NCBI GenBank assembly: GCA_019163175.1
Contig: JAFLKN010000003.1
Location: 1-64,000, forward strand
Length of the DNA: 64,000 bases
Source of the DNA: Prolixibacteraceae bacterium
Lineage (GTDB): Bacteria > Bacteroidota > Bacteroidia > Bacteroidales > Prolixibacteraceae
Reading direction: 5' to 3'
Shown in pieces: positions 1-64,000 of this stretch (position 1 is its first letter; each line of letters begins with the position of its first letter). The notes below the pieces were generated by a model. It saw only the letters and a program-made list of their open reading frames with translations, was not told where the DNA came from and ran no database searches. The position numbers and the translations under genes are program-made.

Positions 1-13
1 TTCTTACTGCCAT
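1..13 (-). CDS. rplB: Ribosomal protein L2, first codons only (partial)
   Basis: The minus strand carries an ATG at 11-13 followed by codons for A-V-R, the usual beginning of bacterial L2. It starts 6 bases after the rplW stop, where S10 operons place rplB. The rest of the gene lies beyond the window edge. The identification rests on four codons plus gene order. Confidence 0.75.
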
Positions 14-19
14 TTTTTA

Positions 20-310
20 TTAAATATTACTGTAAAAATCAATAGATTCTCCTTTAGCTATAGTTACAATAGCTTTTTTGCTCATTCCTGTACTACCAGT
101 AATGACACCGGCTTTGGTAAAACGAGACTTTATTTTACCACCGTGAATTAACGTATTTACAGACTCCACTGAAACATTGTATAAACTTTCAATGGCTTTT
201 TTGATCTGCAATTTATTGGCATTCCTATTGACAATAAAACCGTAACGGTTAAGACCTTCGGCCTGACCTGTCATCTTTTCGGTAACGATCGGTTTAATTA
301 AAATTTCCAT
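20..310 (-). CDS. rplW: 50S ribosomal protein L23
   Basis: L23 binds 23S rRNA beside the peptide exit tunnel and is the docking site for trigger factor and SRP. The protein is 96 residues, the usual length, and begins MEILIKPIVTEKM, typical of bacterial L23. A longer frame would start at a TTG at 316, but the ATG at 310 gives the family N-terminus and is preferred. It lies between rplD and rplB in the S10 operon, with a 12-base gap to rplD. Confidence 0.96.
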   Translation of the reverse strand: MEILIKPIVTEKMTGQAEGLNRYGFIVNRNANKLQIKKAIESLYNVSVESVNTLIHGGKIKSRFTKAGVITGSTGMSKKAIVTIAKGESIDFYSNI

Positions 311-322
311 TTTCAAGCCTTA

Positions 323-952
323 TTAAATCTTAAACAATTCTTCAATTTTACTTACTGAACTCTCCAGAACTACTACTTTTTTAGCATTCAAAACTTGATA
401 AGTATTTAATTCTGAAGCAGTTATGACGGAAACTGCCTGTAAATTTCTGGAGGACAAATATATATTTTTATTTTCTTCCGGTAAAACGAAAAGTGACTTT
501 TTATCATTAATTTTCAGATTATTACTGATTTGCACCATTTCGCGGGTTTTTGGAGTTTCAAAAGAGAAATCTTCAATTACCAGAATTGCCTCCTCTAAGG
601 CTTTATAGGTTAATGCTGACTTACGTGCAAGAGACTTAACTTTCTTATTTAATTTAAAGTCATAGTTCTTTGGACGTGGTCCGAATACGCGACCTCCGCC
701 ACGGAAAACAGGCGATTTTACACTACCTGCTCTTGCAGTACCGGTACCTTTTTGCTTTTTTAATTTGCGGGTACTTCCAGATACATCAGCACGCTCTTTC
801 GAACTGTGAGTTCCTTGTCTTTTGTTGGCCAGGATTTGTTTGACATCCAGATAAATGGCATGGTCATTTGGCTCAATACCGAAAATTTGTTCATCTAAAG
901 TAACAGTTCTTCCGGTTTCCTGTCCTGCTCTATTTAAAACTTTTATTTCCAT
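323..952 (-). CDS. rplD: 50S ribosomal protein L4
   Basis: L4 is a primary rRNA-binding protein whose extended loop lines the exit tunnel. The 209-residue product shows the conserved basic loop ([15 protein letters not shown], then GGGRVFGP) followed by the globular domain. The ATG overlaps the rplC stop by one base (TAATG), which suggests translational coupling. In enterobacteria L4 also represses its own operon; nothing in this sequence tests that here. Confidence 0.97.
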
Positions 953-1569
953 TACTGATAAATAATTACGTATGAACCTTTAGCACCAGGAATTGATCCT
1001 TTAACTACCAATAAATTTGACTCTGGAATTACTTTCAAAACTTTTAAGTTCTGAACAGTAATGTTGTCATTACCATCACGACCAGCCATACGTATTCCTT
1101 TAAATACGCGGGATGGATAAGAAGATGCACCCAAAGATCCCGGAGCCCTTAAACGGTTATGCTGACCGTGTGTCTGGCCACCAACTCCTTGAAAACCGTG
1201 CCGTTTAACAACACCCTGGAATCCTTTACCTTTAGTTACGCCCTGAACATCAACCCATCCTTCTTCATCGATGGTATCAACGGTTAGGGTATCACCAAGT
1301 TTAAATTCTCCAACAAGTTCTTTAAACTCAACAATTTTCTTTTTGGGTTCTGATGCTGCCTTTTTAAAATGACCCAATTCTGCTTTGTTTGTGTGCTTTT
1401 CCTTTTTGTCGTCAAAGCCCAGCTGAATGGAATCATAGCCATCAGTTGCCACCGATTTCACCTGTGTTACTACACAAGGACCGGCTTGAATCACAGTGCA
1501 TGGGATGTTTTTCCCCTCAACACTGAATACGGAAGTCATTCCGATTTTTTTACCGATTAATCCTGCCAT
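952..1569 (-). CDS. rplC: 50S ribosomal protein L3
   Basis: L3 is an early-assembly protein near the peptidyl transferase centre. The 205-residue protein begins [15 protein letters not shown] and contains the L3 signature around [14 protein letters not shown], including the Gln whose homologue is methylated by PrmB in E. coli, then [15 protein letters not shown]. It overlaps rplD by one base and follows rpsJ by 22 bases. Confidence 0.97.
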
Positions 1570-1591
1570 TTTTTTGTTTTTTTACAGGTTA

Positions 1592-1897
1592 TCAAACTTT
1601 AATTTCTACTTCAACGCCACTTGGTAATTCAAGCTTCATTAAGGCGTCGATTGTTTTTGCCGTTGAACTGTAAATGTCGATCAAACGTTTGTAAGATGAC
1701 AGCTCGAATTGTTCCCTTGATTTTTTATTCACAAAGGTTGAGCGTAATACAGTAAAAATACGTTTGTGAGTTGGAAGCGGAATTGGTCCACTTACTACTG
1801 CACCGGTAGTTTTAACTGTTTTTACGATCTTTTCAGCCGACTTGTCTACCAAGTTGTGATCATACGATTTCAGCTTAATTCTGATCTTTTGACTCAT
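1592..1897 (-). CDS. rpsJ: 30S ribosomal protein S10
   Basis: S10 is a 30S head protein that also acts as NusE in antitermination. The 101-residue product begins [18 protein letters not shown] and contains the family segment [17 protein letters not shown]. It starts only 27 bases after fusA, so the str and S10 operons are contiguous here. No tuf gene lies between them, the usual Bacteroidota arrangement. Confidence 0.97.
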
Positions 1898-1924
1898 AAT
1901 GAGAAATAATAATACAGTTTATAA

Positions 1925-4033
1925 TTATAATAAGTCTGTTCTTCCTTTAAGATCGTCGAGAACTTTTACTGCAAGCAGTTTTGGCAATTCAACGTATTTC
2001 GAGAATTCCATTGAAGATGTTGCACGGCCTGATGATAAAGTTCTAAGTACAGTTACATATCCGAATAATTCAGAAAGTGGAACCATTGCTCTGATTACAC
2101 GTGCTCCTGATTTTTCTTCCATGCCTTCGATTTGCCCACGGCGACGGTTAAGGTCACCGATGATGTCACCCATGTATTCTTCAGGAGTAACAATTTCGCA
2201 TTTCATAATTGGCTCTAATAAACGTGGACCTGCTTTGCCTGCAGCATTTTTAAATGCCTGACGGGCGCAGATTTCAAATGACAGTGAATCAGAGTCAACT
2301 GCGTGATAGCTACCATCTAAAAGAGTTACTTTCAGACTATCGACATTGAACCCAGCCAAAGGACCGTTCAGCAAAGCTGATTCGAAACCTTTTTGTACTG
2401 ATGGTATATATTCGCGTGGAATATTTCCACCCTTAACAGCATCAACGAACTGAAGTCCAAGTTTACCTTCGTCAGCAGGTTCAACGCGAACGCTGATATC
2501 AGCAAATTTACCACGACCTCCGGATTGCTTCTTGAATACTTCGCGTAACTCAACAGCTTTAGTAATACATTCTTTGTAAGCAACCTGAGGTGCTCCCTGG
2601 TTACACTCTACCTTAAATTCACGACGTAAACGGTCAACAATGATCTCAAGGTGAAGCTCACCCATACCACGGATAATCGTCTGTCCCGAATCAGGATCAG
2701 TATTTACTTTAAATGTTGGATCTTCTTCAGCAAGCTTGTACAAACCTTGATTCAGTTTATCCAAATCTTTTTGAGTTTTAGGCTCAATAGCGATTCCGAT
2801 AACTGGTTCAGGGAAGTCCATACTTTCAAGTACAACCGGATTGTCAAGATCTGATAATGTATCACCAGTACGGATATCTTTAAATCCCACTGCAGCACAA
2901 ATATCACCAGCCTCAATTACATCAATCGGGTTTTGTTTATTTGAGTGCATCTGGTAAATACGGGAAATACGTTCTTTTTTACCTGTTCTTGAATTGAACA
3001 CAGTATCACCTGCAGTAATTTTTCCTGAATAAACACGAATGAAACACAAACGGCCAACATATGGGTCAGTTGCAATTTTGAATGCAAGAGCTGCCAAAGG
3101 CTCGTTTACATCGGCATGACGAACAACTTCGTCAGTATCGTTGTATTCGGTTGCAATGATATCACCTTTATCCAGCGGACTTGGAAGGAAAGCACAAACG
3201 GCATCGAGCAAACGCTGAACGCCTTTGTTTTTGAATGCAGAACCACACATCATTGGAATAATTACTCCGGCGATTGTAGCTTTACGAATAACTGTCAACA
3301 TTTGCTCAACTGTAATTGATTCCGGATCTTCGAAAAAGCGTTCGAGTAATTCATCATCAAATTCAGCAACTGCTTCAACCAATTTAGCACGATATTCATC
3401 AGAGATATCTTTCATATCAGCAGGAATTTCTTCCATGTAATATGTAGTACCTAAAGTTGCGTCATCTCTCCAGCGAATGGCTTTCATTTCAATCAAATCA
3501 ACCATGCCTTCAAACTTTTCTTCTGCACCAATCGGAATAGTAATTGGAATTGGATTTGCACCCAATTTCTCTCTTACTTCGGCAAGTACATTGTAATAGT
3601 CTGCTCCCGAACGGTCCATTTTGTTAACGAAACCGATACGTGGAACACCATATTTTTCAGCCTGACGCCATACTGTTTCTGATTGAGCTTCAACTCCACC
3701 TACTGCACAGAATAAAGCAACTGCACCATCCAATACTCTTAATGAACGTTCTACTTCAACAGTAAAGTCAACGTGTCCCGGGGTATCGATGATGTTAATT
3801 TTGTGTTCTATATTTTCATATTTCCAGAAGGTTGTAGTAGCAGCCGAGGTAATAGTAATACCTCTCTCCTGCTCCTGTTCCATCCAGTCCATGGTGGCAG
3901 CACCATCATGAACTTCGCCAATTCGGTGAGTGATCCCTGTGTAATACAGGATTCGCTCCGAGGTGGTCGTTTTTCCGGCATCAATGTGAGCCATGATGCC
4001 GATATTTCTGGTATAATTTAAATCTTTTGCCAT
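1925..4033 (-). CDS. fusA: Elongation factor G (canonical)
   Basis: This GTPase translocates tRNAs and mRNA on the ribosome. The 702-residue protein has every canonical G motif: AHIDAGKTT at about 15-23, switch I ERGITI near 56-61, DTPGH at 83-87 with the catalytic His87, and NKMD at 137-140. Domains II to V follow, with GGRGKF in domain IV and the C-terminal [10 protein letters not shown] segment. It lies in the str operon between rpsG and rpsJ. A divergent paralogue lies at 9396-11552 and differs at exactly these motifs. Confidence 0.98.
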
Positions 4034-4087
4034 TTTAAACCAATATCTATCCTTTACTAAACGATCTATCTATTCTTGAACTAAAAA

Positions 4088-4564
4088 CTAAAAACGGAAA
4101 TGTGCAAATGCGCGGTTTGCTTCAGCCATACGGTGGGTATCTTCTTTCTTTTTGTAAGCTCCACCTTCTTCATTGTAAGCTGCAACAATTTCACCAGCCA
4201 ACTTTTCAGCCATTGAACGGCCTGAACGTTTGCGGGCATAAAGAATCATGTTTTTAACTGAAATTGAAGTTTTTCTTTCGGGACGGATTTCCATTGGAAC
4301 CTGGAAGTTTGCTCCTCCAACGCGTCTGCTCTTTACTTCAACATGTGGGGTAATTTTCTCGAGTGCTTTTTTAAACACATCCACCGGACTGACTTCAGAG
4401 TCTTTCATTTTCGTGCCAACGATGTCCATGGCGTCGTAGAAAATTTGATATGCGATTGACTTTTTCCCGTCGTACATTAAGTCATTAACGAAGCGGGTAA
4501 CCAATGTGTCATTGAATTTTGGATCGGGCAGAATGATCCTCTTCTTTGGTTTCGATTTTCTCAT
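4088..4564 (-). CDS. rpsG: 30S ribosomal protein S7
   Basis: S7 nucleates assembly of the 30S head and contacts the E-site tRNA. The 158-residue protein begins [17 protein letters not shown] and carries the S7 signature [18 protein letters not shown], ending with [13 protein letters not shown]. It sits 54 bases upstream of fusA. The 122-base gap to rpsL contains no recognisable gene. Confidence 0.97.
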
Positions 4565-4686
4565 TATGAAATGCTTTAGTGTTACTTAAATTAGCTGTAA
4601 TTTGTATGCTTCAATCGGCTCTTGGCCTCTTTACTCAACTCAAACCACTAAGCTAGAACGTCATTAAATAAAAAAACAGTGAAATA

Positions 4687-5067
4687 TTATTTTTTCACTT
4701 TTGGTCTTTTGGTACCGTATTTTGACCGTCTTTGTGTGCGTCCTTCAACACCTGCTGTATCGAGGGCTCCACGGATCAAATGGTAACGAACTCCTGGAAG
4801 GTCTTTTACCCTACCACCACGTACCAAAACAATAGAGTGTTCCTGAAGATTGTGTCCTTCTCCTGGAATGTAAGCGTTTACTTCCTTGCCATTTGTTAAA
4901 CGAACCCTGGCTACCTTACGCATAGCTGAGTTTGGTTTTTTAGGAGTTGTTGTGTACACACGAACACAAACTCCTCGTCTCTGTGGGCAAGAATCCAATG
5001 CCGGAGATTTACTCTTCTCCGCATTACTTTGTCTACCTTTTCTAACTAACTGCTGAATCGTTGGCAT
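4687..5067 (-). CDS. rpsL: 30S ribosomal protein S12
   Basis: S12 is the decoding-centre protein and the streptomycin-resistance determinant. The reading frame is open to 5136 (149 residues), but the ATG at 5067 gives the conserved start [12 protein letters not shown] and a normal 126-residue length. A promoter whose -7 box lies at 5115-5122 falls inside the longer frame, so the extra 23 codons are upstream of the predicted transcript start. The core motif [18 protein letters not shown] is intact, with Lys at the site mutated in streptomycin resistance. It is the first gene of the str/S10 operon. Confidence 0.96.
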
Positions 5068-5114
5068 ATAGCTACTCTTAATTTTAATAATACAATACTC
5101 AAAAAATTGGTCTG

Positions 5115-5144
5115 CAAAGGTATCGCAATTTTGCACAATTCCAA
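5115..5144 (-). promoter_or_regulatory. Promoter P2 of rpsL operon (proximal)
   Basis: Minus strand: -33 TTG (5142-5144), a 19-base spacer, then -7 TACCTTTG (5115-5122), matching the Bacteroidota consensus TTG-N17-23-TAnnTTTG. The predicted start is near 5108, about 40 bases before the rpsL ATG. Confidence 0.75.
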
Positions 5145-5189
5145 TACTTTACAATCCGATTTCAAGAGATTTCCCTTAAAAACGGCTCG

Positions 5190-5220
5190 CAAAAGTACTA
5201 ATTACCAATAGAAAACCCAA
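5190..5220 (-). promoter_or_regulatory. Promoter P1 of rpsL operon (distal)
   Basis: Minus strand: -33 TTG (5218-5220), a 20-base spacer, then -7 TACTTTTG (5190-5197). This is a second full match, 75 bases upstream of P2. A transcript from here would carry a leader of about 115 bases before rpsL. Confidence 0.65.
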
Positions 5221-5291
5221 TAAAACCTTGAAAAAAAACTTTTTTTTTCGATTATTCTTAATGTAGCTAAGAAAATGAATATCAGGATATA

Positions 5292-6611
5292 CTAAGATGA
5301 TGAGGAAATGCGGTGTTTTAGCAGGGATTTTACCGGATTTATGAAGCGTTGAATCAATCTTAAATCTTCTGTTATTATTTCAGCAGAACCTTTCATCTCC
5401 TGAGAAAATTTTAACTGAATATTATAATTGGTCTTCAAATCCTGGGGCAATTCAACTTCGACAATATAATTTTCGTTATTCGGAATAAGTGAAATGCTTT
5501 TAACTGTACCTATAATGTATCCAAATTCCATATATGGAAAATTCTCGAAACGGATATTTACCTTTTGGCCTTTGGCTACTTTCCCGGCACCTTTAACAGG
5601 CAAACTGATTCGTCCGATAATTTGCGATTGTTTTTCAGGAATGATGGTAAATGCAATTTCATCCTTTTTAACCTGCTGATTTTTACTCCAGAAATTGGTA
5701 AAGCTCACTTTACCTTCGATTGGAGTCCTGATGATAAAAGACTGTTCCCAGTATGCCAGACGGCTTTTCAATACATTCATAGCTTCAATTAAAGTATTCT
5801 GGGCTTTCTTCTTCTGATCGGCAAATTCCATTTCAGCATCTACCACGGCCTGTTCGAGCTTCAGGTTTGAACCCTGAGTTTCGGCAAGCTTAGTCCGCGC
5901 TACATTGAGATTGTATTTCTTCTGAATAAAAGTAGTTTTCGATTTTTCCAGATCAAGATCAGACAAAACACCTTTGGCGAGCAATAATGAATCGCGCTTA
6001 AATTGTGCACTGACAAGACGATAATCAGCTTCCATATCTTGTTTTTGCGCCCATAACCGGTCGTAATAAATCCGATTCATTGATACCTGTTGGCGAAGTG
6101 CCTTAATTTTTTTCGGATACAATTTCAATCTCAGGAAAGCAAAATAATCATTGTACAAACGCACAAAGCTTGAATAATCAGTTTGAATATCTCCCAACTG
6201 GAGGTCGGTTTCAGGTTGAATAGAACTCAGAGTATCAAAAGACATCATGAAAGGCTCCATGCGAAGAAGCATATCTTTCAACTTCATTGCATCGTTAAAG
6301 TTAGCTGTACTCTCAAGGATGGCAATAATTTGGTTGTCGGAAACAATCTCCTGATCAGTAACTAGTATTGAATCGATACGAGCGGTGGTGCGTGCGGCCA
6401 GGTAAGCTGGAGGATTTTCAGACAGAACAACGATACTCGAATCAATAACATCAGGGTAACGAAAAAAATAGCTACCCATAAGTAAAAGAAGAATAATCCC
6501 GAAAATAAGGGAAATGCCCGATCGAATCATCCACCGTGGAGACTGTTGCACAATCTCCTGGAATTCGTCGCTACGCAGTTCTATTTCGATTGACTTCTTT
6601 TCCTTATCCAT
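5292..6611 (-). CDS. HlyD-family membrane fusion protein (exporter adaptor)
   Basis: Periplasmic adaptor that links an inner-membrane ABC exporter to an outer-membrane channel. The 439-residue protein has a short cytoplasmic N-terminus, one membrane helix at about 32-52 (GISLIFGIILLLLMGSYFF), a split biotinyl-lipoyl-like domain (IIAILES, then IRTPIEGKVSF), a long coiled-coil hairpin at about 120-290 and a C-terminal beta-barrel. It follows the C39-peptidase ABC transporter by 47 bases on the same strand, so the two probably form one export machine. No TolC-like gene lies nearby, so the outer-membrane partner must be elsewhere. Confidence 0.88.
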   Translation of the reverse strand: MDKEKKSIEIELRSDEFQEIVQQSPRWMIRSGISLIFGIILLLLMGSYFFRYPDVIDSSIVVLSENPPAYLAARTTARIDSILVTDQEIVSDNQIIAILESTANFNDAMKLKDMLLRMEPFMMSFDTLSSIQPETDLQLGDIQTDYSSFVRLYNDYFAFLRLKLYPKKIKALRQQVSMNRIYYDRLWAQKQDMEADYRLVSAQFKRDSLLLAKGVLSDLDLEKSKTTFIQKKYNLNVARTKLAETQGSNLKLEQAVVDAEMEFADQKKKAQNTLIEAMNVLKSRLAYWEQSFIIRTPIEGKVSFTNFWSKNQQVKKDEIAFTIIPEKQSQIIGRISLPVKGAGKVAKGQKVNIRFENFPYMEFGYIIGTVKSISLIPNNENYIVEVELPQDLKTNYNIQLKFSQEMKGSAEIITEDLRLIQRFINPVKSLLKHRISSSS

Positions 6612-6658
6612 TTTATTTAGTGTTCAGTCTCAGTGTTCAGTGGGATTTCTGTCAACTA

Positions 6659-8845
6659 TCAATTCCCCAATTCAAGTTGGTTTTTCACCAGATTATAATA
6701 TGCACCTTGCTTTGCTGTAAGTTCTTCATGACTGCCAATTTCTACAATTGATCCTTTTTCGAGTACAATTATCTGATGCGCATTTTTTACGGTACTCAAG
6801 CGGTGCGCAACAACGATTACAGTCTTTCCGGCAAAAAATTCATCCAGATTTTCCAGAATAACTTTTTCATTGTTTGCGTCGAGTGCGTTTGTCGCTTCAT
6901 CAAAGAAAATGAAATCAGGATTTTTGTAGATAGCACGGGCTATTAATATACGTTGCTTCTGCCCCTGACTTAATCCAACTCCTTCAGGCCCAATTTTGGT
7001 ATTGTAGTTTAATGGCAATGTTTCAATAAACTCCTGAATATTTGCCATCCTTACGGCATAGTTTAATCGCTCTTTATCGATTTCATCCAGACCAATTCCG
7101 ATGTTATTGGCAATTGTATCTGAAAAGATAAATCCATCCTGCATAACGGCTCCGCATTTGTCGCGCCACCAATGCTGCCGATAGTCTGACAAGTCTGAAT
7201 CACCAACCTTAATTGTTCCTGAAACAGGAGGATAAAATCCAAGCAGTAATTTCACCAGAGTAGTTTTTCCACTTCCACTGGTGCCGACAATTGCTGTAAC
7301 TTTACCCTGAGGTATTACCAGATTAATGTTATTGAGAACCTTTGGTGAGTGTGGACCTTCATACTGAAAAATCAGATCTGAAATATGAATATCAGGAACA
7401 GCGGGCAGCGCACTAAGTTTACCTCCCTGATCCTGCTCTTCGTCCGGGTGGTTATGAATCTCGCTCAACCGTTCCAGACTAATTTTAGCATCCTGTGATA
7501 TTTGCATAAATTCTATCATCTGATCGAGCGGACTATTCATTTGCCCTATAATATATTGTACGGCCAACATCATACCCAATGTCATATTTCCATGAACGAC
7601 AGCCGTTGCAGCCAATACTGTTATTACAATATTCTTGGTTTCGTTTATAAATACCGATCCAGCCTGCTGATATTGCTGCAAAGAGAGATTGCTGATATTT
7701 ACTTTAAATAGTCGGGCCTGAATGCGTTCCCATTCCCATCTCTTCTGTCGTTCGTAATTGTTCAGCTTGATCTCCTGCATGCCATTGATCAGCTGAATCA
7801 ACTTACTTTGATTGTCAGCCAACTGAGCAAAACGTTTAAAATCAAGTTCGCGGCGTTTCTTCAGGAAAAGAAATACCCAGCCAATGTATAATGCTGAACC
7901 CAGCAGGAAAACAAGGAAGATAGTAATGCTATAAAAGATGAGTACAATACTGAAAATAAATATATTAAACACCGAAAAAATAACCTGTAGCGACTGAGAT
8001 GTCAGAAACCTTTCAATTCGTTTGTGGTCACCGATCCGTTGGAGTAAATCGCCAATCATTTTGGTATCGAAGAAACCAATTGGCATCTTCATTAACTTAA
8101 TCAGGAAGTCGGAGATGATACTTATATTAATACGTGTACTGATGTGAAGTAAAATCCACGACCGAATGAAATCAACCGTCATACGACTAAGAAACAGCAT
8201 CATCTGCGCAGCCAGAACCAAATAGATAAAATCAATATCCTGGGTATTGATACCAACATCAACAATGCTTTGTGTCAGGAATGGAAAGATCAATTGGATA
8301 AGACTTCCTACCAGAAAACCAATTACCAGCTGTACAACCAGCTTGCGGTGAGGTTTCAAATACTTGAGCAGAAACTTAAAATTACTTCGATTCATTTCCT
8401 CCCCTTCCAATTCAAAGAATTTTGGAGTTGGGTCAAACAACAAGCATATTCCTTTTTGCTCGCCATGCCTTACTGTGGCAAGCCAATGCTTTTTAAATTC
8501 AGTTTCGGAGTATTTTACAAGTCCGAATGCCGGATCGGCGACATAAATTATGCCTTTACGGTATTTGTACACTACCACAAAATGATCCTGATCCCAATGA
8601 ACCACGCAGGGTTTGGGAGCTTCAACCAATTGTTCAAGGGTAATACGGGCGCCAATAGTTCTAAAACCTATAGTTTCGGCGGCATCGCTTAGGCCAAGTA
8701 ACGAAACACCTTCACGGCTGATGTGAGCTAACTCCCGAAGTTTTTGAAGAGAATAAGTTTTCCCATAAAAGGCAGCGACCATGCGGAGACAAGAGGGTCC
8801 GCAATCCATAGCGTCGTATTGTTTAAAAAAGGGAAACTTTGGCAT
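6659..8845 (-). CDS. ABC exporter with C39 peptidase domain
   Basis: Peptidase-containing ABC transporter that cleaves a leader (typically double-glycine) and exports the mature peptide. The 728 residues comprise an N-terminal C39 domain (about 1-130) with the full catalytic set Cys15 (DCGPSCL), His88 (DHFVVV) and Asp104 (DPAFG), then about six membrane helices (165-440), then an ATPase with Walker A GTSGSGKTT (521-529), signature LSQGQ and Walker B FIFFDEATNALD. The frame is open to a TTG at 8866, but a TAnnTTTG box (8864-8871) overlaps that codon. The ATG at 8845 is therefore chosen. The HlyD partner follows. No double-glycine substrate was recognised nearby. Confidence 0.9.
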   Translation of the reverse strand: MPKFPFFKQYDAMDCGPSCLRMVAAFYGKTYSLQKLRELAHISREGVSLLGLSDAAETIGFRTIGARITLEQLVEAPKPCVVHWDQDHFVVVYKYRKGIIYVADPAFGLVKYSETEFKKHWLATVRHGEQKGICLLFDPTPKFFELEGEEMNRSNFKFLLKYLKPHRKLVVQLVIGFLVGSLIQLIFPFLTQSIVDVGINTQDIDFIYLVLAAQMMLFLSRMTVDFIRSWILLHISTRINISIISDFLIKLMKMPIGFFDTKMIGDLLQRIGDHKRIERFLTSQSLQVIFSVFNIFIFSIVLIFYSITIFLVFLLGSALYIGWVFLFLKKRRELDFKRFAQLADNQSKLIQLINGMQEIKLNNYERQKRWEWERIQARLFKVNISNLSLQQYQQAGSVFINETKNIVITVLAATAVVHGNMTLGMMLAVQYIIGQMNSPLDQMIEFMQISQDAKISLERLSEIHNHPDEEQDQGGKLSALPAVPDIHISDLIFQYEGPHSPKVLNNINLVIPQGKVTAIVGTSGSGKTTLVKLLLGFYPPVSGTIKVGDSDLSDYRQHWWRDKCGAVMQDGFIFSDTIANNIGIGLDEIDKERLNYAVRMANIQEFIETLPLNYNTKIGPEGVGLSQGQKQRILIARAIYKNPDFIFFDEATNALDANNEKVILENLDEFFAGKTVIVVAHRLSTVKNAHQIIVLEKGSIVEIGSHEELTAKQGAYYNLVKNQLELGN

Positions 8846-8863
8846 ACCCGGTTCAATGTTGCT

Positions 8864-8871
8864 CAAAAATA
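8864..8871 (-). promoter_or_regulatory. -7 element before the C39 ABC exporter
   Basis: TATTTTTG on the minus strand matches TAnnTTTG and would start RNA about 12 bases before the ATG at 8845. No good -33 TTG was found at the right spacing, so this is a partial promoter call. Confidence 0.4.
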
Positions 8872-9296
8872 GCAGATTTATATGAATCTTTTATTTTCAG
8901 GTAAAATTAATTGCATCAAATGAGAAATCGATCCCTTTTTTAGAAATCACCGCGAAAGAAGAGAAATGAGTGAAACAATCCTGTCGCGAAAAAATTAGGA
9001 TTTATTTATTCTTTGAATCATAATTGTTCAGAAATCCAAAAATCCTATATAGAACTGTTTTCCATCACCTTATTATTCCACAGTTTAGATTGAATGGAAA
9101 AATGAGTTACTATACCATTTTTAAACAAATCAAAAAAATATTCAAAAACATGTAATTGCTACATCTTACTGTTTATCTGCCATTTATAGTCAACAGTTAA
9201 TTAACCTTAAAAAACTCAATTCATTGATTATCTTAAGTTTTAAAGATCACCAAAACCTTCGTGTTTCATAACAAATCCAAGTAATCAGGCGGCAAC
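8872..9296. other. Long AT-rich intergenic region between divergent genes
   Basis: About 425 bases separate the divergently transcribed exporter and EF-G paralogue. I see no convincing coding frame, RNA gene or strong hairpin. Space for upstream regulation of either gene is likely, but no specific site can be named. Confidence 0.5.
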
Positions 9297-9326
9297 TTGA
9301 TTGTTAATTAATTATTACTAATTTTG
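9297..9326 (+). promoter_or_regulatory. Promoter of the EF-G paralogue
   Basis: -33 TTG (9297-9299), a 19-base spacer, and -7 TAATTTTG (9319-9326) match the Bacteroidota consensus. The predicted start near 9333 leaves a leader of about 63 bases before the ATG at 9396. Confidence 0.65.
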
Positions 9327-9395
9327 GTCGTCTCTGTTGATTACGGCCTCAGAAAGCTGATAATGAATGAGTAAAAAACCAATAACTATCTAAAT

Positions 9396-11552
9396 ATGAA
9401 AGTCTATAAAACGGATGAAATTCGCAACATTACATTAATTGGTAATGCTGGCAGTGGGAAAACCACCCTTGCAGAAGCTATGCTTTTCGAGGGTGGAGTA
9501 ATTAACCGCAGAGGTGACGTTGGAAGTAAAAATACGGTGTCCGACTACCATCTGATTGAGCAGGAATATGGCAACTCTGTATTCTCTTCGCTCATGTACA
9601 CTGAAGTCAATGGCAAAAAAATCAACATTCTTGATACTCCCGGAATGGACGATTTTTGCGGGGGTGTAGTTTCTTCTCTTCAAGTTGCCCCTCTTGCCTT
9701 AATGGTTATTGATGCTTCAACCGGAATTGGCGCCGGAACCGAATCGGCTTTTCGTCATGCTGAAGCAGCAAACAACAAACTTATTTTTGTATTGAACCAC
9801 CTGGATAATGAGAATGCAAATTATGACCAGGATGTTGAAAATTTAAAAGGTAAATTCGGCAACAAAGTAACCGTCGTACAATACCCTGTTGAAACAGGCA
9901 TGGGATTCAACTCAATTATTGACGTGTTGAAAATGAAAATGTACAAATACGGTCCCGATGGAGGGAAACCAGAAGTACTGGATATTCCTGCCTCAGAAAA
10001 AGAGCGTGCTGATGAATTACACAATGAGTTGATTGAAATGGCCGCAGAGAATGAAGAATCGCTGATGGAATTGTATTTCGAACAAGGTTCTCTTTCGGAA
10101 GACGACATGCGGAAAGGAATTAGAATAGGGATGACAAAACGCGATTTATTCCCTGTTTTCTGTGTTTCAGCAAAGAAAAATATGGGCGTAGGCCGCTTGT
10201 TGGAATTTGTTTGCAACATTGCTCCGGCTCCATCGCAAGTGCCAATGCGCGAAATTATTCAGGGAAAACCAGTAGTTTTAAACGAAGCAAGCCCAACTTC
10301 GCTGTTTGTGTTTAAAACTGCCCTTGAACCACACGTAGGCGAAGTAACTTATTTCAAAGTGCTGTCGGGAAAAGTAACTGAAGGAAAAGACCTGTACAAC
10401 ACGTTTAACAACGGAAAAGAACGAATTTCACAGCTTTTTGTAACCGCCGGAAAAACCCGCTACCCTGTTACTGAATTAGTGGCTGGTGATATCGGTTGCG
10501 CCGTGAAACTAAAAGATACCAAATTCAACCAAACACTTTGCGACAAAGAATTGGACCTGAAATTTGCTCCGATTAAATTCCCTGATCCAAAATTCAGAGT
10601 GGCCATTAAAGCGGTTTCGGAAACTGACGACGAAAAAGTTGGTGAAATTTTGCACAAAGTGAAAGAAGAAGATCCAACTTATCTGGTGCAGTATTCAAAA
10701 GAGTTGAAACAACTTATCGTTGAAGGACAAGGCGAATACCACTTAAACACATTAAAATGGTATTTCGACCACATCCATAAAATTGACATTGAATTTAAAG
10801 CTCCCAAAATACCATATCGCGAAACCATTACCAAGTTTGCCCAGGCCGATTACCGTCACAAAAAACAATCAGGCGGATCGGGTCAGTTTGGTGAAGTTCA
10901 TATGATTATTGAGCCTTTTGAAGAAGGAACTACACCAAAGAACATGTTCGTTTATGGTGGAAAAGAAATGAAAGTTTCTGTCCGCGATACACAGGAAACT
11001 CCGCTGCCTTGGGGTGGAAAACTTGTTTTCCACAACTGTATCGTTGGAGGTTCGATTGATGCACGTTTCCTTCCTGCAATCCTGAAAGGTATCATGGAAA
11101 AAATGGAAGAAGGCCCGCTTACCGGTTCGTATGCCCGCGATATCCGCGTTTACATCTACGACGGTAAAATGCACCCGGTTGACTCCAATGAAATCTCGTT
11201 CCGTCTTGCTGGTCGTAATGCTTTTAGCACTGCTTTTAAAAATGCAGGACCAAAAATTCTGGAGCCAATCTATGATTTGGATGTCTGGGTTCAGTCTGAC
11301 AGAATGGGTGATGTAATGAGTGACCTGCAAGGCCGCCGTGCCCTGATCATGGGTATGGGTAGCGAAAGAGGTTACGAAAAGATTACAGCTCGTGTTCCGC
11401 TCAAAGAAATGAACAAATATTCTACTTCGTTGAGTTCACTTACTGGTGGCCGTGGCGTTTTCAACATGAAATTTGCTGCTTACGAAAAGGTTCCTCAGGA
11501 AGTTCAGGAAGAACTGTTGACAGCCTATGCTGCAGAAGAAAAAGAAGAATAA
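9396..11552 (+). CDS. EF-G paralogue with degenerate GTPase motifs (EF-G2/FusA2 type)
   Basis: The 718-residue protein follows the EF-G domain order I-V throughout, but the GTPase motifs are altered. The P-loop is GNAGSGKTT (16-24), switch I reads EYGNSV where EF-G has ERGITI, G3 is DTPGM with Met84 in place of the catalytic His, and G4 is NHLD instead of NKMD. Domain IV (KKQSGGSGQFGEV, then the GGSIDARFLPAILKG region) and domain V are well kept. From memory of the literature, a Bacteroides EF-G2 without GTPase activity supports translation during starvation. Orthology is an inference from these substitutions. It is monocistronic, with its own promoter and terminator. Confidence 0.9.
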   Translation: MKVYKTDEIRNITLIGNAGSGKTTLAEAMLFEGGVINRRGDVGSKNTVSDYHLIEQEYGNSVFSSLMYTEVNGKKINILDTPGMDDFCGGVVSSLQVAPLALMVIDASTGIGAGTESAFRHAEAANNKLIFVLNHLDNENANYDQDVENLKGKFGNKVTVVQYPVETGMGFNSIIDVLKMKMYKYGPDGGKPEVLDIPASEKERADELHNELIEMAAENEESLMELYFEQGSLSEDDMRKGIRIGMTKRDLFPVFCVSAKKNMGVGRLLEFVCNIAPAPSQVPMREIIQGKPVVLNEASPTSLFVFKTALEPHVGEVTYFKVLSGKVTEGKDLYNTFNNGKERISQLFVTAGKTRYPVTELVAGDIGCAVKLKDTKFNQTLCDKELDLKFAPIKFPDPKFRVAIKAVSETDDEKVGEILHKVKEEDPTYLVQYSKELKQLIVEGQGEYHLNTLKWYFDHIHKIDIEFKAPKIPYRETITKFAQADYRHKKQSGGSGQFGEVHMIIEPFEEGTTPKNMFVYGGKEMKVSVRDTQETPLPWGGKLVFHNCIVGGSIDARFLPAILKGIMEKMEEGPLTGSYARDIRVYIYDGKMHPVDSNEISFRLAGRNAFSTAFKNAGPKILEPIYDLDVWVQSDRMGDVMSDLQGRRALIMGMGSERGYEKITARVPLKEMNKYSTSLSSLTGGRGVFNMKFAAYEKVPQEVQEELLTAYAAEEKEE

Positions 11553-11615
11553 ACAACTATCTATCTACTGAGCGGGCATTATCCCGCCGAAGTATATCTA
11601 TCTACACTAAAAATG

Positions 11616-11643
11616 AAAACCCGGGATGCCACCCGGGTTTTTT
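11616..11643 (+). terminator. Rho-independent terminator after the EF-G paralogue
   Basis: A 10-base stem (AAAACCCGGG / CCCGGGTTTT) with a 6-base loop ends in a run of T. It lies between convergent genes, and the minus-strand reading also ends in U, so it may work in both directions. Confidence 0.85.
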
Positions 11644-11687
11644 ATTTCCATAAAATATCGATTTGCCGTTTCGCTTTACCTACCGTT

Positions 11688-13751
11688 CTATTTTTCAATC
11701 GAAAAGATTTCAACCTCGAAATTGTCAATGTAAATTTCATTCTTTTTGTTGTTCCAAACATATACATTGAGCGTAGTGTTATTTCGGATTGTGTCTCCCT
11801 CAATTATTTCATTAAAGGAAGCAGGCCACCAACTTCCTTTTGACTTGACGTATTTACTCAAATTAAATCCTCTCCAGAAATATTGTTCACCGTTCGAGTT
11901 CATTGATATAACCACGCTGCATTCAGCATCATCTCCGGCAAAAATTTTGAGCTTCGGAGAAACAACCACTTGACTGATGGAGTCGAGATTTAAGGAGTCT
12001 AATGAAATAGAAAAACTGGAAGAGAACTCAACCGGTTTTTCGGAATAAGAACCGGCATAAACCTGCTCATTACTTTTACCTGACGACTGCTTCCAAAACG
12101 GTTTTTCCGATTCAAAGTCATTTTCTGTAGAAAACAACCGAGCACGCCGGGCAAAGTCTTTCAATTCAAAAATGAACAAGTTATGTTTTTCGTCTTTGGA
12201 AACCGGGTTTTCGGCAGTGGTGGCATAGTAAGGTAAATCCTGATCATCCATTCCGCTTAAGTAACGGGTGTACCAATTATTCAGCAATATTTTTCTTGCG
12301 TTGCTGGGAAAATGAAATGTATCGGCCTCTGCATAATTTATAAAACGGCATCGGGCAGAATCATTGAAGCCAGAATAATAGTAACCAAGCCGTTTCTGTA
12401 CCTCATCGGTTATTACAATATAATCTTGATTCTTAGCAATCAACTCGTCCTGAACAATCTCTTTTTGTTTTTGGTAGGACACTTCTCCGGCATAAATAAA
12501 CATATCGGCAGGTTGAAACAGCAATGCTGCAACCATTAAAATGGCAAAAAGCCTTTTCCCAATTTCCATATTTTTATACAACAAAACAATTCCGGCCACA
12601 AGCAGCACTGGCAAATAAAGCTTACGTGCTATCGGGTGACCCATACCCATTGCAACGGCGAAGGCCACTAAAATTAGAATAAAAAATATTCCACGAAATT
12701 TGAACGATTGGAAATGATCTTTCATGACTAATGCTGCGGCAACAGCAATCACCGGAATGAGAAACAAATAGTGCCGGGGATCGGGACACATTGGAATGTA
12801 TGATGTAATTGAGATGCTCATAAAATTGCACGAGAGCATCAACACAACCGAACTAACAACAAAAAATGATTTACGGTCGGCTAACTTTAACCATTGTCTG
12901 ACCGGTGCAAAATACAGGGTGCTCAGAACAACTAAAAAACCGAGTAGCATATCCTGAATCAGGAACAACTTTGCCAAACCATACATGATTCGTTTCAATG
13001 TTTCAGCAAACGGCTGTTGATCGTAGCTACACGAATTTAAATAGCTGTTGGCAACAATAGCACGAAAACGTTCCATCGCATTTCCAAAGACCAGTTCACA
13101 TGCCACCAAATACAGAGTTAGAAATATCAGGCAAAAGCCAATAAACTGAAGCCAGAACTTTCCTGAGCGTTTCAGAACAATGTCGGTTATCATTAACCAA
13201 ATCATCAATGGCGCAAGAAGCACAACGGTTTCTTTTGAATTAAAACAAAGGAACAACGCCAATGCTGCCAGAAAAGAATAGACATACACAGGCATTTTTT
13301 TTGGTGCGTACTTGTATAAATAAAAAACATAAACAAAAAGAAATGCAAAAAAGGTAACAGCTGTATCGGGCATTAACTTGTCGGAATAAAAAAATGTCCA
13401 GTTGTTTAGCGAAAATAAAGCAAGCCCGATTGTAAGTATATGCCATTCCTCATTTTTCAGAATAAGGTAAACCAGCGCTAAAGATCCTGCTGTGTAGGCT
13501 AGCGCGGGAATTGACGAAGCCAGATCGTTGATGCCAAAAAGTTTGTATGATAAGGCGGTTAATCCGACTAAAGTTAACCGGAAAGAGCTGTGGTTGGTCG
13601 AATCGAAAAGCCCTTCCGAAAGTCGGGCAGCCAGACGGGCATATTCCATATCGTCGTACCCGTAATGCCCGAGATAGCCCCAGAAATGGTGTACCAATAA
13701 CGCTACTATGAAAGCTAGAAATAGAAGAGGATTGGTATAATTGGTTTTCAT
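11688..13751 (-). CDS. GT-C type membrane glycosyltransferase (PMT_2/ArnT-like)
   Basis: The 687-residue protein has a hydrophobic N-terminal half with roughly a dozen membrane helices and a soluble C-terminal part (about 430-687). The first periplasmic loop contains GYDDMEYARLA, the position of the acidic catalytic pair in dolichyl-phosphate-mannose mannosyltransferase and ArnT-like enzymes. It would transfer a sugar from a lipid-phosphate donor to a periplasmic or surface acceptor. The acceptor is unknown. Its upstream neighbour on the same strand encodes a T9SS cargo protein 56 bases away, so glycosylation of secreted protein is a possible but unproven role. Confidence 0.7.
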   Translation of the reverse strand: MKTNYTNPLLFLAFIVALLVHHFWGYLGHYGYDDMEYARLAARLSEGLFDSTNHSSFRLTLVGLTALSYKLFGINDLASSIPALAYTAGSLALVYLILKNEEWHILTIGLALFSLNNWTFFYSDKLMPDTAVTFFAFLFVYVFYLYKYAPKKMPVYVYSFLAALALFLCFNSKETVVLLAPLMIWLMITDIVLKRSGKFWLQFIGFCLIFLTLYLVACELVFGNAMERFRAIVANSYLNSCSYDQQPFAETLKRIMYGLAKLFLIQDMLLGFLVVLSTLYFAPVRQWLKLADRKSFFVVSSVVLMLSCNFMSISITSYIPMCPDPRHYLFLIPVIAVAAALVMKDHFQSFKFRGIFFILILVAFAVAMGMGHPIARKLYLPVLLVAGIVLLYKNMEIGKRLFAILMVAALLFQPADMFIYAGEVSYQKQKEIVQDELIAKNQDYIVITDEVQKRLGYYYSGFNDSARCRFINYAEADTFHFPSNARKILLNNWYTRYLSGMDDQDLPYYATTAENPVSKDEKHNLFIFELKDFARRARLFSTENDFESEKPFWKQSSGKSNEQVYAGSYSEKPVEFSSSFSISLDSLNLDSISQVVVSPKLKIFAGDDAECSVVISMNSNGEQYFWRGFNLSKYVKSKGSWWPASFNEIIEGDTIRNNTTLNVYVWNNKKNEIYIDNFEVEIFSIEK

Positions 13752-13807
13752 GGGTGGAAATGACTGTTTCCCGTTATGCTTTCAGTAAAGCTAAATTTCA
13801 ACAAGGG

Positions 13808-15136
13808 CTATTTGTCTCTAAATAGATGGAAAAAGCCACTCGTTCGTCGTCGCTCATTATCGCGGCCACGTCCTTCAACTACATAGTAATAAACACCTGG
13901 TGTGCAGACTTTCCCTCCAACTTTACCATCCCAAACCGATTGCGGAACTGAATCTATTGTATTCTTGAAATTTATAACATTATTGCTTTCCCATACATGC
14001 AACAGCTTGCCCCAACGATTAAAAATGGAAATCTTAATCTCCTTCATGGACCAGAACTTGATGATAAATTCGTCATTCGTTCCATCACCGTTGGGAGTAA
14101 ATACATTGGGGGCATCAACAAAAGAAGTATCAGCAACAATATAGTCTTCAAGATAAACTGTATCGTAACATGTGTTGGTATTTGCTAAATCTTTAATATG
14201 AAACTCTGAAATCTTTTTAGAAACCAGTTTCACTTTATACTTTCCGGAGTTTTCGAAAACATAAACCGGACTATCGTTGAACAGTTTCACCAGAATACTA
14301 TCTTTTACAACGCCATTATTTGCAGCAGATTCCCGCTTAATTTCGTCCAGATCCCTGAAAATAAACCATTCAAATTTAGTGGGGTCACCGTTTTCCGACT
14401 CATTGTTAAAGGTAACCTCCAGCGGCGCTTCGCCCTTGTCTGGAGTAACAGAGAACAATGCTTTGGTCACAATTGATTTATACTGAATATCTGCTTTGGA
14501 AACACAACCAAATTTATCAGTCACCTCAAAAGTATAATATGTATCTTTTGTTGGCGGATCAAAAATTTTCGATGTCACCACCCGACTTACCACAACACTA
14601 CCGTCCAGCCAACGAACCTGAATTCCCTTATTCAACTCCAGTTGTTGTTTGGTAAACAAATCGGTATAAATCATCTTGGGAGAGTCAAAAGTTCCTTTCA
14701 ACGTGAACGAATTACAATCCGACTCCGGAATTTCTGCCGTACAATCGATATAGTTATTAAAAACCCAGGCGGTGTAGATTTTTTCGCCTGAAGCAGCCGT
14801 TACTTTAACACGGTAACAACCATTTTCTAAATTCGAAATTGTTGATGTGCTGTTTCCTGAAAGATCAGTGGAGAAGAAATCAAAATTTCCGGTCACTGAA
14901 TTGTATTTCTGCCACTCAAAACTTCCCGTTTCTCCATTGGTTAAACTGGCGATCAAAGAAGCATTCACTTCACCTTTTGCCCCACAAAAAATATGTATTT
15001 TATCCTGAGTTCCACCTGTATATTCAGTAGGTACAACTTCATCGGCTGTCGAAGTTATCTGAGTAAAACCGATACCAGGTTTAAAGATTAAACAGGTAAA
15101 AAGAAGTACTGCACCAAACAATTTAAATATATTCAT
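13808..15136 (-). CDS. Secreted PKD-domain protein with T9SS type B sorting domain
   Basis: The 442-residue protein has a signal peptide (about 1-26), an Ig-like region with several Cys, a PKD-like domain near 225-310 (FSVTPDKGEAPLEVTFNN) and a C-terminal gliding-motility-associated domain from about 345. That domain has the hallmarks PNVFTPNGDGTNDEF, IFNRWGKLLHVWES and WDGKVGGKVCTPGVYYYVV. This domain directs outer-membrane export by the type IX system. No T9SS machinery gene is in the window. Adhesin or structural surface function is inferred. Confidence 0.85.
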   Translation of the reverse strand: MNIFKLFGAVLLFTCLIFKPGIGFTQITSTADEVVPTEYTGGTQDKIHIFCGAKGEVNASLIASLTNGETGSFEWQKYNSVTGNFDFFSTDLSGNSTSTISNLENGCYRVKVTAASGEKIYTAWVFNNYIDCTAEIPESDCNSFTLKGTFDSPKMIYTDLFTKQQLELNKGIQVRWLDGSVVVSRVVTSKIFDPPTKDTYYTFEVTDKFGCVSKADIQYKSIVTKALFSVTPDKGEAPLEVTFNNESENGDPTKFEWFIFRDLDEIKRESAANNGVVKDSILVKLFNDSPVYVFENSGKYKVKLVSKKISEFHIKDLANTNTCYDTVYLEDYIVADTSFVDAPNVFTPNGDGTNDEFIIKFWSMKEIKISIFNRWGKLLHVWESNNVINFKNTIDSVPQSVWDGKVGGKVCTPGVYYYVVEGRGRDNERRRTSGFFHLFRDK

Positions 15137-15500
15137 TCTCTATATTCTTTAACAATTCACTCAAAAAAAATGGCATTAATTGATTCTCGTTTCGTGATAA
15201 AATAATAGTTACACGCAATTGCAACTGCACTTGTTCTCATGCAATTTCATGCTAAAAGCTTACTGTATGTAACGTTATTTTCGTGCTTTTTGTATTGGCG
15301 TTCGCAAAAAAAATCAGGCAGCACGTTCATTTCACAATATTAACGCTAAAAATTGATTTATCTTTTGTGACTCCTGAAATTTTATGAATCACACTACCGA
15401 AGTAGATCGTTTAAAGTTTGGAGTCAAGCGTATTTCATCCTATATATAATATTGTTGAAAACTACTTACTTTGCAGCCCTGAAATCAGGAAAAACAGTTT
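15137..15500. other. Intergenic region between T9SS cargo gene and helicase
   Basis: AT-rich spacer between divergent genes. An in-frame extension of the helicase frame crosses its right end from a TTG at 15418, but those codons do not resemble any UvrD N-terminus. A TTACTTTG sequence at 15466-15473 is a one-mismatch -7 candidate. No RNA gene or strong hairpin was seen. Confidence 0.4.
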
Positions 15501-15508
15501 TATTTTTG
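15501..15508 (+). promoter_or_regulatory. -7 element before the helicase gene
   Basis: TATTTTTG matches TAnnTTTG and would start RNA about 17 bases before the GTG at 15532. No correctly spaced -33 TTG was found. It lies inside the longer reading frame and so supports the inner start. Confidence 0.35.
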
Positions 15509-15531
15509 GTGACCATATAGATAAAGATATA

Positions 15532-17847
15532 GTGCAAAATTATTTAAACGAATTAAATGAAGCTCAGAGGCTTGCCGTTGAAAACATCAATGGGGCATCG
15601 CTAATTATTGCAGGTGCAGGCTCGGGAAAGACAAGGGTTTTGACCTATCGGATTACACATCTGCTTAAAAATGGGGTTAGGCCAGGCTCTATTTTGGCCC
15701 TTACTTTTACCAACAAGGCCGCCCGCGAAATGAAAGACCGTATTGCAAAAATGGTCGGCGTAAATACTGCGCGATATCTGTGGATGGGAACTTTTCATTC
15801 CATTTTTGCCCGCATTTTACGAACCGAATCCGAAATACTTGGCTACCCGTCGAACTTCACCATTTACGATTCGGCAGATTCCAAAAGCCTGATCAAAAGC
15901 ATCATAAAAGATTTAAACCTCGACGATAAAACCTACAAACCCGGCGTAGTTTCATCGCGTATTTCGGCAGCAAAAAACAATTTGGTTTCTTCTGAGGTGT
16001 ATGCCAAACTACCCGAAACTGCTGAATATGATCAAAGCATAAAAATGCCGCTCATCAGTCTCATTTACAAAGAATACGCCAAGCGTTGTTTCCTTGCAGG
16101 AGCTATGGATTTCGATGACTTACTGATGAAAACCAATACGTTATTCAGAAATCATCCTGAAATTCTGGAGAAATACCAACGCATCTTCGATTATATTTTG
16201 GTGGATGAGTATCAGGATACCAACCACTCCCAATACATGATCATCAAAAAACTGGCTGCGCGGCACAACAACATCTGCGTGGTAGGCGACGATGCTCAAA
16301 GTATTTATTCATTCCGGGGGGCCCGAATCGAAAATATCCTGAATTTCCAGACGGACTATCCAGAGCATAAAGTTTACAAGCTCGAACAAAATTACCGCTC
16401 AACTCAAACTATTGTTGATGCAGCGAACAGTGTAATTGCCAAAAACAAAAGACAGATACGCAAAAATGTATTTTCAGAAAAAGAAAAAGGCGCACTAATT
16501 AAAGTAATGAGCGCCATTACTGATAATGAGGAAGGCTACCTGGTTTCGAACGAAATTATTGAAACCCGCTTGCGCGATCATTTTCAGTTTGCCGACTATG
16601 CCATTTTGTACCGAACCAATGCCCAATCGCGTATTTTCGAAGAATCGCTCCGGAAACGGAACATACCTTATAAAATATACGGAGGCCTTTCTTTTTATCA
16701 GCGGAAAGAAATTAAAGATTTGCTGAGCTATTTCAGGATAGTCATCAATCCAAAAGACAACGAAGCTTTTAAGCGGATTATAAACTATCCGGCACGCGGA
16801 ATCGGGCAAACAAGCCTCACCAAACTGGAACAATTTGCAGGACAAAACAACCTTTGCATCTGGGAATTTGCGACCAACATTCCACTGTTGCTCAGCGAAT
16901 TCAACAAAGGAACTGCTTCAAAGATCAACGAATTTACTCAGTTGATCAATGTGTTCAGGGAAAAGCTGGAAACGCATGATGCTTTTGAGTTGGCCAGTGA
17001 AATTGCAACTGGTTCTGAAATCATGAAAGATTTGTATAAAGATCAAACTCCTGAAGGGGTGAGCCGCTTCGAGAATATTCAGGAATTACTGAATGGTATA
17101 CAGGAATTTTCTATTTCGGCACGTGAGGAAGGAACGCCTAACAAGCTGAATAATTACATGGAAGATGTGGCTTTGCTGACTGATCAGGACAACGAAAAAC
17201 CTGAGGACACCGACCGTGTAACTTTGATGACCATCCACTCGGCGAAAGGACTTGAATTTAAAAATGTATTTATTGTGGGTGTGGAAGAAAACCTGTTTCC
17301 TTCGAATCAAACCGGGCAAAAAACGCTTGAAGATTTTGAAGAAGAGCGCCGTCTGTTTTATGTTGCTCTTACGCGTGCCGAGCAAAATGCCTACCTTACT
17401 TATGCCCGTCAGCGATACAAATGGGGCAAACTCGATTTCTGCGATAAAAGTCGGTTTATCGATGAAATTGATCCGCAATACCTGAACATGCCAGTAGAAA
17501 AAGATCCGATTTTTTACGGCGATCATCAGGATTTGCCCTTTTCAGCCCCAAAGCCCCGACCACAAAGCACTCCAATTCCAGGGCTCAGACCATCGACAGC
17601 CAACCAACCTGATTTACAGCGAAAGTTGACACAATTGCGTGCAGCTAAAAAAGAAACCGATGCATTTGAATACAGCAATCCGGAAGATATTCAGGCCGGA
17701 ATGTTGGTTGAACACCAGCGGTTTGGACGCGGAAAAGTACTGCAAATGGAGGGTAAAATGCCGGATATTCAGGCAACCGTATTTTTTCAGAATGCCGGAA
17801 AAAAACAACTTCTGTTAAAATTCGCTAAACTCCGGATAATTAGTTAG
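15532..17847 (+). CDS. UvrD/PcrA-type superfamily 1 DNA helicase
   Basis: ATP-driven 3'-5' helicase of repair and replication-fork maintenance. Motifs appear in order: Q motif NELNEAQRLAV, Walker A AGAGSGKTRVL, TFTNKAAREMKDRI, DEYQDTN, GDDAQSIYSFRGA, LEQNYRST, the TIHSAKGLEF motif V and VALTRAEQ motif VI, plus a C-terminal Tudor-like tail (GMLVEHQRFGRGKVL). The frame has no ATG near its beginning. TTG 15418 would add 38 unconserved residues, while GTG 15532 lies just before the conserved domain and gives 771 residues, a usual length for the family. The start remains uncertain. Confidence 0.92.
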   Translation: MQNYLNELNEAQRLAVENINGASLIIAGAGSGKTRVLTYRITHLLKNGVRPGSILALTFTNKAAREMKDRIAKMVGVNTARYLWMGTFHSIFARILRTESEILGYPSNFTIYDSADSKSLIKSIIKDLNLDDKTYKPGVVSSRISAAKNNLVSSEVYAKLPETAEYDQSIKMPLISLIYKEYAKRCFLAGAMDFDDLLMKTNTLFRNHPEILEKYQRIFDYILVDEYQDTNHSQYMIIKKLAARHNNICVVGDDAQSIYSFRGARIENILNFQTDYPEHKVYKLEQNYRSTQTIVDAANSVIAKNKRQIRKNVFSEKEKGALIKVMSAITDNEEGYLVSNEIIETRLRDHFQFADYAILYRTNAQSRIFEESLRKRNIPYKIYGGLSFYQRKEIKDLLSYFRIVINPKDNEAFKRIINYPARGIGQTSLTKLEQFAGQNNLCIWEFATNIPLLLSEFNKGTASKINEFTQLINVFREKLETHDAFELASEIATGSEIMKDLYKDQTPEGVSRFENIQELLNGIQEFSISAREEGTPNKLNNYMEDVALLTDQDNEKPEDTDRVTLMTIHSAKGLEFKNVFIVGVEENLFPSNQTGQKTLEDFEEERRLFYVALTRAEQNAYLTYARQRYKWGKLDFCDKSRFIDEIDPQYLNMPVEKDPIFYGDHQDLPFSAPKPRPQSTPIPGLRPSTANQPDLQRKLTQLRAAKKETDAFEYSNPEDIQAGMLVEHQRFGRGKVLQMEGKMPDIQATVFFQNAGKKQLLLKFAKLRIIS

Positions 17848-18012
17848 TTTTGCAGTGTGAAATCAATAGCAAACAGATTTTTAAGCATTATTTTGCAAAC
17901 AAAACTATTTTGCTTTTATTTGTAACGAATTCATCTTCATCCTGATTATCTGCACAGATTTCCCTTTTTGAGATAACAGCCTGATTTAAAAGAAACAATT
18001 TTATTTATTTAC

Positions 18013-18645
18013 ATGGATTACAATTCTGATCGCAGTAAGTTGCCCTTACCGGAGTATGGCAGAAACTTACAAAACATGGTCAATCATATCATGACCATTG
18101 AAGACCGCAATGAACGAAACCGGGCAGCAAGAACAATTATTGACATTATGGGTACCATGTATCCATACCTGAGAGATATCAACGATTTCAAACATAAACT
18201 TTGGGACCATTTGGCAATTATGGCTAATTTTCAATTGGATATTGATTATCCATACACTCCGCCATCTCCCGAATTTTTCAACACTCCCCCGCTTCGCATT
18301 CCTTACGACAACAATAAAATTAAATACCGTCACTACGGAAAAACTATCGAAACTTTAATTGATAAAGCTGCCGTTTACGAAGACGAAAAAGAACGGGAAT
18401 TGCTGATTAAACTGATAGCCAATCACATGAAAAAAAGTTATGTGATGTGGAACAAAGACTCGGTTACCGACGACAAAATACTGTTGGATATCGAAGAGCT
18501 TTCGAAAGGTAAAATTAAATGTACCGATATGGTTCTAACCGAAACCAAAGACATTTTATACCGGAATCAGAAAAAGCAAAACACCGGAAATAACAACCCC
18601 GGACGGAAATTCCAAAAATCTGACGATCGCAAACAGCAACGTTAG
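18013..18645 (+). CDS. DUF4290 family protein
   Basis: The 210-residue protein begins MDYNSDRSKLPLPEYGRNLQNMV, the N-terminal pattern of the Bacteroidota-specific DUF4290 family. It is mostly helical, with no signal peptide or membrane segment, and ends in a Lys/Asn/Gln-rich tail (about 185-210) that looks disordered. Function is unknown. It lies 55 bases before murA on the same strand and may share its transcript. Confidence 0.8.
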   Translation: MDYNSDRSKLPLPEYGRNLQNMVNHIMTIEDRNERNRAARTIIDIMGTMYPYLRDINDFKHKLWDHLAIMANFQLDIDYPYTPPSPEFFNTPPLRIPYDNNKIKYRHYGKTIETLIDKAAVYEDEKERELLIKLIANHMKKSYVMWNKDSVTDDKILLDIEELSKGKIKCTDMVLTETKDILYRNQKKQNTGNNNPGRKFQKSDDRKQQR

Positions 18646-18700
18646 TAACAAATTAAATTCAGACTAAGCTAATTTACTTAACCTACTTTCCTTTCGCGAG

Positions 18701-20008
18701 ATGGCAACATTTAAAATCGAAGGTGGAAAACAATTGCAGGGCGATTTGCATCCCCAGGGTGCGAAAAACGAAGCGTTACAGGTACTTTGTGCAGTATTGC
18801 TAACGCCCGAGAAAGTTCAGATTTCGAATATTCCTGAAATCAGTGACGTAATTAAACTGATAGAAATTCTGAGTGAACTCGGGGTAAAAACAGAGCGGGT
18901 TAGCAAAGGAAATTACATTTTTCAATCCGATGAAATTCGGCTCGACTACCTGAAAACTGAGGTTTTTGCGCGTCAGGCAGCCAGTCTTCGTGGTTCCATT
19001 ATGATTTTAGGGCCACTTCTCGCCCGATTCGGAATCGGTTATATTCCGCAACCCGGTGGCGACAAAATTGGCAGACGGCGTTTGGACACCCATTTTACCG
19101 GTTTGCAAAAACTGGGCGCAACATTCAACTACAATCCTGACGAACATTTCTACAGTGTTGAAGCATCTAAACTCAAAGGAACTTACATGCTTCTGGACGA
19201 GGCTTCGGTAACCGGAACAGCCAACATTGTGATGGCTGCATCGATGGCCGAAGGAACAACTACCATTTACAATGCCGCTTGCGAACCCTATGTTCAACAA
19301 TTATGCAGAATGCTCGTCTCGATGGGTGCAACAATTGAAGGCATCGGATCAAATTTACTCACGATTAAAGGAGTGAACTCATTGAAAGGATGCTTTCACA
19401 CCATACTGCCCGATATGATTGAGGTTGGAAGTTTCATCGGCTTGGCCGCCATGACAAATTCTGAAATTACCATCCGGAATGCCGGGATACAACATCTGGG
19501 TATTATTCCAGAACAGTTTAAGCGACTGGGCATTAAGATTGAAGAGCAGAATGATGACTTATTTATTCCAGCACAGGAGCATTACGAAATTGAAACTTTT
19601 ATCGATGGCTCAATCATGAACATTGCCGATGCTCCATGGCCCGGACTGACGCCTGATTTGCTGAGTATATTCCTGGTGGTTGCCGCTCAGGCCAAAGGGA
19701 GTGTTCTCATTCACCAGAAAATGTTCGAAAGCCGCTTGTTCTTTGTCGATAAACTGATTGACATGGGAGCGCAAATTATTCTTTGCGACCCGCACCGTGC
19801 TACGGTTATTGGCCTCGACCATAAATATCCGCTTAGAGCCACCAACATGAGTTCACCTGATATTCGCGCTGGGGTTGCTTTGCTAATTGCTGCCTTATCG
19901 GCTCAGGGAACAAGCAAAATCTCAAACATTGAGCAAATTGACCGCGGATACGAAACCATTGACGAACGATTAAATGCAATCGGCGCCAGAATTACCCGTT
20001 TAAGCTAA
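18701..20008 (+). CDS. murA: UDP-GlcNAc 1-carboxyvinyltransferase, Asp-type active site
   Basis: First committed step of peptidoglycan synthesis: transfer of enolpyruvate from PEP to UDP-GlcNAc in the cytoplasm. The 435 residues cover both inside-out alpha/beta domains. Expected elements include GAKNEAL near 20-26, RQAASLRGSIMILGPLLAR and the catalytic loop PGGDKIGRRR. In that loop residue 121 is Asp, where E. coli has Cys115, the residue alkylated by fosfomycin. Asp variants in other bacteria are active and fosfomycin-insensitive. It lies 55 bases after the DUF4290 gene. Confidence 0.95.
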   Translation: MATFKIEGGKQLQGDLHPQGAKNEALQVLCAVLLTPEKVQISNIPEISDVIKLIEILSELGVKTERVSKGNYIFQSDEIRLDYLKTEVFARQAASLRGSIMILGPLLARFGIGYIPQPGGDKIGRRRLDTHFTGLQKLGATFNYNPDEHFYSVEASKLKGTYMLLDEASVTGTANIVMAASMAEGTTTIYNAACEPYVQQLCRMLVSMGATIEGIGSNLLTIKGVNSLKGCFHTILPDMIEVGSFIGLAAMTNSEITIRNAGIQHLGIIPEQFKRLGIKIEEQNDDLFIPAQEHYEIETFIDGSIMNIADAPWPGLTPDLLSIFLVVAAQAKGSVLIHQKMFESRLFFVDKLIDMGAQIILCDPHRATVIGLDHKYPLRATNMSSPDIRAGVALLIAALSAQGTSKISNIEQIDRGYETIDERLNAIGARITRLS

Positions 20009-20130
20009 GCGGGTCTTGAGCACGTTTTACCCGTTGCTGTTAATATTTCTAAACAGAGCAAGCCGTTTTAACAAAGCTGAATTTGAATTGTTATTTTTGA
20101 CACAGTCTTAAAAATTAAACTTTTAGAAGA

Positions 20131-20688
20131 ATGAATATGAAAATAAAAATCGCAATGCTTTTTATAGCTCTTTTTGCGTTGGTAATCAATACCAATGCAT
20201 CGAATCCGAAAGCCCTAACAACTGGTACAAAAGAGACTACTATTGGCCTGAACATTGGAAATAAAGCTCCTGAAATTGTTGAAAAAACTGCTGATGGAAA
20301 GGATCTTAAATTATCTTCATTGCAAGGTAAATTGGTACTTATCGATTTTTGGGCATCGTGGTGCGGACCATGCCGCGGAGAAAATCCAACTGTAGTTGCT
20401 GCATACGAAAAATACAAGGATTCAAAATTCCAGAATGCTAAAGGATTTACCGTTTTTAGCGTTTCGCTTGATAAAGATAAAGCTGCCTGGGAACAAGCTA
20501 TTGTAACTGATAAACTAGTGTGGGAAAACCATGTAAGCGACTTACAAGGTTGGAATGCAAAATTTGCCGCCATTTATGGAGTTCGAAGCATCCCTGCAAA
20601 CTTCCTGATTGATGGAGATGGCGTTATTGTAGGCAAAAACTTGCGTGGCCCCGCTTTGGAACAAGCCATCAAGGCACTATCGAAATAA
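20131..20688 (+). CDS. Secreted thioredoxin-like (TlpA/ResA-type) protein
   Basis: The 185-residue protein has a signal peptide (about 1-24, cleaved near TNA-SN) and one thioredoxin fold with active site WCGPC (Cys78, Cys81). It also has a TlpA/ResA-type AhpC-TSA beginning (IGNKAPEIVEKTADGKDLKLSSLQGK). It is likely a periplasmic thiol-disulfide reductase. The cis-Pro region reads GVRSIPANFLID. A hairpin terminator follows, and it appears to be transcribed alone. A second, different TlpA-like protein is encoded at 32814-33353. Confidence 0.88.
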   Translation: MNMKIKIAMLFIALFALVINTNASNPKALTTGTKETTIGLNIGNKAPEIVEKTADGKDLKLSSLQGKLVLIDFWASWCGPCRGENPTVVAAYEKYKDSKFQNAKGFTVFSVSLDKDKAAWEQAIVTDKLVWENHVSDLQGWNAKFAAIYGVRSIPANFLIDGDGVIVGKNLRGPALEQAIKALSK

Positions 20689-20707
20689 GAATTCTTTTTC
20701 AAACAAG

Positions 20708-20742
20708 AAGGGCAGTTCAGTTAATTTGGGCTGCCCTTTTTG
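20708..20742 (+). terminator. Terminator after the thioredoxin-like gene
   Basis: Stem AAGGGCAG / CTGCCCTT with a 15-base loop and a T run (TTTTTG), 20 bases after the stop codon. Confidence 0.75.
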
Positions 20743-20789
20743 CTTTATAAATTTGAACCATGTCAGTTATCTATTTTTTAAAATGCCAA

Positions 20790-20823
20790 TTTGTCAATCG
20801 TAATGGCTATGGCAGTATATTTG
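20790..20823 (+). promoter_or_regulatory. Promoter of grpE-dnaJ
   Basis: TTTG (20790-20793), a 22-base spacer, and TATATTTG (20816-20823) match the Bacteroidota consensus. RNA would start near 20830, before the grpE ATG at 20859. No CIRCE inverted repeat was found. Confidence 0.6.
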
Positions 20824-20858
20824 CAGCTTCGAAATCGAAATTTTAAAATTCAGGTACA

Positions 20859-21443
20859 ATGACAGAAGATAAAGCCAAAGTTAACGAACAACTTGAAAAC
20901 GAAACACCAGATTTAACTGAGCAAAACGAGGATTCTGCTCAGCACAAAAAAGAATCGAAAAAAGATAAAAGCCACAAAAAGACAAAGGCCGAAGAACAAC
21001 TGGAACAAACAGAATCAGAATTACTTGAGCTGAAAGACAAACACATCAGGTTACAGGCAGAATTCGACAATTACCGTAAACGAACTTTAAAAGAACGTAT
21101 GGAATTGTTGAAAACAGCCAGCGAAAGCCTTTTAATTAGTATTCTTCCGGTAATTGATGATTTCGACCGAGCCATGCAGTCGATTGATACAGTTGAAGAA
21201 GACAGTCATTTAAAAGATGGCGTTAAGCTGATTTACAACAAATTTCAGGATTTTCTGAAACAAAATGGGGTGAAGGAAATTGAGGCTAAAGAGCAAATAT
21301 TCGATACCGATTTACACGAAGCAATTACAAAGATACCTGCTCCAAGTCCGGAATTAAAGGGCAAAATTGTTGACGTAGTGCAGAAGGGTTATTATCTGAA
21401 CGACAAAGTAATACGGTTTTCGAAAGTAGTTATAGGCGAATAA
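20859..21443 (+). CDS. grpE: Nucleotide exchange factor GrpE
   Basis: Exchange factor that releases ADP from DnaK. The 194-residue protein has an acidic and Lys-rich disordered N-terminus (1-45), a long coiled coil (about 46-100, LKDKHIRLQAEFDNYRKRT) and the C-terminal beta domain (FDTDLHEAITKIPAPSPELKGKI). It lies 21 bases before dnaJ, so the two are co-transcribed. dnaK is not in this cluster. Confidence 0.95.
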   Translation: MTEDKAKVNEQLENETPDLTEQNEDSAQHKKESKKDKSHKKTKAEEQLEQTESELLELKDKHIRLQAEFDNYRKRTLKERMELLKTASESLLISILPVIDDFDRAMQSIDTVEEDSHLKDGVKLIYNKFQDFLKQNGVKEIEAKEQIFDTDLHEAITKIPAPSPELKGKIVDVVQKGYYLNDKVIRFSKVVIGE

Positions 21444-21464
21444 GCCTGATATATTTGATTAAAA

Positions 21465-22616
21465 ATGACAAAACGCGATTTTTACGAGATTCTTGGTGTC
21501 AGCAAAACTGCGACTGCTGATGAAATAAAGAAGGCCTACCGGCAAAAAGCTATTCAGTTTCACCCTGACAAAAATCCTGGCAATAAAGAAGCTGAGGAAA
21601 AGTTTAAGGAAGCAGCTGAGGCCTATGAAATATTGAGCAGTCCGGAAAAACGTCAGAAATATGACCAGTATGGACATGCCGGAATGGGCGGAAACCAAGG
21701 TTTTGGTGGACACGATATGTCAATGGACGATATTTTCTCGATGTTCGGCGATGTTTTTGGTGGCGGCGGATTCGGTGGTTTTGGTGGTTTCGGTGGCGGC
21801 TCGCGCAGCCGTGGCCCACGGCAGCACCGCGGATCTGATCTTCGCGTTAAAGTTTCATTGAATTTACTCGAAGTATTAAACGGAGTTGAGAAAAAGCTCA
21901 AAGTAAAAAAATACGTTCCCTGTAACCATTGTAACGGAACAGGTGCCCAGGGCGGATCATCCTATTCAAACTGCTCAACTTGCAAAGGTTCAGGTCATGT
22001 AACCCGCATTCAGAATACCTTGCTCGGACAAATGCAAACAACATCCACTTGTCCTAGTTGCAACGGCGAAGGCCAAATTATTACCAACAAGTGTGTGCAT
22101 TGTCAAGGCGAAGGAGTTGTTCGTGAAGAAGAAGTAATCAGCATTAAAATACCTGCCGGTGTTGGCGAAGGAATGCAACTGAATGTTGCCGGAAAAGGAA
22201 ATGCAGGGCGTCGTGGTGGAATTAACGGAGATCTTTTTGTTGTAATTCAGGAAGATGAGCATCAGGAGTTGGTTCGCGATGGCAATAACCTCATTTATAA
22301 CCTTTTTGTAACCTTCCCTGAAATCACCTTAGGCACAACGAAAGAAATTCCGACCGTTGACAGCAAAGTGAAAGTAAAGATAGAAGCAGGTACGCAGCCT
22401 GAAAAAATTCTTCGTTTGCGCGGAAAAGGTTTACCTGATGTGAATGGTTATGGGAAAGGTGATTTGTTGGTACGTGTACATGTTTGGATACCTAAAAAAT
22501 TAACATCTGACGAACGCAAATTATTGGAAAAACTACAATCATCACCCAACTTTTTAGATGGACCGGATCAGGCAGATCGTAATTTTTTCGACAAGATGAG
22601 AGACATTTTTGATTAA
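21465..22616 (+). CDS. dnaJ: Chaperone protein DnaJ
   Basis: Hsp40 co-chaperone that delivers substrates to DnaK. The 383 residues comprise a J domain (1-70) with the essential HPD motif (FHPDKNPG), a Gly/Phe-rich linker (about 75-125, repeats of GGFGGF), a zinc-finger region with four CxxCxGxG repeats ([32 protein letters not shown]) and two C-terminal beta domains. It is therefore a complete class I DnaJ. It is the second gene of the grpE-dnaJ unit and ends at a strong hairpin. Confidence 0.97.
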
Positions 22617-22635
22617 TATACCATTTAATCGATAT

Positions 22636-22690
22636 AAACGAAGCTACCGGATGAATTGAAATTAATCAATAATCCGGTAGCTTCGTTTTA
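22636..22690. terminator. Bidirectional terminator between dnaJ and mltG
   Basis: A perfect 17-base inverted repeat (22636-22652 with 22672-22688, core GAAGCTACCGG) around a 19-base loop, followed by TTTTAT on plus and TTTATA on minus. It lies between two convergent genes. Confidence 0.8.
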
Positions 22691-22708
22691 TACACTTGTT
22701 GTAGTCGC

Positions 22709-23776
22709 TTATTGAAAAATCTCTAAAGAATCCAGAGCTGCTTTGTATCTACGTGCATTTTCGTTATGCCCCGATAAATTTTTTGAGAAGTTATGGTAGC
22801 CCGAGAAGTCCTGCCGGGCACACATGTAAATGTATTGCGTTTTGGCTGCATTTAAAACCGATTCAATGCTCGAAATCTCAGGAAAATTAATTGGCCCAGG
22901 AGGTAAACCTGGATATTTATAGGTGTTGTATGGCGAATCAACCTCCAGATGACTCTTCAAAACCCTTTTAATACGGAAGTTTCCCAACGCAAATTTAACC
23001 GTTGGATCGGCTTGCAAGGGCATGCCCCGTTTTATGCGATTCAGGTATAATCCCGCCACAACGGGTTTTTCATCTTTTTTATTGGTTTCTTCCTGAACAA
23101 TGGAGGCCACCGTCATCACCTCTTCAGGAGTTAAACCCCATTCTTTGGCTTTATTCTGCCGCTCTTCAGTCCAGAAACGTTTATACTCCATCGACATTCG
23201 TTCCAGAAATTGATCAGATGTGGTAGTCCAATAAAACTCGTAGGTGTTTGGGATAAACATGCAATGAAACGTACTTTGCGTAAATCCATATTTTTCGTGT
23301 ACAGCGGGATCAGTAAATTTTTGAAGAAGTTCCAACGAATCAGGTTCGATATATTTTGAAACCGCTCCGGCCAATTCCTCAATAAAACGCAGATTATTAA
23401 AAGTTACCTGAACCGGTTGTTGGTTTCCTGACCTCAACATATTCAGAATTTCATTGGTATTCAAACCTTTATCCAACAAATACTTACCCGGTTTTATCGA
23501 GGCTGCATAATTTTTACGGTTAGCCACCCAGTCAAACGCTTTGTAATCGATAATAATCACGTGTTTTTTCAAGCTATCGATTACTTGTTCGTAGGTTGCA
23601 TGAAGCGGAATTATAATACTCCCCGGAGTTTGAATATTGGGGTCAAAAATATATTTATACAACTGATAACCACGTAAGCCGGCAACAGCAATTGCGACTA
23701 CAAAAAAAATAGTGATCCATTTATTCAATCGGGGAAACAGCATAAACCTGCTTTTTTTGATTAAATCCATATCCAT
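22709..23776 (-). CDS. mltG: Endolytic murein transglycosylase MltG (YceG-like)
   Basis: Inner-membrane enzyme that cleaves nascent glycan strands and sets their length. The 355-residue protein has a short cytoplasmic N-terminus, one membrane helix (about 19-36, WITIFFVVAIAVAGLRGY), a LysM-like part and the catalytic YceG domain. The latter has ASIVQEETNK with the conserved Glu, AGLYLNRIKRGMPLQADPTV and YNTYKYPGLPPGPI. A second ATG two codons in (23770) is an alternative start. It converges with dnaJ at a shared terminator. Confidence 0.92.
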   Translation of the reverse strand: MDMDLIKKSRFMLFPRLNKWITIFFVVAIAVAGLRGYQLYKYIFDPNIQTPGSIIIPLHATYEQVIDSLKKHVIIIDYKAFDWVANRKNYAASIKPGKYLLDKGLNTNEILNMLRSGNQQPVQVTFNNLRFIEELAGAVSKYIEPDSLELLQKFTDPAVHEKYGFTQSTFHCMFIPNTYEFYWTTTSDQFLERMSMEYKRFWTEERQNKAKEWGLTPEEVMTVASIVQEETNKKDEKPVVAGLYLNRIKRGMPLQADPTVKFALGNFRIKRVLKSHLEVDSPYNTYKYPGLPPGPINFPEISSIESVLNAAKTQYIYMCARQDFSGYHNFSKNLSGHNENARRYKAALDSLEIFQ

Positions 23777-23982
23777 TTCGGTTTTTTTGTATAAAAATAA
23801 TCATTTCATTCAAAGTACCTAAACTGAATTAAAAGGTCCTGTTCCTGTTCAGGCCTAAATCCCTGAATAATTGTTTGTAATCTTTATCTTAATTTCTGAA
23901 GTAATGAAATTCTGACCTCTTCGGTTTGGCTGAATTTGCTTATTTTTGAGCCATATTAAACACTTCATCAAAATATTTCTGT

Positions 23983-25170
23983 ATGCATAGGGTTAATCTA
24001 GCCGAAAACATTTTTTACGTGGGATTTAATGATCGTAAAACCCACCTTTTTGAAAATATCTGGCCAATTCCAAAAGGCGTTTCGTACAACTCGTACCTTA
24101 TTGTTGATGAAAAAATCGCGCTGATAGATACTGTAGAACGCTCATATATTGATGATTATCTTGACCAGATTGCAATATTAACCGAGGGTCGGCAGGTTGA
24201 TTACCTCATCATCAACCATATGGAACCTGACCATTCAGGAGCATTAAAGGCGGTTATTTCACGCTACCCCAACATCACGCTGGTAGGAAATAAAAAGACT
24301 TTCGAAATGGCGGCCAATTTTTATCAGGTTAGCCAGCAATCGCTTGAAGTTTATGACGATTCAGAACTTTCACTTGGCAAATGTAACCTTCAATTTACAA
24401 CCATCCCGATGGTACACTGGCCGGAGACCATGGTTACCTACGAAGAAACCAATAAAATCCTTTTCACTGGCGATGCCTGCGGAAGTTATGGCACCCTTGA
24501 TGGTGGAATTTTTGACGATGAATTGGATTATACGCTCTACGAGGAAGAAATTGTTAGGTACTTCTCGAACATCGTTGGTAAATACTGCCCGCATACCCAG
24601 CGCGCCTTGAAAAAAATCGCCAAATACGATATTAAAATGATCGCAGCTACGCACGGTATGATTTGGCGGTCGCACATTGATTACATACTCGAAAAGTATC
24701 AACAACTGAGTACTTACCAAACAGAACCCGGAGCCGTTGTGGTTTATGGATCGATGTACGGAAATACGGCAAAAATGGCTGAAATCATCGCCCGACAATT
24801 GGCCGTAAGGGGTATAAAAAACATTCGGGTTTACGATTCGTCAAAAACACATCCATCGTTTATTATCAGCGATATATTTAAATACAAGGCTTTAATTCTT
24901 GGAAGTGCTGCTTATAACAATGCCATGTTCCCAACGGTTGAAACATTGCTTACAACCATCAAGCACATGGGAATAAAAAACCACTTGCTTGGCATTTTTG
25001 GTTCGTACAGTTGGAATGGCGGCGGTGTTAAAAACCTGGTGAAATTTGCCGAAGAAATTCAATGGGAAATGGTTGGAGAACCATTGGAAGAAAAAGGTGC
25101 AATGAAAGTAGATCATTTTGATCGGTATGTTGGACTGGCTAATGCAATTGCCGACAAGCTACTGGAATAA
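23983..25170 (+). CDS. FprA-type flavodiiron protein
   Basis: Cytoplasmic flavodiiron protein that reduces oxygen or nitric oxide, protecting anaerobic metabolism. The 395 residues hold an N-terminal metallo-beta-lactamase domain with the diiron motif HMEPDH (79-84), further ligands near MVHWPET, FTGDACGSYG and AATHGMIWR, then a C-terminal flavodoxin domain (about 250-395) with the FMN loop YGSMYGNTAKM. No rubredoxin domain is fused. It is monocistronic and followed by a terminator. Whether it acts on oxygen or NO cannot be told from sequence. Confidence 0.93.
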   Translation: MHRVNLAENIFYVGFNDRKTHLFENIWPIPKGVSYNSYLIVDEKIALIDTVERSYIDDYLDQIAILTEGRQVDYLIINHMEPDHSGALKAVISRYPNITLVGNKKTFEMAANFYQVSQQSLEVYDDSELSLGKCNLQFTTIPMVHWPETMVTYEETNKILFTGDACGSYGTLDGGIFDDELDYTLYEEEIVRYFSNIVGKYCPHTQRALKKIAKYDIKMIAATHGMIWRSHIDYILEKYQQLSTYQTEPGAVVVYGSMYGNTAKMAEIIARQLAVRGIKNIRVYDSSKTHPSFIISDIFKYKALILGSAAYNNAMFPTVETLLTTIKHMGIKNHLLGIFGSYSWNGGGVKNLVKFAEEIQWEMVGEPLEEKGAMKVDHFDRYVGLANAIADKLLE

Positions 25171-25192
25171 TATATCAGTACACAATATAAAT

Positions 25193-25229
25193 GGGCCGTT
25201 TGTCAATCGACAAATGGCCCTTTCTTTTT
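25193..25229 (+). terminator. Terminator after the flavodiiron protein gene
   Basis: A 12-base stem (25193-25204 with 25209-25220, one G-U pair) with loop AATC, followed by TTTCTTTTT. Confidence 0.88.
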
Positions 25230-25323
25230 GGCGCTTATCCTGAAAAAATGTGTATAACTATTTGTGTTTTCCCAAGGAAATCTGCTCGGGGAAAATATCT
25301 TTGCAATTCAAAAAATTTAGACT

Positions 25324-25899
25324 ATGCAAACTTGGTTCGAGTGTAAAGTAAAATATGTAAAAGTTGATGACGATGGCCGTGAGCGAAAAGTCAACGAGGT
25401 TTATCTGGTTGATGCGGTAACTTTTACCGATGCAGAAACACGTATCATACAGAACGTGCAAACAATGGTTCGCGGCGAATTTGTTGTCGATAACATTAAG
25501 AAATCGAATATCATCGAGATCTTTCCGCATGAGGATGGCGAATGGTGGTACAAAGCAAAAATTGGAATTGTGACCATCGACGAAAAAGCTGGTAAAGAGA
25601 AGAAAATAAACAACTATTTTCTGGTTGCAGCCGACGACATTAAACAGGCGCTTCAACGTTTAGAAGATGGACTTTCATACATTCTGGTGCCTTACCAAAC
25701 AACTTCTCTGGCAATTTGCAACATCATCGATGTTTTCCCCTATTTTGGCGACAGCGTAAATCAACCCATTCCTGCCAATCTAAAGCCATTGGCTCAGGTT
25801 ACAAAAACTCAGGTTTTTGAAGATGAAGATATCGATGTAGTGTACTCTGCCGATGAAGAGGAAGAAGATATCGAAGAAGATACAGACGATCAGGAATAA
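25324..25899 (+). CDS. DUF4494 family protein
   Basis: The 191-residue protein begins MQTWFECKVKYVKVDDDGRERKVNEVYLVDAVTF in the pattern of the Bacteroidota DUF4494 family. It has alternating strands and helices, no signal peptide, and a strongly acidic tail (about 165-191, many Asp and Glu) that is probably disordered. Function is unknown. It stands alone between the flavodiiron gene and a convergent gene of unknown function. Confidence 0.8.
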   Translation: MQTWFECKVKYVKVDDDGRERKVNEVYLVDAVTFTDAETRIIQNVQTMVRGEFVVDNIKKSNIIEIFPHEDGEWWYKAKIGIVTIDEKAGKEKKINNYFLVAADDIKQALQRLEDGLSYILVPYQTTSLAICNIIDVFPYFGDSVNQPIPANLKPLAQVTKTQVFEDEDIDVVYSADEEEEDIEEDTDDQE

Positions 25900-25901
25900 A
25901 T

Positions 25902-25954
25902 AAAAAAAATCATTGTTAGTTGTTCAGTACAAAACTTGCAACTAACAATGATTT
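25902..25954 (-). terminator. Long inverted repeat, terminator for the gene at 26002-26712
   Basis: A 16-base perfect stem (25907-25922 with 25939-25954, core CATTGTTAGTTG) around a 16-base loop. Read on the minus strand it ends in TTTTTTTA, as a terminator should. On plus the stem is followed by A-rich sequence, so its action on the DUF4494 gene would be weaker. Confidence 0.7.
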
Positions 25955-26001
25955 AAAAATTCAAGGCTTTGCTTGATTATTTGATGTTTTTAGGTTCTGA
26001 T

Positions 26002-26712
26002 TCAATCGTGAACCAGTTCGAGCGAAGACTTCTTTAGGTTAATCATGACCTTATAAAAGTTGAATTTATCGCGTTGCAACGGGTCAAATTCATAGTATGC
26101 ATTGGCAATCCGGCAAATGTCTTTCACTTCAGAATAAATCGCATTGATTTCCCTCTTCAGGTCAAGACTTAGCTGATCACTTCCATGTGAAATATCGAAG
26201 CAATTCTTCAATTCAGCCAGCTTTTCTTTGTAAGCCATTAAACGTGAAAGCAGATTTTTATCGATGCCACGGGCCTGAACGACCTGCAGCAATTCGGGAG
26301 TCATGTTCCGCTTAAATGTAGCCATCATTTTATACAAGCTGAAATGATCGCCATTTTTTGCATCGCTGAAATAATCGGCGTATCCCAAATCATCAAAAGT
26401 TTCTTTCAGAAACTCTTTGTCGTGGCTGAAATCAACTTTCAGCTCAGCACGGAAAACAGTAATGTCTTTCAAGGCAGCAATCATCAAATCATAAAACTGG
26501 CTATGTTTTTCGAGGTGTTCCACTAATGAATCATGCGTAAAATAATGATTCATGATTGTATCAATCCTTTCTTTTAAATTGCCAGCGTAATCAGGCGACC
26601 AATTTCGCCGGATGGAAGAGAGTTCATAGATGTTCTCGCTGAATGATTGAGCGATTTGCCTGCAAGTCAAAATAGTTGCAGTTCCGGTCAGGCAAGTTGA
26701 TATGACATTCAT
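26002..26712 (-). CDS. Protein of unknown function, helical
   Basis: The 236-residue frame has codon use like its neighbours and no competing frame, so it is probably real. I do not recognise a family. It is predicted mostly helical, with many charged residues, a moderately hydrophobic start (MNVISTCLTGTATILTC) that is not a clear signal peptide, and no metal or nucleotide motif. It has its own downstream hairpin (25902-25954) and is converged upon by the DUF4494 gene. Roughly 240 bases of AT-rich DNA separate it from typA. Confidence 0.65.
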   Translation of the reverse strand: MNVISTCLTGTATILTCRQIAQSFSENIYELSSIRRNWSPDYAGNLKERIDTIMNHYFTHDSLVEHLEKHSQFYDLMIAALKDITVFRAELKVDFSHDKEFLKETFDDLGYADYFSDAKNGDHFSLYKMMATFKRNMTPELLQVVQARGIDKNLLSRLMAYKEKLAELKNCFDISHGSDQLSLDLKREINAIYSEVKDICRIANAYYEFDPLQRDKFNFYKVMINLKKSSLELVHD

Positions 26713-26888
26713 AATCGCAAGAATTTAAATAAGAGTTACTAAAATATACGACAATTAAACCTGAAAAAGAATGCTTTAAGTCGTTAATTTAGAATAATGT
26801 TGTAGAAAACAATTGCAGCAAATGAACCTCTCACAACAGTTAATTGAGCCTAAGTTTAAATCAAGTAATCAAATACCTGTGATTACAA

Positions 26889-26930
26889 CAAAAAATAAAC
26901 CCTGATCAGTCGTTAAACGAATCAGGGTTT
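26889..26930 (-). terminator. Terminator after typA
   Basis: A 10-base stem (AAACCCTGAT, 26897-26906, with ATCAGGGTTT, 26921-26930) followed on the minus strand by TATTTTTT. The loop contains a smaller TCGTT/AACGA pairing. Confidence 0.85.
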
Positions 26931-26954
26931 CGATATTTTTCAGCAAAAGATGAC

Positions 26955-28757
26955 TTAGCTATTCTTCGCCAGTCTTTTACGTTCGTGTTCTTTCAAATTT
27001 ACTTTTCGCATACGGATAGACATTGGCGTAACTTCAACCAGCTCATCACTTTTAATGTATTCGAGCGCTTCTTCCAGACTAAACTTGATTGGAGTAATCA
27101 GTCTCAACTTTTCGTCGGTTCCTGAAGCACGCATGTTCGTTAATTTCTTCGGTTTGGTAACATTGATTGTTAAATCATCAGCACGCGTATTTTCGCCAAT
27201 TACCTGTCCTTCATAGACATCCTGTCCCGGATCAATAAAGAACATTCCTCTATCCTGAAGTTTCCCAATGGAATAAGCAAAGGCATTTCCGGTTTCAAAA
27301 GCAACCAGAGAGCCATTGTTTCGTGTTTCAATTGGTCCTTTGTAAGGCTGGTATTCGATAAAACGATGGTTCATAACTGCTTCGCCAGCCGTAGCTGTAA
27401 GCATATTTGTACGCATTCCGATGATACCGCGTGAAGGAATAAGAAATTCGAGATGAATGCGGTCGCCTTTGCGCTCCATATTTTGCATCTCACCTTTACG
27501 CTGAGAGGCCATTTCAACCACTTTGCCAGAATATTCATCAGGAACGTCGACATGCATTTCTTCGATTGGTTCGCACTTTTCTCCAGCAATTTCTTTATAC
27601 AAAACCTGAGGTTGACCAACTTGAAGTTCATAACCTTCGCGGCGCATGGTTTCAATCAGTACCGATAAGTGCAGTACACCACGACCGTAAACAGTATACG
27701 AATCGGCCGAATCGGTAGGAAGAACCCTTAAAGCAAGGTTTTTTTCCAGTTCTTTTTCCAGACGATCTTTTAAATGGCGCGAAGTCACAAATTTGCCCTC
27801 TTTTCCATAGAAAGGCGAGTTATTGATCATGAAAGTCATGCTCATTGTTGGTTCATCAACTGCAATCGGATCCAGTGGTTCCGGATTTTCCCAATCGCAA
27901 ACGGTATCGCCAATGTCAAATCCTTCGATTCCAACCATGGCACAAATATCGCCGGAAACCATACTTTCAACTTTCTGACGTCCCAGGCCTGTAAATGTAT
28001 GTAGTTCTTTTACTTTGGTTCTTTTAATTGAGCCATCGCGTTTTACAAGCGAAACATTCATTCCTTCCTTTATTTCGCCACGATGAATACGACCGATAGC
28101 AATACGGCCAACATACGATGAATAATCGAGCGAAGTAATCAGAACCTGTGGAGTTCCGGGATTTGGAACCGGACCTGGAATAAATTCAATAATTGAATTC
28201 AATAAAGCCTCGATGTTGTCAGTCTGGACTTTCCAGTCATCTGACATCCAACCTTGTTTGGCCGATCCATAAACAGTTGGGAAACTTAACTGGTCTTCAG
28301 TAGCATTTAAACTGTACATCAGGTCGAAAACCTGTTCATGAACTTCTTCAGGGCGACAGTTTGGTTTATCAACTTTATTTACCACAACAATTGGTTTCAG
28401 GCCTAAAGCCAAAGCTTTCGACAATACAAAACGGGTTTGTGGCATTGTGCCTTCAAAGGCGTCAACCAACAATAAAACGCCATCGGCCATGTTCAATACC
28501 CGCTCTACTTCACCACCAAAGTCGGCGTGACCAGGAGTATCAATAATGTTAATCTTAACATCTTTGTATATGACGGACACATTCTTTGCCAGAATGGTAA
28601 TTCCTCTTTCGCGCTCTAAATCGTTGCTATCGAGAATCAACTCTTGTTTCTTCTCGTGTTCTTTCATGATGTTACAATAGTAAATCATCTTGTCAACCAA
28701 TGTTGTCTTTCCGTGGTCAACGTGGGCAATAATCGCAATGTTTCTAATCTTCTGCAT
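26955..28757 (-). CDS. typA: Ribosome-associated GTPase BipA/TypA
   Basis: Translational GTPase involved in ribosome assembly and stress adaptation. The 600-residue protein shows AHVDHGKTT, switch [15 protein letters not shown] with the catalytic His, and NKVD. Domains II, III and V follow, with the BipA-specific C-terminal domain ([29 protein letters not shown]). The frame is open to a TTG at 28799, but ATG 28757 gives the family start [24 protein letters not shown] -7 box at 28778-28785 lies in the extension. Transcribed alone. Confidence 0.96.
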
Positions 28758-28777
28758 AGGTTCCAAAAATGAAGGCG

Positions 28778-28785
28778 CAAAGATA
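28778..28785 (-). promoter_or_regulatory. -7 element of the typA promoter
   Basis: TATCTTTG on the minus strand is a full TAnnTTTG match. The predicted RNA start (about 28771) lies between the TTG at 28799 and the ATG at 28757, which settles the start codon. No TTG at standard spacing was found. Confidence 0.45.
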
Positions 28786-28869
28786 GCCGAATAATCCAAT
28801 CAAAATTGCTTTTACGGTTAGGTAGAGGTTAAGTTTATGTAAATACTACTATTTTAACAATTTAGGCAC

Positions 28870-28911
28870 ATTAAAACGCAAAACGGAGGACTCATTTTAC
28901 AGAATCCTCCG
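28870..28911 (-). terminator. Terminator of the histidine operon
   Basis: Stem CGGAGGA (28884-28890) with TCCTCCG (28905-28911), followed on the minus strand by TTTTGCGTTTT, 36 bases after the hisIE stop. Confidence 0.75.
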
Positions 28912-28946
28912 CCTTATATCTCGTTTAAAATTCATTTAAACGGCGA

Positions 28947-29552
28947 TTATTTGTGTCGTTTTTTCAATTCCCGTGCTAAATCTTCAATGCGGTAACCTTT
29001 GTGCGAAAGCAAAACAATGAGGTGATACAGCAAATCTGCACCTTCATAAATGAAGTTCTCATCATCATCGGCCATCGCTCCAATAATAGTTTCAACAGCT
29101 TCCTCTCCCACTTTCTGGGCAATTTTGCGCGTCCCCTTCTGGAACAAAGAAGTAGTGTACGAACCTTCCGGCATTTCCTGCTTACGTTGGTCAATAAAAT
29201 CCTGAAGATATTCGATGAATTGAATGTCGCTTTCTTCGTTTGTTTCGCCCCAACAAGTGTCGTCGCCGGTATGACAAACCGAACCGACAGGATTCACTTT
29301 AATCAGCAAAGTATCGTTATCGCAATCGGCCGCAATCGAAACCACATTCAGAAAGTTTCCTGATTCTTCTCCCTTGGTCCAAAGTCTGTTTTTGGTGCGG
29401 CTAAAAAAGGTAACCTGACCGGTTTCTTCAGTTTTGGCAACTGCTTCTTCGTTCATAAAACCCAACATCAGCACAACGTTGGTTGTATTATCCTGAATAA
29501 TTGCCGGTATCAAACCGTTCAGTTTGGTGAAATCTAATTCTGTATTTTCCAT
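28947..29552 (-). CDS. hisIE: Bifunctional phosphoribosyl-AMP cyclohydrolase / phosphoribosyl-ATP pyrophosphatase
   Basis: Catalyses the second and third steps of histidine synthesis. The N-terminal HisI domain (about 1-105) has the zinc/magnesium motifs ADCDNDTLL and GSVCHTGDDTCW. The C-terminal HisE domain (about 110-201) has the helical MazG-like pattern KVGEEAVETIIGA and GADLLYHLIVLL. Length 201 is normal for the fusion. It is the last gene of the his operon. A gene-less inverted repeat fills the 61-base gap after hisF. Confidence 0.96.
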   Translation of the reverse strand: MENTELDFTKLNGLIPAIIQDNTTNVVLMLGFMNEEAVAKTEETGQVTFFSRTKNRLWTKGEESGNFLNVVSIAADCDNDTLLIKVNPVGSVCHTGDDTCWGETNEESDIQFIEYLQDFIDQRKQEMPEGSYTTSLFQKGTRKIAQKVGEEAVETIIGAMADDDENFIYEGADLLYHLIVLLSHKGYRIEDLARELKKRHK

Positions 29553-29571
29553 CGTATTTTATCTTATTTTT

Positions 29572-29611
29572 CTTCGTTGTCTTTGCTGTCAAAGCGCAAA
29601 GATGCACAAAG
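29572..29611. repeat. Short inverted repeat with TCTTTGC units between hisF and hisIE
   Basis: Imperfect palindrome: the left arm contains CTTCGTTGTCTTTGC, and the right arm read on minus gives CTTTGTGCATCTTTGCGC. The arms share the CTTTG-rich style of the element at 35387-35473. It fills most of the hisF-hisIE gap. Confidence 0.5.
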
Positions 29612-29613
29612 TT

Positions 29614-30366
29614 TTATCGTATGACAATTCCTTTACTTTTCAAATAGCTCTTCAAATCGGGTATGGCAATTTCTTTGTAATGAAAGATACTGGCAGCCAA
29701 TCCTGCATCAGCCTTTCCTTCAGTAAACACATCCACAAAATGTTCCATGTTGCCTGCACCTCCAGAAGCAATGATCGGAATCCGCAGCATATCCGACATT
29801 TTTGCCAGTTCCTTGTTGGCAAAACCAGCCTTGGTTCCATCATGATTCATCGAGGTAAACAAGATTTCGCCTGCGCCACGACTTTCACCTTCTTTTGCCC
29901 ACGAGAACAGTTCTTTTTCGGTCGGAATACGGCCGCCATTCACGGTTACAGTCCAGTAATCGTTTTCGCCGCGGGCATCAATGGCCAACACCACAAACTG
30001 GCTACCGAAGTTCAGCGCCAGATCGTCAATCAGCTTCGGGTTGCGCACAGCCGAGGAGTTGATGCTGATTTTATCGGCACCAGCACTAAGTAAAGCATCC
30101 GCATCTTTCAGTTCGCTAATTCCGCCACCAACGGTGAACGGGATATTGATCTCGCGGGCAATGCGTTTCACCAATTCAACAAAGGTTTTTCGACCTTCGT
30201 GCGTGGCAGTGATATCGAGGAAAACCAGTTCGTCAGCTCCCTGTTCGGCATACAGCGCACCCAGTTCAACCGGGTCGCCAACGCTTTTAATATTCACAAA
30301 GTTGATGCCTTTCACGGTCTGACCGTCTTTAATATCAAGGCATGGTATGATTCGTTTTGCTAACAT
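29614..30366 (-). CDS. hisF: Imidazole glycerol phosphate synthase, cyclase subunit
   Basis: Uses ammonia from HisH to convert PRFAR into IGP and AICAR. The 250-residue TIM barrel begins [20 protein letters not shown] with the catalytic Asp (CLD). It has phosphate-binding loops TVGGGI and ASGGAG, and the second catalytic Asp in AIDARGEN. It is separated from hisA by a four-helix-bundle element and from hisIE by a small inverted repeat. Confidence 0.97.
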
Positions 30367-30385
30367 TTCCTTAGTTTATTGGTTT

Positions 30386-30405
30386 AACAGGCAGAAGGCA
30401 GAAGT
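30386..30405. repeat. Left inverted repeat of four-helix-bundle element 1
   Basis: A 20-base arm made of a GGCAGAA repeat (AACAGGCAGAAGGCAGAAGT). It pairs with the arm at 30837-30856 at 19 of 20 positions. Together they enclose a 471-base segment holding only the four-helix-bundle gene. Confidence 0.75.
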
Positions 30406-30453
30406 ACTTGTCGGATTAATTTTCATTTTCTTTATTGATTACTTCAGCCAATT

Positions 30454-30807
30454 CTACTTTTTAATCTTAGATATCAGACTAGAAAGCATTTTTTCAATTT
30501 CTATGCTGAGTAAATTAATCTCAATATATTTTTCCTCACTCAAATAACCCAATTGGAAACTAATTTCCAGTTGAGTTTGAAACTCATACAATGAGCCCGA
30601 AGCAATTTGAAGAAATCTGATATAATCACCAGAACTATTTCGCCCATATCCTTCGGCAATATTGCTTGGAATTGAAATCGCACTTCTTCTAATTTGGGAA
30701 GTCAAACCATAAATTTCTTCTTTAGGCCATGATTTCGTTTCGGCATAAAGATTAAGCACAAGTGACATTGCCTTTTGCCAAACGATCAAATCCCGATATG
30801 TTTGCAT
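30454..30807 (-). CDS. Four-helix-bundle protein (23S rRNA intervening-sequence/S23 family), copy 1
   Basis: The 117-residue protein begins MQTYRDLIVWQKAMSLVLNLYAETKSWP and contains PKEEIYGLTSQIRRSAISIPSNIAEG, the signature of the family first seen inside 23S rRNA intervening sequences. The fold is a four-helix bundle. Molecular function is unknown. It lies between hisF and hisA in the operon direction and is enclosed by a 20-base inverted repeat, which points to insertion of a cassette. A related copy lies at 31634-32008; the two differ widely in sequence, so they are not a recent duplication. Confidence 0.88.
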   Translation of the reverse strand: MQTYRDLIVWQKAMSLVLNLYAETKSWPKEEIYGLTSQIRRSAISIPSNIAEGYGRNSSGDYIRFLQIASGSLYEFQTQLEISFQLGYLSEEKYIEINLLSIEIEKMLSSLISKIKK

Positions 30808-30836
30808 ATTCTTGAATTTTGTGTTTTCAATTTTTC

Positions 30837-30856
30837 ACTTCTGCCTACTGCCTGTT
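30837..30856. repeat. Right inverted repeat of four-helix-bundle element 1
   Basis: Reverse complement of 30386-30405 with one mismatch. It abuts the hisA stop codon (30857-30859), and a further unit (CTTCTGCCTTCT, 30861-30872) encodes the last residues of HisA (EGRS). Confidence 0.75.
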
Positions 30857-31591
30857 TCAACTTCTGCCTTCTAGTATAAATCTACTTATCTCATCCAAAC
30901 TAATCCGATTCTCATAAATCGCTTTTCCGGTAATTACTCCCGGAATGCCCATTTCGTTGAGTTCATGTATGTCTTTCATTGAAGCGATTCCTCCGCTAGC
31001 AATGAGTTCCAGTCTGGGGAAGCGCTCCATGATTTCTTTGTACAAATCGATGCTTGGGCCGGTTAACATTCCATCGCGGGCAATGTCGGTTGAAATAACC
31101 TGCCGAATGCCTTTGCTGGTGTAGCTTTCAATGAAATCCAGGATAGATAATTCTGAAACTTCCTGCCAGCCGCTAACGGCAATCATTTTGTCTTTGGCAT
31201 CGGCACCAAGAATGATTTTTTCAGCACCGTAGGTTTCAATCCAATGTAGAAAAGTTTCGCGGTCTTTTACTGCAATACTTCCACCGGTAACCATTTGTGC
31301 ACCACATTCAAACGCAATGCGTAAATCTTCATCCGCCTTCAATCCACCACCAAAATCAATCACCAAACTGGTCTTCGAGGCAATCGTTTCCAGAACTTTA
31401 TAGTTGACAATATGCTTTGCTTTAGCGCCATCCAAATCGACCAGATGCAATCGGGTGATACCGGCATCTTCAAACATTTTGGCCACTTCGAGCGGATTCT
31501 CGTTATAAACCGTTTTCTGGTTGTAATCGCCTTGTGACAAGCGCACGCATTTGGCGTCGATTAGGTCAATGGCTGGTATAATTGTGATCAT
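30857..31591 (-). CDS. hisA: Phosphoribosylformimino-AICAR-P isomerase
   Basis: Amadori isomerisation of ProFAR to PRFAR. The 244-residue TIM barrel begins [22 protein letters not shown] with catalytic Asp in AIDL. It has phosphate loops FGGGLK and ASGGIAS, and the second catalytic Asp in STDIARDGM. The final residues (EGRS) are encoded by the same GGCAGAAG repeat unit that borders the neighbouring element. Four-helix-bundle elements flank the gene on both sides. Confidence 0.97.
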
Positions 31592-31592
31592 A

Positions 31593-31627
31593 TTTGATAA
31601 ACGATTAAAGATTATGGATTGAAGATT
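31593..31627. repeat. Left inverted repeat of four-helix-bundle element 2
   Basis: A 35-base arm built from GATTAAnGATTA-like units. It matches the reverse complement of 32022-32056 at 27 of 35 positions. The enclosed element is about 464 bases, close to the 471 bases of element 1. Confidence 0.65.
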
Positions 31628-31633
31628 AACGAT

Positions 31634-32008
31634 TTATTTAGGAGGCAAAGTACCTTGTTTTCGCTTACTTGTTTCAATACTTTTGACAAAGATTGAGACA
31701 AGTTCATTGCATTCCGTTTTTAACTGATTTAGCAGTTGCTGGTCTGCATGAAGTTTTGCACCATCAATAATCCTAAGATTTATAAAAGTTTCGCGCATTT
31801 CCTTCAGACAAATACGGAGTTTATGAACAAAATCTTTAGGGGATTCAGCACTTTGAGCTTCGCCATAATTTAACGCAGTAGATGAACTAGACCGAACAAT
31901 CTGCCCTGAAAGGTTATTGCCAGCAATGCTTGGTTTAATTCCATCAGACAATCGAATAATATTCACAGCAAAAGAAATAAGTCGATCTTCTAATTCACGT
32001 GGTGTCAT
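31634..32008 (-). CDS. Four-helix-bundle protein (23S rRNA intervening-sequence/S23 family), copy 2
   Basis: The 124-residue protein begins MTPRELEDRLISFAVNIIRLSDGI and has LSGQIVRSSSSTALNYGEAQSAES, the family's central helix pattern, then a KLRICLKEMRETFINLRII helix. Function is unknown. It lies between hisA and hisH and is enclosed by an imperfect inverted repeat of a different sequence from that of copy 1. It belongs to a divergent branch of the same family, so the two insertions were probably independent. Confidence 0.82.
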   Translation of the reverse strand: MTPRELEDRLISFAVNIIRLSDGIKPSIAGNNLSGQIVRSSSSTALNYGEAQSAESPKDFVHKLRICLKEMRETFINLRIIDGAKLHADQQLLNQLKTECNELVSIFVKSIETSKRKQGTLPPK

Positions 32009-32021
32009 AGTTTAAATCTAA

Positions 32022-32056
32022 AATCGTTGATCGTTAATCTCTAATCGTTAATCAAT
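32022..32056. repeat. Right inverted repeat of four-helix-bundle element 2
   Basis: Built of ATCGTTAATC units, the reverse complement of the left arm at 31593-31627. It ends one base before the hisH stop codon (32058-32060). Confidence 0.65.
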
Positions 32057-32057
32057 T

Positions 32058-32657
32058 TTACAACTTCAAAAAGTTCTCAAGTATCTTGGCGCCAACCGTT
32101 CCGCTCTTTTCAGGATGAAACTGGGTAGCGTAAAAATTGTCGCGGTGCAAAGCAGCACTAAATGGATTGATGTAATTGCAAACAGCTGCAGTGTCTTTAC
32201 CAACTGCAGCATAATACGAATGCACAAAATAGACAAACTGATTATCGAGTGACGGATCGAAAATGCCACTTCTCAAGTCTGTGATGTTGTTCCATCCCAT
32301 ATGAGGCACCTTGGTCACGAACTCCATTCCCTGTTCAGGAATAAATCGTTTCACTTGTTCATCGAAAATTCCCAAACAAGGCGTATCGTTTTCTTCGGAA
32401 TAGCTGCACATGAGTTGTAATCCAAGGCAAATTCCCAATACTGGTTGTTTCAATTGCGGAATAAGTTGATCCAGACCTTCTTTTTTCAGGTAGGCCATCG
32501 TGGTACTGGCCTCTCCCACTCCCGGAAAAATCACTTTATTAGCAGCTTTAATTTTTTCGTGATCGCCTGTAATTTCAGCGTTTACGCCAAGCCGGAGCAA
32601 GGCATTATTCACCGATTCGATGTTTCCAGCGTTATATTTGATAATGACGATGCTCAT
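32058..32657 (-). CDS. hisH: Imidazole glycerol phosphate synthase, glutaminase subunit
   Basis: Class I glutamine amidotransferase that feeds ammonia to HisF. The 199-residue protein has the oxyanion motif FPGVGEAS, the nucleophile Cys in GICLGLQLM, and the His/Glu pair in TQFHPEKSG. It starts 82 bases beyond the tRNA gene on the other strand. No clear promoter was found in that gap, so it may rely on read-through from tlpA. Confidence 0.97.
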   Translation of the reverse strand: MSIVIIKYNAGNIESVNNALLRLGVNAEITGDHEKIKAANKVIFPGVGEASTTMAYLKKEGLDQLIPQLKQPVLGICLGLQLMCSYSEENDTPCLGIFDEQVKRFIPEQGMEFVTKVPHMGWNNITDLRSGIFDPSLDNQFVYFVHSYYAAVGKDTAAVCNYINPFSAALHRDNFYATQFHPEKSGTVGAKILENFLKL

Positions 32658-32738
32658 GTTTATTTTCTATATTTTTCTGATCAATTCAATGACAATGAAT
32701 GCTTTGTTGTTGTACCTTTATATAGATAATTCATGTCC

Positions 32739-32810
32739 GGCGCGTTCTTCTAACGGTTAGGAAACCGGTTTCTCAATCCGGAGATGGCAGTTCGATTCTG
32801 CTACGCGCTA
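32739..32810 (+). tRNA. tRNA-Glu, anticodon CTC
   Basis: A 72-base cloverleaf: acceptor GGCGCGT paired with ACGCGCT (G-U first pair), D arm TTC/GAA, anticodon stem CCGG/CCGG with a T-T mismatch next to the loop, loop TTCTCAA giving CTC, T arm GGCAG/CTGCT with loop TTCGATT, and discriminator A. CCA is not encoded. It lies on the strand opposite the his operon, 3 bases from the tlpA stop codon. Confidence 0.8.
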
Positions 32811-32813
32811 CAA

Positions 32814-33353
32814 CTACTTTTTCATCAAATCCGCAATCACCGATTTCATTTCAGCGAATTCTTCTTCCTTGTAAAGTCGAGTCATATAAACAATCTTCCC
32901 GGTTTTATCGATAATAACATTGCGGGTAACTCCTGCTCCCTTTTCAGCAAACTGATAAAATATACCGCCTTGGGGATCAAGCGCTAACGGATAAGTGACC
33001 GGAATCAGTTTGGCAAACTCTTTTACCTTTTCAACTGGCTCGTCCAGATCAATTCCGTAGAGAGCAAAACTTGGATTGCTTTGGTATTTTTTCCATATAT
33101 CAGCTTCGATATGCGGCATTTCTTTCCGGCAAACCGAGCACCAACTGGCAGTAAACTGCAACATCACAATTTTTCCTTTCAAATCAGCCATGCGAACAGT
33201 TTTGCCATCTGCAGTGGTCATCGAAAAATCGGGAACTTGCTGGCCAATTTTTACAATATATCCATAATCAGCCGGAATTTCTTTGGCCGGTGTTTGTGCA
33301 AACACTCCATTAATACTTATTCCTATCATTAGAATTATAATAATTTTTCTCAT
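32814..33353 (-). CDS. TlpA-family thiol-disulfide oxidoreductase
   Basis: The 179-residue protein has a signal peptide (1-20, cleaved after VFAQ) and a thioredoxin fold with active site WCSVC (Cys72, Cys75). It also has the TlpA-type opening VGQQVPDFSMTTADGK-like segment and a cis-Pro region in GAGVTRNVIIDKTGKIV. It is likely periplasmic. It follows purU by 10 bases inside the his cluster, with no evident link to histidine synthesis. Confidence 0.87.
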   Translation of the reverse strand: MRKIIIILMIGISINGVFAQTPAKEIPADYGYIVKIGQQVPDFSMTTADGKTVRMADLKGKIVMLQFTASWCSVCRKEMPHIEADIWKKYQSNPSFALYGIDLDEPVEKVKEFAKLIPVTYPLALDPQGGIFYQFAEKGAGVTRNVIIDKTGKIVYMTRLYKEEEFAEMKSVIADLMKK

Positions 33354-33363
33354 AGTGTATTGA

Positions 33364-34236
33364 TTAACTAAAAACTACAGTACGATTGTTGTAAACCAAA
33401 ATTTTTCGCTCAATATGCTTATCAACTGCTTTTGATAAAACGATCTTTTCCAAATCTCTACCTTTGGCAATGAGGTCGTTTACCGTGTCTTTGTGACTAA
33501 CATGTGCTACTTCCTGCTTGATAATTGGCCCGGCATCGAGCTCTGTTGTAACGTAATGGCTGGTTGCCCCAATGATTTTTACCCCGCGCTCATATGCAGC
33601 ATGATAAGGTTTTGCCCCCACGAATGCGGGCAAAAATGAGTGATGTATATTGATGATCTTGTGCGGATAATGCGTTATGAAATCGTCACTGATAATTTGC
33701 ATATATCGCGCTAACACAATAAAATCAATTTTGTGTTTTTCCATCAACGCAATTTCCTGGGCTTCCTGCTCTTCCTTATTGTCTTTATTCACCGGAAAAA
33801 CATGGTATTCAATATCAAACCGGCGAGCCACATCTGCCATGTCAGGATGATTGCTGATGATAACAGGGATTTCAACGTTCCATTCTCCGGAGGTATAACG
33901 CGCTAACAGGTCAAACAAACAATGTGACATCTTCGAGACAAAAATGGCCATGCGAGGTTTTTCTTCCGAGAAATGGATTTCAAAGGTCATTTGATTTTTC
34001 TGCCCAATGAGGGTCGCAAAATAGTCAGCTATTTTATCCTTCGGGATGTTGAAATTGCTCAGATCCCATTCAACGCGCATGTAAAACAGCTTTTCTTCGC
34101 GATCGACATGCTGATCTAGATAGAGAATATTTCCGTTATTGGTATTAATAAACTCGGTTACCAATGCCAGAAGCCCTTGCTTGTCAGGGCAATGGATCAA
34201 GAGAATAGCGGTTGATTTACTTTGGTCAATAGTCAT
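33364..34236 (-). CDS. purU: Formyltetrahydrofolate deformylase
   Basis: Hydrolyses 10-formyl-THF to formate and THF. The 290-residue protein has an N-terminal ACT domain (about 1-85, ILLIHCPDKQGLLALVTEFI) and a C-terminal formyltransferase-type domain with the catalytic Asn-His-Asp set in INIHHSFLPAF and GATSHYVTTELDAGPII. It lies 21 bases after hisB in the his operon. Histidine synthesis releases AICAR, which needs 10-formyl-THF to return to purines, so a one-carbon link to the pathway is plausible but inferred. Confidence 0.94.
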   Translation of the reverse strand: MTIDQSKSTAILLIHCPDKQGLLALVTEFINTNNGNILYLDQHVDREEKLFYMRVEWDLSNFNIPKDKIADYFATLIGQKNQMTFEIHFSEEKPRMAIFVSKMSHCLFDLLARYTSGEWNVEIPVIISNHPDMADVARRFDIEYHVFPVNKDNKEEQEAQEIALMEKHKIDFIVLARYMQIISDDFITHYPHKIINIHHSFLPAFVGAKPYHAAYERGVKIIGATSHYVTTELDAGPIIKQEVAHVSHKDTVNDLIAKGRDLEKIVLSKAVDKHIERKILVYNNRTVVFS

Positions 34237-34257
34237 ATTGGTAGTTTTTCAGTAGAA

Positions 34258-35379
34258 TTATAGAGTTCCTTTGGTTGTTGGCAATTCAAAATTAAAAACA
34301 TCCTTTCGAATTGCCATTTTAATTGCCCTGGCCAATGCTTTAAAAATGCCTTCAATTTTATGGTGTTCGTTCGTTCCTTCCGCCTGAATGTTAAGGTTTG
34401 AGAGCGAAGTATCGGAGAACGACTTAAAAAAATGAAAGAACATTTCGGTAGGCATATCACCTACTTTTTCGCGTAGGAAATCAGCTTTCCAAACAATCCA
34501 CGGCCGGCCACCGAAATCGATAGCCACCTGAGCCAGACAATCGTCCATTGGCAAACAATAGCCATAACGTTCAACGCCCCGTTTGTCGCCCAAAGCAAGT
34601 TTGAAAGCCTCGCCCAGAGCAAGCCCGGTATCTTCAATGGTGTGATGTTCGTCAACATTTAGGTCACCGTCTACCTGAATATTCAAATCAACTCCGGAAT
34701 GTCGGGCAATCTGATCGAGCATGTGATCAAAAAATCCCAATCCCGTACTAATATTTCCTTTACCAGTTCCATCCAGATTCAGCTCAACCCTGATTTTGGT
34801 TTCCTTAGTGTTGCGCGAAACCACAGCGGTGCGATCAGGAGAAGCTACTTTTGCATAAATTTCGTCCCAGTCATTGGTAATCAAGGCACAAAATTCGGCC
34901 AATCCCTTTTCCTGAAGTTCGTTTACCAACGAGCCATCGTTAATCAGGATGCCTTTTGCCCCCAGATTTTTAGCTAGTTGAACATCTGTCAGCCGGTCGC
35001 CAATAACAAAGCTATTGGCTAAATCGTAACTTCCATCCAGGTATTTACCCAACATCCCGATGCCAGGCTTACGGTTTGGCGAATTGTCGTGCGGGAAATG
35101 CCGGTCGATAAATATTTCATCAAAAATAACTCCTTCTTTTTCAAAGGCATTGAGGACTTTGTTGTGAACCGGCCAAAATGTTTCCTCAGGAAATCTGTCA
35201 GTACCCAAACCATCCTGATTGGTAACCATCGTCAATTCGTACGAAAGATTTTTAGCAATGAAATGCATATTGCGGAATACTTTGGGCAAATACTCCAATT
35301 TTTCGAGCGAATCAATTTGCTCATCTTCCGTTTCAAAAATCAATGTTCCGTCGCGATCAATAAATAGTACTTTTTTCAT
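34258..35379 (-). CDS. hisB: Bifunctional histidinol-phosphatase / imidazoleglycerol-phosphate dehydratase
   Basis: The 373-residue fusion has an N-terminal HAD phosphatase (DRDGTL at 8-13, both catalytic Asp) and a C-terminal dehydratase (from about 180) with the metal motifs [10 protein letters not shown] and NEHHKIEG. In the phosphatase loop where E. coli HisB has Cys zinc ligands, this protein reads [10 protein letters not shown] without Cys. The frame is open to 35451, but those 24 residues come from a CTTTGCG repeat; ATG 35379 gives the family start [13 protein letters not shown]. Confidence 0.95.
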
Positions 35380-35386
35380 GATGTTT

Positions 35387-35473
35387 CTTTGCGTGACTTT
35401 GCGCTCTTCTTTGCGGTCTTTGCGGTAAGATATTACCTCAAAGAACATCAAGGATTTTCACAAAGGACACTAA
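35387..35473. repeat. Gene-less inverted repeat with CTTTGCG units between hisC and hisB
   Basis: Four CTTTGCG-type units in the left arm face CTTTGAGG, CCTTGATG and CCTTTGTG units in the right arm on the opposite strand. The centre is GGTAAGATATTACC (35424-35437). It occupies the whole 96-base gap and resembles the flanks of the four-helix-bundle elements without the gene. Confidence 0.55.
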
Positions 35474-35475
35474 GT

Positions 35476-36507
35476 TTAAACAAGTTTCTTCAACACTTTT
35501 CTCAATTTCTTATTTTCTTTAGGCGAACCAATAGTAATCCGCAAACAATCATCACAAAGGGTAACTTTGGAGCGATCGCGAACAATAATTTTTTGCTCGG
35601 TCAAATACGCATAGATACCTCTTGCATCATTCATCTTTACCAAAATGAAGTTGGCATCCGAAGGATAAACCACCTGCACAAATGGCAATTTGAATAACTT
35701 TTTCACCATTTTACCGCGCTCTTCAAGAATCGCGTTCACCCATTCTTCTTTCTCCTGAATCTTATCCATCAGCTTCAATGCTTTCTTCTGTGTCAGAATA
35801 TTGATGTTGTATGGATACTTTACCTTGTTGAAAATCCGGATAATTTCCGGCTGTGCAAAAGCCATCCCCAATCGAATGCCGGCCATTCCCCATGCTTTTG
35901 AGAACGTATGCAAAACAATCAAGTTCTTGTATTGATCCAAGTCGGGTAGTAAACTACTCTCAGGCGAAAAATCAATGTATGCCTCATCAACAACAACCAA
36001 ACCATCAAAATCAGTAATTAATTTAATGATTTCGGCTTTATCTAACAGGTTGGCTGTCGGATTGTTGGGCGAACACACAAAGATAACTTTTGTATAAAGA
36101 TTCGTTGCATCCAGTAATTTCTGTGCCGAAAATCCAAAATCTTCATTCAATTTCACCTTGCGAACCTCTACATTATTGATGTCGGCAGCCACCTGATACA
36201 TGCCGTAAGTTGGGTCGATTGAAACCATGTTATCGACTCCAGGCTCGCAAAAAGCACGAAAAATAATGTCGATTGGCTCATCACTACCATTTCCAAGGAA
36301 AATTTTTTCAGGAGCAACGTTCTTTATAGCTGCAATCTTTTCTTTCACAGCCCACTGAAGCGGATCCGGATAGCGATTGTATGGCTTATTGAACGGGTTT
36401 TCGTTGGCATCCAAATACACATCAGCCTCGCCTGAGAACTCGTCACGAGCAGATGAATAAGGTTTCAATGCCTTTATGTTGTTGCGAAGTAATTTGTCAA
36501 GTTCCAT
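35476..36507 (-). CDS. hisC: Histidinol-phosphate aminotransferase
   Basis: PLP enzyme that transaminates imidazole-acetol phosphate with glutamate. The 343-residue protein has [15 protein letters not shown] near the start, the Asn/Asp/Tyr cofactor set in [10 protein letters not shown] and [10 protein letters not shown], and the Schiff-base Lys in [15 protein letters not shown]. It begins 5 bases after the hisD stop, so the pair is tightly coupled. Confidence 0.97.
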
Positions 36508-36512
36508 ATTTC

Positions 36513-37811
36513 TTATATGTTATTTCTTATTTCTTTTAATCGAAGCGTCACGGCATTTTTATGGGCATCCAAAAGTTCGGCTGCTGCCATTGTTTCAATA
36601 ACAGGTCCGAGATTTTTCATGCCTTCCGGAGATATTTCCTGAAAAGTAATTTTTTTAATGAAACTATCAATATTCACTCCGCTAAAAGAACGGGACCAGC
36701 CATTGGTGGGCAAAGTATGATTAGTCCCCGATGCATAATCGCCAGCACTCTCAGGAGTATAATTTCCGAGAAAAACGGATCCCGCATTGGTTATCAATTC
36801 GGCCACTTGAAGATAGTTTTCCATGGCAATAATCAAATGTTCAGGCGCATATCCATTAATCAGGTCAATCATTTCCTGAACATTTTCCAGCACAACGGCC
36901 TGACTGTTTGCCAAAGCTTTTTCAGCAATAGCTTTGCGTGGCAAATCAATAAGCTGCCGGGCCAATTCCTGATCAACTTTATCAACCAATGATTTGTCGT
37001 TCGTTACCAACACAACCTGACTGTCGGGTCCGTGTTCTGCCTGAGAAAGCAGATCGGCAGCAATAAAAGCTGGAATGGCAGTTGAATCAGCCATTACAGC
37101 TACTTCAGACGGACCTGCTGGCATATCTATAGCAACATCTCCGCGACTAACGATCTGTTTGGCTGCCATCACATACTGGTTTCCGGGGCCAAAGATTTTA
37201 TCCACTTTCGGAACAACATCAACACCGTAAGCCATTGCTCCAATCGCCTGAATACCGCCGAGTTTAAATATCTTCGTCACTCCAACCAACTTCGCCGCGA
37301 ACAGAATCACCGGATGTATTTTGCCTTCTTTATTTGGTGGCGTACACAACACAATTTCTTTACAACCTGCAATGTTAGCCGGAATAGCCAACATCAGAAC
37401 CGTTGAAAATAACGGAGCCGAACCTCCCGGAACATACAATCCAACTTTCTCGATGGCCACCGGTTTTTGCCAGCAGATTACACCTGGAGTTGTTTCTATT
37501 TTTTTAATTGCCGGAACCTGCGATTCGTGAAATTTTTGAATGTTGTGAGCGGCAACCTGTATGGCATTTTTTAGTGAATCGTCGACTAAAGAAATGGCCT
37601 CTGCAATTTCCTGCTCCTGAACGGCAAAATCCTGAATAAAAGCGCCATCAAATTTTTCGGTGTATTTCCTAATCGCATTAACGCCACCTTTTTTTATTTC
37701 AGCAAGGATTGCCTGTACCTGAGCTTCGAGCTCGGCCACACTAAAAAGTGGACGCTGCAACAACTCTGCCCATGTTTCTTTTGGGGGAATATTATATGTC
37801 TTCATACTCAT
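36513..37811 (-). CDS. hisD: Histidinol dehydrogenase
   Basis: Zinc enzyme that oxidises histidinol to histidine in two NAD-dependent steps. The 432-residue protein has [16 protein letters not shown], the signature from about 230 ([14 protein letters not shown]), [10 protein letters not shown] with the catalytic Glu-His, and [15 protein letters not shown]. The ATG at 37811 overlaps the eamA stop by four bases (ATGA); a second ATG two codons later (37805) is an alternative. Confidence 0.97.
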
Positions 37812-38698
37812 TGAGTTTTCAATGGTTTAAGTTTCAGTGCTAAAAAATTACCTGCAAAAAGTAAAAGAATACCGATTGCTGCAGCCAGACCCCATTGGTA
37901 ATTTTCAAAAAATGAGGAAATTATCAATGCAATAACCGGTGCAATCAAAGTTGTATATCCGGCACGATCAGGACCAATATCGCCAACAAGTTTCAAATAT
38001 AAAGTAAAGGCAACAATTGAGCCCAATATTGAAAGGTATAGAAGTGAAGCGATGTATGGAAATGTGGCTTCGAATGAAAAGCTTCTTCCCGAAAGTGGCA
38101 CCATTAACATCATTGATAAACTTCCGTAAGTCATACTAAAAGCATTAGTCTGAATTACAGGTAGTTTTCGATTCTGATTGTATTTAGAAAGGATATTTCC
38201 TAATGATGCCAAAACGATGGATCCGAAACAAAAAAGTATAGCCTGATACCCTATAGCTATTTGTTCCGAACTCTGCAATTCATGGCTAAAAATAAGAAGT
38301 GTTCCTCCAATCCCGAGCACGGCTCCGCCCATAACTTCTTTTCTGATCTTTCCTTTCAGCAGTAAATAATTAAAAAAGATATTGGTGAAAATTGAAAATG
38401 AAAAGATAATAGCAACTACTCCACTAGCTAAATTTTCTTCGGCCAGATAGACCAGCCAGTAATTAAACCCAAACAAAATCATTCCCTGAAGCACCATCAA
38501 AAGGTGCTCACGAAGAGTGTATCTTAAGTTCAGCTTCCGTATAGCACTGAAAGCAATTAACAACAAACCCGCTATCAGGAAACGATACATTACCGAGACC
38601 AATGGATCGACCTGCCCCAACTGAAATTTGATGGCAAACCAGGTTGAACCCCAGATTAGACATGGAAGAATGAAATATAAAATTTGTTTGAGTTTCAT
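37808..38698 (-). CDS. EamA/DMT-family transporter
   Basis: Inner-membrane protein of 296 residues with ten predicted helices in two EamA repeats, starting LKQILYFILPCLIWGSTWFAIKF. The family exports or imports small metabolites, often amino acids. It sits between hisG and hisD, 8 bases from hisG and overlapping hisD by four bases, so it is firmly part of the his transcript. Export of histidine or an intermediate is a reasonable guess from position only. Confidence 0.88.
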   Translation of the reverse strand: MKLKQILYFILPCLIWGSTWFAIKFQLGQVDPLVSVMYRFLIAGLLLIAFSAIRKLNLRYTLREHLLMVLQGMILFGFNYWLVYLAEENLASGVVAIIFSFSIFTNIFFNYLLLKGKIRKEVMGGAVLGIGGTLLIFSHELQSSEQIAIGYQAILFCFGSIVLASLGNILSKYNQNRKLPVIQTNAFSMTYGSLSMMLMVPLSGRSFSFEATFPYIASLLYLSILGSIVAFTLYLKLVGDIGPDRAGYTTLIAPVIALIISSFFENYQWGLAAAIGILLLFAGNFLALKLKPLKTQ

Positions 38699-38706
38699 TT
38701 GAGGTA

Positions 38707-39567
38707 TTAAAAAATCATTTTTTCGATTGGAATCACCAGAATTCCAGTAGCGCCGGCAGCTTTCAATTTGCCGATTATTTCCCAGAAGTCTTTTTCTTCA
38801 ATCACTGAGTGAACCGAACTCCAGCCTTCTTCTGCCAAAGGCATCACTGTTGGGCTTTTCATTCCCGGCAGGTACGATTCTATTTCAGCCAGCTTTTCGT
38901 TGGGAGCATTCAGTAAAATATACTTTTTCTTTTCGGCGCGCTGCACCGATTCCATCCTGAAAATCAGTTCTTCCAAAATTGCCTTCTTAACTTCCGAAAG
39001 ATTAGGATTGGCAATCAAAACAGCTTCAGATTTTACAACCACTTCAACCTCTTTCAATCGATTACTCACCAAAGTACTCCCTGAACTGACAATATCAAAA
39101 ATGGCATCGGCCAATCCAATTCCGGGAGCAATTTCAACAGAACCAGTGATTACATGAATTTCGGCAGAAATATTTTTTTCAGCAAAGAAGCCTTTCAGTA
39201 TTTCTGGATAAGAGGTCGCAATTTTCTTTCCATTGAAATATTCAACTCCATTGTAAAAATCGTCCTTTGGAATAGCTAAAGAAAGTCTGCATTTGCTGAA
39301 TCCGAGGCGTTTGGCAATAACCACGTCTTCCTTCTTTTCGAGCATTTCGTTTTCGCCAACAATTCCTATGTCTGCCACTCCCATCGCAACTGCCTGAGGG
39401 ATATCATCATCGCGCAGGAAAAGAGCTTCGAGCGGAAAATTTGTAGCTGTCGAAATCAATTTTCTTGTACTTAGGGGGAGTTTGATTCCGGCTTCATCAA
39501 TCAGTTTTAACGAATCTTCGTTCAATCTGCCCTTCGTTTGAACGGCAATTTTTAAAAGTCCTTCCAT
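38707..39567 (-). CDS. hisG: ATP phosphoribosyltransferase, long form
   Basis: First and committed step of histidine synthesis. The 286-residue protein is the long, HisZ-independent form: two catalytic domains (KIAVQTKGRLNEDSLKLI at the start, then DIVSSGSTLVSNRL for PRPP binding) and a C-terminal ACT-like regulatory domain (about 212-286, LPGMKSPTVMPLAEEGW) that binds histidine for feedback inhibition. It is the first full gene of the operon, 18 bases after the attenuator hairpin. Confidence 0.96.
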   Translation of the reverse strand: MEGLLKIAVQTKGRLNEDSLKLIDEAGIKLPLSTRKLISTATNFPLEALFLRDDDIPQAVAMGVADIGIVGENEMLEKKEDVVIAKRLGFSKCRLSLAIPKDDFYNGVEYFNGKKIATSYPEILKGFFAEKNISAEIHVITGSVEIAPGIGLADAIFDIVSSGSTLVSNRLKEVEVVVKSEAVLIANPNLSEVKKAILEELIFRMESVQRAEKKKYILLNAPNEKLAEIESYLPGMKSPTVMPLAEEGWSSVHSVIEEKDFWEIIGKLKAAGATGILVIPIEKMIF

Positions 39568-39584
39568 TTCAATTTCTATTTAAA

Positions 39585-39615
39585 GCAAAAAAGGCCTACC
39601 ATCTTGGTAAGCCTT
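39585..39615 (-). terminator. Attenuator terminator of the his operon
   Basis: Minus strand: AAGGCTTACC, loop AAGAT, GGTAGGCCTT (10 pairs, one G-U), then a run of T. It lies between the leader peptide and hisG. Its first arm can instead pair with GGTAGGC at the end of the leader frame (39659-39665). Confidence 0.88.
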
Positions 39616-39653
39616 CTTATTGGGTTAATATCTTTTAAAAAACATCAAAACAA

Positions 39654-39716
39654 TTACTGCCTACCGGTTGATAGATTCAAATGATGATGGCCGTAATGTG
39701 TAATTGTGTTGTTCAT
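39654..39716 (-). CDS. hisL: Histidine operon leader peptide
   Basis: A 20-codon frame beginning at the ATG at 39714-39716 and ending in TAA. It reads MNNTIT-HYGHHH-LNLSTGRQ, with four His in six codons (39681-39698). Scarce charged tRNA-His would stall a ribosome there. The frame's 5' part (39700-39707) can pair with the stop-codon region (39650-39657, 8 perfect pairs). GGTAGGC (39659-39665) can pair with the first arm of the terminator. These mutually exclusive pairings are the classic attenuation arrangement. The frame is too short for routine gene callers. Confidence 0.88.
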   Translation of the reverse strand: MNNTITHYGHHHLNLSTGRQ

Positions 39717-39734
39717 TTTCTTATTTATAAAGTG

Positions 39735-39765
39735 CAATTATAGTTATAAAATGAAATCAAAACAA
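39735..39765 (-). promoter_or_regulatory. Promoter of the his operon
   Basis: Minus strand: TTG (39763-39765), a 20-base spacer, then TATAATTG (39735-39742), one mismatch from TAnnTTTG. RNA would start near 39728, about 12 bases before the leader peptide ATG. Confidence 0.55.
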
Positions 39766-39890
39766 CTTATCTGATTACAGTTTTTAGAATTTTACGTTTT
39801 ATTAATATAAAATTCAGCTTACTCATGAGCTTTGTCATTAGAACAACTACAATAAATTCTTCCTCTATTTAATAATTTAAAAGGAATGTG

Positions 39891-39898
39891 TATGTTTG
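39891..39898 (+). promoter_or_regulatory. -7 element before the GH88/105 gene
   Basis: TATGTTTG matches TAnnTTTG. It lies within an upstream extension of the frame (ATG 39886) and so supports the start at 39937. No spaced -33 TTG was seen. Confidence 0.4.
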
Positions 39899-39936
39899 TA
39901 CAATCGATTGCAAACCTAAACTTAAATCAATTAAAT

Positions 39937-41037
39937 ATGAAAAAAACCATTTCATTTCTTCTCGTTTTCATGCTTATCGGCATGACCGTTTTTTCAAAAA
40001 GTAAGTTAGACAAATGTTTCAAGCCGAAAGAAATTAAAAAGGCAATGACAACTGCAGCAATGTGGCAGTTAGCCAATCCGAAACACAATTTGTATGATTG
40101 GACTAATGGAGCATTTTATGCAGGAATATCTGCAGCTTACAAAACTACCGGCGACAAAAAATTACTGACTGCCATGATTGAAATGGGGGATAAAAACGAA
40201 TGGAAGCCCGGTCCCCGATTGGAACACGCCGATGATCATGCCATTTGCCAAACTTACATTGATGTTTACCGCATCAAAAAAGATCAGAAAATGATCGATC
40301 CGTTCAAAGCACAAATGGATAAATTTCTGGCAACACCATACCAACCAAAAGGAATTCAGAAAATTACATGGTGGTGGTGCGATGCATTATTTATGGCTCC
40401 ACCGGCATTGGTAAAATTATCGATGACTACCGGAGACAAAAAATACATGGAAAGAAGTGACGTATTGTTTCACGAGTGTTACGATATGCTTTACGACAAA
40501 GAAGAGCATCTTTTTGCCCGTGACTTAATGTACGTAATTAAAGGCGATGCTTCAGATCGTCGCGAAGCTAATGGGAAAAAGATTTTCTGGGCGAGAGGAA
40601 ATGGCTGGGTAATGGGTGGCTTGACTTTGCTATTGAGCGAACTTCCTAAAGATTACAAAGAGCGCCCACTCTATGAAAAAGTATATAAAGAAATGGCAGA
40701 GAAAATTGTTAGTCTTCAGCAGGAAGATGGACTATGGAGAGCAAGTTTACTCGATCCGGCATCTTATCCAGGTGGAGAAGCTAGTGGTTCAGGATTTTAC
40801 ACCTATGCTTTGGCTTGGGGCATAAACAATGGATTACTAAGTGCTGACAAGTATCTTCCAGCAGTTAAAAAGGCATGGAAAGGATTGAATACATTAATTC
40901 AACCTGATGGACATGTAGGCTGGTGTCAACCGATTGGAGCCGACCCAAAGAAAAACTTTAATGCTGAAAGCTGGGAGGTTTATGGTACCGGAGCATTTCT
41001 ACTGGCTGGAAGTGAGATAATCAAACTGAAAAAATAG
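39937..41037 (+). CDS. Glycoside hydrolase family 88/105 (unsaturated uronyl hydrolase-like)
   Basis: The 366-residue protein has a signal peptide (about 1-20, MKKTISFLLVFMLIGMTVFS) and an alpha6/alpha6-barrel with the GH88/105 landmarks: HADDHAICQTY, WWWCDALFMAPPAL (catalytic Asp), FWARGNGWVMGGL and DGLWRASLLDPASYPGGEASGSGF. These enzymes remove unsaturated uronic acids left by polysaccharide lyases, for example from rhamnogalacturonan. No lyase, SusC/D pair or regulator lies nearby, so it is an isolated gene. The longer frame from ATG 39886 would hide the signal peptide. Confidence 0.87.
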   Translation: MKKTISFLLVFMLIGMTVFSKSKLDKCFKPKEIKKAMTTAAMWQLANPKHNLYDWTNGAFYAGISAAYKTTGDKKLLTAMIEMGDKNEWKPGPRLEHADDHAICQTYIDVYRIKKDQKMIDPFKAQMDKFLATPYQPKGIQKITWWWCDALFMAPPALVKLSMTTGDKKYMERSDVLFHECYDMLYDKEEHLFARDLMYVIKGDASDRREANGKKIFWARGNGWVMGGLTLLLSELPKDYKERPLYEKVYKEMAEKIVSLQQEDGLWRASLLDPASYPGGEASGSGFYTYALAWGINNGLLSADKYLPAVKKAWKGLNTLIQPDGHVGWCQPIGADPKKNFNAESWEVYGTGAFLLAGSEIIKLKK

Positions 41038-41061
41038 GACTCAGATATTACAGCATTGCAT

Positions 41062-41092
41062 AAAAAAAACCGCTTATAAGGCGGTTTTTTTT
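41062..41092. terminator. Bidirectional terminator between GH88/105 and rpoD
   Basis: Stem AAAAACCGC / GCGGTTTTT around a small AT-rich loop, with a T run on both strands, between convergent genes. Confidence 0.85.
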
Positions 41093-41099
41093 ATGGGAA

Positions 41100-41960
41100 T
41101 TAACCCAAATATGTTTTCAGTAATTTACTTCTTGAAGTGTGCCTCAAGCGGCGAATGGCTTTTTCTTTGATCTGGCGAACACGTTCACGGGTAAGTCCAA
41201 ACCGCTCACCAATTTCTTCCAGTGTCATCTCCTGACAACCAATTCCGAAGAACATGCGAATAATATCACTTTCGCGCTCGGTCAAAGTTGCCAATGCACG
41301 TTCAATCTCACGAGCCAATGACTCCATCATCAAAGCACGGTCAGCATTTGGCGAATCGTTGTTGATAAGTACATCAAGCAAACTGTTGTCCTCTCCTTCA
41401 ACAAAAGGAGCATCGACAGAAATATGACGACCTGAAACACGAAGTGTGTCAGCTACCTTATCAGCAGGCAAATCCAATGATTCAGCAAGTTCATCGGGCG
41501 AAGGTTTACGCTCATGTTCTTGTTCAAACTTAGAAAATGCTTTGTTGATTTTATTCAACGAACCTACCTGATTTAAGGGAAGACGAACAATTCTGGATTG
41601 CTCGGCCAAAGCCTGAAGGATAGATTGACGAATCCACCACACGGCATAGGAAATAAACTTGAACCCTCTTGTTTCATCAAACTTTTCGGCTGCTTTAATT
41701 AGTCCCAAATTACCTTCATTAATAAGGTCGGGCAAACTTAAACCCTGATTTTGATACTGCTTAGCCACCGAAACGACAAAACGCAAATTAGCTCTTGTTA
41801 GTTTTTCCAGTGCGGCCTGATCACCTTTTTTAATCCGCTGCGCCAACTCCACTTCTTCCTCAACGGTAATAAGTTCTTCTTTGCCAATCTCTTGCAAATA
41901 CTTGTCTAAAGAAGCGCTCTCACGGTTGGTAATCGATTTTGTAATCTTTAATTGTCTCAT
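41100..41960 (-). CDS. rpoD: Primary sigma factor (RpoD/SigA, short Bacteroidota form)
   Basis: Housekeeping sigma-70 factor. The 286-residue protein lacks the long N-terminal region 1.1 of proteobacterial RpoD, as is usual in this phylum. Regions visible: 1.2 [16 protein letters not shown], 2 ([37 protein letters not shown], then [19 protein letters not shown]), 3, and 4.2 [27 protein letters not shown]. It presumably recognises the TTG/TAnnTTTG promoters found in this window, including its own. Confidence 0.96.
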
Positions 41961-41983
41961 ATACCCTTCAAAAAAATAGCGTG

Positions 41984-42015
41984 CAAATATAGGCTTTTGA
42001 GGTCAATAATTCAAA
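41984..42015 (-). promoter_or_regulatory. Promoter of rpoD
   Basis: Minus strand: TTTG (42012-42015), a 20-base spacer, TATATTTG (41984-41991). Both boxes match the consensus. RNA would start near 41977, 17 bases before the ATG. Confidence 0.7.
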
Positions 42016-42062
42016 TGGTTTATTATAAAGGTTTATTATTTACAATTTTATAACTAAAAGGC

Positions 42063-43514
42063 TTATTTTGCATCAATTCCAAAAACATAATAAGCAACCT
42101 CTCCATTCGGATATATTCCTTCAACTAATATTCCACCCCTTGAATTTTTAATAATTCGTTTAAACTCGTTAACCTCAGAAACGGCATTCTTGTTCACTTG
42201 AGTAATAATAAATCCTTTTTTTATCCCGGCATCCTTAAATTTACCATTTCCAAGTTCAGTGATTTTTATACCATAGCGAATTCCCAATTCTTCTTTGTCG
42301 CGGTCGGAAACCACAACAAATTTTGCACCAAAAATATCGTCGGGATTATCACCTCTCACAATTTCCGTATCTCCGTGCTTGTTACGGAGCGTTACGTTAA
42401 ATGGTTTCTTTTTATTGTCTCTTTTTACTACAACTGTAACTTTATCTCCGGGACGGTGTTTGCTTATTTGCTCCTGAAGCTCTGCTGTTGAGTTTACATC
42501 CACCCCATCAACACTGATAATGACATCATTATCCTTAATTCCAGCTAATTCTGCAGCACCACCTGGCTGAACTTCTCCAATAAAAACACCTTCAATTTTA
42601 TCCAAATTATATTTTTTTGCAGTCTCTGCGTCAACAGAACCAATTTTCACATTTAGCAACGCACGTTGTACATCGCCATATTCTTTCAGGTCAGAAACAA
42701 CTTTCTGAACAATATTGGCGGGTATTGCGAAAGAATATCCGCTATATGAACCAGTCTGTGAAGCAATGGCCGTATTAATCCCAACAAGTTCGCCACGTGT
42801 ATTTACCAATGCACCTCCACTGTTTCCTGGATTTACTGCTGCATCTGTTTGAATGAAAGATTCAATACGCATTTGATCAGGATTAATTCCAATATCTCTG
42901 CTCTTTGCACTTACAATCCCTGCAGTAACTGTTGATGTAAGATTAAATGGGTTTCCAACCGCCAACACCCATTCGCCCAACTTAAGATCATCGGAGTTAC
43001 TAAATTTAAGAGTTGGCAATCCTGATTCGTCAATTTTTATAAGTGCAAGATCGGTTGACGGATCAGTACCAATCAATTTGGCTTTAAATTCGCGCTTATC
43101 ATTTAATACAACTGAAATCTCGTCAGCTTCGTCAACAACATGATTATTGGTAACAATATATCCATCAGGAGAAATAATAACTCCGGATCCAGCCCCATGA
43201 CGCATTGGCATCTGCTGCGAATGAGCACCTCCATCACCAAAAAAGTAATCGAAAATATTGTTTGAACTGTAATAGTTCCCTTTCTGACTTACCTTAATAT
43301 GAACTACCGAATGAATAGAATTTTCGGCAGCAAAAGTTAAATCAGGCAAAGGAGCTGAATTTGAGGTTGGTAAACTCGCATAACGCATTGCCTGATCCGG
43401 TTGTACTGTAACTATTTTTGGATCATCAAAATAGCGTGTATAAGCCCACAAGGCTATAAAACCGCCAACCAATGCCACCAACAAGGTAAACAATCCTTTC
43501 TTAAAATTATTCAT
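42063..43514 (-). CDS. Periplasmic serine protease/chaperone of the HtrA (DegP/DegQ) family
   Basis: Envelope quality-control protease. The 483 residues hold an N-terminal membrane anchor or signal (about 8-26), a trypsin-like domain with catalytic His125 (TNNHVV), Asp155 (STDLALIK) and Ser232 (NPGNSGGALV), and two PDZ domains (about 285-375 and 395-480). The first has the ligand loop IEGVFIGEVQPGGAAELAG. It is a complete two-PDZ Do-type protease, monocistronic, upstream of rpoD on the same strand with about 100 bases between. Confidence 0.95.
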   Translation of the reverse strand: MNNFKKGLFTLLVALVGGFIALWAYTRYFDDPKIVTVQPDQAMRYASLPTSNSAPLPDLTFAAENSIHSVVHIKVSQKGNYYSSNNIFDYFFGDGGAHSQQMPMRHGAGSGVIISPDGYIVTNNHVVDEADEISVVLNDKREFKAKLIGTDPSTDLALIKIDESGLPTLKFSNSDDLKLGEWVLAVGNPFNLTSTVTAGIVSAKSRDIGINPDQMRIESFIQTDAAVNPGNSGGALVNTRGELVGINTAIASQTGSYSGYSFAIPANIVQKVVSDLKEYGDVQRALLNVKIGSVDAETAKKYNLDKIEGVFIGEVQPGGAAELAGIKDNDVIISVDGVDVNSTAELQEQISKHRPGDKVTVVVKRDNKKKPFNVTLRNKHGDTEIVRGDNPDDIFGAKFVVVSDRDKEELGIRYGIKITELGNGKFKDAGIKKGFIITQVNKNAVSEVNEFKRIIKNSRGGILVEGIYPNGEVAYYVFGIDAK

Positions 43515-43837
43515 CGCTTTTACGTTTTGTTGTTAGAAATTATTTGACTTTTAAATTGAATTTTAAATATAACGTATCAGTTCTAAAAGTGTTATTCCAT
43601 TTGCAATTCGTTTAATTTGTTTAACAGATTTTAACAGCACTTAAACGCATAGCAATCATTCAAAAAAAATACCAAGTCAAGTTTTACATGATTTTGCCAC
43701 ATAAAATCCACGAAAAAATGACATTTTTTCAAAGTCCATAGTTGTGTAAGCTGTTTTTATGACAGATTTTGGTCTGTTGAAATAGCTCCAAAGACTGAAC
43801 ATATGTCAAATTAATAAAAGGTATTTCGTCAAAATAG
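43515..43837. other. Intergenic region between htrA and the sensor kinase
   Basis: AT-rich spacer between divergent genes. I see no coding frame or RNA gene. A TATATTTA sequence on minus near 43565 may be a degenerate -7 box for the protease gene, but it is not convincing. Confidence 0.4.
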
Positions 43838-43866
43838 TTTGATTAAAATCAATTATACTATATTTG
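43838..43866 (+). promoter_or_regulatory. Promoter of the sensor kinase gene
   Basis: TTTG (43838-43841), a 17-base spacer, and TATATTTG (43859-43866). The spacing is at the short end of the accepted range. The ATG is at 43912. Confidence 0.5.
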
Positions 43867-43911
43867 TTGGCTTGGTAATCAACCCTCGTCAGACTAATAA
43901 AACAATAAAGA

Positions 43912-45939
43912 ATGCCCCGAAGTTTTTTTAGAAGAATAGCAATTCCTTCCAACATATCAACCTATTTAAGCCGTACACTGATAATTATTACAGTTGCGAC
44001 TACATTTTTGATTGGTGGAGTACTCGTTATTTCACAGACTCTTCATTTCAAAAAAATAAGCCAGCAGAAAAGCCAGGAATATATAAATGATCAGAAAGTT
44101 TACATCCAGGAGATCGTAAAGAACGAATTCGAATATATCCGAATTCAAAATGAAATATTCAGACAAAATATAAATGCCAAAATCAGGCAAAATGTAAATC
44201 AGGCTTTACTCACTGCCGAATCGATTTACAACCAATACGCGCAAAAAAAATCGGAAGAAGAAATTAAAGTTCTGATTATTGCCACTATCTCCTCGTTAAA
44301 ATTTGAGATGGAATATGAAGAAGTCTTTATTTCAACATTAGACGGAACCGGCATATATTATCCGAGGAAACCTGAGTTTACAGGAAGAGATATGAATCAG
44401 TTTAAAGATGCAAACGGAACGTCGGTGGTTCTTGAAGAAATAAGGTTGTTAAAAACGAAGGATGAAGGATTTTTAGACTACAACATCAACTCAAAATTAG
44501 CTCCAACAACCTCACCACACAAAAAAATAACCTTTGTAAAAAAATTCGGTCATTTCAATTGGTACTTTGGGTCAAAGCAATATGTCGATGATTATTTCCC
44601 AAAATTCTCCGAAGAAATTGCTCAAAAAGTAAGTTCAGTAAGGTTCAAGCATGGAGGTTACATTTTTGTAAATCATACAAACGGAACTCCGATTGTTATG
44701 GATGGCAAAGTTTATAAAGGCAATCTGAATTTACTTGAACAGACTAATGATAAAAGGCACTCAGTATTTCTCCAGGAGCTCGAAGTTGCTACCAAAAATC
44801 CGGATGGGGGATACTTTAATTACAAATGGAATAAAATAAACGATACAATCCCATCTGAGAAATGTGCTTACGTTCAACTTTTTAAAGACTTCAACTGGCT
44901 CATTGGTGCTGGGTTTTATCTGGATGAAATCCATGAAAATATAAGTCAACAGCAAAGATCACTTCGCAAGGATCAACAAAAAAGTATATTTATTATTTTC
45001 TTAATTCTAGTTATACTATTGTTTTGTGAAGCTCTTATTATCTATCATTTCAACAAACGATACAAATCAGATTTTGACGGCTTCTTCAATTTCTTTTATC
45101 TCTCGCAAAATAGTTTTAATAAACTTAATGTGTCGAAGTTTTACTTTGATGAGTTTAAACGGGCTGGTGTTGCTGCAAATAAAATGATTCTTCTACGCGA
45201 AGAAATTGAAAGCAGGCTAATTGAAGAACAGAAAAAAGCTACCGAATCAGACCGTTTAAAATCAGCATTTCTTGCAAATATGTCGCACGAAATTAGGACG
45301 CCGATGAACGCCATTATCGGATTTTCTGAATTGCTTGAAGATGATGGTCAGGATGATGAAGATCGGATTGTATTCGTCAAATTAATCCGAAAGAATGGCG
45401 ATGTACTTCTCAATCTAATCAACGATATTATTGATATCTCTAAAATAGAAGCTAATCTGCTTACTGTGCGGAGAAAACCTGTCAAGCTGGATAAATTCCT
45501 TGATGAAATCAAGAATTACTACATCGAAATACTGGCATCGAAAAAAGACAAAGCCATTGAATTTAAATTAAACAATGAAGTAAATCCAGAGATAGCCATT
45601 TTAACCGATGAAATGAGACTGAAGCAAATTCTTGATAATCTGATTGGGAATGCAATAAAATTTACCACTTCAGGAACAATTTCAGTAGATGTTAAAATGG
45701 ATGGAGAATTGGTGCATTTCAGTGTTTCTGATACTGGAATAGGCATTCCGCACAATCAGCAGGCAAACATATTCGAACGCTTTATTCAGGCAGAGCAAGG
45801 ACATAAAATGAATTTAGGTGGCACAGGCTTGGGGTTAGCCATATCGAAAAATCTGATCGAATTGCTGGGCGGCACAATTCATGTAAAATCGGAACCGTCA
45901 AAAGGTTCAACATTTGATTTTTACATTCAGGCTAATTAG
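43912..45939 (+). CDS. Cache-domain sensor histidine kinase
   Basis: Membrane sensor of 675 residues: membrane helix at about 22-43, an extracytoplasmic Cache-type region (about 50-350, with two similar halves each containing a GHFNWYFG/FKDFNWLIGAGFY-like motif), a second helix near 360-380, a short linker, HisKA with His459 (ANMSHEIRTPMNAIIGFSELL core) and HATPase_c with DEMRLKQILDNLIGNAIKF, SDTGIGI and GGTGLGLAIS. No receiver or output domain is fused, and no response regulator lies nearby, so it is an orphan kinase. Cache domains usually bind small organic ligands; the ligand is unknown. Confidence 0.92.
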   Translation: MPRSFFRRIAIPSNISTYLSRTLIIITVATTFLIGGVLVISQTLHFKKISQQKSQEYINDQKVYIQEIVKNEFEYIRIQNEIFRQNINAKIRQNVNQALLTAESIYNQYAQKKSEEEIKVLIIATISSLKFEMEYEEVFISTLDGTGIYYPRKPEFTGRDMNQFKDANGTSVVLEEIRLLKTKDEGFLDYNINSKLAPTTSPHKKITFVKKFGHFNWYFGSKQYVDDYFPKFSEEIAQKVSSVRFKHGGYIFVNHTNGTPIVMDGKVYKGNLNLLEQTNDKRHSVFLQELEVATKNPDGGYFNYKWNKINDTIPSEKCAYVQLFKDFNWLIGAGFYLDEIHENISQQQRSLRKDQQKSIFIIFLILVILLFCEALIIYHFNKRYKSDFDGFFNFFYLSQNSFNKLNVSKFYFDEFKRAGVAANKMILLREEIESRLIEEQKKATESDRLKSAFLANMSHEIRTPMNAIIGFSELLEDDGQDDEDRIVFVKLIRKNGDVLLNLINDIIDISKIEANLLTVRRKPVKLDKFLDEIKNYYIEILASKKDKAIEFKLNNEVNPEIAILTDEMRLKQILDNLIGNAIKFTTSGTISVDVKMDGELVHFSVSDTGIGIPHNQQANIFERFIQAEQGHKMNLGGTGLGLAISKNLIELLGGTIHVKSEPSKGSTFDFYIQAN

Positions 45940-46517
45940 TGACGAGGAACTTCGAACCATTTATTTACCAACTCTTCTGGCTGGTAATCGCGAATGTAAT
46001 TCATTGCTTCAAGCGAATTTTCTGCAACAAAATATAATCTCCGGTAGCTCTCTTTTGCAAATTTTTCTTCGTACGATTTCTCAAATTGTCTGAAAAGATC
46101 ATCGTAAAAACCATTGGTGTTGATAAAAACTACAGCCTTATTGTGGTAACTCAATTGCTTCAATGTAATTACTTCTAAAATCTCCTCAAGTGTACCAAAA
46201 CCACCAGCCAATGCGATAAAAGCATCTGACAATTCTCTCATCTTAAACTTTCGGTCCATCATATCGCCCGAAACAATAATCTCGTGAGCATGCGCCGATG
46301 CCAGATTAAAATCACGAAGCTTTTCGGGAATGATACCTATTGTTTTGGCACCACTTATTCCTGCCTCACGGGTTATTACATCCATTGTTCCAACATTTGA
46401 GCCACCGTTTATAAGGCAAAAGCCTGACTGTCCAATTAGTCTTGCCAAATCAATTGCTTCATTCACATAAACATCAGCAATAGCATTACTTGAAGAAGAA
46501 AAAACGCAAATATTCAT
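45936..46517 (-). CDS. LOG-family (TIGR00730) nucleotide-binding protein
   Basis: The 193-residue Rossmann protein resembles cytokinin-activating phosphoribohydrolases: FSSSSNAIADVY at the start, INGGSNVGTMD, MMDRKFKM and LAGGFGTLEEILEVITL (about 103-118). The usual motif is PGGxGTxxE; here the Pro is Ala, while the Gly-Gly, Thr and Glu remain. It likely hydrolyses nucleoside 5'-monophosphates to base and ribose 5-phosphate. Its 3' end overlaps the convergent kinase gene by four bases. Confidence 0.88.
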   Translation of the reverse strand: MNICVFSSSSNAIADVYVNEAIDLARLIGQSGFCLINGGSNVGTMDVITREAGISGAKTIGIIPEKLRDFNLASAHAHEIIVSGDMMDRKFKMRELSDAFIALAGGFGTLEEILEVITLKQLSYHNKAVVFINTNGFYDDLFRQFEKSYEEKFAKESYRRLYFVAENSLEAMNYIRDYQPEELVNKWFEVPRH

Positions 46518-46564
46518 AACAAGGCAATAGTTAAAAGTTAAAATGAAAAAGTTAATTCTTCACT

Positions 46565-46597
46565 AAATAAAAAAAAATCCCGGTTTTAGCCGGGATT
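46565..46597 (-). terminator. Terminator after gyrB
   Basis: Stem AATCCCGG / CCGGGATT with a 6-base loop, followed by a long T run on the minus strand, 11 bases past the gyrB stop. Confidence 0.88.
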
Positions 46598-46607
46598 CTA
46601 TATCTTA

Positions 46608-48596
<1,989 letters not shown>

Positions 48597-48776
48597 TCAA
48601 AATATTAAATTATCCCATTACCTTACCCATCCAATCCTATGCTGAAGGATTAAAATCAATTACAGAAAAACTTCGATTTTCTGTTTTTTTCGAAAGATTT
48701 CGGATTGGGTAATAAAAACAGATATTTGATTTTCAGTAAATTTTTCACGCTTGATTCTTTTCAACAAAATCAGTCG

Positions 48777-48784
48777 CAAATATA
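48777..48784 (-). promoter_or_regulatory. -7 element of the gyrB promoter
   Basis: TATATTTG on the minus strand, a full TAnnTTTG match without a well-spaced -33 TTG. It implies a long 5' leader before the gyrB ATG at 48593. Confidence 0.4.
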
Positions 48785-48813
48785 ACAAAAAAGTTGTACT
48801 AACCGACGTGAAG

Positions 48814-48858
48814 AAAGTTCATAAAATGTTAAACTTTTAAACATTTTATGAACTTTTT
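48814..48858. terminator. Perfect 17-base inverted repeat, likely terminator
   Basis: 48814-48830 and 48840-48856 are perfect reverse complements (core TTCATAAAATGTT) around a 9-base loop, with TTTTT after the plus-strand arm. It is AT-rich and lies 80 bases past the stop of the barrel gene, upstream of gyrB. Confidence 0.6.
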
Positions 48859-48939
48859 AAATACTGAAAAACAATTAGTTACGCGATGTTCAAATTCAGG
48901 ATTGAGAATAGTCTCCGGGAATCAAATATGGTAACTATT

Positions 48940-50718
48940 TTAGAACGAATAACTGATTCCGGCCAGCCAGTTGAAGCTTTTATTGGTATATCCCAACCAT
49001 TGTTCGTACCGCTGGAACCCAAAATTATTGAGCTTGGCAAAGAAGTTCAGTTTTGGCGAAAATTGGTACTCTGCACCAACATTTAAATCGATAATGGGAT
49101 CCATTTGAAATGTAGTTGGGATCTCAGATCTACCATAACCAAATATTTCTGACTGTTTGTTGTTGAGCAATAAAGCTGTTTGTTTTCCTTCTACAAAAAT
49201 ATCAATAGTGAATTTTAGTTGTTGTGTTGGCCTATATATTCCTGAAAGTGTAAAATCAAAATCAGGCATCTGCCAGGCTTTTACTTGCTCCTGAAGATCA
49301 TATGAATAGTAATTTGCCAACAAATGAATCGAAAACTCATCAGAAACTGAATGAAGTACTTCTCCAGATAACTTCAATAAATTGACATCATCATAAATGC
49401 AGTCAAATGTGTTGTTGAATGTGATCGGTAAGCCAATGGTGTTGCCTAAATCCTGTGAACGAATAACGTAAAAATGCTGGTCCTTAACCACTGAATAATT
49501 TACTTCAGCTACATAGTTGGTTTTTGAGCTTAATTTCCCTTTGAATCCGCCCGACAAAACATACTCGTACAAAGTATTTTTGACATCGTGATATGGATTT
49601 ACAAAACGATTTTCAGCAGCGATGCCAGAGTAAGTATTGTGCTGCAAATAGCTGTCAACACCAGCAAAAAGAGTAAGCACGCGCTTCACAGGCGACCATT
49701 CGGCCTTAACTTTCGGATAAACAAAGAAATCGGCACTTGCATCATTGTCGAGGAATAAGGTGGAATTTAATCCAACCTGTAAACTGCTGTTATCGGTTTC
49801 CCATCGTACTGAAGGATTCGCCCGAAGCATAATCTGATTCTTTTTTCCGTAACCAGTCGAAGCATTTTTCTGAATGCTATCAACAGTGTAATAAGTAAGC
49901 GAAGCATTGAGCAAGCCAAATGTATTTCCAAATTTTTTCTTCACATCGCCCGATAAAATAAATTGATTCTCGGTTTGACCAGTCTTACTTTTCATCAATT
50001 GGTAATTGATCCCAAAATCATAATTCAGATCATATGCAGCAAGGGTTTCGCTTTTCAAATGAATATCGGCGGTTCCTTTCGAGAAGTATTGCTTATCCTG
50101 CCAAAAGGGTATCATTAGTTCCTTTTCTGCATCAGTAAGTATATCGCCTGCATAGCCATAGTATGCAAATGCTCTGCGATCATAGGCCAGATTTCCGGAC
50201 AAAGTTGACTTCCTAAAGAAATGTTTACCAAAAATTTCGGCCGTATTTTCCGATTCCGGAGCTTCAACTTTGTCATCATTCAGCAATTTGATTTTTCCGG
50301 ATGACGAAAGATGCCTGAAATGCATGCCAAAATTTGATTTTTTTCCGGGCTTTGCATTAAAAAAGAGCTCTCCATAAGGTGTAAGGTAATTCCCTAAACC
50401 AAGCTTAAGAAGCCCCAGCCCCATTTCAGGTGTTGGTTCGCCAACCATTTTTGCCGCTTCAACAGGTTTCACATCGAAAGTTGAAAAAATAGGTTTGCTA
50501 TATATCGAATAATCAAAAGTCGGAGTCTCACTTGGCTCGGTTTTGATTTTCGGAATATCATTTATTTTAAGGGCATCGTTGATAGTTGGCTGATAAGCTT
50601 TGGTCACCTCAACCTCTTGTTTAAGCTTAGTGGTATCTTTCTGTGCCACTGCATTTAATGTACTTAAACAAATAACACAAACGATTAAATATGCAGCGAT
50701 ATAGGATTGTTTTTTCAT
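48940..50718 (-). CDS. Predicted outer-membrane beta-barrel protein (TonB-receptor-like, no plug)
   Basis: The 592-residue protein has a signal peptide (about 1-25, cut after NAVAQ), a short periplasmic segment with EVEVTKAYQPTINDALKINDIPKI, then alternating amphipathic strands to the end. It closes with Phe (LAGISYSF), as outer-membrane barrels do. No TonB plug domain is visible, although similar proteins are often labelled TonB-dependent receptors. It follows the large TPR protein by 47 bases and is probably co-transcribed. Function unknown. Confidence 0.75.
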   Translation of the reverse strand: MKKQSYIAAYLIVCVICLSTLNAVAQKDTTKLKQEVEVTKAYQPTINDALKINDIPKIKTEPSETPTFDYSIYSKPIFSTFDVKPVEAAKMVGEPTPEMGLGLLKLGLGNYLTPYGELFFNAKPGKKSNFGMHFRHLSSSGKIKLLNDDKVEAPESENTAEIFGKHFFRKSTLSGNLAYDRRAFAYYGYAGDILTDAEKELMIPFWQDKQYFSKGTADIHLKSETLAAYDLNYDFGINYQLMKSKTGQTENQFILSGDVKKKFGNTFGLLNASLTYYTVDSIQKNASTGYGKKNQIMLRANPSVRWETDNSSLQVGLNSTLFLDNDASADFFVYPKVKAEWSPVKRVLTLFAGVDSYLQHNTYSGIAAENRFVNPYHDVKNTLYEYVLSGGFKGKLSSKTNYVAEVNYSVVKDQHFYVIRSQDLGNTIGLPITFNNTFDCIYDDVNLLKLSGEVLHSVSDEFSIHLLANYYSYDLQEQVKAWQMPDFDFTLSGIYRPTQQLKFTIDIFVEGKQTALLLNNKQSEIFGYGRSEIPTTFQMDPIIDLNVGAEYQFSPKLNFFAKLNNFGFQRYEQWLGYTNKSFNWLAGISYSF

Positions 50719-50765
50719 GTTCTTCAGTTTTTGAAATTGGCCGAATGGGTTATCCGATTTTTGAA

Positions 50766-53700
50766 TTATTTCTTTTCGCCACCAATATTAATTTCGAGCG
50801 GCTTGCTTTGATTTTTTGTTTGGTCGGCTTCTGCGGCTTCGATCATCTGAAGCTTTCTGCGAGTCATATCTAATATCCCATCATTCTGTTCCGGATAATT
50901 TTCTTCAATACTTTTAAGGGTATGTTTGGCCTGAAATTCGTCACCATTCTTCAGGTAAATATCAGACAGAAGCATAAAACTTTTTGCCAGCCAGAACTGA
51001 TGTGGAGAATTTTTATCGATAAAATCCATGATTTCGTTTTCGGCTTCTTTTAGCTTTTGCTTTTCATACAAAATATCAGCAACAAGAAATTTAGCCTCGG
51101 CACCTTCGCCTGAATTGGTATCTACCGAAAGTTTCGACAAAATCGGGAAAGCTTTGTCTTTATCGCCCAAATTGTAGTACGACAGAGCCAGTTTGTAATT
51201 TGTTTCACGCTTCTGAATGTCGGAAACCTTTTCTGATCCCAAAATCAGATTCGCTGCATCAATGCATGCCTGATAGTTTTTCATTTTAAACTGACACCGC
51301 ATAATTCCGGTTCGGGCATTCAGCAAATTATTTCCTGAATTGGAGACCTTGGCAAATCGCTCGAAATAAGCAAGCGCTTTTGCATAATTCTCAGCATTGT
51401 ACTGCAGCCCAGCAGCTTTCGACAAAGCAGCTTCGGTAAACGAATTATCGGGCTGAGCCAAAACATAATCGTAACCCACCAGTGACTTATCGTATTCTCC
51501 ATCGGCATATTGCAACTCGGCCAGATAAAACTGTGAGTTCAACACAAAACTGCCATTGGGGAATTGATTAAGGTAGCGCTCAAACTGCAATCGTGCTTTT
51601 TTGTCGCGAGCCATGTATAATTTCTCAGCCGACTGATATGAAAGGGAATCCTGTTCGTTTACAGAAACCTGAACGTCTGAGCCTAATTTGCCAGTGTATG
51701 CAAAATAAGCATCCACATCATTCAGTTCGACATAGCTATTTTTCATTCCTGACAAAGCCGACTGCATTTCAGGACTATTCGGTGCACGATCGACAACTTG
51801 TTTGTAATAATTCACCGAAGCCTGATAATCATTCAGGTTGTAGTACGCTAAGCCCAACTGCACCAGTGATTTGTTTACAAAGCTACTCTGTGGAAATTTA
51901 CTTACTACATCCTTGTAATACCCTACCGCCAGTTGTGGCTGATTCATTCGTTCATACGTCCGTCCCATCTCAAACAATGCATCATCCTGATAAGATGATT
52001 GCGGATAATTTTGAACAAGTGAAAGCAAATTGGTAATTTTTCCCTGATAATCTCGCTGCAATCCCTGGCAAAAAGCCTTCTGAAAGAGCGAATAATCAGC
52101 GTCATACAGATTGATTCGCATTGCTTTATCGTAACTTGAAATAGCCGAAGCGTAATCCCGATTGATGTAATAACAATCGCCCAAACGGTTGTTGGCATCA
52201 GCCACTTTTTCTGAGCGCAGATCAGCTTCTAGGTTCAGATATTTCCGGAAATAATCAGCTGCACTTTCATAATCTTTCAACTGAAAATAGCCATAAGCAA
52301 TATTGTAATGTGCAGTTTTGTATTCTGGAAGCGAAAAAGCACCAGGTGATTTCAGGAACCCTGTATATTCAGAAATCGACTTATTGAAATTATTGATGCG
52401 ATAATAAGCCTCGGCCTTCCAGAAAAGTGCCAAAGCCTTGTAGTTTTTATTGAAATCGCCGGCATCAACCGATTTGTCAAAATTGTCGATAGCAGCAGCG
52501 TAATCCAGATTATTGAAACATTCCATAGCGCGGTAATATGCCACACGTTGGTAGGCCTTCTTAACCGATGGACTTTTCACTTTAATGTTTTCAATCGAAG
52601 CCATGGCATCGCGATAATTGCTGGTGCTCATGTATACTTTCACAAGGTAATCGTAGGCCACATCATTACGCTCCGAGTTTGGATACGAAGCCACATATTT
52701 ATCAAAAGCCTTGATGGTCTCGTTAAACGGCGAATAGGATAATTCGTAAGTTATTTTGGCATAATTGAACAGGGCATCTTCCTTGATTTTTGCATCAAAA
52801 TCGAATTCCGATGCGGCTTCAAATGCTTGTCTGGCCTTATTTTTATCAGAATTGGCCACATAGCAATCGGCCAAATGGTAATAGGCATTTTGCGCCAAGG
52901 CATCTTTCCCCTTCGAAGCAATTTCAAGATGAGGAATGGCTTTTACCTCTTCGCTATTCAGGTAATAGCAATAACCAAGCATGTAATTCTCTTCGCGTCC
53001 GCGGTTATTTTTATCCGACAAATAAAATTCCAGAAACTGAATGGCATCTTTAAACTCGCGCAAATGGAAATACGAATCGCCCAAAATTCTAGCCATTTCG
53101 GGTTGTTGGTCAGCTGATACTTTATTTATTAGTGGCGCAGTATAATTTACTACTTCGCGATATTTACCCTGTTTATAATAGATCTGGCTGATATAAAATG
53201 GTATCACTTTTTCGAAAACCGGGTTCTTCTGAAGTTTCAGAAATTCCTGAAGTGCCGATTCGTAATTTCCTTTGAGGTAATGAATATGACCATAGTAATA
53301 TTGTGCAGGAGCTGCGTACAACGAATTTCCTTCTTTTATCTCGGCAAAATCGATAGCTGCTGCATCCATTTTTTCAAGCTCAAAGTTCGAATATCCTCTT
53401 AGGTAATAGAAATAAATCAGTTCATCTTTCGTCAATTCTGCTTTATTGAATCCATCCAAAGTTTTGAGCACTCCTGAATATTTCTTTTTATCAAACTGAT
53501 AAACGGCCTGTTCAAACAATGCCCGATTCCGGAAAGAGCTTTCAGGAAATTGCTTCATAAAATCAGCAATTTGTTCTTCTGCATTGCTATTATCGAGTTT
53601 CAGTCCGCAAAGCGCTTTGTAAAACATGGCTTCGGCACGGATGTCTGAATTCTTACCTGATTTTGAAGCGATTTGCTCAAATTGATTTAGCGCCGATATA

Positions 53701-53840
53701 TAATTTCGAGCCAGGTACAATTCTTTTGCCTTCTGAATTTCCTGACTGATTGACTGATAATAAACCGTTTGCTGCGCTTGTATCAGAACTGGCGCAAAAG
53801 CCAGCAAAAGCAGAATTAATACGAATCGGTTTGTTTTCAT
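50766..53840 (-). CDS. Large TPR-repeat periplasmic protein
   Basis: The 1024-residue protein has a signal peptide (about 1-22, ending VLIQAQQ) and roughly twenty tetratricopeptide-type helical pairs along its length, such as YYLRGYSNFELEKMDAAAIDF and SYYNLGDKDKAFPILSKL. The C-terminus is Lys/Gln-rich. The frame is open to 53906, but ATG 53840 exposes the signal peptide at the N-terminus. TPR arrays scaffold protein complexes. Its tight linkage to the barrel protein suggests a periplasmic partner of it. Confidence 0.85.
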   Translation of the reverse strand: MKTNRFVLILLLLAFAPVLIQAQQTVYYQSISQEIQKAKELYLARNYISALNQFEQIASKSGKNSDIRAEAMFYKALCGLKLDNSNAEEQIADFMKQFPESSFRNRALFEQAVYQFDKKKYSGVLKTLDGFNKAELTKDELIYFYYLRGYSNFELEKMDAAAIDFAEIKEGNSLYAAPAQYYYGHIHYLKGNYESALQEFLKLQKNPVFEKVIPFYISQIYYKQGKYREVVNYTAPLINKVSADQQPEMARILGDSYFHLREFKDAIQFLEFYLSDKNNRGREENYMLGYCYYLNSEEVKAIPHLEIASKGKDALAQNAYYHLADCYVANSDKNKARQAFEAASEFDFDAKIKEDALFNYAKITYELSYSPFNETIKAFDKYVASYPNSERNDVAYDYLVKVYMSTSNYRDAMASIENIKVKSPSVKKAYQRVAYYRAMECFNNLDYAAAIDNFDKSVDAGDFNKNYKALALFWKAEAYYRINNFNKSISEYTGFLKSPGAFSLPEYKTAHYNIAYGYFQLKDYESAADYFRKYLNLEADLRSEKVADANNRLGDCYYINRDYASAISSYDKAMRINLYDADYSLFQKAFCQGLQRDYQGKITNLLSLVQNYPQSSYQDDALFEMGRTYERMNQPQLAVGYYKDVVSKFPQSSFVNKSLVQLGLAYYNLNDYQASVNYYKQVVDRAPNSPEMQSALSGMKNSYVELNDVDAYFAYTGKLGSDVQVSVNEQDSLSYQSAEKLYMARDKKARLQFERYLNQFPNGSFVLNSQFYLAELQYADGEYDKSLVGYDYVLAQPDNSFTEAALSKAAGLQYNAENYAKALAYFERFAKVSNSGNNLLNARTGIMRCQFKMKNYQACIDAANLILGSEKVSDIQKRETNYKLALSYYNLGDKDKAFPILSKLSVDTNSGEGAEAKFLVADILYEKQKLKEAENEIMDFIDKNSPHQFWLAKSFMLLSDIYLKNGDEFQAKHTLKSIEENYPEQNDGILDMTRRKLQMIEAAEADQTKNQSKPLEINIGGEKK

Positions 53841-54134
53841 TTTATATGTGGATATTTTATTTCGGATGTTTATTTTCAGATTATTTCGATACACAAATTG
53901 TACCATCTTTAATCAGTGACAACATTTGCTGAACAAAGTTGCAGGGGTAAAATTAGTTATTCCTTAAAGCTCTGTTCGGAATTTTGAACTGAATTCTAAA
54001 CAAAAACTATTATTTGAGTTGAATTATTATCTGAATTGGTGAAATTCAGAAGAATTTATTCTCCAATATGTAGTTTTGCGTAAAACTAAGCTATCTTTAA
54101 GCTACCCAAATATTATCAATTAAAAAGAACCAAA
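53841..54134. other. Intergenic region between the TPR gene and a small secreted protein
   Basis: About 290 AT-rich bases between divergent genes. On the minus strand a TACAATTTG sequence with an upstream TTG resembles a promoter with one extra base in the -7 box. No coding frame or RNA gene was recognised. Confidence 0.35.
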
Positions 54135-54647
54135 ATGAAAAAATCACTATTCCTTGTTGTGCTTGGATTTTTTATTTCCCTTAGCATACAAGGCCAACCA
54201 GAGGTTAATTTAAAAAGCACAAAAAAATCATTTATAATAAAAACTGTCGACTTATATCCCAATCTGGATCTCTCTATTGGTTATGTTCCAAAGTCAAGTT
54301 ATGAATCAATAAAAGCTAATATTTCTATCAACAACATTATTTTCAAGAGATTTGGATTATACACCTCAATCGAAAAAGGATTTGATTCCAGCTACCTGGC
54401 AAATACATTAGGGATTACCGCATCTGTGCACAGATATGTAAATCTTTTTGGCGGGATTGGCTTATTTGGGAACTACGGAGTATTAAGTAAAGTGAATCGT
54501 GCAAATATCAGAAAAGAATTTGGTGTTGGCATTATGCCTTATAAACAAACATTTATAAGGATTGGTTGGTCATTTGAAGTTGGACCAACAATTGGTGCCG
54601 GAATCAAGATACCTCTGGACAATCTCCATCGGAAAGTTGAAAAATAG
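54135..54647 (+). CDS. Small secreted or outer-membrane protein, unknown
   Basis: The 170-residue protein has a clear signal peptide (about 1-21, MKKSLFLVVLGFFISLSIQG). The rest shows alternating aromatic and Gly residues in strand-like segments (YPNLDLSIGYVPKSSYESIKANISI, FGGIGLFGNYG, IGWSFEVGPTIGAGIKI), consistent with a small beta-barrel. I do not recognise a named family. It stands alone before ftsE. Confidence 0.65.
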   Translation: MKKSLFLVVLGFFISLSIQGQPEVNLKSTKKSFIIKTVDLYPNLDLSIGYVPKSSYESIKANISINNIIFKRFGLYTSIEKGFDSSYLANTLGITASVHRYVNLFGGIGLFGNYGVLSKVNRANIRKEFGVGIMPYKQTFIRIGWSFEVGPTIGAGIKIPLDNLHRKVEK

Positions 54648-54693
54648 TATTCAACTTTTATTGCCAAAACCATAATCATTCGGAATTTACTTC

Positions 54694-54723
54694 TTGGTAA
54701 AGGATAAAAAAAAACTAGTTTTG
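54694..54723 (+). promoter_or_regulatory. Promoter of ftsE
   Basis: TTG (54694-54696), a 19-base spacer, TAGTTTTG (54716-54723). RNA would start near 54730, before the ATG at 54747. Confidence 0.65.
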
Positions 54724-54746
54724 CAGCAGACCAATTCGTTATTCCA

Positions 54747-55445
54747 ATGTCAGAAGAAAATATCATTGAACTTGTCAATGCCGACATCGTTCAGCGCGAT
54801 CATGTTGTACTTACAGACATCAGCCTTGAAATTAAAACCGGCGAATTTGTTTACCTGATCGGAAAAGTCGGAAGTGGAAAATCGAGCCTGTTTAAAACGC
54901 TTAATGCTGAATTGCCTCTCGACAAAGGTGAGGGGAAGGTAGCTGGTTATAATTTAGCTGAACTTAAAACCCGTGATATTCCATTCTTGAGACGTAAATT
55001 AGGAATTGTATTTCAGGATTTCCGACTTTTGAGTGACAGAAATGTTTACGACAATCTCGCATTTGTATTGAAAGCGACTGATTGGAAGGACGAAAAAGAA
55101 ATTGACGACAGAGTAATTACTGTGCTTGATATGGTTGCATTGCTTGGCAAAGCCAAGTCAATGCCTCATCAGCTATCGGGTGGCGAACAACAGCGCATAT
55201 CAATTGCCCGTGCATTATTGAACAACCCTGAAATTATACTGGCAGATGAACCTACAGGAAACCTCGATCCGGATACCTCGATTGAATTGATGCAGATTTT
55301 CAAGAATCTGAACGAACAAGGGAAAACGATTGTTGTTGCCACGCACGACTATCCGTTGATCCGCAAGTTCCCTGCACGAATTATAACCGTTGATGATCAG
55401 AAAATTTACGAGACTGTCATTAAAAGGAAGGAAGACCAAGGCTAG
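54747..55445 (+). CDS. ftsE: FtsE-type ABC transporter ATPase
   Basis: The 232-residue ATPase has Walker A GKVGSGKSS (about 41-49), Q-loop FQDFRLL, signature LSGGEQQR, Walker B IILADEPTGNLDPD and switch His (VATHDYP). The FQDFRLLSDRNVYDNLAFVL stretch is typical of FtsE, which with FtsX activates cell-wall hydrolases at the septum. No ftsX gene is adjacent; the next gene is on the other strand. A LolD-like role cannot be fully excluded. Confidence 0.85.
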   Translation: MSEENIIELVNADIVQRDHVVLTDISLEIKTGEFVYLIGKVGSGKSSLFKTLNAELPLDKGEGKVAGYNLAELKTRDIPFLRRKLGIVFQDFRLLSDRNVYDNLAFVLKATDWKDEKEIDDRVITVLDMVALLGKAKSMPHQLSGGEQQRISIARALLNNPEIILADEPTGNLDPDTSIELMQIFKNLNEQGKTIVVATHDYPLIRKFPARIITVDDQKIYETVIKRKEDQG

Positions 55446-55510
55446 AAAAGAGGAACCGGGAAAGAGGAATGGTCATGCATTTCAAAATGAAGATTGATTT
55501 TTCTGATGGT

Positions 55511-56614
55511 TCAAAGGAATCGCATATAAATCTGCCTTAGTATTTCTTCTTCATTCTCCCAACACAATTCTGTGGCCGCTTTCATCAAGTTTTGTTTCCA
55601 CACTAGTCTTTTCTCTAGATCAAAAAGTGCAACTTTCATGAGTTCTGCCAGCTCTCTTCGCTGATGGGTTTCAGCAATTATTCCAATTTGATAGTGCTCA
55701 ACCACACGTTTCATTTCCGGCAAATTAGAAACCAAAACCGGCACACTTGCCTGAATATAATCAAACAATTTATTGGGTAAAGCAAATCGATAATTCAAGC
55801 CCAAATCTTCTTCAAGCGAAATTCCCAAATCTGCCTTTCGGGTTGTTTTGTGCAATCGATCAATTGGTAAACGTCCCAGAAATTTTACTTTATCTTCCAA
55901 TTTCAACTCAACAACCATTTGCGCAAGCTGTTTGGTAATATCTCCATCCCCGGCCAGCCAAAGTTCAGTTCCTTCCAGATAGGACATGGCGCGAATCGCT
56001 GCTTCAATGCCTCTTCCCAAATTAAGCGCTCCCTGATAAAGAATGATCTTCGGTTGATCCTCTGTTTTTTCGTCAACGTCAGGCTTTTTAGTTTGTGAAC
56101 AAACCGGAAGATTTCGCACTACTTTAAAATCAACTTTGTATAAATCGCGATAAACTTCGGCAATCGAGTCGCACACGGTATAGGCAGCATCTACTTTGGG
56201 AACCAACAGTTTTTCCAGTCCCGTCCAGATTGCCCGAACAACTGGTCGACCAATTAATTCAGGAACTTCGGTAAAATACTCGTGACTATCATAAACCAAG
56301 GGTTTTCGTTTAATTCGAGACGCCAGGTAATTCGCCGGAAGTGTGTCCAAATCGTTGGCCACAAACACGTCAATTTTAGATTTCAGGAGATAGAAAAACA
56401 GTCTAAAGTTGTATTCGAAGTAGAACATCGGGCCTTTACGAAACAACAATTTCATCCGGTGCGTTTGGTAATCACGCTCAATAGAATGACTTTCAGGAAG
56501 CAATCGTCCTACCATCAATGGTTGAAAACCCATCTTTTGCAAACTGACAGCCACTTTGTGTATGCGGTTGTCGGTTACCAAATCGTTGATTACACTGAGT
56601 GATACTTTTTTCAA
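55511..56614 (-). CDS. Glycosyltransferase family 4-like protein
   Basis: The 367-residue GT-B enzyme begins KKVSLSVINDLVTDNRIHKVAVSLQKMGF, the acceptor domain, and has a C-terminal donor-binding domain with YQGALNLGRGIEAAIRAM and KVKFLGRLPIDRLHKTTRKADLGISL. It probably adds a sugar to a surface polysaccharide or glycolipid; donor and acceptor are unknown. The start codon is TTG; no upstream ATG exists before an in-frame stop, and the N-terminal residues fit the family. It converges with ftsE and diverges from murB. Confidence 0.82.
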   Translation of the reverse strand: MKKVSLSVINDLVTDNRIHKVAVSLQKMGFQPLMVGRLLPESHSIERDYQTHRMKLLFRKGPMFYFEYNFRLFFYLLKSKIDVFVANDLDTLPANYLASRIKRKPLVYDSHEYFTEVPELIGRPVVRAIWTGLEKLLVPKVDAAYTVCDSIAEVYRDLYKVDFKVVRNLPVCSQTKKPDVDEKTEDQPKIILYQGALNLGRGIEAAIRAMSYLEGTELWLAGDGDITKQLAQMVVELKLEDKVKFLGRLPIDRLHKTTRKADLGISLEEDLGLNYRFALPNKLFDYIQASVPVLVSNLPEMKRVVEHYQIGIIAETHQRRELAELMKVALFDLEKRLVWKQNLMKAATELCWENEEEILRQIYMRFL

Positions 56615-56669
56615 GGTCTTTTCTATTTGTTAGTACCGCCAAGTTAAACGAAATAGCTAGTTCTTCTGT

Positions 56670-56677
56670 TATATTTG
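56670..56677 (+). promoter_or_regulatory. -7 element of the murB promoter
   Basis: TATATTTG, a full TAnnTTTG match 17 bases before the murB ATG. The -33 region is weak. Confidence 0.4.
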
Positions 56678-56693
56678 CTGAAAAATAAATCAG

Positions 56694-57713
56694 ATGATCC
56701 GCTCGTACACCGATTATTCACTCCGGAAACACAATACTTTTGGCACAAATGCCATCACCAGATACTATTTTGAATTTACTGAAGCCGAAGACCTGAAAGG
56801 TTATCTGGAGACTACCAATGAATGGAGAAACAGAGAAATTCTGATTTTGGGCGAGGGAAGCAATCTGTTATTTATAAACGATTTTCAGGGACTGATTATT
56901 AACCCGAATATTCCCGGAATAAAAATCACCTATGAAGACCGCAATAACATTTGGCTTGAAGTTGGCGCAGGAGTAAAATGGGACGACCTGGTAGAATACT
57001 CGGTTTTTAACTGCTGGGGCGGTATTGAAAATTTATCGCTGATTCCCGGAAAAGTCGGGGCAGCAGCCGTGCAAAATATTGGTGCCTATGGAATGGAAAT
57101 CCAGAACCAGATTGAGTCCGTCACAGGTTTTGACCTCGAAACTCAAACTGAATATACCCTTGAAGCTTCGGAATGCCTATATGCCTACCGCGACAGTATT
57201 TTTAAAAATCAAATGAAAGACCGTTTTATCATTACCAGCGTGGTTTTCAAGCTTGATAAGTTTCCGGAGTTTATCCTGAATTATGGCGATCTGAAAGCTG
57301 AAACCGAGAAACTTGGAGCTGTCAATCTTCGAAACATTCGCAAAACGGTGATCAGTTTTCGCGAATCGAAATTACCCGATCCTAAAGTAATGGGAAATGC
57401 AGGCAGTTTCTTTAAAAACCCTATAATCGAAACATCAGTTGCAGAACAACTAATAACCGTTTATTCCAATATGCCGCATTACCCGGCTCCTGAAGGATAC
57501 ACCAAACTGGCAGCCGGCTGGTTGATTGAGCAATGTGGATGGAAAGGCTTTCGACGAGGCGATGCAGGCGTACACGATAAGCAGGCACTGGTGCTTGTTA
57601 ACTATGGAAATGCCACCGGTAAAGAAATTTTCAACCTTTCAGAAGAAATAAAAAAATCGGTTCATGATAAGTTTGGCATGGAACTGGAACGCGAAGTGAA
57701 CGTAATTGGATAA
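56694..57713 (+). CDS. murB: UDP-N-acetylenolpyruvoylglucosamine reductase
   Basis: Second step of peptidoglycan precursor synthesis, reducing the MurA product to UDP-MurNAc with FAD and NADPH. The 339-residue type I enzyme has LGEGSNLLF for FAD, IPGKVGAAAVQNIGAYGMEI, the catalytic Tyr/Arg region (YRDSIFK) and the proton-donor Ser in GNAGSFFKNPI. Its Tyr loop region is present, as in E. coli. It stands alone, away from murA at 18701. Confidence 0.96.
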   Translation: MIRSYTDYSLRKHNTFGTNAITRYYFEFTEAEDLKGYLETTNEWRNREILILGEGSNLLFINDFQGLIINPNIPGIKITYEDRNNIWLEVGAGVKWDDLVEYSVFNCWGGIENLSLIPGKVGAAAVQNIGAYGMEIQNQIESVTGFDLETQTEYTLEASECLYAYRDSIFKNQMKDRFIITSVVFKLDKFPEFILNYGDLKAETEKLGAVNLRNIRKTVISFRESKLPDPKVMGNAGSFFKNPIIETSVAEQLITVYSNMPHYPAPEGYTKLAAGWLIEQCGWKGFRRGDAGVHDKQALVLVNYGNATGKEIFNLSEEIKKSVHDKFGMELEREVNVIG

Positions 57714-57788
57714 AAGTTGTAAGTGATCAGTCTCCACTGGCAATCGATATGGGACTGAAAACTGTAGCTGATTACTGCCTTATATCGA

Positions 57789-58415
57789 CTATTTCCTACA
57801 AACATTCATCCAAAACTTCATCGGTTCTTCGTTTGGCATATGTTTCACCGGTTCGTCAATTTCGCAATATTCAACCAATCCAAACTTCCCAAACTCACGT
57901 TCTACCGAATCCAAATCATAGAAAAACACTTTCAGTCCATTTTGAATCCGAAATCGGTCTTTGCTGATTTGTTTTCCGGTTCCATACAATTTGGTGTTAC
58001 CTTTTGAGACTACTACAAAAATCATGATTCCGCCAGTCCGAAGCTGGCTGTAGCAGTTTTTCAGGAATTGACTGCGCTCCTTTTGATTGAGCAAGTGAAT
58101 CAACGCATAACAGTAAATTGCATCATAAAGCAAATCATCGAAAGGCATTTGAGCGACCGATCCGTGATAAATCGGAAAGTCCAGTCCATTCTCACGGGCA
58201 AGTTGAATAGCAGTTCCCGAAATTTCAATTCCAGTTACGTCAAAACCACTTTCAACAAACAATTTGGCATTACGCCCATCGCCAACACCGGGGATCAGTA
58301 TTTTCTGAAGCTTATTCTCAGCAAATAAATCCCGTGCAAATAAGGTCGAATCTGCAGGTTCAAATTGCCACATCATCCCTATCTTCTGAAACATATTATC
58401 CCAAAATTCGCTCAT
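57789..58415 (-). CDS. Class I SAM-dependent methyltransferase (TPMT-like)
   Basis: The 208-residue protein begins MSEFWDNMFQKIGMMWQFEPADS, like thiopurine/tellurite-type methyltransferases. It has the SAM motif I ILIPGVGDGRNAKLFVESGFDVTGIEIS, then YDAIYCYALIHLL and LRTGGIMIFVVVS. The substrate is unknown. It is 7 bases downstream of a second, different methyltransferase gene, so the two are likely co-transcribed. Confidence 0.85.
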   Translation of the reverse strand: MSEFWDNMFQKIGMMWQFEPADSTLFARDLFAENKLQKILIPGVGDGRNAKLFVESGFDVTGIEISGTAIQLARENGLDFPIYHGSVAQMPFDDLLYDAIYCYALIHLLNQKERSQFLKNCYSQLRTGGIMIFVVVSKGNTKLYGTGKQISKDRFRIQNGLKVFFYDLDSVEREFGKFGLVEYCEIDEPVKHMPNEEPMKFWMNVCRK

Positions 58416-58422
58416 CTTTTTT

Positions 58423-59061
58423 TTATGCTTTAACTCCTATAAAAATCAAGTCGGTAGTTAAGCTACCATCCGGTTCGGTGTAGTCTTGCCTTTTTGCCTG
58501 AATAAGTTCAAATCCATAGTGCAGAAAGACTGCTTCTAAATCAGACTGCTTGTGGTAATTAAAGTAGATTTCGGCATTTCCCGAAAAGCTGGTTGTTTCA
58601 AATCCCGCACGACTTTCGTCGCCCTCCATGGTGCTGAGATACAAAACACCTCCGGAAACTAATCTGTTGGCACAATCAGCAATCAGTTTTTCAGCATCAG
58701 TCTTTGACAAAAATGGCAGACAAAAAGAGCACATTACCGCATCAAACTTTTCAGGAAGAATAGAAATATCACGGACATCCATTACCCGGAAATCAACTTC
58801 CGGTAATGCTTGTTTCGCCAGTTCAATCATGCGGGGAGCCAAATCCAATCCTAAAATCCGGCTTTGCGGGAAACGTTGTTTCAATAATCGTGTCACATTT
58901 CCCGGACCGCAAGCCAATTCTAAAATAGAAGGGTTTTCGTTATTAATTATATTACAAAAACGTTGGATGGAATCTTCATATCCTCCAACATCAGCAAACC
59001 GCAGCGCGTATTCAGATGCAAATTCATCGAACCGCTGCACTGAAAGTTCAAAGTTCTCCAT
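58423..59061 (-). CDS. Class I SAM-dependent methyltransferase (type 11/25 fold)
   Basis: The 212-residue protein has motif I ILELACGPGNVTRLLKQRFPQSRILGLDLA, an acidic residue binding the ribose in GLDLAP, then FDAVMCSFCLPFL and RLVSGGVLYLSTMEG. The substrate is unknown. It starts one base before the stop of the DUF2007 gene and precedes the TPMT-like gene by 7 bases. The two methyltransferases share only the common fold. Confidence 0.85.
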   Translation of the reverse strand: MENFELSVQRFDEFASEYALRFADVGGYEDSIQRFCNIINNENPSILELACGPGNVTRLLKQRFPQSRILGLDLAPRMIELAKQALPEVDFRVMDVRDISILPEKFDAVMCSFCLPFLSKTDAEKLIADCANRLVSGGVLYLSTMEGDESRAGFETTSFSGNAEIYFNYHKQSDLEAVFLHYGFELIQAKRQDYTEPDGSLTTDLIFIGVKA

Positions 59062-59316
59062 CTATTCTTTTATTCCTTCTGCCTTTTCATATTGATCGAT
59101 CACCTCTCTGGCCTTTTCGTAATCGAGACTTGATACAAAAATTTTCACTGATCCGGCTCCTCCGCCGGCAACATTCCACGGAGCTAAAACGCCCATACGC
59201 TCATCCTTCAGAAAAGACTCAACTTCTGCATTATCCAGAAGGCTCTTTACCAATGAAGCTTCCCATTGATTACCATCAAAAACTTCAACTGCGCTAATTT
59301 CCTGATTTGAATCCAT
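59062..59316 (-). CDS. DUF2007 domain protein
   Basis: The 84-residue protein contains VEVFDGNQWEASLVKSLLDNAEVESFLKDE, then VKIFVSSLDYEKAREVIDQYEK, the pattern of the DUF2007 putative signal-transducing domain (a small ferredoxin-like fold related to PII-type folds). No signal peptide. It directly abuts the downstream methyltransferase gene and follows the dipeptide epimerase by 32 bases, so four genes (60455 to 57789) may form one transcript. Confidence 0.8.
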   Translation of the reverse strand: MDSNQEISAVEVFDGNQWEASLVKSLLDNAEVESFLKDERMGVLAPWNVAGGGAGSVKIFVSSLDYEKAREVIDQYEKAEGIKE

Positions 59317-59348
59317 AGAGATATGATTTTAAATGATGCTATATTCTT

Positions 59349-60455
59349 TCAACGAATTACGAATCCGGTTAATCTTTTCAGATACGAAGAATCTAAACTG
59401 GCGCCCAGACCCGGAACTTCAGGAATCGTAACCAGTCCATTTTTCCCATATTGAATTCCTCCCAAAACCGGATCTTCGCTAAACATCATAGGTGTATCGA
59501 AATCGCAAAACAGAACCTGATCGCTGGTCAACGCCAAATGTGCCGAAGCCGTGAATCCAATCCTCGATTCGAGAAATCCACCGATTTGTAGTTGCAAGTT
59601 AGCCTTTTCAGCCAACTGAATAATCTTTTGTGCCTTAAATATTCCTGATGATTTTCCCAGTTTGATGTTGAACGACTGAGCAGCTTCCAACTCAATCAGA
59701 CGTTTGGCATCGTGATGATCGCAGCAGGATTCGTCAGCCATAATCATTACCGGAACACTATTCTTAATTCGTGATAATTCCATGAAATTCCAGCGCGGAA
59801 TCGGTTCTTCGCAAAACTGAATATTATATGGAGCCAATTCATTTAAAACACGAATGGCTGACTCAACGTCCCACCCCTGATTGGCATCGATCCTCAACGG
59901 AATTTCGTCACCAATCTGGGTCCGAATAGATTTAACCCGTAGAATATCTTTATTCGGATTATCTCCCAATTTCACTTTAATAACCTCAAATCCACATTCC
60001 CGAATGGTTTGAGCATCCGAAATCATCTGCTCCAAATCTCCAAGACTGACCGTATAGTCTGTTTTTAAAACTTTGTTGTTTTGTCCGCCCAGAAAAGCAT
60101 ACAACGGAAGGCCTGCCTGTTGCGAAGCAATGTCGTAAAGTGCAATATCAAATGCACTTTTAATACTCGAATTGCCAAAAATCGTACGATCCATAATTTC
60201 TGAGCAAGTCTCAATATCGAGCGGATTTTTTCCAAGCAAAGCTTTAGCCAGATAGTTGGCTACCACATAACACGTTTCCATGCTTTCGCCGTTAATAGGC
60301 ATAAACGGACTGCATTCTCCAAATCCGCTCAGCCCCTCATTCGTTCGAATTACTACCACAACGTTCTCAGCATATTCAAAAGAACCAAGCGAAATCACAA
60401 AAGCCTTTTTAAGCTTGACTGGAAATTGATAAACTTCTATTTGGGTAATTTGCAT
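59349..60455 (-). CDS. Dipeptide epimerase (enolase superfamily)
   Basis: The 368-residue protein has the muconate-lactonising-type barrel: the KxK motif VIKVKLG (second Lys catalytic), metal ligands in RIDANQGW, FCEEPI and MADESC, and the opposing Lys in FNIKLGKSSG. The family includes L-Ala-D/L-Glu epimerase, used in murein-peptide recycling, and relatives with other dipeptides. The exact substrate cannot be set from sequence. It is the first gene of a likely four-gene unit. Confidence 0.88.
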   Translation of the reverse strand: MQITQIEVYQFPVKLKKAFVISLGSFEYAENVVVVIRTNEGLSGFGECSPFMPINGESMETCYVVANYLAKALLGKNPLDIETCSEIMDRTIFGNSSIKSAFDIALYDIASQQAGLPLYAFLGGQNNKVLKTDYTVSLGDLEQMISDAQTIRECGFEVIKVKLGDNPNKDILRVKSIRTQIGDEIPLRIDANQGWDVESAIRVLNELAPYNIQFCEEPIPRWNFMELSRIKNSVPVMIMADESCCDHHDAKRLIELEAAQSFNIKLGKSSGIFKAQKIIQLAEKANLQLQIGGFLESRIGFTASAHLALTSDQVLFCDFDTPMMFSEDPVLGGIQYGKNGLVTIPEVPGLGASLDSSYLKRLTGFVIR

Positions 60456-60586
60456 TCTGATTGGTTTTTTGATTCAAAATAATTGGTCATACCAAAGACT
60501 TCCAAAGTTAGGTTTTATTATGACAGGCTGATGCAAATCAGGATACAAAAGATGACGAAATGAACTAATATTAAATTCAGAATTAT

Positions 60587-61087
60587 TTACTTTACTTTGC
60601 CCATCCTGAAGGTTCTGGCTTTCTGCTTTCCATCAACAATAGCAGCGATTTCGACAGATAGCGAATCATTTACCAAAAACGAATAGGTGATTTTCTGTGG
60701 AAAATCGTGCTTCGGATTTTCAAAGACAACCGTGCTGTCAGTCAGGCTGGTTTGCACAAACACAACAGGCTTCCCTTCATTCTGATCGGGAACGGTTGGT
60801 ATGTAATACAACTTACCCCTTCTCTGCTCCAAACGGATAGATTCTAATGAAACAGTATCTCCTTTACTCACAAAAAAACTCCTGCCTGCAAATGTTGAAT
60901 CGTCCTTTTGTTGCCAGCTTTCGGTTAAAATACCTTTACTCGATTCTATTTGCCAGCAACCTAAAAGCCATCCGGCTTTTCGAAGTTCCAGGTATGTAAG
61001 TGATTCCACCCTTTTGTTTTTTAGCCTAGGCTGACAAGCAAAAAGAAGGAAGATACCAAATAAGAGTATATACTGTTTCATAAGCAT
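60587..61087 (-). CDS. DUF6265-type lipoprotein
   Basis: The 166-residue protein has a lipoprotein signal (YILLFGIFLLFACQ; Cys at about 18). It has the conserved pattern WLLGCWQIES near 40, ESWQ, and FENPKHDFPQKITYSF, which fits the DUF6265 family of lipocalin-like proteins. It is probably anchored in the envelope. A second ATG two codons in (61081) is an alternative start. It lies after creD but is separated from it by a terminator. Confidence 0.78.
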   Translation of the reverse strand: MLMKQYILLFGIFLLFACQPRLKNKRVESLTYLELRKAGWLLGCWQIESSKGILTESWQQKDDSTFAGRSFFVSKGDTVSLESIRLEQRRGKLYYIPTVPDQNEGKPVVFVQTSLTDSTVVFENPKHDFPQKITYSFLVNDSLSVEIAAIVDGKQKARTFRMGKVK

Positions 61088-61104
61088 GAGGATGCGTGAA
61101 GGTA

Positions 61105-61143
61105 GAAAAAATAACCCAGCGGAATCCTCTGGGTTATTTTTTA
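61105..61143 (-). terminator. Terminator after creD
   Basis: Stem AATAACCCAG / CTGGGTTATT with a 9-base loop and a T run on the minus strand, starting 11 bases beyond the creD stop. Confidence 0.82.
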
Positions 61144-61153
61144 ACTTCTGGAT

Positions 61154-62461
61154 TTATGCCTCTGAATACCATTTAATCTGCTGAGATGCCCGCATAATAA
61201 TTACCAGAATCACAAACAGCCCGACACTTCCGGCCAACAACGCAAAATCCTGCAACTGCAAAATGGTAAAAAGAAAAATATACAATCCAATTTGCAGTAA
61301 ACTTACCCATGCAACCATCCGTACATTTTTAAGGATAGAATACGAATACCACGAAATGAGCGAAGTAACTGCAACCGACGAAATCAGGTAAGCCCAATTG
61401 AAACCAGTCTGTTCGCCAATAGAAGTAAGCAAAGCATAAAAAATCAATAAGGCAAAAGCTACCAACGAATATTGGAAAGGATGAATCCGTGTTTTGCTTT
61501 TCATTTCGATAAAGATGAAGATGATAAAATTAAGTGCAATAAAAAGTATAGCGTATTTCACCGAGCGCATCGATTTCTGGTAGTGATCAATGGGAATGAG
61601 CAGTTGCACCCCCAAAGTAGCCTCATGCGTGTTGTATTTCCGGTCAACCCATTGCTGCGGAAAATTACGGTTTAAATGAGTGACCAACCAGTTGGCAGTA
61701 AATCCGCTAGCTGTAACGTTCCGGTCTGAAGGAAGAAATCCTCCGGTAAAACTTGGGGAAGCCCAGTCTGATTTCATAACAACTTCTGATGTTTTACCCA
61801 GTGCTTCTACCGACAAATCTTCAGAACCATTCAAAACCAATTCAATCTCAAAGTTCATTGGCTGGTTTAGTTTAATTTCATCAGCCTTTACCGTTATTCC
61901 GGATTGAAATAAATCGGTATCAGCAACTCCAGGATCGACCTTACATTTCTGATCGTTAATAACCAGTTCGGGCAGGTTTTTAATGCCCCGCATATCCGAA
62001 ATACCCAGGGTAAAATAGGCTGCATCCCAGTTGTACTGAGCATTTGGAATATCCAGCTGCGAAACATCCGGCTGGGCAAATTTGCCTTTCAGCTTGATGC
62101 GGCCTTCGTAGACCACCACTTCGTATATGCCACGTTTACGCTTTTCCGGAGACAGGGACCCATCTGTTTTTAATGTTTCAGGCAAAAAATGGGCAATTCC
62201 ATGCCGTTCAATCGCACCTTGGTTATTCTCATTTTGCTCCTGAACCGAGAATGGAACATTCAGCACCGGGCCGGCCACTACTTGCTTTCCGCCCCATTGG
62301 GCGTACAATTCGCTTTTTACTTTTTCGCTGAGTGCGATTCTTTCGTTAATAATCTCCATAATTAAGAAGGACGGAATAAGCAATAGAATCGCCAAGCCCG
62401 ATACGATGATCATTTTCACACTGTAACTGTTCATGAATTGTTGAATGTGTTTTGTTTCCAT
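61154..62461 (-). CDS. creD: CreD-like inner-membrane protein
   Basis: The 435-residue protein has an N-terminal membrane helix (about 15-33), a large periplasmic domain (about 40-300, with VVAGPVLNVPF and FLPETLKTDGSLSPEKRKRGIYEVVVYEG) and four to five C-terminal helices (about 305-430). This is the CreD (inner membrane protein linked to colicin and beta-lactam tolerance) layout. Its molecular role is not established. It lies downstream of a winged-helix regulator and a membrane protein, with an operator-like palindrome at 62482-62496. Confidence 0.88.
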   Translation of the reverse strand: METKHIQQFMNSYSVKMIIVSGLAILLLIPSFLIMEIINERIALSEKVKSELYAQWGGKQVVAGPVLNVPFSVQEQNENNQGAIERHGIAHFLPETLKTDGSLSPEKRKRGIYEVVVYEGRIKLKGKFAQPDVSQLDIPNAQYNWDAAYFTLGISDMRGIKNLPELVINDQKCKVDPGVADTDLFQSGITVKADEIKLNQPMNFEIELVLNGSEDLSVEALGKTSEVVMKSDWASPSFTGGFLPSDRNVTASGFTANWLVTHLNRNFPQQWVDRKYNTHEATLGVQLLIPIDHYQKSMRSVKYAILFIALNFIIFIFIEMKSKTRIHPFQYSLVAFALLIFYALLTSIGEQTGFNWAYLISSVAVTSLISWYSYSILKNVRMVAWVSLLQIGLYIFLFTILQLQDFALLAGSVGLFVILVIIMRASQQIKWYSEA

Positions 62462-62481
62462 TGTTTAAAATTTTAAAAGTG

Positions 62482-62496
62482 CTTTGAATTACAAAG
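62482..62496. promoter_or_regulatory. Operator-like palindrome upstream of creD
   Basis: CTTTG-AATTA-CAAAG, 20 bases upstream of the creD ATG. It matches the palindrome at 63453-63469 in both half-sites and in flanking bases (AAAAGT and CTTTGAA.TACAAAGT). Confidence 0.6.
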
Positions 62497-62512
62497 TGTA
62501 CAAATAAAAAAA

Positions 62513-62809
62513 TTATTGATTGCCAATTAGTTCTTCCAATGCCGCCAGATGCTGACGGAACAAACTCTTTCCAAGATCTGTAGCACGGTAGGTAGTGCTG
62601 GGTTTCCGCCCAATAAATTGCTTGGAAACCACAATAATCTCTTGCTGTTCCAAAGCTTTCAGGTGACTGGCCAGATTCCCGTCAGTCAACTCAAGTAAGT
62701 CTTTCAGAGCATTGAAATCGAGCGTGTCGTTCACCATAAGTGCCGACATGATTCCAAGCCTGATGCGGCTTTCAAATACTTTCTGAAGATTTCCTATCGG
62801 GTTCTTCAT
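62513..62809 (-). CDS. Winged-helix transcriptional regulator
   Basis: The 98-residue protein is a single winged helix-turn-helix (ESRIRLGIMSALMVNDTLDFNALKDLLELTDGNLASHLKALEQQEII, then the wing KQFIGRKPSTTYRATDLG), of the MarR/ArsR-like HTH_34 type. No effector domain is present. Its ATG overlaps the stop of the upstream membrane-protein gene by four bases. It is the natural candidate to bind the CTTTG-N5-CAAAG palindromes before both halves of this locus. Confidence 0.88.
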   Translation of the reverse strand: MKNPIGNLQKVFESRIRLGIMSALMVNDTLDFNALKDLLELTDGNLASHLKALEQQEIIVVSKQFIGRKPSTTYRATDLGKSLFRQHLAALEELIGNQ

Positions 62810-63444
62810 CGCTCGTATTTATAATACATCACTATTCCATAAATGATGTGCATTAAACCGAATCCTACAGCCCAAAACAGCAGACCATGATTAATGAAAA
62901 TTCCGGCCAAAATTCCCAATACGATTTCGGTCAGACCCAAATAATGAATTTCGCCAAAAGTAAATTTACCGGCATTCACCAATGATAAGCCATAAAAAAT
63001 GAGTGTTACCGAAGCCACCAACTCAATATTGTTCCGGAATATCAGAATAGTTGCGAAAATCCCTCCTGAAACCAGAGGAATGAACAAATGCGACAGCAAG
63101 CGTTTGGTCGAACTCGTCCAAAAAGAAAGACCTCCTTTTTTTGCTTTCCTGAAAGAAAAGTAAAAAGCCCCAAAAGATGCAGTAACCAAAATAAGTAACG
63201 CATCAATGGCTAAACGAAATCGGATATCGTTGGTCGGTGAATCGCCCAAGCTACGCAAGTATTCGTCGTATTGCACATGTCCCGAATCCAGAATCAGAAA
63301 ATAAGCAACTGCTGCGCCAATCAAAGCACATACGCCTGCGAAGACGCCCGATAAACCGCTTAATGATAAAAACTTGGAAGATCGTTCCATGATCTCGCGG
63401 ATGGCCTGAAGATCTTCTTTGGGATTGGTCGAATTTGTTTTCAT
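62806..63444 (-). CDS. Six-helix membrane protein of the creD locus
   Basis: The 212-residue protein has a cytoplasmic N-terminus (KEDLQAIREIMERSSKFLSLSGLSG) and about six membrane helices between 30 and 205. I do not know a functional family. It is the first gene of the unit, translationally coupled to the winged-helix regulator (ATGA overlap), so it may modulate the regulator or be its target. Confidence 0.75.
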   Translation of the reverse strand: MKTNSTNPKEDLQAIREIMERSSKFLSLSGLSGVFAGVCALIGAAVAYFLILDSGHVQYDEYLRSLGDSPTNDIRFRLAIDALLILVTASFGAFYFSFRKAKKGGLSFWTSSTKRLLSHLFIPLVSGGIFATILIFRNNIELVASVTLIFYGLSLVNAGKFTFGEIHYLGLTEIVLGILAGIFINHGLLFWAVGFGLMHIIYGIVMYYKYER

Positions 63445-63452
63445 TTAAAAGT

Positions 63453-63493
63453 ACTTTGAAATACAAAGTTAATAATTGAAATTTATAAAACAA
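63453..63493 (-). promoter_or_regulatory. Promoter with overlapping operator for the creD locus
   Basis: Minus strand: TTG (63491-63493), a 19-base spacer, TAACTTTG (63464-63471). A palindrome ACTTTG-AAATA-CAAAGT (63453-63469) overlaps the -7 box and the predicted start. Binding there would block transcription. Confidence 0.7.
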
Positions 63494-63501
63494 GTGTTGA
63501 C

Positions 63502-63553
63502 AAAAAAAAATTCCGGCTTCACTCCCCTTTTCAGGAAAACGAATACCGGAATT
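63502..63553 (-). terminator. Terminator after trxB
   Basis: Stem AATTCCGG (63509-63516) with CCGGAATT (63546-63553), a 29-base loop, and a long T run on the minus strand. Confidence 0.7.
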
Positions 63554-63587
63554 TCTGAATTTATATTAATCCCTTAAAACTTACAAT

Positions 63588-64000
63588 TTATCCGATTTCG
63601 CGGGTGATTGAGATGGCTGCAATAGTTCCATCGGCAATGGCTGTGGTAATCTGCCTGTACTTTTTGCTGGTCACATCGCCCACGGCAAACACGCCATCAA
63701 TGTTGGTGCGTTTATCCTCATCAGTTTTGATGTAGCCCCACTCATCGAGTTCAAACTGATTGTTGAATATTTCGAGGTTGGGTTTTAGTCCAATAAAAAC
63801 AAAAATACCGTCGGCAGTGATTGTTTTCATCTCTTTGGTTTTCATATCTTCCACTTCAACCACCATTTTATCTCCATCTTTTTTAATCGCACGTGGTTCG
63901 TGCGATAACATGAACGAAACTTTAGGATTCTCAAACGCTTTTTCCTGTGCTGTTTTGTTGGCCTGAAGTTGGTCGAACTGGTGCACGATGGTAATTTTGG
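63588..64000 (-). CDS. trxB: Thioredoxin reductase, C-terminal part (partial at window edge)
   Basis: The frame stays open to the window edge; the visible part is about 137 residues. It reads KITIVHQFDQLQANK at the edge, then DGIFVFIGLKPNLEIF and the FAD-binding end motif TNIDGVFAVGDVTSKKYRQITTAIADGTIAA. This is the C-terminal half of low-molecular-weight thioredoxin reductase. The CxxC active site would lie in the missing part. A GTG at 63986 is an internal Val codon, not a start. Confidence 0.88.
   Translation of the reverse strand, partial: KITIVHQFDQLQANKTAQEKAFENPKVSFMLSHEPRAIKKDGDKMVVEVEDMKTKEMKTITADGIFVFIGLKPNLEIFNNQFELDEWGYIKTDEDKRTNIDGVFAVGDVTSKKYRQITTAIADGTIAAISITREIG

Follow-up and report, generated by a model that had tools for sequence, protein, structure and literature searches.

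The enterobacterial his attenuator joins a His-codon leader to mutually exclusive hairpins, arranged in a multi-hairpin layout, and to an intrinsic terminator before hisG. A survey from 2010 states in its available text that, before its own work, no attenuators were known outside Proteobacteria and Actinobacteria (PMC2965389), and the corresponding text of an Rfam-based survey proposes that amino-acid attenuators may stem from gammaproteobacteria, with very few transfers (PMC3766115). In the Firmicutes, his attenuators are described for the Bacillus cereus group, Peptostreptococcaceae and Erysipelotrichales, in 17 genomes (PMC9413887). Within the Bacteroidota, a 2021 transcriptome study of Flavobacterium psychrophilum reports a structured element 5' of hisG that also occurs in other genera of Flavobacteriaceae and has no Rfam matches; because its authors suspect leader-peptide attenuation upstream of amino-acid operons, the attenuation idea is partly in print (PMC9723704). 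Leader-peptide-like short frames have also been described in Bacteroides, in a report whose available text does not contain the words "histidine" and "his operon" (PMC7366714). Apart from PMC9723704, no paper among the literature matches listed, with subscription papers mostly outside the scope, dealt with a his leader peptide in Bacteroidota.

The leader locus and its relation to described attenuators

The window, by which we mean the whole stretch of 64,000 nucleotides analyzed here, derives from a Prolixibacteraceae bacterium. On its minus strand, hisG is preceded, within positions 39585-39765, by a site resembling a promoter, by a leader of 20 codons and by an intrinsic terminator (39615-39587). 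The features, in the direction of transcription, are:

39763..39765, minus: TTG, -33-like promoter element (from the sequence), separated by N20 from TATAATTG
39735..39742, minus: TATAATTG, -7-like promoter element (from the sequence and its recurrence upstream of leaders)
ATG 39716 to TAA 39654, minus: leader peptide frame MNNTITHYGHHHLNLSTGRQ plus stop, 20 codons, His at codons 7, 10, 11 and 12
39689..39697, minus: strand 1 (ATTACGGCC), protector, partner of 39653-39661 (family pairing and swap test)
39653..39665, minus: strand 2 (GGTAGGCAGTAAT), spanning the leader end and stop codon, partner of strand 1 or strand 3
39619..39654, minus: linker hairpin extending the antiterminator (fold of the window only)
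39606..39612, minus: strand 3 (GCTTACC), partner of strand 2 (39659-39665) in the antiterminator, or of strand 4
39591..39615, minus: terminator hairpin, strands 3 and 4, 10 pairs (family pairing and covariation)
39615-39606 / 39600-39591, minus: terminator arms AAGGCTTACC / GGTAGGCCTT, 10 pairs, one of them G-U
39587..39592, minus: six-T run (from the sequence), its first two T shared with the hairpin
38707..39567, minus: hisG, first gene 3' of the element (PF01634, 1.1e-51; PF08029, 1.3e-29)
within 28947..38698, minus: first part of the downstream genes: EamA transporter, hisD, hisC-like aminotransferase, hisB, formyl transferase
within 28947..38698, minus: remaining downstream genes: AhpC/TSA-redoxin protein, hisH-like, hisA, hisF, hisIE, two 23S_rRNA_IVP genes

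An earlier sequence-only reading had proposed the promoter TTG-N20-TATAATTG upstream of the leader, the 20-codon frame with four His in six codons, the 10-pair hairpin with its U run before hisG, and an alternative pairing of GGTAGGC with GCTTACC; all of these are present as described. The alternative pairing, the antiterminator, has 7 pairs, one of them G-U (39665-39659 with 39612-39606). The terminator hairpin was recovered by folding the stretch, and it ends about 20 nt upstream of the hisG ATG, leaving the ATG outside, with the T run on its 3' side. A consensus scan of the window, the promoter pattern of which is that of sigma-70, listed neither the leader terminator nor the leader promoter.

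With the Rfam family His_leader (RF00514) the element shares the His-codon leader, the mutually exclusive hairpins and the intrinsic terminator before hisG, taking the enterobacterial side as it is generally known, but it has fewer His codons and a three-helix switch in place of the enterobacterial multi-hairpin layout. The description "enterobacterial-style" therefore holds for the mechanism and not for the layout, a 1:2 / 2:3 / 3:4 switch that His_leader does not match. A covariance-model search with the Rfam family, which the earlier reading had recommended, listed nothing for 39500-39900 at E values up to 10 (cut-off 49 bits) and, at the cut-off and with stricter filters, found it in none of 118 phylum genomes including the window's own; E. 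coli reaches the cut-off. Five matches below the cut-off, in four phylum genomes, all lie away from hisG. Bacteroid-trp (RF01692), likewise a Bacteroidota leader RNA, with Trp codons and trp genes there as against His codons and hisG here, gave a weak match (28.8 bits versus a cut-off of 49) that ends in AAGGCTT of strand 3. All relaxed-threshold Rfam matches, headed by STnc370, Bacteroid-trp and Phe_leader, fell below their cut-offs and were judged to be terminator resemblance.

The Firmicutes his attenuators are similar by their description, having a short leader with 3-5 His codons and a terminator plus antiterminator and standing outside RF00514 (PMC9413887). The F. psychrophilum element has phylum, gene and the absence of an Rfam match in common with ours, whereas its description, in the available text, gives no leader sequence or pairing (PMC9723704); in our sample, the Flavobacteriaceae-like family discussed below is without a canonical terminator. 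What we describe is a predicted case of a known mechanism in an uncatalogued lineage, apparently extending phylum-wide. As His-rich leaders precede hisG in 58 families, with Rfam matches absent where tested, these data suggest that the view of a gammaproteobacterial origin reflects the models used. The leaders also provide a ready covariance model and a concrete, predicted switch for sensing histidine in a major bacterial group of the gut and the environment.

The gene cluster downstream has features of its own. The EamA transporter gene (37808-38698) separates hisG from hisD, with which it shares 4 bases, and occupies this position in 10 of 34 named loci; the transporter is a possible candidate for an amino-acid exporter under histidine control. 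The two 23S_rRNA_IVP genes (PF05635; 30454-30807 and 31634-32008) are situated one between the two PF00977 genes, hisA and hisF, and the other between the hisH-like gene and hisA. On the opposite strand, a tRNA-Glu (CTC) gene (32739-32811) splits the his gene cluster into two halves.

Conservation and covariation of the leader across the phylum

Matches to hisG were obtained in 51 of 61 close relatives (E 0.001; the G027 match is only 30% identical and that of G008 partial) and, at E 1e-40, in 56 genomes from the order (118 searched) and 101 from the phylum (198 searched), to which 35 named contigs were added. The stretches upstream of hisG, up to 440 nt each, comprised 204 distinct sequences of what we take to be the same phylum, Bacteroidota. 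A frame of 7-45 codons was scored as His-rich if it had at least 3 (looser) or at least 4 (stricter) His in 8 codons. The search for such frames before hisG in Bacteroidota, proposed in the earlier reading, recovered them in 180 of the 204 stretches at the looser level and in 158, from 58 families, at the stricter one; the families are our own grouping, with the unassigned L059 counted as one. Dinucleotide shuffles yield 8.4 and 0.0 such stretches, respectively, and the reverse strand 10 and 2. Among other residues on the same strand, Leu reaches 135 at three in eight, compared with 36 (followed by Ile with 28) at four in eight, so the 3-His count is unconvincing by itself and the 4-His count convincing; some of the 180 frames are probably chance frames. 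The remaining 24 stretches, including those of the gut MAGs L057, L058 and L060-L062, have no His-rich frame, and three loci (L242, G033:C1:3443577-3444000; L097; L099) have two in tandem upstream of hisG. Within the window, 2 of 1790 short frames (7-45 codons, both strands) reach the stricter level; the second, at 40356-40448 on the minus strand, has four consecutive His (MYFLSPVVIDNFTNAGGAINNASHHHHVIF), lies within the oppositely oriented gene 39886-41037 and is probably a chance occurrence.

The promoter recurs as well: TAnnNTTG is found within 45 nt 5' of the leader start in 128 of the 180 leaders, against 12.4 expected from shuffles, and a TTG 17-22 nt 5' of this box in 110 (a raw count). 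In the window's family, 37 of 39 leaders have a -7-like box.

The three helices were scored in an alignment of these 39 family leaders, cell by cell. The terminator (3:4) is paired in 99.7% of 390 cells, with two-sided changes in 5 pairs (12 cells), a result reached in none of 500 shuffles. The antiterminator (2:3) is paired in all 273 cells and varies little, the one two-sided change being in L030; its covariation score of 0.074 is slightly exceeded when the strands are slid (0.082 at +3). For the protector (1:2), 39689-39697 with 39653-39661, 92.3% of 312 cells are paired, compared with 5-57% in slid positions, and two-sided changes affect 4 of 8 pairs (4 cells), compared with up to 3 pairs and 8 cells in slid versions (8 at +1). 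Since the slid versions of 1:2 and 2:3 match or exceed the two-sided-change or covariation values, the case for these two helices within the family rests on the pairing being kept and not on covariation. By inspection of the alignment, the protector has one G-A mismatch in the window at a position where other genera mostly have G-C or G-U. The earlier reading had placed the protector between the early leader and the stop-codon region, where ACAATTAC (39707-39700) is indeed the exact complement of GTAATTGT (39657-39650), but this pairing is poorly kept, at 66.0% of 312 cells (37-53% when slid).

Folding the window from leader start to strand 2 (-11.3 kcal/mol) yields 39693-39697 paired with 39653-39657, plus neighboring pairs. 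Both from the leader start to strand 2 and over the full alignment, RNAalifold favored a small local hairpin instead of 1:2, so the claim for 1:2 rests on the family pairing and the swap test described below. From strand 2 to strand 3 the window folds at -16.1 kcal/mol, the linker hairpin extending the antiterminator; in the family this hairpin is paired in 74.7% of 478 cells, with covariation no better than in slid controls, and we therefore regard it as a feature of the window. Once strand 4 is included, the minimum-energy fold is the terminator and the antiterminator is absent, so that the latter must form first, during transcription.

Across the phylum, 143 of the 180 leaders have, 3' of the last His codon and 5' of hisG, a terminator-like hairpin with an energy of at most -6 kcal/mol, and at the criteria used the other 37 have none. 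The strand test covered 141 loci from 58 families with a hairpin of -9 or better, 2:3 being defined as the region after the last His codon paired with the first terminator arm. One locus was drawn per family in each of three draws, giving 9000 swaps of strands between loci; an earlier version without composition correction gave z -4.1 for one control, and shuffles were subtracted in the final test. For 2:3, own strands pair 4.17 kcal/mol better than shuffled ones and swapped strands 1.12 (z -9.0, 0 of 9000 swaps); for 1:2 the values are 2.61 and 0.57 (z -6.7, 0 of 9000). Neither the strand-1 region (z -1.3, 1038 of 9000) nor the upstream region (z 0.3, 5542 of 9000) is special in its pairing with strand 3 among the 58 families. 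A further control, in which the 45 nt upstream of the frame were paired with strand 2, gave a deviation as well (z -3.3, 4 of 9000), which leaves the 1:2 signal less clean than that of 2:3; in some families part of strand 1 may begin upstream of the frame, a partial account of this deviation. Taken singly, 57 of the 141 loci (on average 14 of 58 families) have a 2:3 energy that ranks in the top 5% when compared with the regions of other families; at the same level, 98 of 141 exceed shuffled versions of their own region. The motif GGCTTACC is common to many families, and the helices change as wholes with complementarity kept, as in GGTAGGC/GCTTACC (the window's family), CTCAAGCG/CGTTTGAG (f119) and GCGCCGG/CCGGCGC (f130). 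Lack of conservation of His codons or hairpins in relatives, named beforehand as the outcome that would speak against the idea, is thus not what we find: relatives keep the leader, its His codons, the terminator and the antiterminator, and these covary.

The geometry of the leader is also regular. Counted from the first base of the last His codon, strand 2 begins after a median of 17 nt; a ribosome stalled at one of the earlier His codons would therefore leave it free. At 136 of 141 loci strand 2 overlaps a footprint that extends from -15 to +12 nt relative to the stop codon. Where the reading frame at the leader end differs (L003, L030), the letters of strand 2 stay or change jointly with those of strand 3, L003 retaining GGTAGGC; in L121, strand 2 follows directly after the stop codon. 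We read this pattern as indicating that selection would act on the RNA and not on the GRQ end of the peptide.

Proposed mechanism and alternative readings

The element is, very probably, a ribosome-mediated transcription attenuator of the his operon. Its leader frame is rich in codons of the operon's own amino acid; an intrinsic terminator, seen in sequence, fold and covariation, lies between leader and first gene; the antiterminator is, by pairing and position, exclusive with the terminator and has one strand that a ribosome at the stop codon could mask; and a protector pairing, weaker than 2:3 and with one control not clean, would free the terminator when translation is absent. The stalling, termination and histidine response that follow are predicted from these conserved and covarying parts. 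Transcription would start about 10-15 nt 5' of the leader frame, judging from the -7 box. When His-tRNA is scarce, the ribosome would stall at codons 7-12 and cover strand 1 (39689-39697), so that free strand 2 (39659-39665) could capture strand 3 (39606-39612) before strand 4 exists; the terminator would then not form and hisG would be transcribed. With ample His-tRNA, a ribosome at the stop codon (39656-39654) would cover strand 2, allowing the 3:4 terminator to form and transcription to stop before hisG. In the absence of translation, strand 1 would pair with strand 2, and the terminator would again result.

The alternative hairpins might instead hide or free the hisG start, so that the leader would control translation rather than termination, as in some known amino-acid attenuators that mask the ribosome-binding site (PMC9413887); the family f137, where a canonical terminator is absent at all 25 loci, would fit such a scheme. 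The position of the window's hairpin, with its T run and the excluded ATG, and the prevalence of terminator-like hairpins among the leaders argue against this reading, which we consider improbable. A constitutive terminator accompanied by a His-rich micropeptide would require no switch; His clusters can bind metals, and the HYGHHH motif is well kept in the alignment of the window's family. Outside that family, however, the His clustering persists while the remaining residues vary, and strands 2 and 3 covary in the 58-family comparison. Moreover, a covariance model built from the 39-leader family alignment and searched in 61 relatives gave 34 matches at E <1e-8, all of them before hisG, most being in the model by construction. 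We accordingly hold a metal-binding or similar micropeptide to be very improbable. Gram-positive his genes are controlled by T-boxes and the HisR repressor (PMC9413887), which could point to a histidyl T-box or a riboswitch sensing tRNA or histidine directly, but this deserves hardly any credence: no T-box or riboswitch reached the Rfam cut-offs (gathering score for the T-box) in the window or in the 16 his-leader loci sampled, and the leader frame itself is conserved.

Transcription attenuation, the reading we prefer for the window, may have been modified in f137 (25 loci between L191 and L223), a family that is probably Flavobacteriaceae. Its leaders average 9.6 His, RNAalifold finds no structure in them, and the tract from stop codon to hisG has a C content of 0.23 and a G content of 0.09. 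Given this C-rich, G-poor tract and the missing canonical terminator, control would probably be Rho-dependent or translational. A -7 box is present at 15 of the 25 loci and in 14 of these ends 4-5 nt before GTG or ATG, which suggests that the leader-peptide message would be leaderless. His leaders with no terminator detected also occur at L174-L178 (family f116) and L126-L128; by eye, several of the L174-L178 leaders have last His codons that could fold into a short hairpin close to the stop codon or overlapping it.

Trp and Cys leaders

Besides its strong matches, the family model produced weaker ones, and the surroundings of ten of these and of one strong tandem match were examined. Eight, including one from the genome that contains the window (L234, G000:C2:304490-304616), lie upstream of trpE-like genes that have Trp-codon leaders. 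In G027, a Trp-containing leader before a trpE-like gene has a second Trp leader behind it, and in G033 the match corresponds to a leader with Cys codons upstream of a cysteine synthase-like gene (PF00291). Sampling the best 30 loci from 52 genomes with a match (L245-L274), 29 of which have upstream DNA, we found Cys-rich leaders before the cysteine synthase-like gene at 22 of these 29 family loci; seven Cys leaders inspected together with their downstream DNA have, by eye, a GC-rich hairpin and a T run. The Cys-codon leader is a candidate cysteine attenuator, and polycysteine leaders are known from mycobacteria. Trp-containing leaders precede trpE at 22 of 27 loci of the order, some chance frames included.

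Taken jointly, these leaders raise the possibility, which we hold to be somewhat less likely than not, that attenuation is the default for several Bacteroidota amino-acid operons (His phylum-wide, Trp, and Cys before cysteine synthase) and not a gammaproteobacterial speciality, f137 having a derived his version.

Some individual loci may be recorded here. When 20 leader sources (16 his, 3 trp, 1 cys) were checked against Rfam, a single match reached its cut-off, Acido-Lenti-1 in L234, 3' of the Trp leader; Bacteroid-trp had no match at cut-off in L234, L237 or L238. Trp-codon leaders (IWWW) before trpE are found in the window's genome and in the order (L234, L276-L301), two of them standing in tandem in L238. 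The window's genome also has a Cys-codon leader, MKANFSYMYMCCCFKQSGEGMFSIHG plus stop, with a hairpin and T run (L267; G000:C7, upstream of 97973-98881, minus strand).
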